A DNA stretch of 22,746 nt from a virus, in IMG/VR virus record IMGVR_UViG_3300022074_000403, positions 1 through 22,746 of that record. One strand, given 5' to 3'. Below, piece after piece: positions 1 to 22,746 of this stretch (positions within the stretch are counted from its first letter, which is position 1; every line of letters starts with the position of its first letter). Under the pieces are notes generated by a model, which saw nothing but the letters and a program-made list of their open reading frames with translations, made no database searches and was not told where the DNA came from. The position numbers and the translations under genes were made by a program.

Positions 1-223
1 CGCGCCAGAGGAATGAGCTATAGATGTGCACTACGTTCCGACAGTGGTTATCAATAGGAGTGAGACTGATGCGTCTAGCGTACTCATTCTCGGATTCGTT
101 CTGATAGCCGGTCAGGTAACTGCCGTTTTTGTACTCTTGGCCCCCAGCGTATGACCGAAGGTAGAACTCCCACCTGTCTTGGTTAGCATCATAGTCGGGA
201 TGTTGATACTCAAGGTTGTTCAT
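1..223 (-). CDS. Portal-like protein, N-terminal 74 residues (runs off left edge)
   Basis: This is the first part of a leftward gene whose remainder lies beyond the window edge. ATG at 223-221 overlaps the TGA of the large terminase as ATGA, so the two are translationally coupled. The visible residues start MNNLEYQHPDYDANQDRW and continue with an Ala-Gly-Gly segment and a Tyr/Glu-rich stretch before NHCRNVVHIYSSFLWR. The pattern His-Pro-x-Tyr, Trp, Ala-Gly, Glu-Tyr-x-x-Arg and Asn resembles the N-termini of phage portal proteins of the DUF4055 kind. Position agrees: a portal gene normally follows terL. Portals form the dodecameric channel at the capsid vertex through which DNA is pumped. The assignment rests on synteny plus loose N-terminal similarity; another head gene is possible. 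Confidence 0.6.
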   Translation of the reverse strand, partial: MNNLEYQHPDYDANQDRWEFYLRSYAGGQEYKNGSYLTGYQNESENEYARRISLTPIDNHCRNVVHIYSSFLWR

Positions 224-1434
224 GCAGTCCACCTAGTCGGTTGTTCTGTGGTGCGCTCTTTGCGAATCGGGAAAAGATACTCTATAGCGTAACCGAGCGC
301 ATCATTCATATGGTCGAAGCCGTCCTCTTTGTTTGGCTGGCTTGTCCCCTCTTTGTACGTCTGCCGCTCCAGCGATGAGATCACTTGCTTGCACTTGGGA
401 TCGACTAACAACGTGCGCTGTCCTGTCGATGACATCAGCTTACTATTCACAGAGTTGATCCGATCTCGCACTGGTGGGTGACTGTTTCTTAGCTTCACCC
501 GAAAGCCTGCGTTTTGCAGGATAGATAAGTCAGTCCTACCGCCTGCACTTGTCTTGCGTTGCTTGCTGGCTGGGTCTGGGTAGATCGTGACCTGATGCTC
601 TCGGTATCTTTGCAAGATCTCGTCTGCCATCTCGTCAGTATTTGACCCGTATATAACGATCTCGTCTATAACGTGCATGGTGTTGCCCGCTTTGACCATA
701 ACGACTGCGCTCATGGGGTCGAGGTTGAAGTCCATACCGATATGAAGTTCATCAGCAAGAAACCCTTTTCTTACGCTCTCCTCTCTGCTGAATGCGTAAT
801 ATATTACCCCTGAGTAAGTGACAAACTCGGCCTCATACTCCTGTGTGAAGGTTCGCTCGTCTAGGTCTGATCTCGCTTGGTCGATCTCAGCCGCCTCAAC
901 ATTGCCGCCTTGGATGGTCGTGTACTGAAAGGCTTGCCAGCCCTCCTCTTTGTCCGCGCCTCGCGTCCATAAGTCGTAGAAATGATTGCGCCCCTTTGGT
1001 GTGCCGATGAACAATGCAGACCCTAGCCTATCGCTAAGACTGGGACGAAGCACCTCAAACCATGCCTCTGGTCTCATATCAGCGAACTCATCCATCACCA
1101 CGAAATCTAATGCTCTCCCCCTTAGGTTGTCAGGTTTCTCTGCACCCTTGAGTGAGATCGTTGAGCCATTTCTAAGCGTGAGCGATAAAGCAGTCTCATT
1201 GCGCTTGGTTGCGTATCCATCTGGCAGTGCATCGTTAAGCATATTCCACGCGATCTCTTTCGCTGCCTTATATGTTGGGCAGACTAGCCAACAGTTCTTA
1301 TCGTGACCTGCTAGTGCCGCTTTGATTAGCTCATGGACTGAGAGAAAGGTCTTGCCGAACCGCCGCCCTGCGACAACGACTCGGAACCTGCTCTCATCAA
1401 AGAAGATGTCATCCTGTGGCTTTGTTAGCTTCAT
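220..1434 (-). CDS. terL: Terminase large subunit (packaging ATPase and nuclease)
   Basis: 404 aa, the motor that cuts concatemeric DNA and drives it into the prohead through the portal. Walker A is GRRFGKT at residues 23-29. Walker B is FVVMDE at 111-116, with D115 and the catalytic E116. IGTPKG at 143-148 matches the coupling motif. The C-terminal nuclease half begins around residue 230 with GMDFNLDP (D235), has an acidic YPDPAS segment near 290, and ends with HMNDALGYAIEYLF, whose Asp fits the last metal ligand of the RNase H-like fold. The family is Terminase_6 (N and C domains). The start overlaps the end of the small subunit by 26 bp and the stop overlaps the portal-like start, which is the normal TerS-TerL-portal order. 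All catalytic motifs look intact. Confidence 0.95.
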   Translation of the reverse strand: MKLTKPQDDIFFDESRFRVVVAGRRFGKTFLSVHELIKAALAGHDKNCWLVCPTYKAAKEIAWNMLNDALPDGYATKRNETALSLTLRNGSTISLKGAEKPDNLRGRALDFVVMDEFADMRPEAWFEVLRPSLSDRLGSALFIGTPKGRNHFYDLWTRGADKEEGWQAFQYTTIQGGNVEAAEIDQARSDLDERTFTQEYEAEFVTYSGVIYYAFSREESVRKGFLADELHIGMDFNLDPMSAVVMVKAGNTMHVIDEIVIYGSNTDEMADEILQRYREHQVTIYPDPASKQRKTSAGGRTDLSILQNAGFRVKLRNSHPPVRDRINSVNSKLMSSTGQRTLLVDPKCKQVISSLERQTYKEGTSQPNKEDGFDHMNDALGYAIEYLFPIRKERTTEQPTRWTA

Positions 1435-1762
1435 CAGCCCGCTCGATGATGATAGGCGGCAGATCTTGTGGCTCTGGCTCTGGCATATCGCTTTGACCTA
1501 ACCAGTTCTTACCTAGCCAAACCAGCATGGTCGTATTGCCGTCCATGGCTGCACTGTATTGTCGTCTGCGTAGGCTCATCTTGCCTGTGGATGCTTTTTG
1601 TTTGAAATAGTCCGCAAAACTGAGCTTGTGCTCACGATGACATGCCCTGTTAAGGGTGTCGTAATCGACGCCAAGGATGTTGGCTTGCTCCTCACCTGTG
1701 CAGTGAATAGCGCATAGCTTGTCCACTTGATCCCAGTCTATTTGCTTTTGAGGTCTAGCCAC
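1409..1762 (-). CDS. Terminase small subunit-like DNA-binding protein
   Basis: 117 aa. The gene lies directly upstream of terL and overlaps it by 26 bp, the usual place for the small subunit that recognises the packaging site and loads the motor. Residues about 8-45 look like a helix-turn-helix (TGEEQANILGVDYDTLNRAC), followed by a basic stretch (KMSLRRRQYSAAM) and WLGKNWLGQSD, a pattern seen in many phage small terminases. The C-terminus is acidic and proline-rich. The start is GTG at 1762-1760, overlapping the TAG of the methylase gene by 8 bp; no better ATG is seen nearby. Assignment is from position plus fold-like features. Confidence 0.8.
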   Translation of the reverse strand: MARPQKQIDWDQVDKLCAIHCTGEEQANILGVDYDTLNRACHREHKLSFADYFKQKASTGKMSLRRRQYSAAMDGNTTMLVWLGKNWLGQSDMPEPEPQDLPPIIIERADEANKATG

Positions 1763-3266
1763 TCACAACCTCCAAAGGGCGCTCTAGCTGTGCCGTTTTT
1801 CCTGTGAAGGATTGCCAGCGATTTACGATAACATCGCAGTATTTGGGGCCTAGCTCCATCGTATAGCAAATTCTGCTAGTCTTTTCGGCACCCATTAGCG
1901 TCGTGCCCGATCCAGCAAAAGGCTCCATACATAGACCCCCTGCAGGAAGGCTTGATCGCATGACTCGCTCCATCATCGCTACAGGTTTTGGGGTGGCGTG
2001 ACCGTGGCGATCCTTACCCTTTACACGGTCGAATCTCCAAACATCTGACATTTGATCGTGACCGCTATCAAAATAAGCTCTACTTGCATAAAACTTGGCC
2101 TTTAGGTCGTCGTATTCCCTTTTTAGGTCGTCGTATTCTCTTTCAAAATGTTTCCCCTGAGCTAGATCTTGTATTGCTTGATAGCTCTCTTTCGTCGGGA
2201 AAGACCACTGCGATGTTGTCCAGTAGTGAGTGTGGGTTGAGTTTGTTGCCATTTTGATTTGTTCGTTCTTTAGCCCAGACTTTTCTTTTTCTTCGACTAG
2301 GTAATGTCTCAGGCTATCCCAGCCAGACCAGTAGTTGTCTGCATTGTTGTTGAATCCTTGTTCACCCAGCATAAAGAAAAGGCAGTGTTCACCCATGTTG
2401 GCGAATTGCCGCAAATTGCCCATGCCATCTTTCCCCCAACTAACCCCTTCTTGATGCCATAAAATGTCATTCCTAAAAGTTAAGCCCTCGGAGGACGATA
2501 AACCTCCTGCATACCATAACCGCCACAGATCCTCAGAATTACCCCAGATATACGCGCTCCCATTATCTTCTACGAAGATCCTACAGGTATTCCACCAATC
2601 CATCTGGAACTGATCGAGTTGTTGTTTGTACAAATTATCATTTAACACGCCATCGCCTTCCTTGCCCATCCCATAAGGGGGGTCTGCGTGTATCAGTGCG
2701 GCTTTTTTTCCAGCCATTAGCTTGTCCACATCATCAACACTGGTAGAGTCGCCACACATCAGACGATGGTTCCCCAGTATCCAAACATCCCCTCGCTTGG
2801 TTATCGGCTCCTCTGGCGCTTCTGGCACCTCATCCTCGTCGGTCAGCCCTTCTACGACTTCAGGCTCCAGAATGGTATCCAACTCAGTCGGGTCGAAGCC
2901 GGTCAAGTCTATGTCAACGTCCAACTCTTTCAGCCGATCAATCTCAACCGCTAACAGATCGTAATCCCACCCCCCGTTCTCGGTCAGTTTGTTGTCTGCT
3001 ATCACATACGCCTTGCGCTGCGCTTCCGTCAGCCCTTCAAGGGTTATCGTAGGCACTACTTTAAGATCGAGCTTTTGCGCTGCTGCCAGTCTGCCGTGCC
3101 CTGCGATGATCCCGTTATGCTCATCAATCAAAATCGGATTGTTGAACCCAAACTCTTTGATGCTGGATGCTACTTGCGACACCTGCTGATCGCTATGCGT
3201 GCGCGGGTTGTTGGCGTAGGGAATTAGGTCTGTCGTTGCTATATACGCAACCTCTAGCTCACTCAA
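1755..3266 (-). CDS. ParB/Srx-domain plus beta-class DNA methyltransferase fusion
   Basis: 503 aa. Residues 1-130 form a ParB/sulfiredoxin-type domain (IPYANNPRTHSDQQV, then GIIAGHGRL at 52-60). Residues about 160-490 form an N4-cytosine/N6-adenine methyltransferase: DPPY at 195-198 (catalytic motif IV), HATPKP near 423-428, and FAGSGT at 450-455 (SAM-binding motif I). Motif IV before motif I marks the beta class. An insert at about 318-392 includes two copies of REYDDLK and is probably part of target recognition; similar inserts are common in this family. The enzyme probably methylates phage DNA against host restriction or marks it for packaging; the site is unknown. The start is TTG at 3266-3264 with GAGGAG 8 nt upstream, and no in-frame ATG fits. 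Placement just upstream of terS is frequent in phages. Confidence 0.9.
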   Translation of the reverse strand: MSELEVAYIATTDLIPYANNPRTHSDQQVSQVASSIKEFGFNNPILIDEHNGIIAGHGRLAAAQKLDLKVVPTITLEGLTEAQRKAYVIADNKLTENGGWDYDLLAVEIDRLKELDVDIDLTGFDPTELDTILEPEVVEGLTDEDEVPEAPEEPITKRGDVWILGNHRLMCGDSTSVDDVDKLMAGKKAALIHADPPYGMGKEGDGVLNDNLYKQQLDQFQMDWWNTCRIFVEDNGSAYIWGNSEDLWRLWYAGGLSSSEGLTFRNDILWHQEGVSWGKDGMGNLRQFANMGEHCLFFMLGEQGFNNNADNYWSGWDSLRHYLVEEKEKSGLKNEQIKMATNSTHTHYWTTSQWSFPTKESYQAIQDLAQGKHFEREYDDLKREYDDLKAKFYASRAYFDSGHDQMSDVWRFDRVKGKDRHGHATPKPVAMMERVMRSSLPAGGLCMEPFAGSGTTLMGAEKTSRICYTMELGPKYCDVIVNRWQSFTGKTAQLERPLEVVSG

Positions 3267-3277
3267 TGATTGACTCC

Positions 3278-3472
3278 TCAGCGTGCCTTGTTGCTTTCTA
3301 CCATCAGCATCATTGCCTTTCTCTTTGCCTCTGGTGATAGTTCTTGGAAGTGATACACGCGCACACTGCTTGCATCATGGCTGGCACCCGTGTGCACAAC
3401 GCCTCCTGGCATCGCATGGGTTTCGCCCTCATACGGGGTGCCGTCAATCCTGTAGTGTGTTATTCCCTTCAT
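3278..3472 (-). CDS. Small conserved phage protein, 64 aa
   Basis: 64 aa, starting MKGITHYRIDGTPYEGETHAM and followed by a Gly/His-rich turn (PGGVVHTGASHD) and a basic C-terminal helix (SPEAKRKAMMLMV). I recognise the pattern Thr-His-Tyr-x-x-Asp-Gly-x-x-Tyr-x-Gly-x-x-His-x-Met-Pro-x-Gly as one found in small proteins of marine phages, but no function is known to me. ATG at 3472-3470 overlaps the TGA of the preceding gene as ATGA. The gene sits between the DUF5872-like gene and the methylase in the leftward block. It has no membrane segment and no catalytic motif. Confidence 0.75.
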   Translation of the reverse strand: MKGITHYRIDGTPYEGETHAMPGGVVHTGASHDASSVRVYHFQELSPEAKRKAMMLMVESNKAR

Positions 3473-3843
3473 CGCTTTGTTGCTCTCCTGACTGCTTTGC
3501 GTTCCGCCTCAGTGTAACGAGCCGATCCTTTGCCCGCTCTTGCGGCTTTGTTCTTTGCTCTCGATCCCGCTGCTTTCTGGCCCGACGATAAAGCCTTGCG
3601 AGCCGCTTTGGGTAGGTAGCGAGACTTGCCTTCTTTGCCCACATAATCCCAATCTTGCTTTGTCCACTGGCTCAGACGATTGCTAGCTGACTTTCTACCT
3701 GAATACTTACCGCCAGCGTCCTTGTAATACTTAACAGCAAGTTGTGCCGCTCTGCCCGACCACTTTCCGCCCATCTTCCGCTTGGCTCTGGCTTTGGCCC
3801 TGTCCCAGATTTTAGGGTTCAGTCTCTTTGCTGTCTCTGCCAT
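3469..3843 (-). CDS. DUF5872-like basic phage protein
   Basis: 124 aa and very rich in Lys, Arg and Ala. The segment WTKQDWDYVGKEGKSRYLPKAARKAL (about residues 60-85) fits the DUF5872 signature of a Trp-containing motif followed by a Ser-Arg-Tyr-Leu-Pro-Lys box. The N-terminal half (KIWDRAKARAKRKMGGKWSG) and the Lys/Ala-rich tail suggest binding to nucleic acid or another polyanion, perhaps DNA condensation or a virion-internal role, but that is inference; the family function is unknown. ATG at 3843-3841 shares a base with the TAA of the holin gene (TAATG). Confidence 0.75.
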   Translation of the reverse strand: MAETAKRLNPKIWDRAKARAKRKMGGKWSGRAAQLAVKYYKDAGGKYSGRKSASNRLSQWTKQDWDYVGKEGKSRYLPKAARKALSSGQKAAGSRAKNKAARAGKGSARYTEAERKAVRRATKR

Positions 3844-4220
3844 TACTTGCCGACTCCCTTCACCCGCTCATACGATCTAGCGCCACCTAGTCCGAGCATC
3901 CCAAGAAGTAAGGGCATCATAACCCCAGCGTCAGCTTGAGGTATCACCACCCCGAATCCCGCAGCTATCGGCGCTATTAGAAAGTTCACCATAAGACCAA
4001 GGACGCAAACATAACCAGCCAATGGTCTCCAAGATGATTGGAACCAGTTACCTTTCGCATCAAGTTTGAGAACCTCAATTTGTTCCAAAGCGATCTGCTG
4101 ACCATGTTTCTCGGACATGGTGCTGATCTCATGGGCCAACTTGTTTTTGGTGTCTGCGTCAGGGATAAATTTATCGAGCAACCCCGTGACTGGCCCGATT
4201 AGTTGACCGACTATGCTCAT
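3843..4220 (-). CDS. Holin, 3TM gene-transfer-release type
   Basis: 125 aa with the start at ATG 4220-4218 (MSIVGQLIGP), which overlaps the upstream TGA as ATGA. A longer in-frame extension exists but lacks such a junction and reads through the neighbouring gene. The N-terminal half is a helical, charged region (GLLDKFIPDADTKNKLAHEI...). It is followed by WRPLAGYVCVLGLMVNFLIAPIAAGFG and a second hydrophobic stretch (VMMPLLLGMLGLGGARSYERVKG). The Trp-Arg-Pro before the first membrane helix and the Gly-Gly-x-Arg-Ser-x-Glu ending are typical of the 3TM holin family (PF11351 type). Such holins permeabilise the inner membrane at the end of infection. The lysis context with the two upstream genes supports the role. 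Confidence 0.82.
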   Translation of the reverse strand: MSIVGQLIGPVTGLLDKFIPDADTKNKLAHEISTMSEKHGQQIALEQIEVLKLDAKGNWFQSSWRPLAGYVCVLGLMVNFLIAPIAAGFGVVIPQADAGVMMPLLLGMLGLGGARSYERVKGVGK

Positions 4221-4552
4221 CGACCGTTGCTCCTGTTTTGCCAAGCCTGCGCACCGAAGAACGCTGAGATCACGGCGGCTACCGAGACGAAGTAAACCGC
4301 TGCCATATCGCCCAGGATTGAGGCCGCTTGGTTCATGCCAAAGAACTCGCTTGCGACAACTAACGATGGATATAAAAGCATTCCCCATAAGGCGAACCAA
4401 CTCATAGCCCTCTGTGCGTCTGCTCTCTCATGCGCTAACTGCATCTCTTGCAACTTCTCTGAGGTTTCCAGTTCTGAATCACTCACCACACCGTCGCCGT
4501 CTAAGTCCTTGTCGGCGTAGATTGAGCCTTCTTCAAGCCGCTTAGCCGCCAT
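4217..4552 (-). CDS. Membrane protein with an EF-hand-like loop, lysis cassette
   Basis: 111 aa from ATG 4552-4550 (MAAKRLEEGS). I prefer this start to the upstream in-frame one because it overlaps the previous stop by only 11 bp. Residues 16-27, DLDGDGVVSDSE, match a canonical 12-residue EF-hand loop: Asp 1, 3, 5, Gly 6, a hydrophobic at 8, Ser 9 and Glu 12. A charged helix follows (ETSEKLQEMQLAHERADAQRA), then two hydrophobic helices at about 46-66 and 76-100. The protein may be a second holin or an antiholin-like regulator whose soluble arm binds calcium; that role is inferred. It sits between the holin and a putative cell-wall protein, with 4-bp and 11-bp overlaps. Confidence 0.72.
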   Translation of the reverse strand: MAAKRLEEGSIYADKDLDGDGVVSDSELETSEKLQEMQLAHERADAQRAMSWFALWGMLLYPSLVVASEFFGMNQAASILGDMAAVYFVSVAAVISAFFGAQAWQNRSNGR

Positions 4553-4988
4553 CAGTTTTCTTGGCCCTTGTAGCCTTTGGCATGACACCTGACACACTGG
4601 TAATCTTCAAGGTGAAGTCTTTACCTGCTGCCTCAAACAATCGCTCTAATGCGACCTTGCTGCTGTTTACAAAAGGCGCTTGTCCATTGAATCCCCACCC
4701 TAGTCCCGGCGCTATGCATCCTGCCAACTGTGTCGGCTTATTGGCTGAGTGAAATAGTATGTGTGTCCTGCCCTTAACATCTTTGACCTGTACCGCATCT
4801 GGGTACTTGTCGCTGCTGTAATCCTCGCACTCATACTCGCCCTCTGGGATACACGAAATCCAAGGCTCGTTATTGCGCCATGCTCTCTCAACCGTGAAGC
4901 ATGAGAAGTCTATATCAGCGCCCTCAACGGTCAGCTTTCCTGCCGTTCCCTCTGGTGCATACGCGAATCTTTCGATCACTACCTTCAT
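4542..4988 (-). CDS. DUF5675-like protein, probable lysis or cell-wall protein
   Basis: 148 aa. The sequence CIPEGEYECEDY (46-57), then GRTHILFHSANKPTQLAGCIAPG (73-95), matches the DUF5675 pattern with a conserved His (H80) and Gly-Cys (C91). It ends in an NSSKVALERL helix. The His and Cys arrangement recalls L,D-transpeptidase-like folds, so an action on peptidoglycan is plausible, but catalysis has not been shown for the family as far as I know. It is first in the leftward lysis block, ahead of the EF-hand membrane protein and holin, which is where an endolysin would be expected; no other endolysin is visible. ATG at 4988-4986 has GTGAGG about 5 nt upstream. A candidate promoter and an inverted repeat lie just upstream. 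Confidence 0.72.
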   Translation of the reverse strand: MKVVIERFAYAPEGTAGKLTVEGADIDFSCFTVERAWRNNEPWISCIPEGEYECEDYSSDKYPDAVQVKDVKGRTHILFHSANKPTQLAGCIAPGLGWGFNGQAPFVNSSKVALERLFEAAGKDFTLKITSVSGVMPKATRAKKTDGG

Positions 4989-5004
4989 CTGGCCTCACTT
5001 TCAA

Positions 5005-5050
5005 GGATCGCAAAAGCTGCATTTTTACCGATTTGTGATCCTTTATTCTA
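5005..5050 (-). promoter_or_regulatory. Inverted repeat and candidate -10 box upstream of the lysis block
   Basis: A 10-bp inverted repeat with one mismatch (GGATCGCAAA at 5005-5014 against TTTGTGATCC at 5032-5041, loop 17) lies in the leader of the leftward lysis and packaging genes. On the minus strand a TAGAAT hexamer (5050-5045) could be a -10 box; I see no good -35. A start about 7 nt downstream would fall inside the repeat, so the repeat could be an operator rather than an RNA hairpin. No protein can be assigned to it. Confidence 0.4.
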
Positions 5051-5068
5051 GCAGATTCGTAAAGAAAA

Positions 5069-5081
5069 AGTTTATTTGCTG
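5069..5081 (+). repeat. Element GTTTATTTGCTG, copy 1
   Basis: AGTTTATTTGCTG matches 11 of 13 bases of GGTTTATTTGCCG, read on the minus strand at 8270-8258. One copy lies upstream of each rightward transcription unit, in opposite orientation relative to the gene. It may be an additional binding half-site for the same regulator as the near-palindrome at 5090-5110. Confidence 0.45.
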
Positions 5082-5089
5082 ATTTTATT

Positions 5090-5110
5090 GTTTATACTTT
5101 TAGTTTATAC
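5090..5110 (+). promoter_or_regulatory. Candidate operator OA, near-palindrome upstream of 5137
   Basis: A 21-bp imperfect palindrome, with outer arms GTTTATAC at each end as a direct repeat 13 bp apart and an ACTTTTAGT centre. It pairs at seven of ten positions about its centre. Sixteen of 21 bases match the site at 8291-8311. TATACT hexamers at 5093-5098 and 5106-5111 could serve as -10 boxes, so binding here would block transcription start. A strong AAGGAG at 5124-5129 follows, 7 nt before the ATG at 5137. The likely binder is the YdaS/Cro-like protein encoded at 8015-8233, which is inference. Confidence 0.55.
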
Positions 5111-5136
5111 TGTGCTTGTCATTAAGGAGAAACGAC

Positions 5137-5619
5137 ATGGCTATCACAAACGGAACCGAGGTCGAGTATCAGGGGCGCGTTCTGCGTGTTTCTGGAAGGA
5201 CTCTCAACGATATGTTCGTGGACGAAGTCGATGTGATCGAAGACGACGGGCATATCAGGACGATCATTCTAGGGCAACAGCCGAGCGATCACCGATCAGC
5301 AACGGTCGATGCATCCCCAGAGTGGCTAGACAAAAATCGCGCATACGAGAAGCGTCGGGACGCTGAGAGACTAGCTCACGCCGCACGAGATACAGGATTA
5401 ACGCCAAAGCAGTTCGCAGACGTACAGAGTGCGCTCGCGTCAGAACGTGTAAGCAGAACAGACATCGCTATCAGGCTTCGTGATCATCAGAGAGATTCTT
5501 CGCCTAGCAAGTTCATGCATGGTCTGGCTGATCAAGTGATCGCATGGGCTAAGACGAATCCTAGTGACCGTAAATACCGCACTCCCTTGAGTGTCAAACA
5601 AATTACTTATTTCAAATAG
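5137..5619 (+). CDS. Hypothetical protein, first gene of a small rightward operon
   Basis: 160 aa from ATG 5137, chosen over an upstream in-frame start because AAGGAG at 5124-5129 is perfectly placed. The N-terminal 60 residues (MAITNGTEVEYQGRVLRVSG, then DEVDVIEDDGHIRTIILG) look like a small beta-rich domain. The middle is charged and helical (EWLDKNRAYEKRRDAERLAHAARDTGL). A helix-turn-helix-like stretch, TPKQFADVQSALASERVSRTDIAIRLRDH, follows at about 95-125. I do not recognise the family. The shared operator-like site upstream suggests early expression together with the 8328-10720 operon. Confidence 0.7.
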   Translation: MAITNGTEVEYQGRVLRVSGRTLNDMFVDEVDVIEDDGHIRTIILGQQPSDHRSATVDASPEWLDKNRAYEKRRDAERLAHAARDTGLTPKQFADVQSALASERVSRTDIAIRLRDHQRDSSPSKFMHGLADQVIAWAKTNPSDRKYRTPLSVKQITYFK

Positions 5620-5630
5620 GCAGCGCCAAA

Positions 5631-5771
5631 ATGTCTAATCACTACACAGATGTGCTACTCGAAAACTTGTACTTGGAAGCTATCGACAAAGGCATGACTG
5701 ACGAGGAAGCTGAGCAGTACGCCAACAAAGAGTCCGAAAAATATGGAGACCTGCCATGCGAATTAGACTGA
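5631..5771 (+). CDS. Small acidic hypothetical protein, 46 aa
   Basis: 46 aa, MSNHYTDVLLENLYLEAIDK followed by GMTDEEAEQYANKESEKYGDLPCELD. It is acidic and predicted helical, with no membrane segment. It begins 11 bp after the previous stop and its end overlaps the next gene by 16 bp, which fits the tight packing of this operon. The ribosome site is weak (AGG about 10 nt upstream). The repeated Glu-Ala/Glu-Gln-Tyr pattern is like small early phage proteins of unknown role. Confidence 0.55.
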   Translation: MSNHYTDVLLENLYLEAIDKGMTDEEAEQYANKESEKYGDLPCELD

Positions 5772-5944
5772 GATACCCTCTGTTGCTGCTTGTGATCTTG
5801 GCTTTCGGTTATGCCGGCAATGCAGACTTTGATGACGCTCTCGCTGAGGAGCAACGATACATTGAGCGCGTCTGTGATGGCGCTCACTCTGATTATTTAT
5901 CACTAGGAGTCACCTGTGCCGAAGTACCACGTCCTCTACCATGA
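5756..5944 (+). CDS. Small exported or membrane-anchored protein, 62 aa
   Basis: 62 aa. Residues 1-23, MRIRLRYPLLLLVILAFGYA, form a typical signal peptide or anchor: basic start, hydrophobic core, then Gly-Asn-Ala as a possible cleavage region. The mature part DDALAEEQRYIERVCDGAHSDYLSLGVTC has two cysteines (about 40 and 54). The layout resembles a common family of tiny phage proteins with a Tyr-x-x-x-Val-x-x-Gly core between cysteines. GGAG lies about 6 nt before the ATG. It overlaps its neighbours on both sides. A periplasmic role, such as altering host uptake or envelope, is possible but unproven. Confidence 0.6.
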   Translation: MRIRLRYPLLLLVILAFGYAGNADFDDALAEEQRYIERVCDGAHSDYLSLGVTCAEVPRPLP

Positions 5945-6152
5945 GCTAGTGACTAAATACATTTTGGTTACTGCTGATAGCAAGGAGCAGGCAGAGATGC
6001 TTGCCTGTGAAGATCGAGGTGTCTGGCTACACTTACCTGAAACGACTAGCCACCATTGCCTGCGCGTTTGGGACTCTTCGGTTCCGCATTTATCGCACGA
6101 AGAGATCCACGAAGTCCTAGCCGACGCTCATGCGCTAGAATCTGCTGATTGA
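5916..6152 (+). CDS. Hypothetical protein, 78 aa
   Basis: 78 aa, starting MPKYHVLYHELVTKYILVTA and then DSKEQAEMLACEDRGVWLHLPET. The N-terminal beta strand-helix pattern (a strand with Val-Thr-Ala, then an Ala/Glu-rich helix) looks like a small alpha/beta protein. The start is GTG at 5916 with TAGGAG at 5904-5909, within the end of the 62-aa gene. Its last 107 bp overlap, tail to tail, the NinG-like gene on the opposite strand, an unusually long convergent overlap. Function is unknown. Confidence 0.65.
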   Translation: MPKYHVLYHELVTKYILVTADSKEQAEMLACEDRGVWLHLPETTSHHCLRVWDSSVPHLSHEEIHEVLADAHALESAD

Positions 6153-6516
6153 AGTCCTCGATCATATCTCGATAGTCCGAAGCATAGAGCTTATGCACAT
6201 CTTTCTTCGTGGCGATCATATGATCAACGAAGTCTCTGCCGTAATAGTCAACCATCCAGAGAGTATATGAGTGGGGCGCAGTTCCATGCTTCATTGAGAA
6301 GCTGTTGCAGCCTTTGCACTGAGGGTGGACATTCTCAATCTCCAACGCCCATCGGCTTGATGAACCCTTAGCGATGAAGTGCCCACCATCCATGCTGCGG
6401 AAGTGATCTACCTTGCCGCAGGTTACACAATGACAGAACCCACTGTCGTCAGCCGCTTGTAATCTAGCAAGCAACTGTATCTTTTCGAGCGCCTTTGCTC
6501 TCAGTGTTTTAGGCAT
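6046..6516 (-). CDS. ninG: NinG-like HNH protein (phage recombination)
   Basis: 156 aa from ATG 6516-6514, which forms TAATG with the PP-loop gene stop; an 8-residue-longer start is less likely. Cys30 and Cys33 (CVTC) and Cys67 and Cys70 (CKGCN) can form a zinc site. DGGHFIAKG (43-51), then N62, H64 and N71, follow the NinG/Rap pattern of an HNH-like domain. Lambda NinG (Rap) binds and cleaves branched DNA such as Holliday and D-loop structures. This fits the single-strand annealing protein made from the early operon. The C-terminal 35 residues (from about FNQQILAH) overlap the opposite-strand gene and are not part of the core domain. Confidence 0.8.
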   Translation of the reverse strand: MPKTLRAKALEKIQLLARLQAADDSGFCHCVTCGKVDHFRSMDGGHFIAKGSSSRWALEIENVHPQCKGCNSFSMKHGTAPHSYTLWMVDYYGRDFVDHMIATKKDVHKLYASDYRDMIEDFNQQILAHERRLGLRGSLRAINAEPKSPKRAGNGG

Positions 6517-7325
6517 TAGACACCACACATCCCATCGCACTCGTCCATGAAACTGAAAGTCTGCTGATTTTCTGCTGGATCACTTAAGTCTGCCTCATCG
6601 AGCGGCACCTTGCTTCTGTGTAGAAATAACTGATTGCCCTTCGTAGTTTTGTTGATTCCGTTGCGAATCAAATGGTCTACCACCACTGCCTCCGTCCATG
6701 ACTTTTTGTCGTTAGCTTTCATGTCACGCCATGTAGCGTTGTCGTGATACGGACAAAAGGTGCAGGCGCTTTTTCGCGGAAGCTCGTTGAAGCCGTTATC
6801 TTTCATCCATTGCAAGCAATGTATGCGACTCATTCGGCGTTCAAGTAAGGGCCAGCGGTTCTCTATCCACTTGTGCGGAGCCATTTTCATGCGTTGAATT
6901 TCGTCTTGGCTTATTCCGATCCACTGCTGCACTGCCACTTGTTTGGGCGCACGTTGCCGTGGTTGTAAACCGATCAACTCACGTAACTTTTTGAATATGG
7001 GCTGAATTTTGTAATCAGAGGTGCATTGTCGAAAAAGCATTCCCCCCCCACTGACGGAGTCAACAAAAAGAGGAGGGTTTGGAACCCTTGCCCCAGTCTG
7101 AGAGCTAGCGATCAAGTCCTCTCTCAAACTGCCCGCAGTAACTCTGTAAATAGGAAAAGGCAACTGCGTTTCAAGCCAATCGAGCCACTCATAAACGTGG
7201 TCTGGCTCTGCTTGGGTGTCGGCGAAGATGGCGCAGTCAGGCATTGGCGTTATCTCGCCCTTTGCCGCCATAAGCGCCATGACTGATGACTGCACGCCAG
7301 CGCCAAGGCTGATGACTGTGATCAT
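6516..7325 (-). CDS. PP-loop ATPase, phage PAPS-reductase-like
   Basis: 269 aa. SLGAGVQSS at 6-14 is the ATP pyrophosphatase PP-loop of the adenine nucleotide alpha hydrolase superfamily. FADTQAEPDHVYEWLDWL follows, as in phage PAPS reductase-like proteins. Cysteines occur in RQCTSDYKIQPI (near 100), CTFCPYH (near 187-190) and the C-terminal DECDGMCGV, which suggests an iron-sulfur or zinc site. This phage family is annotated as PAPS reductase, but its reaction is unknown; thiolation of tRNA or DNA, or another nucleotide modification, is possible. It is coupled to its neighbours by TAATG junctions on both sides, placing it in one operon with the NinG-like gene. Confidence 0.82.
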   Translation of the reverse strand: MITVISLGAGVQSSVMALMAAKGEITPMPDCAIFADTQAEPDHVYEWLDWLETQLPFPIYRVTAGSLREDLIASSQTGARVPNPPLFVDSVSGGGMLFRQCTSDYKIQPIFKKLRELIGLQPRQRAPKQVAVQQWIGISQDEIQRMKMAPHKWIENRWPLLERRMSRIHCLQWMKDNGFNELPRKSACTFCPYHDNATWRDMKANDKKSWTEAVVVDHLIRNGINKTTKGNQLFLHRSKVPLDEADLSDPAENQQTFSFMDECDGMCGV

Positions 7326-7645
7326 TAGACAATACCGCGCTGGTTAGCTTGATTCGTTCGTTCTGCATCGAAGTAAAGCTCTGCAAGTTTGATAGAACGC
7401 TTGGCTCTTTCAACCTTGAGATTTGCTTGCTGCAACTCCTTGTACTTCTCAAGCCAGTCTGATGTTGCTCTTAGCATAGCCTCAGCTTTCACTGCGCTCT
7501 CTCCCGCTTGCATATAAGCTAGCTTGGAAGCCGATTCCATACTCTTGAAGTTTGCTTCTAACTCGATGCATTTCTCGCTCTCGCTCTCCCATTTATTTAT
7601 TCTCTCGGAGAGAGAGTTAAGAATCTTTGCTAACCGATCTTCCAT
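7325..7645 (-). CDS. Coiled-coil hypothetical protein, 106 aa
   Basis: 106 aa, almost entirely helical: LAKILNSLSERINKWESESE through KYKELQQANLKVERAKRSIKLAELYFDAE, with heptad-like spacing suggesting a coiled coil. ATG at 7645-7643 has AAAGG about 6 nt upstream. The stop forms TAATG with the PP-loop gene, so translation is coupled. Upstream lies a 369-bp region without a convincing gene. I do not recognise the family. Confidence 0.68.
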   Translation of the reverse strand: MEDRLAKILNSLSERINKWESESEKCIELEANFKSMESASKLAYMQAGESAVKAEAMLRATSDWLEKYKELQQANLKVERAKRSIKLAELYFDAERTNQANQRGIV

Positions 7646-8014
7646 ATTAACCTTTCAGTCACACACCAGCCTGCGCCTGGCAATAGCACAAAAACCTCTG
7701 GCTCGCGTTTCGGGTTCCACCTGTCTGGGTGCCCCCTATGCCTAGTCAGCCAGACTAACTGTCGGCGGTGCTCGCTACTGTGTCTCGTAGTCTCCGTTGG
7801 CTACCTAAGTCATCCAACGGCATCACACCCGCTTAAAAACCCGCCTTCGATCACCTGGACGGGAACAGGCTGGAGCAGGGATTGCCTGCGATCTGGGAGT
7901 CCTGTGTCTGGGCACCTCCACAGGCAGAGGCAGGAGAGCGTGTGTTCATCACTCGGCCCGTCCGCATTCGACCACACCAGCGGGAGTGCATGAAAGGTGA
8001 AAGCACACCTTGGT
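7646..8014. other. 369-bp gene-free, hairpin-rich, GC-rich region
   Basis: No convincing gene. The region contains several perfect short inverted repeats: CCGTTGG at 7794-7800 with CCAACGG at 7814-7820 (loop 13); GCAGG 7875-7879 with CCTGC 7885-7889; CCTGTG 7901-7906 with CACAGG 7919-7924; TAGTC 7743-7747 with GACTA 7753-7757; AAGGTG 7994-7999 with CACCTT 8006-8011. TGTCTGGG occurs twice (7722, 7905). No U-tract follows any stem, so these are not ordinary terminators. A leftward transcript of the regulator gene would carry it as a long leader for the 7645 gene; a structured RNA or regulatory leader is possible. Confidence 0.45.
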
Positions 8015-8233
8015 CTAAACTCGCCACTGGGCCAGAAACACATCTGGCCTAATTTGATGAGGCGTGACCTTTCCTTCGGTCAACTTACTCATTCTCACGA
8101 CGTAGTGCGCAGGGACTTGATTATTCCGCCACTTCTGCAACATCTGAGGGCTTACTCCCAAGCGCCTTGCAAATGCAGACTGACTATCCTCGCCGCTGCT
8201 GTCAATGATTGTTTGGTAAATGCTCTGATCCAT
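8015..8233 (-). CDS. YdaS/Cro-like helix-turn-helix regulator
   Basis: 72 aa from ATG 8233-8231 (MDQSIYQTII). The longer in-frame reading has no reason to be translated and runs through the control region. Residues about 15-50 (SQSAFARRLGVSPQMLQKW) are a helix-turn-helix. GKVTPHQIRPDVF near the end is the Gly-Lys-Val-Thr-x-x-x-Ile-Arg-Pro-Asp signature of the YdaS/Cro family (PF15943). It is transcribed divergently from the early operon at 8328. A TTTACA/TATAAG pair with 16-bp spacing (8310-8283) lies over the candidate operator, so it probably represses the early promoter and itself. No partner CI-like repressor is visible. Confidence 0.85.
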   Translation of the reverse strand: MDQSIYQTIIDSSGEDSQSAFARRLGVSPQMLQKWRNNQVPAHYVVRMSKLTEGKVTPHQIRPDVFLAQWRV

Positions 8234-8257
8234 GCGCGCAAGATACCATACACTTTT

Positions 8258-8270
8258 CGGCAAATAAACC
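8258..8270 (-). repeat. Element GGTTTATTTGCCG, copy 2
   Basis: Read on the minus strand it matches 11 of 13 bases of the element at 5069-5081. It lies in the leader between the regulator gene and its putative promoter, suggesting a second contact for autoregulation. Confidence 0.45.
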
Positions 8271-8282
8271 TTTAGTTCATAT

Positions 8283-8310
8283 CTTATATCGGTTAAACTT
8301 TTGGTGTAAA
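8283..8310 (-). promoter_or_regulatory. Candidate promoter for the YdaS/Cro-like gene
   Basis: On the minus strand TTTACA (8310-8305) and TATAAG (8288-8283), spaced by 16 bp, resemble sigma-70 boxes; the start would be about 45 nt before the ATG at 8233. The -35 box lies inside the near-palindrome at 8291-8311, giving a direct way for that site to control this gene. Confidence 0.5.
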
Positions 8311-8311
8311 C
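8291..8311 (+). promoter_or_regulatory. Candidate operator OB, upstream of early operon
   Basis: A 21-bp site sharing 16 of 21 bases with 5090-5110, including an identical ACTTTT core and a TANAC right end. It is a weaker palindrome (six of ten pairs). It is followed by AAGGAG at 8315-8320 and the GTG start at 8328; the 20-nt leader from 8311 resembles that before 5137 (AAGGAGAAAnnACnTG). It overlaps possible rightward -10 boxes (TAAACT at 8294-8299) and the leftward -35 box. Confidence 0.6.
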
Positions 8312-8327
8312 ACTAAGGAGAAATAAC

Positions 8328-8747
8328 GTGTTAGACCGAGCCGACGAAGATAAACACAACCCGCAAGCGCCGTGGAACTTGCCGGACGCAGACATATGCT
8401 CATGCGGTGAGCCTAAAAACTTCTGCTATGAATCACAAATTGACTACTGCCGTTATTGCGATGGTGGCGAGGTGCGAGTGATCGCTAGGGACTTCAAGCT
8501 GCACCTGTACGGTTGTGACGAATACCGTAGCCTTGAAGCTGGGCTGATCGCAGAAGTAAACACCGAGATGGATCAGTACGCCACAGAGCTAGAGCGAGAA
8601 GGCTTTACCTTCTTTGAGTACCAGTACCGAGAGGGCAAGGCGAAGATCGAGGTGCCTGCTGACTTCATCAACTCAAACCCGGCACGACAGTATTTTGTGA
8701 AACATGCTGGCTACGAGATTGGCTGCATTACCGAGGAGCGAGCATGA
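8328..8747 (+). CDS. Cys-rich early protein, 139 aa
   Basis: 139 aa, first gene of the rightward early operon. The start is GTG at 8328, with AAGGAG 7 nt upstream. Cys24, Cys26, Cys33, Cys41 and Cys44 (CSC, then C, then CRYC) suggest a zinc-binding knuckle in the N-terminal third. The remainder is a mixed alpha/beta region (EVRVIARDFKLHLYGCDEYR, then FFEYQYREGKAKIEVPADF). The stop overlaps the annealing-protein start as ATGA. A role in DNA metabolism is suggested by context only; I do not recognise the family. Confidence 0.7.
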   Translation: MLDRADEDKHNPQAPWNLPDADICSCGEPKNFCYESQIDYCRYCDGGEVRVIARDFKLHLYGCDEYRSLEAGLIAEVNTEMDQYATELEREGFTFFEYQYREGKAKIEVPADFINSNPARQYFVKHAGYEIGCITEERA

Positions 8748-9439
8748 GTACCACATACCCTGACATCGACGTCACCGATCCCAACGAACCGGATTACGAC
8801 CCAGAACCAACTGAAAAGACCGCAGAGCAGATCAGCTATGACCTCAAGATGCCGTGGCCCACAAGCGAAGTGAAGAGCAGGCAAGGCCCCGGTGGTAAGC
8901 AGTTGAGCTACATTGATGCTCGGCAAGTCATGCACCGGCTCGATAAGGTTGTAGGGCCAGAGAACTGGTCAGACGACTATAAGAGCCTCGACGGCAAGAC
9001 CTGCTGCACTCTCAGTCTCTACATAGGAGGTCGATGGATCGCCAAGTCGGACGGCGCTGGTGACACCTCTATCGAGGGCGAGAAGGGCGGTTTCTCAGAC
9101 TCATTCAAACGCGCAGCGGTAAAGTGGGGCATCGGCAGATACTTGTACCGCGACGGCCCTCTCATCACCCCAGAGCAGTACATCAATGGGTGGAAGCGCC
9201 CGACAGGCGTTGCAAAGACGGTGATTGACGAAGAAGGGATAGAAGTAGACGAAGGGCTAGCAACACAATACATCACTTCAATCATCCAATGTTATGAACA
9301 AGAAGACGATTGCGGCCTCACAGAGCTATGGTCTGAACTCAGTAAAAGTAACGACTTATACTTATTTGTCTGGTCTAAGCTGGACTCAAAGATAAGAAGC
9401 CATGCGAGAGACCACAATTACTTCAGATCGGAGGCATAA
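8744..9439 (+). CDS. Rad52-family single-strand annealing protein
   Basis: 231 aa. After an acidic N-terminus (residues 1-28), residues 30-140 carry the Rad52/Rad22 core: LSYIDARQVMHRLDKVVGPENW (54-75), then strands LDGKTCCTLSLYIGGRW, and DSFKRAAVKWGIGRYLYR (119-136), which is the diagnostic Phe-Lys-Arg-Ala-Ala-x-x-x-Gly-Ile-Gly-Arg-Tyr-Leu-Tyr box. Proteins of this family form rings that anneal complementary single strands during phage recombination and replication. The C-terminal part is variable and may recruit partners. It overlaps the preceding gene as ATGA and the following one as TAATG. No partner exonuclease is seen in the window. Confidence 0.92.
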   Translation: MSTTYPDIDVTDPNEPDYDPEPTEKTAEQISYDLKMPWPTSEVKSRQGPGGKQLSYIDARQVMHRLDKVVGPENWSDDYKSLDGKTCCTLSLYIGGRWIAKSDGAGDTSIEGEKGGFSDSFKRAAVKWGIGRYLYRDGPLITPEQYINGWKRPTGVAKTVIDEEGIEVDEGLATQYITSIIQCYEQEDDCGLTELWSELSKSNDLYLFVWSKLDSKIRSHARDHNYFRSEA

Positions 9440-9828
9440 TGGAAACCAGACAGGACGAACTGCAAGCAGAATTTGACCGCTACCACCAAGAAAACCCCAA
9501 GGTGTACGAAGCATTTAAGCGGCTGACTTTTCAACTGATAAGCGCGGGCCGTGAGAACTTCTCCGCGAGTGCAGTTGTGGAGCGCATACGGTGGGGCGTA
9601 AGCATTGGCGAATATGGCCCTGATGACTTCAAGATAAACAACAATTATCGCGCTTTCTATGCTCGATTGTTCCACATGGAACATCCTAATCACGACGGAT
9701 TCTTCAGGACTCGAAAGCAGAAGTCAGCGGATGAGGATGCTACGCACCTGCCGCCACTGAAGCGCAGTTGGTTTGATGAGATGACCGATGAAACACAACA
9801 GCACCTAAACCTATTGAGGATCAGATAA
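9439..9828 (+). CDS. Conserved phage protein, 129 aa
   Basis: 129 aa. The pattern NPKVYEAFKRLTFQLISAGRENFSASAVVERIRW, followed by DFKINNNYRAFYARLF and HDGFFRTRK, is one I recognise from many phage early regions: Asn-Pro-x-Val-Tyr, Ile-Arg-Trp, Phe-Lys-Ile-Asn-Asn-x-Tyr, Tyr-Ala-Arg, Phe-Phe-x-x-Arg. Its function is not known to me. TAATG junctions with the genes on both sides mean it is made together with the annealing protein and the SSB-tip protein, so a part in recombination or replication is likely. Confidence 0.78.
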   Translation: METRQDELQAEFDRYHQENPKVYEAFKRLTFQLISAGRENFSASAVVERIRWGVSIGEYGPDDFKINNNYRAFYARLFHMEHPNHDGFFRTRKQKSADEDATHLPPLKRSWFDEMTDETQQHLNLLRIR

Positions 9829-10226
9829 TGGCAGATATTGAATGGATGGACGGCTTGCGGATATTTCCGCCAAATGACAAAGCTCCTGATTTCGTGAAAG
9901 GCGACATCGTAATCAACCCAGAGCAAGCGATTGCATGGCTTAAGAAGCAGGACGGCACAGTACGACTAGAGTTGAAGACCAAGAAGAGTGACGGTTCGCT
10001 GTACGCCACTGTAAAGCAGAAGCCTCAACGTCAAGGCAGCGCAGACGATTATAGAGCGATGAAAGAAGGGTACAATACTGCCAGGCAGCAGCAAGGACGC
10101 AATCAAGACCCTCGGACTCAGACCAATGAGCAGTGGGTCAAAGACTATGGCCCAGAGCAGACGCCTATTGTGCGGGCATCATTCCCGCCCGACTTCACAG
10201 ATACCGAAGACGACATACCCTTTTAG
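9828..10226 (+). CDS. Early protein with an SSB-like C-terminal tip, 132 aa
   Basis: 132 aa. The N-terminal 65 residues (IEWMDGLRIFPPNDKAPDFVKGD ... VRLELKTKKSDGSLYATVKQ) form a compact, probably beta-rich domain. The middle is Gln/Arg-rich and low in hydrophobic residues. The last eight, DTEDDIPF, match the acidic Asp-Asp-Ile-Pro-Phe tip of bacterial SSB, which docks RecQ, RecO, PriA, Exo I and other proteins. I do not see a clear SSB OB-fold, so it may be a divergent single-strand binding protein or a decoy that binds host SSB partners. Start and stop fit the early operon (TAATG at the start; TAGGAGAGG at the end serves the next gene). Confidence 0.75.
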   Translation: MADIEWMDGLRIFPPNDKAPDFVKGDIVINPEQAIAWLKKQDGTVRLELKTKKSDGSLYATVKQKPQRQGSADDYRAMKEGYNTARQQQGRNQDPRTQTNEQWVKDYGPEQTPIVRASFPPDFTDTEDDIPF

Positions 10227-10234
10227 GAGAGGAC

Positions 10235-10720
10235 ATGGACGAGCGAACATTCGACAGAGCATTCCACGACTGGCTGACAATGAAGCCAAGCAAGCGCAAG
10301 GAGTGGGCCGAGCAGCGGCCTATCTACTATAAGATCTTCGGCAAAGAGTCCGAAGCTGCACTCATCAACGCTTTATGTGATTTGATGGAGAAGCCATCTC
10401 AGAACTTCTTCCCCTCTCCCGCAGAGATCAAGACTCAGCTTTACGCCAACGCTTCAAGGAACACTGAGCAGCCATCCAGCAGGCAATCAACCGACAGTGA
10501 GATGGTCGCGTCACGCTTGCTAGATCATAAGCTAGGCAAGAAGCTCTACGATGAAACAGGCGAGGCGAAGGACAGTCCCAGACCGCCAATGGTTCAGCCT
10601 TGGATTGAAGACCTAGTGAACTTTGTAATTGGGAATATTGACGATCACGCCCAGCAAGGAACGCTGGGTCTGATGGTCATTAGGAAGGAGGCAGGACTAC
10701 CCGTCGGCTTCGGGTTCTGA
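10235..10720 (+). CDS. Hypothetical early protein, 161 aa
   Basis: 161 aa from ATG 10235, preceded by GGAGAGG, which overlaps the previous stop; a longer in-frame start upstream is not supported. FDRAFHDWLTMKPSKRKEWAEQRPIYYKIFGKESEAALINALCDLM is helical. NFFPSPAEIKTQLYAN follows, and its Phe-Pro-x-Pro-x-Glu box recalls phage replication-loader or replisome-organiser proteins, but this is weak. A flexible Ser/Gln-rich region leads to a C-terminal helix (QPWIEDLVNFVIGNID). It is the last gene of the early operon; its final 24 bp overlap, tail to tail, a leftward gene. Confidence 0.65.
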   Translation: MDERTFDRAFHDWLTMKPSKRKEWAEQRPIYYKIFGKESEAALINALCDLMEKPSQNFFPSPAEIKTQLYANASRNTEQPSSRQSTDSEMVASRLLDHKLGKKLYDETGEAKDSPRPPMVQPWIEDLVNFVIGNIDDHAQQGTLGLMVIRKEAGLPVGFGF

Positions 10721-10918
10721 GGGTGGCTGGTTATGGTTGATCCCTTCCTGCTGCTCTTTGATGATCTTAGCGTGGAAGGCGATGTTGTTATCCGTCTCTT
10801 GTTGCTCGATAACAAGGTTAACATTTCGCTCTTTGAGGAACGCTATACGCTTGGCCCGAATCACACCCTCTTGGGTTAGGTCTTCCTCTTCATACTTAAC
10901 GCCATCAATCTCAATCAT
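10697..10918 (-). CDS. Small DUF6447-like protein, 73 aa
   Basis: 73 aa from ATG 10918-10916; an upstream in-frame TTG sits too close to AAGG to be used. IEIDGVKYEEEDLTQEGVIRAKRIAFLKERN and then a long helix fit the plan of DUF6447-like phage proteins: a short beta hairpin Asp-Gly-x-x-Tyr, then Asp-Leu-x-x-Glu, then a coiled helix. The C-terminus is Pro/Glu-rich. It is the last gene of the long leftward late block and overlaps the early operon end by 24 bp. Function is unknown. Confidence 0.62.
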   Translation of the reverse strand: MIEIDGVKYEEEDLTQEGVIRAKRIAFLKERNVNLVIEQQETDNNIAFHAKIIKEQQEGINHNQPPSEPEADG

Positions 10919-10928
10919 GCTCAAACCT

Positions 10929-10961
10929 TATCCGTTTTGGATATGCTAACCCTTTTGGTTA
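10929..10961. repeat. Two tandem small hairpins
   Basis: TATCC-GTTTT-GGATA (10929-10943) and TAACC-CTTTT-GGTTA (10947-10961) have the same design: 5-bp stem, loop with TTTT. They fill the 40-bp gap before the 73-aa gene, and the second overlaps the TAA stop of the 72-aa gene. They could slow RNA decay or weakly stop transcription. Confidence 0.35.
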
Positions 10962-11177
10962 ATCATAGAAAGTAGTGATGTTTGGTCGCACTTTGACGGG
11001 TATGCAATATGCAGTAATGTTCTCTTGGCTATAAAGACGACGCTTCTCAATCGGCTTTACAGAACCTTGTTCAAGCCACACGGCGAACTGATTGCATCGA
11101 TGTAGATTGCGGAAATGAAAGTCTCCTGGCACGCGCTCGCCTTCGACCATCATTATTAAGAGGAACGCCATGATCAT
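10959..11177 (-). CDS. Small protein with hydrophobic N-terminus, 72 aa
   Basis: 72 aa. The start MIMAFLLIMMVEGERV is hydrophobic but short, more like a buried strand than a full signal. DFHFRNLHRCNQFAVWLEQGS and ENITAYCIPVKVRP follow: two cysteines spaced about 35 residues apart, in a pattern (Arg-Cys-x-x-Phe-Ala, later Ala-Tyr-Cys-x-Pro) seen in small phage proteins in such clusters. ATG at 11177-11175 begins 4 nt after the stop of the 30-aa gene. Function is unknown. Confidence 0.62.
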   Translation of the reverse strand: MIMAFLLIMMVEGERVPGDFHFRNLHRCNQFAVWLEQGSVKPIEKRRLYSQENITAYCIPVKVRPNITTFYD

Positions 11178-11180
11178 CGT

Positions 11181-11273
11181 TTACTGCCAGAAATAGTAGG
11201 AGCTAAATATAAGCGTTGGCCCTGCTATGCCGGTGATCAGAATGGCCCACAGGATTTTTTCCAACAGACTCAC
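11181..11273 (-). CDS. 30-aa single-pass membrane peptide
   Basis: 30 aa, too short for most gene finders. GTG at 11273-11271 overlaps the TGA of the 153-aa gene as GTGA, the same junction used elsewhere in this late operon. The stop TAA (11183-11181) is 3 nt before the next ATG. The product starts SLLEKILWAILITGIAGPTL and ends IFSSYYFWQ: a short amphipathic start, a membrane helix of about 20 residues and an aromatic end. It could act in the membrane with its neighbours. Support comes from exact spacing and composition, not homology. Confidence 0.6.
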   Translation of the reverse strand: MSLLEKILWAILITGIAGPTLIFSSYYFWQ

Positions 11274-11731
11274 CCGTAGACTTGTATTACTACAATAATC
11301 GCGAAAGCAGCAATCGTTCCGCCGACTAACAGGGTCGTAAACCCCACTAAAATCTGATGGATGAGATGCTGCCTTTCCTTGGCTTTCCGAGCAATCATCT
11401 TTAGATGCGTTTGCCTGTCACGCTCTTGTTGTGCCTTCGCGGCCTTGAAATCCTCAAGGAGTTTGGGGTCTGCCACCAATAGGAGGTCATGGACATCCTT
11501 CCAATAACGCTCCTGCTGCCTACGCAATTGGCTCAATTTGAGCAAGTCGTTCTGACTAAGAGGCTTGAAGGACTTTTTTCGCTCTACCTCGAAGGTGTTT
11601 AGCCCCTCGCCAAAATCGCTAATCATCCCCATGACCGAGCTGACGTTAGCTTTTCCCTCATTGACAGCGGAGATCAGTTGATTGATCGAACTCAACGCTG
11701 CGGCGGCACCTGCGATTGATTCTATCACCAT
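11270..11731 (-). CDS. C-terminally anchored membrane protein, 153 aa
   Basis: 153 aa. The N-terminus, MVIESIAGAAAALSSINQLI, is a Gly/Ala-rich helix. A charged helical middle (ERKKSFKPLSQNDLLKLSQLRRQQERYWKDVHDLLL ... KAAKAQQERDRQTHLK) probably forms a coiled coil. Residues about 127-150 (ILVGFTTLLVGGTIAAFAIIVVIQV) form a membrane helix with few residues after it. ATG at 11731-11729 lies inside a palindrome shared with the upstream stop. It is part of a run of four small membrane-associated genes; function is unknown. Confidence 0.7.
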   Translation of the reverse strand: MVIESIAGAAAALSSINQLISAVNEGKANVSSVMGMISDFGEGLNTFEVERKKSFKPLSQNDLLKLSQLRRQQERYWKDVHDLLLVADPKLLEDFKAAKAQQERDRQTHLKMIARKAKERQHLIHQILVGFTTLLVGGTIAAFAIIVVIQVYG

Positions 11732-11746
11732 GGGGAATCACCCCAT
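11730..11746. promoter_or_regulatory. Perfect palindrome spanning a gene junction
   Basis: ATGGGG (11730-11735) and CCCCAT (11741-11746) pair perfectly around a 5-nt loop. The stem covers the final codons of the 62-aa gene and the start codon region of the 153-aa gene. In mRNA it would hide the start until ribosomes finishing the upstream gene open it, so it may enforce translational coupling. Confidence 0.45.
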
Positions 11747-11926
11747 AAAAAACTGTGGAAGGGCTGCCGCAAGTATCAGCGCATAGAGGCCATAGATGAG
11801 GTTCTCAAGGTGTTTGAACTTGGCGCTACCTTCTGCCAAGCGTTCCTCTATCCGCTCATAGCGAAGAGCACACTCCCTCTCGTGAGCGTTTATTTCGTTT
11901 AGTGCTTGGTCGCCTTTATCACTCAT
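11738..11926 (-). CDS. XhlA-like small membrane protein, 62 aa
   Basis: 62 aa. MSDKGDQALNEINAHERECALRYERIEERLAEGSAKFKHLE is a charged helical arm. LIYGLYALILAAALPQFF is a single membrane helix near the C-terminus. Arm-then-anchor proteins of this length, with a His-Glu-x-x-Cys-x-x-Arg-Tyr motif, resemble XhlA-type haemolysin or holin accessory proteins. It begins with ATGA after the 68-aa gene. A role in lysis, or as a virion-associated membrane protein, is possible; similarity is by layout only. Confidence 0.62.
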   Translation of the reverse strand: MSDKGDQALNEINAHERECALRYERIEERLAEGSAKFKHLENLIYGLYALILAAALPQFFMG

Positions 11927-12129
11927 ACGGATACACTCACTCTCTGTATCGGTGCCAATGGCTGCGCCTCGATCTTGTTACCATCCTTAGTGTAGATAGT
12001 AGGAATGATGGTCTCCACAGCCTCTCTAAATGTCTCGCCTTCGGCCCCAGTGCGGAGCCTCTCTTGCTTTTGCACTGCGACCTGCTGCCAGCTTACTTGG
12101 GTCGTGCTATTGACAGGTCCGACGTCCAT
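11923..12129 (-). CDS. Hypothetical protein, 68 aa
   Basis: 68 aa from ATG 12129-12127 (MDVGPVNSTTQVSWQQVAVQ). This start shares a base with the TAA of the DUF7936-like gene (TAATG); an upstream in-frame TTG is less likely. The region ERLRTGAEGETFREAVETIIPTIYTKDGNKI is mixed helix and strand; the C-terminus is polar. No membrane segment or known motif is seen. Its place directly after the fibre and DUF7936-like genes suggests a virion or host-contact accessory. Confidence 0.6.
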   Translation of the reverse strand: MDVGPVNSTTQVSWQQVAVQKQERLRTGAEGETFREAVETIIPTIYTKDGNKIEAQPLAPIQRVSVSV

Positions 12130-12455
12130 TACCAAGGCACACCAGAGGCTTCAGTAGGGTTCTTCTGAGCATCTATATTCGCCTGTAAGGCTGTTTCTGT
12201 TGCGTCCTTGTCCACACCATTGGCCCAAATCCAGCCTTCCACATCGGCTTGTGTAACGCTCTTATACGCTACAAAATCTGATGCAGATGCGTCATAGGTC
12301 AGGCCACAGGTGCCATATGAAGATGCTGTGTAGGTTACAGCGTCATCGCCAGTGCCCACAGTTTCCTCTGCGTTGCAGAGCCAGTGCGCTACGTTAATCC
12401 CACCGTCAGCGATAACGTGTTCGCATGTGGGAATAGTCCAATTGAATGTAGCCAT
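12129..12455 (-). CDS. DUF7936-like protein, 108 aa
   Basis: 108 aa from ATG 12455-12453 (MATFNWTIPTCEHVIADGGI). The pattern Trp-x-Ile near the N-terminus, a His-Trp strand (INVAHWLC), an aromatic SSYGTCGLTY strand, then SVTQADVEGWIW, ALQANIDAQKNP and the terminal GVPW fits DUF7936-like phage proteins often encoded beside tail fibres. These are probably small structural or fibre-associated proteins; the function is not established. The stop forms TAATG with the next gene, and the start lies 1 bp after the fibre stop. Confidence 0.72.
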   Translation of the reverse strand: MATFNWTIPTCEHVIADGGINVAHWLCNAEETVGTGDDAVTYTASSYGTCGLTYDASASDFVAYKSVTQADVEGWIWANGVDKDATETALQANIDAQKNPTEASGVPW

Positions 12456-12456
12456 T

Positions 12457-14304
12457 TTACTTCTCCAGTTGTGCCACGCGAGCGCGTAGTGATTGAATTT
12501 CTTTGACAAGCATTGGGACTAGCTTTGAGTAGTCCACGCCCATCATGTCGTTAGTATCTTCTGGCTCAAATACCACTTCAGGCGCTACGGTCTGCAACTC
12601 TTGCGCGACCATGCCGTAGTCTTGGTGTATGCCATCACCTTTCCAATCAAATTGACGCACTTGGATAGCATCTATTCTGCTGCCAGCGTCGGCAGAATCT
12701 GTGATGTTTTCCTTGAGGCGTTCATCAGATGTTTGTGCGTATAGCGTCTGAGAGTTGCTTACATTGCCGATGTAGCCAATCGTAGACCCACTACTGTTCT
12801 GAAAAACTTGGAAAATACCACCAGAAAAAGTTTTGACTTGGATCTTTCCGCCGCTGTTAGCTGTCGTTGTAGCGATACGAGCGGAACCGGAGTACATGAC
12901 GTTATTTAAATGAAGGTCATTGAAGCGCCTATCGCTAGCACCTAAATTAAGAATTCCGTCAGATTCCGTTCCAGAGCTTGTAGCAGGTAGGATTCCAGTA
13001 TTATTTACAAAAAGTACGTTAGCTGTGCCGTTACCTATTCTTAAATGTGTCCCTACATAACTACCAATACTACCGACTGTTGAGGTGCCTTTATAAAACT
13101 GGAGTATATCGCCGTCAGAGTCAGTTCTATTCAGACGCATTACGACAGCACCAGAGTTAGCGTGTTCAGCTAAACCTCCAGCTTTAAGGGCGTGTCCTGT
13201 TACATTGTTTGCGGCAGGATTTACGTTAGTAGTCCCCACCAGCAAGTTGCCGCTTGCGTCGATGCGCACACGCTCTGCTGCACCAGCATACAACGCCATA
13301 TCGTTACCCACAGCCGCAACATTTACATAGTTATCTGCTGTTGTGTTTGCATCCACCAAGCCTATTCTCGCAGAAGTAGTGCTAGTGCTTTCAAATTTAG
13401 CGGCAATTTGAGTGCCTGCTGAATTTACACTTAGCCTTCTTGCTGGGGCGGTATCATTGATACCCAAAGACTCCGCAGACGCATCCCAGAACAACTTAGG
13501 CGTTGTGCCAGTGTCTTCGTAAAAGCTAATGTCGCCTGTCTCAGCAACACGCAAGCGTTGTCTGTCTGTACCGTCTACTGTGTCGGAAGTCTCAACAATA
13601 AAATCAGCACCAAAGTTAGCACCGACACGCTCACTTACTAGGTTGACGTTACACGCACCGCTTACGTTTTGTAAAACAGCCTGCACTCTAGTGCCGTTTG
13701 CGCTTGTGGTATTTGTGAAAGTAGCGGCTGTGAAAGTTCCAGCACTAGCACCATCAACAGTCAAACCATCAGCAGTCACAGTACCCGTAACGTCGATGCC
13801 TGTGGAGGTGGTTTCTAAAACTTTGCCGTTGCTGTAAAACAACGAAACATTAGGGTTACTGCTATTATTTGATGCAACCAAGTACCTTAAACCAGAAGTA
13901 TTATCCAGCAAACGAATATCAGTGCCTGTAATTTCTAAGTTTCCTGCGCCTGCATCAGTAATATAGCTTTTAGACCCATCATGATAAATCTGTAGGTCAG
14001 AGCCAGCACCGAAAATAGCCTTATCATTGTCGCCAAATGATATGTCGCCAGTGGTAGTGATACTGCCTGTTGTTAGTGCGGTTACCGTCAAAGCACTGAC
14101 CGTGTTGCCTGTTAGCGCAGCGTTTAAGCTGGTGTCTGATACGTTGTTGAGATCGGCCCTTGCAAGCTCAAACCCGCCCGCTGTACTGCCGTCATTAACG
14201 TGGATAGAGTCGTTGGTGGTGTTAACTACTACCTCACCCTCGGCACCTGTAAAAGCGGCTACCTGTGAACTGGTGCCACGCCTGATCTGTAGTTGTGTCG
14301 CCAT
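12457..14304 (-). CDS. Tail fibre with S74 self-cleaving C-terminal chaperone
   Basis: 615 aa. Residues 1-50, QIRRGTSSQVAAFTGAEGEV and then VNDGSTAGGFELARAD, match the particle-binding N-terminal domain of tropism-determinant fibres. The middle has beta-rich repeats such as GSDLQIYHDGSKSYITDAGA, common in marine phage fibres. The C-terminal 91 residues are an intramolecular chaperone (Peptidase_S74): SDERLKENI at 526-534, with probable catalytic Ser526 and Lys531, then YGMVAQELQTVAPEVV and a terminal helix (VKEIQSLRARVAQLEK). The chaperone trimerises the fibre and cuts itself off. This is probably the receptor-binding fibre that sets host range. It starts one base after the stop of the 125-aa gene. 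Confidence 0.9.
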   Translation of the reverse strand: MATQLQIRRGTSSQVAAFTGAEGEVVVNTTNDSIHVNDGSTAGGFELARADLNNVSDTSLNAALTGNTVSALTVTALTTGSITTTGDISFGDNDKAIFGAGSDLQIYHDGSKSYITDAGAGNLEITGTDIRLLDNTSGLRYLVASNNSSNPNVSLFYSNGKVLETTSTGIDVTGTVTADGLTVDGASAGTFTAATFTNTTSANGTRVQAVLQNVSGACNVNLVSERVGANFGADFIVETSDTVDGTDRQRLRVAETGDISFYEDTGTTPKLFWDASAESLGINDTAPARRLSVNSAGTQIAAKFESTSTTSARIGLVDANTTADNYVNVAAVGNDMALYAGAAERVRIDASGNLLVGTTNVNPAANNVTGHALKAGGLAEHANSGAVVMRLNRTDSDGDILQFYKGTSTVGSIGSYVGTHLRIGNGTANVLFVNNTGILPATSSGTESDGILNLGASDRRFNDLHLNNVMYSGSARIATTTANSGGKIQVKTFSGGIFQVFQNSSGSTIGYIGNVSNSQTLYAQTSDERLKENITDSADAGSRIDAIQVRQFDWKGDGIHQDYGMVAQELQTVAPEVVFEPEDTNDMMGVDYSKLVPMLVKEIQSLRARVAQLEK

Positions 14305-14682
14305 CTAAGTCTCCAATGTGGGCCAATCTTCATCTGCAAGATCAGGCCAGTTCTGGTGTAGTGTAATGTCGCGCAAAGCCTGCCGATAGGTTCTGTACTG
14401 TGTTTTTTGATCGTCTGTAAGTGGCGCATCAAGCACTTGAGTCCAATCGCTCTCCCTGAGCAATGCATCTCTCTCTAACCGCGCATTTGTTTCTTTCAAT
14501 TCGTCCGTTTCGACGTGCTCTTTATCTACGACGCTTCCATCGACGACCATTTGCGTAGCGTCATCTGCTACACCTTCTAGGATAAACTCACCATCTTGAG
14601 CTTGGATTACAAAATCTGCTTCTGCACACACGCCAGAGCGTAAAATAGTCCCACCTTCTTCATACACAACGAAGTTTTTCAC
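14305..14682 (-). CDS. Tail-fibre assembly chaperone-like protein
   Basis: 125 aa. The C-terminal part LLRESDWTQVLDAPLTDDQKTQYRTYRQALRDITLHQNWPDLADEDWPT matches the Phage_tail_APC pattern (Ser-Asp-Trp-Thr-Gln, Leu-Thr-Asp, Tyr-Arg-Gln-Ala-Leu-Arg-Asp, Trp-Pro). The N-terminal 60 residues are strands with an acidic middle. Proteins of this group lie next to fibre genes and are thought to help fibre assembly. The start is GTG at 14682-14680, overlapping the J-like stop as GTGA. Confidence 0.78.
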   Translation of the reverse strand: MKNFVVYEEGGTILRSGVCAEADFVIQAQDGEFILEGVADDATQMVVDGSVVDKEHVETDELKETNARLERDALLRESDWTQVLDAPLTDDQKTQYRTYRQALRDITLHQNWPDLADEDWPTLET

Positions 14683-17600
14683 TTTTTAACCTCCAGCAAG
14701 GCCAAGCTCCTGCTCGAAACAGTCGAGGTGGTTGCTGCTGCTTGTGGGCTTGTTCCGTTGTTTTCAGCGGTAAGTGTATAAGTCACCGACCCAGCACTCG
14801 CGCTAAAATCTGTTAGCGAAAATGAGAAAAAGTGTGTTTCACCAACTCCGGTCAGGGTTTGGGTGAAGATCGTGGAACCGCTGCGCTTAACCCGCGCAGT
14901 GACACTATGCGATCTCCCGCTCGATGGCACGGCCTTGAAGCTCGCAAAAATCAGAACGGATGCGCCTGTAGCCGTATGGCTGACAGTTTGGATTGTCACC
15001 TCATTATCACTATTGACAACACTGATGTTGCCCGCTGTAAACGCTGACGCGGCGTTACTTACCGCATTGTTTTTTATCTGAGCGGTGTCTACGCCAGCGG
15101 CGTGGATAACTAGCTGCCCAGCGCCATCGGTGTCCAACGTGACGTTGTCTATATTGATGCGGTTAGCGTTGATTGTTCCCGTAGTAATTACGCCGCCAGA
15201 GATAGCAGTGACGTTAGTATTGACCTGCCCGCCAGTGATGAACCCACTGTTATTTGTCAGGTCAGAGATGTTTGACCCATTAATGACAATAGCGCCTGCG
15301 CTGATTATCCCCGATACATCTAACCTAGCTGTCGGAACCGTACCCGAAGAAATGTTTGAGCCGTTGATATTCGAGACCGTTACCTGTGCCGCGTTGATAG
15401 ACCCCGCTGTAACAGCACCGAGGTTCGCGGAGATCGCCGCTAGATTCGACACGTTTAGCTTATTCGCGTCGATGGTTGAGGCTGCTATCTTCCCGCCCGT
15501 TATTGCATTCGATTGAATGTTAGAGGACTGGATAAATTCAAACGTACCTATGGCAGCGACCACTGCCGCCGTGGTGATAGACGAGCTTTGGATTGCACCG
15601 ATCACCGCTGAATCTGCGAATATCTCAGAGGTATCGAGTTGGGCTGACGTTATCGTTGATGCCGCTATCTCTGATGCCGTGACAGCGTTTGCTGCTATGG
15701 CATTCGCAGTGACGGAATCCGCTGCCAGCTTGACCGCACTAATCGCCCCGCTTGCGATGGAATCAGCGACCACGGCCCCGGCCTGAATGGATGCTGTCGA
15801 AATCTGGCCCGCCGTGAGGCTAGATGCCTGCACTTGTCCGAAGACCTGTGTGGCTAGATTCACTTGGTCATCAAGGTCTGCCGCTGATATAGCCTTCGTC
15901 CACGAAGTTCCGCTGTACCGATAGAGCTTGTTGTCACTGGTCAGCATCACCACTCGACCAGTCGTCAAGTTGGTAGTCGGCAGAACGCTCACTCTTTCAA
16001 CAGGTCTCACCGTATCGCTGAACAGATTCTCGCCCAAAGTGCCTGACAAGTCGGCAGTGCTTACTAAGGTCGTGAATGCAGGAACCGACGAGTCGTAGCG
16101 GTAGAGCTTCTTGTCACTGGTGAGGAAGACAATCGACGGCCCAGTGTAACCAGTTGGTGATGGCAGACTCGTAACTGCTGAGATTGGCTCAACACCGCTA
16201 GCAAACGAAGCCGCAGTTATTGATCCGGGATTTACCGATGATGCCGTGAAAAGGTCTGTCGTCCACGCTGAGCCTGTCCAAACGAATAAGGTGCTTGTGG
16301 TCGTCAGGAACTTAATCTGTCCGACATGCGCTCCTGTGACGCCTGAGAGGGTGCTTACTGGCTCAATGCCGAAAGCATTGCCAGCGGCTAGCTCATCGAG
16401 GACGTTTTGCGCTAGATCATTAAGCACGACCTTCTGTGTCGTGGCATTTACTGATGCGGTAAACCCAGAGAGGTTGCCAGAGCGGTCAGCACTCCTCAGC
16501 CAAAAGTATCGAGTGACGTTATTAGCTAATCCGGTGACTGTATGCTGGTCGGTCTTCGATCTGACGATGAGGGTCGATGTGGCTTGGTTGTCTACTGTAT
16601 TCTGGAAGATCTCCACATAGGCCAGATCGCTGTCCGAAGGTAACTCGAAATCGAGCTTTATCTGCTGGATACCACCTGTCGCAGTGACGCTAGAAGGTAC
16701 GGCTGGTGGTGTCTGGTCGCCTTGCAGCGTGATATTCGCAGTAACGAACGCCGACACTTTGCCGGTCAGTGAGACTGCGCGAACCTTAAACTGGAACTCC
16801 TCTAGCTCCTCCATGCCAGTGATGACCGTGGAATCGCCATAGACGTTAATAGATGAGAAGTCGGTGTCTGCGCCGGAGATGGCTTCATTCACGCCGCCAT
16901 AGTTTAATTCGATGGTTGTAGCACTAGCGACAGAGCCATAATCTTCCGTCGCAGTGTACGAATTAGCTACGGCTCCAAGGTCTATCTCGCCCGCGCTGGT
17001 TCGCTTGAACTGCACCTCGTAGAAAGAGACATAAGTGTTTGCTACTGGTGGCGTCCATTTGGCCTTGATAGCAGGGAGCACGGAGCCGTCATTACCTAGA
17101 GCCGTGGTCTCTGTAAGGGTCAATCCGGTCGGAGGGTCTTGCGTAGGCGTATCGTCAACGATGTCGGAATAGTCAGGGTTATTCGGCCCGACGGTAGCGA
17201 TCACGTTTGAAGTATCTGAGTCGGGGTTTCGGTCTGACTTTACGAAGGGCTGGCTGCTGTTCTTATCACCGGCATATGCAAACGCTCTCACCCAATAGTA
17301 ACGCTGATTCCCCACAACCACTGGGTCGATATGATTAAACGCATCGTGGAAGAACTGCGTCCCTCTCGTCTCACCGATCAATTTGGCGTTAGCCCATGAC
17401 GAGTCCGCAGACGCATAGACTGCAATCGTCTCAAAAAGTTTAGGGTTGACTGGGTTAGTCCAGTTCAACTCAATATGCTTTAGCCCGCCATTCGCCGTCA
17501 GATTCTGTGGGTCTGGTACACCACGGAAGCCTTCTGTGATAACCCCGCTTGCTGAGATCGTGCTGTATTCGCTCGCCGCTGGGTCTGCGTATGATCCTGA

Positions 17601-19076
17601 GTCGTCCTCTAACAGTGTGAGGTTGACCACCCCGTCTTGAGTATCGGAGAAAGACCAAGCAGCACAACGGAATACCTTGTTGGAGTAATTAAGCTCCGAG
17701 ACTGTGACTTGCACCCTGTCGCCTACGTCCACACGAAGCCCTGTCAGGTTCGCTGGGAACGTGATTACCTTCTGCTGATCTGATAGCTGGATTTGCTTGT
17801 TCGCTATCCTTTGAGCCATGAAGCTGGTGTTCGTGAACGGCAACTGCACGTCTCGGATAAGAACTTCGTTGTTATCTCTGCTCAGTGCGCTCGTAAGCTG
17901 TACTTCTGGCGCTTCCACGCTTTTGTGATTCTGCGAAGGGTCGATGAAAATAGGTCTGATGGTGTTAAATCGGTCACCTCGCTCGACGGAGGTTTTCACA
18001 CCAATAGCACCCGCCAGGTCGTCTTCATCAAGGCTTTCAGTAGGAGCCTCGTAGATTCCTGCCCTGATCGTGTAGATACCATTTGAGTAGACCAAGGTGC
18101 CGTTCATGCTGGACATGAGCTTGTTGATGTTCGCTCTGTGGCTGTCTCCTGCGAATAGGACGCCGTTAGCGGTAAATCGCTTTTCTGTACCAGAGGATGG
18201 AACTGCTACTGTCACGTCACAAGCATCAGCCGCAGTCACTACCGCCGCCCAGTCTATCTTGCTAGTGGGGACGCTAAGGCCGAACTTCGTATCGGTGAGA
18301 TAGTTAGCAACACAAAGAGCAGGGTTCTCGCTCCACGCTTGGTAAGTAGCATTGCTTGGGTTAGCTCCTGCTGAATTGCCAGCAGCGACATCTAGTCGCG
18401 GGTCATATATGTCTTTTTTGCCCTTCACCAAAGCCTTGATGTTCGTAGGCTTCAGCCTGTCCCACACTTCTTGCGATGAGTCGGTCAACCGCCACTTCGT
18501 CACTAGGTAGGCGATGCCCCTAGCTCTATGGGCCGAAGTCCAAGCTGTGAACGGAGTGGTTAGCAGGGAGCTTGATGTTTGGGTGCTTGATCCTGTCTTG
18601 CGCTCAACGAAACAGATGGTCGTGGAAGGGTCTTCCGTTGTAGGGCCAAAGCTGCCAGTCGTTACTGCATTACCCGAAAAAGACGCATTTGGGATTCGAG
18701 TATTATCGAAGAATATGTCTGTGACCGACTCGCATTCATGCCCTGTAAGAGCGATAGCATGGTAGAGATCCTTGTTGTCCGTCCCAGCAACTCCGACGAA
18801 GAATATTGGCCCAGAAACTAGCGCCTCACCATAGACGACTTTCTGTACTTCAATCGTGCCCCTGACTGTCTGCTGTCTGGTTGTGTCAGTATCTGACTGA
18901 GGCAGAGAGATATCAGGCATTAAGCCTTTGATTGCGAACGGTGCCGATAATATCGCGGTGCCTGCAATGATGCTGCCCGCTGCGCCGAATGACGCACCAG
19001 TAGCGATAACGCCTACAGTCTCAACTGCGCCTAGTATTACCGTGCCAATTAGCTTGACGGCTGCAATAACCTCCAT
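14679..19076 (-). CDS. J-like tail tip / central tail fibre protein, 1465 aa
   Basis: 1465 aa. Residues 1-55 are unusually hydrophobic and Gly/Ala-rich, as in the lambda I protein, so an I-like segment may be fused to J. The QTVRGTIEVQKVVYGEALVSGPIFF region starts the conserved J-type hub. Fibronectin type III-like modules follow at about 515-860 (DPQNLTANGGLKHIELNW and two later copies). Residues about 892-1070 hold three related repeats with a Leu-Tyr-Arg-Tyr or Leu-Phe-Val-Trp core. A long Ile/Ala/Thr-rich stretch with repeated Ala-x-x-Ile-x-Ala (about 1090-1340) suggests a beta-helical rod. The end is a small beta domain. The protein forms the tail tip and probably contacts the host. It follows the NlpC-type gene directly. 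Confidence 0.88.
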   Translation of the reverse strand: MEVIAAVKLIGTVILGAVETVGVIATGASFGAAGSIIAGTAILSAPFAIKGLMPDISLPQSDTDTTRQQTVRGTIEVQKVVYGEALVSGPIFFVGVAGTDNKDLYHAIALTGHECESVTDIFFDNTRIPNASFSGNAVTTGSFGPTTEDPSTTICFVERKTGSSTQTSSSLLTTPFTAWTSAHRARGIAYLVTKWRLTDSSQEVWDRLKPTNIKALVKGKKDIYDPRLDVAAGNSAGANPSNATYQAWSENPALCVANYLTDTKFGLSVPTSKIDWAAVVTAADACDVTVAVPSSGTEKRFTANGVLFAGDSHRANINKLMSSMNGTLVYSNGIYTIRAGIYEAPTESLDEDDLAGAIGVKTSVERGDRFNTIRPIFIDPSQNHKSVEAPEVQLTSALSRDNNEVLIRDVQLPFTNTSFMAQRIANKQIQLSDQQKVITFPANLTGLRVDVGDRVQVTVSELNYSNKVFRCAAWSFSDTQDGVVNLTLLEDDSGSYADPAASEYSTISASGVITEGFRGVPDPQNLTANGGLKHIELNWTNPVNPKLFETIAVYASADSSWANAKLIGETRGTQFFHDAFNHIDPVVVGNQRYYWVRAFAYAGDKNSSQPFVKSDRNPDSDTSNVIATVGPNNPDYSDIVDDTPTQDPPTGLTLTETTALGNDGSVLPAIKAKWTPPVANTYVSFYEVQFKRTSAGEIDLGAVANSYTATEDYGSVASATTIELNYGGVNEAISGADTDFSSINVYGDSTVITGMEELEEFQFKVRAVSLTGKVSAFVTANITLQGDQTPPAVPSSVTATGGIQQIKLDFELPSDSDLAYVEIFQNTVDNQATSTLIVRSKTDQHTVTGLANNVTRYFWLRSADRSGNLSGFTASVNATTQKVVLNDLAQNVLDELAAGNAFGIEPVSTLSGVTGAHVGQIKFLTTTSTLFVWTGSAWTTDLFTASSVNPGSITAASFASGVEPISAVTSLPSPTGYTGPSIVFLTSDKKLYRYDSSVPAFTTLVSTADLSGTLGENLFSDTVRPVERVSVLPTTNLTTGRVVMLTSDNKLYRYSGTSWTKAISAADLDDQVNLATQVFGQVQASSLTAGQISTASIQAGAVVADSIASGAISAVKLAADSVTANAIAANAVTASEIAASTITSAQLDTSEIFADSAVIGAIQSSSITTAAVVAAIGTFEFIQSSNIQSNAITGGKIAASTIDANKLNVSNLAAISANLGAVTAGSINAAQVTVSNINGSNISSGTVPTARLDVSGIISAGAIVINGSNISDLTNNSGFITGGQVNTNVTAISGGVITTGTINANRINIDNVTLDTDGAGQLVIHAAGVDTAQIKNNAVSNAASAFTAGNISVVNSDNEVTIQTVSHTATGASVLIFASFKAVPSSGRSHSVTARVKRSGSTIFTQTLTGVGETHFFSFSLTDFSASAGSVTYTLTAENNGTSPQAAATTSTVSSRSLALLEVKK

Positions 19077-19445
19077 CTATGCGCTCCAGCCAGCCAGAAC
19101 ATAACGCTCTGGAACCCTCGCCATGCCGCGAGATGTCAAACAGACCACATAACCGCCTAGCTTTATGCCGCAAACTTGATCGACTATCGGAAGCCTCACG
19201 ACACAAGGATCGCCGTCCTGCAATGTTGACGATGGTTCGCCCAGAATAGAACCTATAAACTCCAACAAGCTGCCCTCTCTACCTACCAAAAGCTCCGCTT
19301 GAGCTTGAGATTCGTACACGAAGTCAGTTGAGTAGTCTTTGCCAGTTAACTCTTTCACGACGAAGGCGATAAACTGGCAGCAGTCAGCATCGCCATACTT
19401 GAACTGACGACGTTGCCACTTATTGAGTGCAGCGTGAACTCTCAC
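19077..19445 (-). CDS. DUF6950-like tail assembly protein
   Basis: 122 aa. KYGDADCCQFIAFVVKELTGKDY (16-38), with Asp21, Cys22 and Cys23, fits DUF6950, whose Asp-Cys start resembles the NlpC/P60 cysteine peptidase fold of tail protein K. DGDPCVVRLP, then a Gly-Gly-Tyr-Val-Val strand, and a Trp at the end agree. The His of the peptidase triad is not clear, so activity is uncertain. In lambda-type tails this gene sits between L and J; here it lies between the DUF2163-like gene and J in the same order. The start is GTG overlapping the upstream stop as GTGA. Confidence 0.78.
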   Translation of the reverse strand: MRVHAALNKWQRRQFKYGDADCCQFIAFVVKELTGKDYSTDFVYESQAQAELLVGREGSLLEFIGSILGEPSSTLQDGDPCVVRLPIVDQVCGIKLGGYVVCLTSRGMARVPERYVLAGWSA

Positions 19446-20086
19446 CGGTATGGGTTCTCAGGGCTATTTCTATAGTTGTCCATTGGGTTCGCATTTGACC
19501 CACCTCCAGCAATCGCATCGGAGTTTGGATCGCCCCAGCGTATTTTCGCGCCTTCTATATCAGCCATGAACTCAAAGGCTAGATCGCCAGAGAAGTCGTT
19601 TTGTAGCTGCGCGTCGGTATATTTTAGATTAGATGATTTGTCGAACCGTGCTAGCTCTGACTCTGCCGTGAGTGAGATCACATCACCGCTTGCTGCACCG
19701 ATGGACACATCCATCTGATCCATAGCGCCTTCCCAGACAATCGTTGGGTCAGCGAGAAGTGCGTCATCAGAATCAAGGACTCCCAGATACACCTTAACGG
19801 GGTGCATGTAATAGTCCTCGGTCAAAGCAGCGCCGGAGATGGTCGCATCTAATCCAGAGAGCGAGAGGGTTATCTTGTAAGGGCTAACGTCTGCGCCTTC
19901 TTCGATCTGGCTAATTTCGCCAAGATCTCCGACGCCCAGCCAATCGTGACCGCCCCAAGTATAGGTGCCGATGGAGTTGTGCAGGTAAACCGTGCCCGAT
20001 GGAAACTGTAGCTCAGCAAACGTAACCAGCGCGACATGCTGCGACGATAGCGCAGTCAGTACATTGGACGGAAACCCACGGCTCAC
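19442..20086 (-). CDS. DUF2163-like tail tip protein
   Basis: 214 aa from GTG 20086-20084 (SRGFPSNVLTALSSQHVALV), overlapping the previous TGA as GTGA; the longer in-frame start runs into the upstream gene and is not needed. LVTFAELQFPSGTVYLHNSIGTYTWGGHDWLGVGDLGEISQIEE and SPYKITLSLSGLD match DUF2163, found in tail-tip modules with DUF6950 and J-like proteins. AMDQMDVSIGAASGDVISLTAESELARFD continues the family. The Gly/Asn-rich C-terminus may pack against the hub. It probably acts as the lambda L-equivalent tip protein. Confidence 0.82.
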   Translation of the reverse strand: MSRGFPSNVLTALSSQHVALVTFAELQFPSGTVYLHNSIGTYTWGGHDWLGVGDLGEISQIEEGADVSPYKITLSLSGLDATISGAALTEDYYMHPVKVYLGVLDSDDALLADPTIVWEGAMDQMDVSIGAASGDVISLTAESELARFDKSSNLKYTDAQLQNDFSGDLAFEFMADIEGAKIRWGDPNSDAIAGGGSNANPMDNYRNSPENPYR

Positions 20087-20682
20087 GCGAGAACATCCTC
20101 GACGGCTTCGATCGTAAAGCTCGAACTGATGTCTCTCTGCGTATCCCAAGACGCTGGCCCTGCCAACATGAATACACCAGATACCGGGGTCAGATAGTCA
20201 ACGACTGTATTGTTCGCTGCTGTCTTTCTAATTGGTGGGGCAATGGACAAAGTAACATTGCCAGAGGCATCCGAGTTAGCGTCAGCAATGACCATGTGAA
20301 GCTCGTTGTTGAACGAGATGTAGTCTCCCGCCCTCAAGTAATTATTGACCGATGCCGTCGCACCATCACACACCAAGCTGGTGCCAGATTGCGTACCGCC
20401 GTTGATAAGTAACGTACCGCCACCTGCGCCCCTTCGAGTATAGGAGTGATCGTGCAGTGTAAATCTATGCTGCTGTCCGTTTAGTTTGACTACGAACGCC
20501 TGCATCTCTCGCCTGTCGTCACCGGTAAGATTGGTGAACTGCAAGCTCGCTCGCCACAGTGAGCCTTTGCGCGAGGAAGTTTGTATCGCATTAGTCAGCG
20601 GTGACTGAAATGTGCGGGTGTTAGCAACAAGCTCAAAGGTATTCGTCGTGGGCGTGATGCTGGGGAATGCAAATGTGGTCAC
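20083..20682 (-). CDS. Tail tip protein, 199 aa
   Basis: 199 aa. SLWRASLQFTNLTGDDRREMQAFVVKLNGQQHRFTLHDHSYTRRGAGGG resembles the core of phage distal-tail proteins: an aromatic-basic strand, then a helix with Phe-Val-x-Lys-Leu-Asn-Gly, then Phe-x-Leu-x-Asp. It is mostly beta and ends in an acidic SSFTIEAVEDVLA. It lies between the tape measure and the DUF2163-like gene, where the lambda M-equivalent is found. The start is GTG at 20682-20680, overlapping the tape measure stop as GTGA. The family name is not certain. Confidence 0.75.
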   Translation of the reverse strand: MTTFAFPSITPTTNTFELVANTRTFQSPLTNAIQTSSRKGSLWRASLQFTNLTGDDRREMQAFVVKLNGQQHRFTLHDHSYTRRGAGGGTLLINGGTQSGTSLVCDGATASVNNYLRAGDYISFNNELHMVIADANSDASGNVTLSIAPPIRKTAANNTVVDYLTPVSGVFMLAGPASWDTQRDISSSFTIEAVEDVLA

Positions 20683-21995
20683 GCGAACCGCCTCCTACGC
20701 ATCAGATCTTGGATTGTCATTATAGTCTGCTGGCTGGTCTGAGCCATAGCGGTTTTGATCTTCTGGTCTACATCAGCGCCAGAGCCGCGAGCATCGACGT
20801 TGTTAATAACTGTGATGCCAGCACCCTGACCTTTTGTATGGTCTATCACTGATTCATTCGGGTGAAGTGTAGCAAGGAAGCCGCCGCGCCCATCTATGCC
20901 TCCCGATCTCGCGCCCATGCCAGTGAAGCCGCCGCCCTCGAAGCTAGCGGACTTGATTTGAGCGACTTGCGCCAAGCCGAACCCGACTGTCGCTATCGCT
21001 GCTAACTGTCCAAACGGTGGAGGGAACGCAGCCAGTGCCTTAGTCGCAGCATCGTAGGTCTGCATAGTGGCCTGAGCTATCCGAAAGGCTTTGTTTACGG
21101 CGAACATCTCTTTGCTCATTCTTGATGAGGCAGTGAGTTGCTCATCTAAGTTGCTGAGAGTTTCTTCCTTGTTTTTCTTCTTCTCTCTACGCTCTTCAAT
21201 GCTTTTGTTGATGTTGGATTGATTCAAAGCAAGCAGGACGGCGCTACCATCTTTTTCTAGCTGCTCCATCTCTTTACGGAGATTGGTTTGCTCTCTCAGA
21301 GCCGCAGTCGCTGCTCTCGTTCTTTCTGCGGTGGTATCCTGTGACTCAGCATAAGCGGCGTTAACCGCTGCTATTCTTTCTAAGACTATGCTGGCCTCTT
21401 CGTTGACAGAGTTTTGTTCTCTTTGCGCTGCTGCGACTGCTTCAATCGCTGCTTTTAGAACTGGTTGTCTAGTGCGCCCCTGTCGTTTTCTTTCTAGGTC
21501 TTCCTCTGCTTTATCTACTTCAAGTTGTGCTTGTGCTTGTGCCGCTATCGCTTCAGCTTGCAACTCTGCATTGCGACGAATAGCCCTCGCTCGCTCTGTT
21601 GCAGTCATGGAAGCTAGCGATGTTTGTACATCGTCTGCTGCTTCCTTCATTCTCTCTAACGCATTCGTGCCGCTAAAGAGAGACGAAATTAGCGGGCCAG
21701 CGACTGCTGCTGCAACGGCTATGAATGCACCGATCACTGCACCACCGGGGCCAAATATCGAAGCTATTTGTGAACCCTGTTGACCGAATACTGTGGCTGC
21801 TGCTGTGCCACTTTGTAGCTGAACCGCTACGTCTTGAATCTGAAAGCCTAGCTGTTGGGAAGCGCCTCGGAAGTTTTTGAATCGCCCTGTGACGACTTGA
21901 GCATTCTTCGCGGTGCGATTAAGGTTTTTGTTAACCGAATCAAGGCCGCGCTTGGTTCTATCCTCTGCTGTGATTACTACTTTAGCGTCAGCCAT
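20679..21995 (-). CDS. Tape measure protein, short (438 aa)
   Basis: 438 aa. A basic, helical N-terminus leads to a hydrophobic stretch at about 82-107 (GPGGAVIGAFIAVAAAVAGPLISSLF), long Glu/Ala/Gln-rich coiled-coil helices (about 120-300), then FPPPFGQLAAIATVGFGLAQVAQIKS and EGGGFTGMGARSGG ... LATLHPNESVIDHTKG, the usual end of tape measure proteins. It sets tail length and is ejected with DNA; by the roughly 0.15 nm per residue rule, the tail would be about 65 nm, short for a siphovirus. ATG at 21995-21993 overlaps the frameshift product stop by 8 bp. Its position after the tail chaperones is canonical. Confidence 0.92.
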   Translation of the reverse strand: MADAKVVITAEDRTKRGLDSVNKNLNRTAKNAQVVTGRFKNFRGASQQLGFQIQDVAVQLQSGTAAATVFGQQGSQIASIFGPGGAVIGAFIAVAAAVAGPLISSLFSGTNALERMKEAADDVQTSLASMTATERARAIRRNAELQAEAIAAQAQAQLEVDKAEEDLERKRQGRTRQPVLKAAIEAVAAAQREQNSVNEEASIVLERIAAVNAAYAESQDTTAERTRAATAALREQTNLRKEMEQLEKDGSAVLLALNQSNINKSIEERREKKKNKEETLSNLDEQLTASSRMSKEMFAVNKAFRIAQATMQTYDAATKALAAFPPPFGQLAAIATVGFGLAQVAQIKSASFEGGGFTGMGARSGGIDGRGGFLATLHPNESVIDHTKGQGAGITVINNVDARGSGADVDQKIKTAMAQTSQQTIMTIQDLMRRRRFA

Positions 21996-22478
21996 TATCG
22001 CGCCCCAAAATGTTTAGGTAGGCTATCCACTCATTGAATTCACTGAGCGGCATCTGCTCTGCCTCACCTATCGTAATATGTAAGCGATCAGCTAGGGCAA
22101 TGAGATTTAACCGAAACTGATCGCTAGTTAGTTTTTTTCCTGATCCTCAACACTGGTGATGGTGCTAAACATCTGAGCAGCGATTTCGCTAACTATCGCG
22201 CTTTCCTCACCCATTAAATCATGCCGATCCTCTGCCGTGCCAAAGATGCGCTCATTTGACTCGTCGGTAGCCTTCATGCAGATGAGATCAACCATCGCCG
22301 GCAGCGTCATGTCACTCAAAAAGCCGGGGTGCTTCTTTTGCATCTGGCCCATGTCATACGCCGTAATCGGATAGCAGTAAAAGACGAAAGGCTCGCCGCC
22401 TTCGTCTGCCCACTCTGCCACCTCAATTCGCTTAGGCTCAACCTTGCGCCGGTTGCGTAGCTCCCGAACCAGCCCCAT
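21988..22478 (-). CDS. Tail assembly chaperone, -1 frameshift fusion (G-T type)
   Basis: A 163-aa product predicted when ribosomes slip back one base on A_AAA_AAC (22137-22131) near the end of the 116-aa chaperone. The new frame continues for 47 codons, LTSDQFRLNLIALADRLHIT and so on, to EFNEWIAYLNILGRDNG and a TGA at 21990-21988 that overlaps the tape measure start. The added segment has the Glu-x-x-x-Trp-x-Ala-Tyr feature of lambda T-like (DUF4035-type) domains. By analogy with lambda gpG/gpGT, the fusion bridges tape measure and tail tube subunits. A stop-free frame, slippery site and stem together make it convincing. Confidence 0.88.
22083..22137 (-). promoter_or_regulatory. -1 programmed frameshift signal
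   Basis: Slippery heptamer A AAA AAC at 22137-22131 in the reading frame of the 116-aa gene, followed at once by the in-frame TAA. After a 5-nt spacer, AGCGATCAG (22125-22117 on the minus strand) pairs perfectly with CTGATCGCT (22091-22083) across a 25-nt loop: a 9-bp stem at a typical distance for stimulating slippage. Confidence 0.88.
22128..22478 (-). CDS. Tail assembly chaperone (G type)
   Basis: 116 aa. MGLVRELRNRRKVEPKRIEV is basic. EPFVFYCYPITAYDMGQMQKKHPGFL and DLICMKATDESNERIFGTAEDRHDLM are typical of gpG-like chaperones: a membrane-free alpha/beta fold and a middle Tyr-Asp-x-Gly-x-x-x-Lys stretch. It ends SVEDQEKN at the slippery run. It coats the tape measure while the tail is built and is absent from the virion. 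ATG at 22478-22476 overlaps the tail protein stop as TGATG. Its slot between tail tube and tape measure supports the role. Confidence 0.87.
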   Translation of the reverse strand: MGLVRELRNRRKVEPKRIEVAEWADEGGEPFVFYCYPITAYDMGQMQKKHPGFLSDMTLPAMVDLICMKATDESNERIFGTAEDRHDLMGEESAIVSEIAAQMFSTITSVEDQEKN

Positions 22479-22746
22479 CAGTTCGTGCCTTCTGTGACCG
22501 CCCCTGATACTTGGAAGGCAAACTCGCCCTCGACTAGACCATCGAATGCTGCGCTGATCGTGTTGCCAGTCACAACCGCTGCCCCGCTGTAAAACTTCTC
22601 GCCCGATCCTGTGCCTGTGGGATGGATCTGGAAGTCGAGAGAGTCTGCTGCATCAACCAATAGCTGCACCGCATCGCTGTCGTCCCAATAGACTGACATC
22701 GAAACCGTTGCATTCTTGAGTGAGCCGACATAAGTGCGTGCTGTTG
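22478..22746 (-). CDS. Major tail (tube) protein-like, C-terminal part (runs off right edge)
   Basis: About 89 residues at the end of a leftward gene whose start lies beyond the window; the frame is open through the right edge, so the internal ATG at 22699 is not the start. TARTYVGSLKNATVSMSVYW, then LDFQIHPTGTGSGEKFYSGAAVVTGN and ISAAFDGLVEGEFAFQVSGAVTEGTN, match the beta-sandwich end of many phage major tail proteins (Ser-x-Ser-Trp/Tyr strand, then Gly-Glu-x-x-Tyr-x-Gly, Gly-Glu-Phe-Ala-Phe). Its position directly before the tail chaperones and tape measure is the canonical tube slot. Confidence 0.78.
   Translation of the reverse strand, partial: TARTYVGSLKNATVSMSVYWDDSDAVQLLVDAADSLDFQIHPTGTGSGEKFYSGAAVVTGNTISAAFDGLVEGEFAFQVSGAVTEGTN

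Follow-up and report, generated by a model that had tools for sequence, protein, structure and literature searches.

In phage lambda, the tail assembly chaperone gene G lies between the genes for the tail tube and the tape measure and carries the heptamer G_GGA_AAG near its 3' end, and its -1 extension ends over the start of the tape measure gene (PMC5009743). The resulting GT fusion is made at a low level (PMC5009743). In lambda G, 15 nt separate the heptamer from the stop codon, and the -1 part has 146 codons; the mean distance from heptamer to stop among SEA-PHAGES genomes is 26 nt (PMC10885494). Homologues of the HK97 chaperone show 6 to 7% -1 frameshifting in E. coli reporters (PMC3711429). 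Structures located 5 to 8 nt downstream and Shine-Dalgarno (SD)-like sequences located upstream are known stimulators of bacterial -1 frameshifting (PMC4066793), the latter with a spacing of 9 to 14 nt (PMC5009743). In E. coli, frameshifting at A_AAA_AAC and at G_GGA_AAC is weak (PMC4066793).

We analyzed a stretch of viral DNA of 22,746 nt (IMG/VR record IMGVR_UViG_3300022074_000403), hereafter called the window, in which a gene that we call G has the order of lambda G/GT, with a tail tube gene upstream and a tape measure gene downstream. As in lambda, a slippery heptamer lies near the 3' end of G and the -1 extension, T, ends over the start of the tape measure gene (Table 1). The locus differs from lambda in the position of the stop, 0 nt after the heptamer, and in the length of the -1 part, 47 codons. 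Taken together, the sequence features described below make it very likely that a programmed -1 ribosomal frameshift operates in this lambda G/GT-type tail assembly chaperone gene.

Read directly on the minus strand, G ends in GAG GAT CAG GAA AAA AAC TAA, which places AAAAAAC (22137-22131) in the phase X_XXY_YYZ. Reading one base back at the heptamer gives KK|LTSDQFRLNLIALADRLHITIGEAEQMPLSEFNEWIAYLNILGRDNG, a frame of 47 sense codons that runs from CTA (22131-22129) to TGA (21990-21988) and overlaps the ATG of the tape measure gene at 21995. The predicted GT fusion would have 163 aa, with the junction ...DQEK|KLTSDQFR. The original prediction had pointed to the in-phase A_AAA_AAC with its immediate stop and to a 47-codon -1 frame ending over the tape measure start, and all of these elements are indeed present. 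We scanned 5652 in-phase positions in the genes of the window and found 20 X_XXY_YYZ heptamers. Among them, the AAAAAAC of G was the only one to adjoin a gene end, and it had the longest -1 frame, reaching 137 nt beyond the gene end compared with 14 nt for the runner-up. A search of the window against Rfam gave no match.

Gene G had been proposed to encode a tail chaperone, and this assignment gained backing from sequence families and from structure prediction. The G protein of the window matched PHROG 344 (tail assembly chaperone) weakly on its own (E = 0.0027), and the same family was matched by 43 of 48 G relatives, with a best E of 6.8e-30. An AF2 model of G (pLDDT 82.7) had as its best PDB match 2ob9, the HK97 tail assembly chaperone (probability 1.00, TM 0.53/0.58). 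The T part matched a tail protein family, phrog_337, in the window (E = 4.7e-5) and in 33 of 44 relatives; Pfam Phage_tail_T matched the T part weakly in four relatives (best E = 0.0077) and not in the window. Pfam returned no match for G and T of the window, and a sequence-profile search of solved structures found no meaningful match; the links to chaperones are those from PHROGs, relatives, and fold.

Table 1. Features of the G/T locus, in window coordinates
Feature	Position	Strand	Basis
Tail tube gene, partial	22744-22478		phrog_10528 major tail protein
Gene G, tail assembly chaperone, 116 aa (MGLVRELR...VEDQEKN), stop included	22128..22478	-	ORF; phrog_344; HK97 chaperone fold
SD-like GAGG, candidate stimulator, ending 7 nt before the heptamer	22145..22148	-	Conserved GAG codon
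Slippery heptamer A_AAA_AAC	22131..22137	-	Sequence; in phase in 412/412 related loci
Zero-frame stop TAA touching the heptamer	22128..22130	-	Adjacent in 409/412 loci; 58/60 clusters vs 17.8 expected (synonymous codon choice)
Hairpin 5' arm AGCGATCAGTT (9 bp first noted, 22125-22117)	22115..22125	-	Fold; compensatory changes in relatives
Hairpin 3' arm AGCTGATCGCT (9 bp first noted, 22091-22083)	22083..22093	-	Fold; compensatory changes in relatives
Putative T extension, -1 frame, 47 codons (LTSDQFR...GRDNG) + TGA	21988..22131	-	Open in all complete relatives; phrog_337
Tape measure protein; start codon overlaps the end of T	20679..21995	-	ORF; phrog_1538 tail length tape measure, E = 5.5e-22

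Elsewhere in the window, a single ORF (1755-3266, minus strand) joins a ParB N-terminal domain to an N6/N4 DNA methylase, and a Rad52/22-family recombinase gene (8744-9439, plus strand) lies in opposite orientation to the structural genes. The ORF at 12457-14304 (minus strand) has the N-terminal domain of Mtd, the major tropism determinant, and a C-terminal Peptidase_S74 intramolecular chaperone. Beside the tail fiber genes, 14305-14682 (minus strand) encodes a Phage_tail_APC domain, a Pfam family whose name also reads "tail assembly chaperone" and which differs from the family of G.

A tblastn search of phage records found two-frame relatives of the locus in ten isolates of the Roseobacter CRP and Pelagibacter HTVC types. 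Scans of viral contigs and genomes enlarged the set to 412 loci, which correspond to 243 distinct 97-nt contexts and to 61 clusters at 85% identity. The loci fall into four clades, namely, that of the window, CRP (Roseobacter), HTVC112P, and HTVC026P (SAR11). The genome scan contributed only one full relative, on the contig of a Pseudomonadales metagenome-assembled genome (MAG) that is probably of phage origin, and two further matches to the T part alone. An in-phase slippery heptamer was present in 412 of 412 loci; at one of them (L329), G is broken by an earlier stop or a sequence error that lies upstream of an intact heptamer. Since the G/T junction was spanned by some patterns of the first scans, a later scan used a G-only query. 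This query recovered the slip site in 79 of 80 loci, the remaining one ending at the contig end.

The -1 frame was equally well conserved. It was complete in 408 loci and open for 46 to 60 codons in every one of them. Over 126 nt in 239 distinct contexts, frame -1 was free of stops in 239, while frame 0 was closed in 239 and frame +1 in 238, and variation peaked at the third positions of the -1 frame. Judged by this pattern, the T frame evolves as coding sequence. Relatives lacking the heptamer or having stops in the -1 frame, which the original prediction had named as evidence against it, did not appear among these loci, and the conservation of both elements removes the remaining doubt on the reality of the signal.

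Downstream of the heptamer, AGCGATCAG (22125-22117) and CTGATCGCT (22091-22083) pair perfectly over 9 bp into a stem that begins after a spacer of 5 nt, within the 5 to 8 nt typical of dnaX and IS911. This repeat had been noticed from the start, but the length of the stem was understated, since RNAfold predicted 11 bp plus an inner helix for a 52-nt stretch (-19.8 kcal/mol, z = -5.9). In the clade of the window, 28 of 29 clustered relatives exceeded synonymous shuffles at p <= 0.01, with a mean z of -3.9. Across 75 aligned sequences and a helix of 17 pairs, 59 cells were changed on both sides; shuffles gave 24.3 ± 3.0, and slid controls did not exceed 22. Columns 14 and 54 paired without exception, as G-C in 39 sequences and as C-G in 35; in this swap, the 5' change alters the amino acid and the 3' change is silent in Arg. 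At two loci (L276 and L278), the stem is mostly rewritten, as CCTCTCAG / CTGAGAGG.

The hairpin of the window is not universal. The start of the 5' arm is fixed about 5 to 6 nt after the heptamer, and its 3' partner has a different place in each of three clades, with its end about 27, 47, or 108 nt downstream of the heptamer. In the HTVC112P clade, AGCGACC pairs with GGTCGCT at the same start distance, the nearer partner ending about 27 nt after the heptamer; this short stem had a z of -3.7 against synonymous shuffles, and seven of eight clusters reached p <= 0.01. In the CRP clade, a near hairpin (within about 48 nt) was unsupported (z = -0.5), and analysis of a wider window revealed a 12-bp long-range stem, GCGACCCATTCA / TGAATGGGTCGC, which ends about 108 nt after the heptamer and encloses further structure. 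Its cells were paired in 95% of cases versus 30 to 44% when slid, and its covariation was modest (both sides changed in 7 cells, against 2.1). For the HTVC026P clade, a search reaching about 134 nt found no stem.

Upstream of the slip site, we identified an SD-like GAGG that had been missed when the other parts of the signal, which are borne out, were first described. The Glu codon three before the slip is GAG in 92/95, 47/48, and 43/47 loci of the three stem clades, compared with a share of about 40% in the rest of these genes, and it is usually followed by G. When counted on clusters, the bias reached significance in two of these clades (p = 1e-10 and 5e-6), and in the third (5/8) it did not; GAGG is absent from the HTVC026P clade. 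The element is kept synonymously, but because its spacing of 7 nt is shorter than the reported 9 to 14 nt, we only propose a stimulatory role for it.

The immediate stop had been seen in the window without its conservation. A zero-frame TAA, TGA, or TAG directly follows the heptamer in 409 of 412 loci, and the stops were adjacent in 58 of 60 clusters, whereas synonymous choice, given the residues of the -1 frame and the codon usage of each clade, predicts about 17.8. The exceptions include two loci with the stop 3 or 12 nt later; in the G-only scan, the stop was displaced in nine of the 79 loci with a slip site, which shows a SAR11 clade to be looser (70/79 adjacent). The existence of displaced stops shows that adjacency is preferred and not essential. 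These cases would suit an explanation in which neither the stop nor the inverted repeat is regulatory, the repeat being a by-product of conserved T residues and the stop the simplest means of ending G where the fusion begins. Such residues do account for part of the CRP stem, as synonymous shuffles reach it in 0.4 to 10% of trials for most members (individual p mostly 0.004 to 0.1). However, the excess of adjacent stops over synonymous choice and the z values of the hairpins in the clades of the window and HTVC112P argue against this explanation, which we regard as rather improbable and which bears on the stimulators while leaving the frameshift itself untouched. In HIV-1 reporters, a stop directly after the heptamer cuts -1 frameshifting by about 70% and adds sensitivity to release factor (PMC4373837). 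By analogy, the abutting stop is likely a brake on GT or merely a clean end for G.

Two other explanations bear on the origin of T itself. RNA polymerase could slip on the A run, which is A7 before C in the window, and yield transcripts with an extra A that are translated straight into T; slippage on poly(A) that gives two protein lengths is known for an A11 run in tssM1 (PMC4256274). Yet slippage by the polymerase would require neither phase, nor GAGG, nor a hairpin at a fixed distance, and within the clade of the window G_GGA_AAC, which has no long run, replaces the A run in about one-third of distinct contexts (34/95), 15 others having A6 only. We therefore rejected transcriptional slippage as the main cause in the window and consider it very unlikely. 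The HTVC026P-type SAR11 phages (loci L006, L007, L331-L410, and L417-L496) have A9 with neither hairpin nor GAGG, the run standing unbroken directly before the stop in 49 of 49 contexts of the first set and in 70 of 79 of the second, and being visible in the displaced-stop cases as well. Polymerase slippage is a possible and fair candidate in this clade, but only a lead, because AAA already represents 84% of Lys codons in those genes. Alternatively, T might not be fused to G and might be a small gene with a start of its own or a remnant left by decay, as T-like pieces are annotated as their own CDS in other phages (phi3LM21_p41, Mcat21). This we find scarcely credible, since no ATG, GTG, or TTG opens the T frame of the window ahead of the ATG at MPLSEF and since, in every complete relative, the frame is open back to the heptamer and evolves as coding.

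With ribosomal frameshifting as the preferred reading, we infer that most ribosomes would read AAA AAC and stop at the adjoining TAA, releasing G. In a minority, the tRNA-Lys on AAA and the tRNA-Asn on AAC would move back by one base to pair with AAA AAA, and the slipped ribosomes would go on with CTA ACT AGC... to make GT. The hairpin and the upstream GAGG would keep the ribosome on the slippery site. At the abutting stop, release factor would compete directly with a slip occurring after translocation, which, as in the HIV-1 reporters, would probably keep the GT fraction low. By analogy with lambda, G would coat the tape measure protein and the T tail of GT would recruit the major tail protein. 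We also put forward, quite tentatively, that the G:GT ratio may be set by release factor at a selected abutting stop acting against a post-translocation slip, together with a structure that makes the ribosome pause, its 5' arm being fixed and its 3' partner re-invented at three places, and that one SAR11-phage clade may use polymerase slippage on A9 instead.

In the isolate records that we fetched (CRP and HTVC types), only G is annotated, and the T extension is annotated in none. A family paper on CRP-822 phages nowhere mentions frameshifting (PMC12629253). As far as the literature consulted shows, the predicted GT product would thus be newly recognized in the CRP/HTVC group of marine phages. 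Two gene calls, HTVC112P_gp41 (L005:952-1098) and HTVC111P_gp45 (L008:952-1104), run antisense on the minus strand over the missed T frame and are probably spurious. Widespread ocean phages, including Roseobacter and SAR11 isolates, appear to carry an unannotated frameshift gene whose GT product is absent from annotations. They form a natural series in which one gene and one slip site come with several stimulator layouts, with or without GAGG, a series that allows reporter comparison of the next codon, the upstream SD, and the hairpin in bacterial -1 frameshifting.

Besides lambda, the closest known systems include the tail chaperones of Roseobacter phages of the CRP-822 type and of Pelagibacter phages of the HTVC111P/112P/026P/202P types. 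These are direct homologues that share a heptamer of this kind, the abutting stop, and the -1 frame, and differ from the window in that the stem partner lies elsewhere or is missing. The HK97 chaperone resembles G in predicted fold at about 16% identity. In Sinorhizobium phi3LM21 and Moraxella Mcat21, the stop stands 3 nt after the heptamer, compared with 0 nt here. The phi3LM21 gene p41, annotated as a hypothetical protein (L415:937-1047), overlaps the -1 extension of the chaperone gene, whose heptamer, A_AAA_AAC, is separated from the stop by one codon. E. coli dnaX and IS911/IS3-type elements share an upstream SD-like element, a heptamer, and a hairpin 5 to 8 nt downstream (PMC4066793, PMC5009743) with the window, which differs in the gene concerned, in having a stop as the codon next to the heptamer, and in a GAGG spacing of 7 nt. 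A stop directly 3' of the heptamer, as in the window, is found in Rous sarcoma virus and barley yellow dwarf virus (PMC4373837); these are eukaryotic viruses, unlike the phage of the window, and the likeness lies in the stop position. Altogether, judged from its sequence, the locus is a lambda G/GT-type chaperone frameshift by nearly every testable feature, its T part being only a possible homologue of lambda T; the adjacency of the stop and the changing place of the stem partner are uncommon in detail but do not make a new kind of system.
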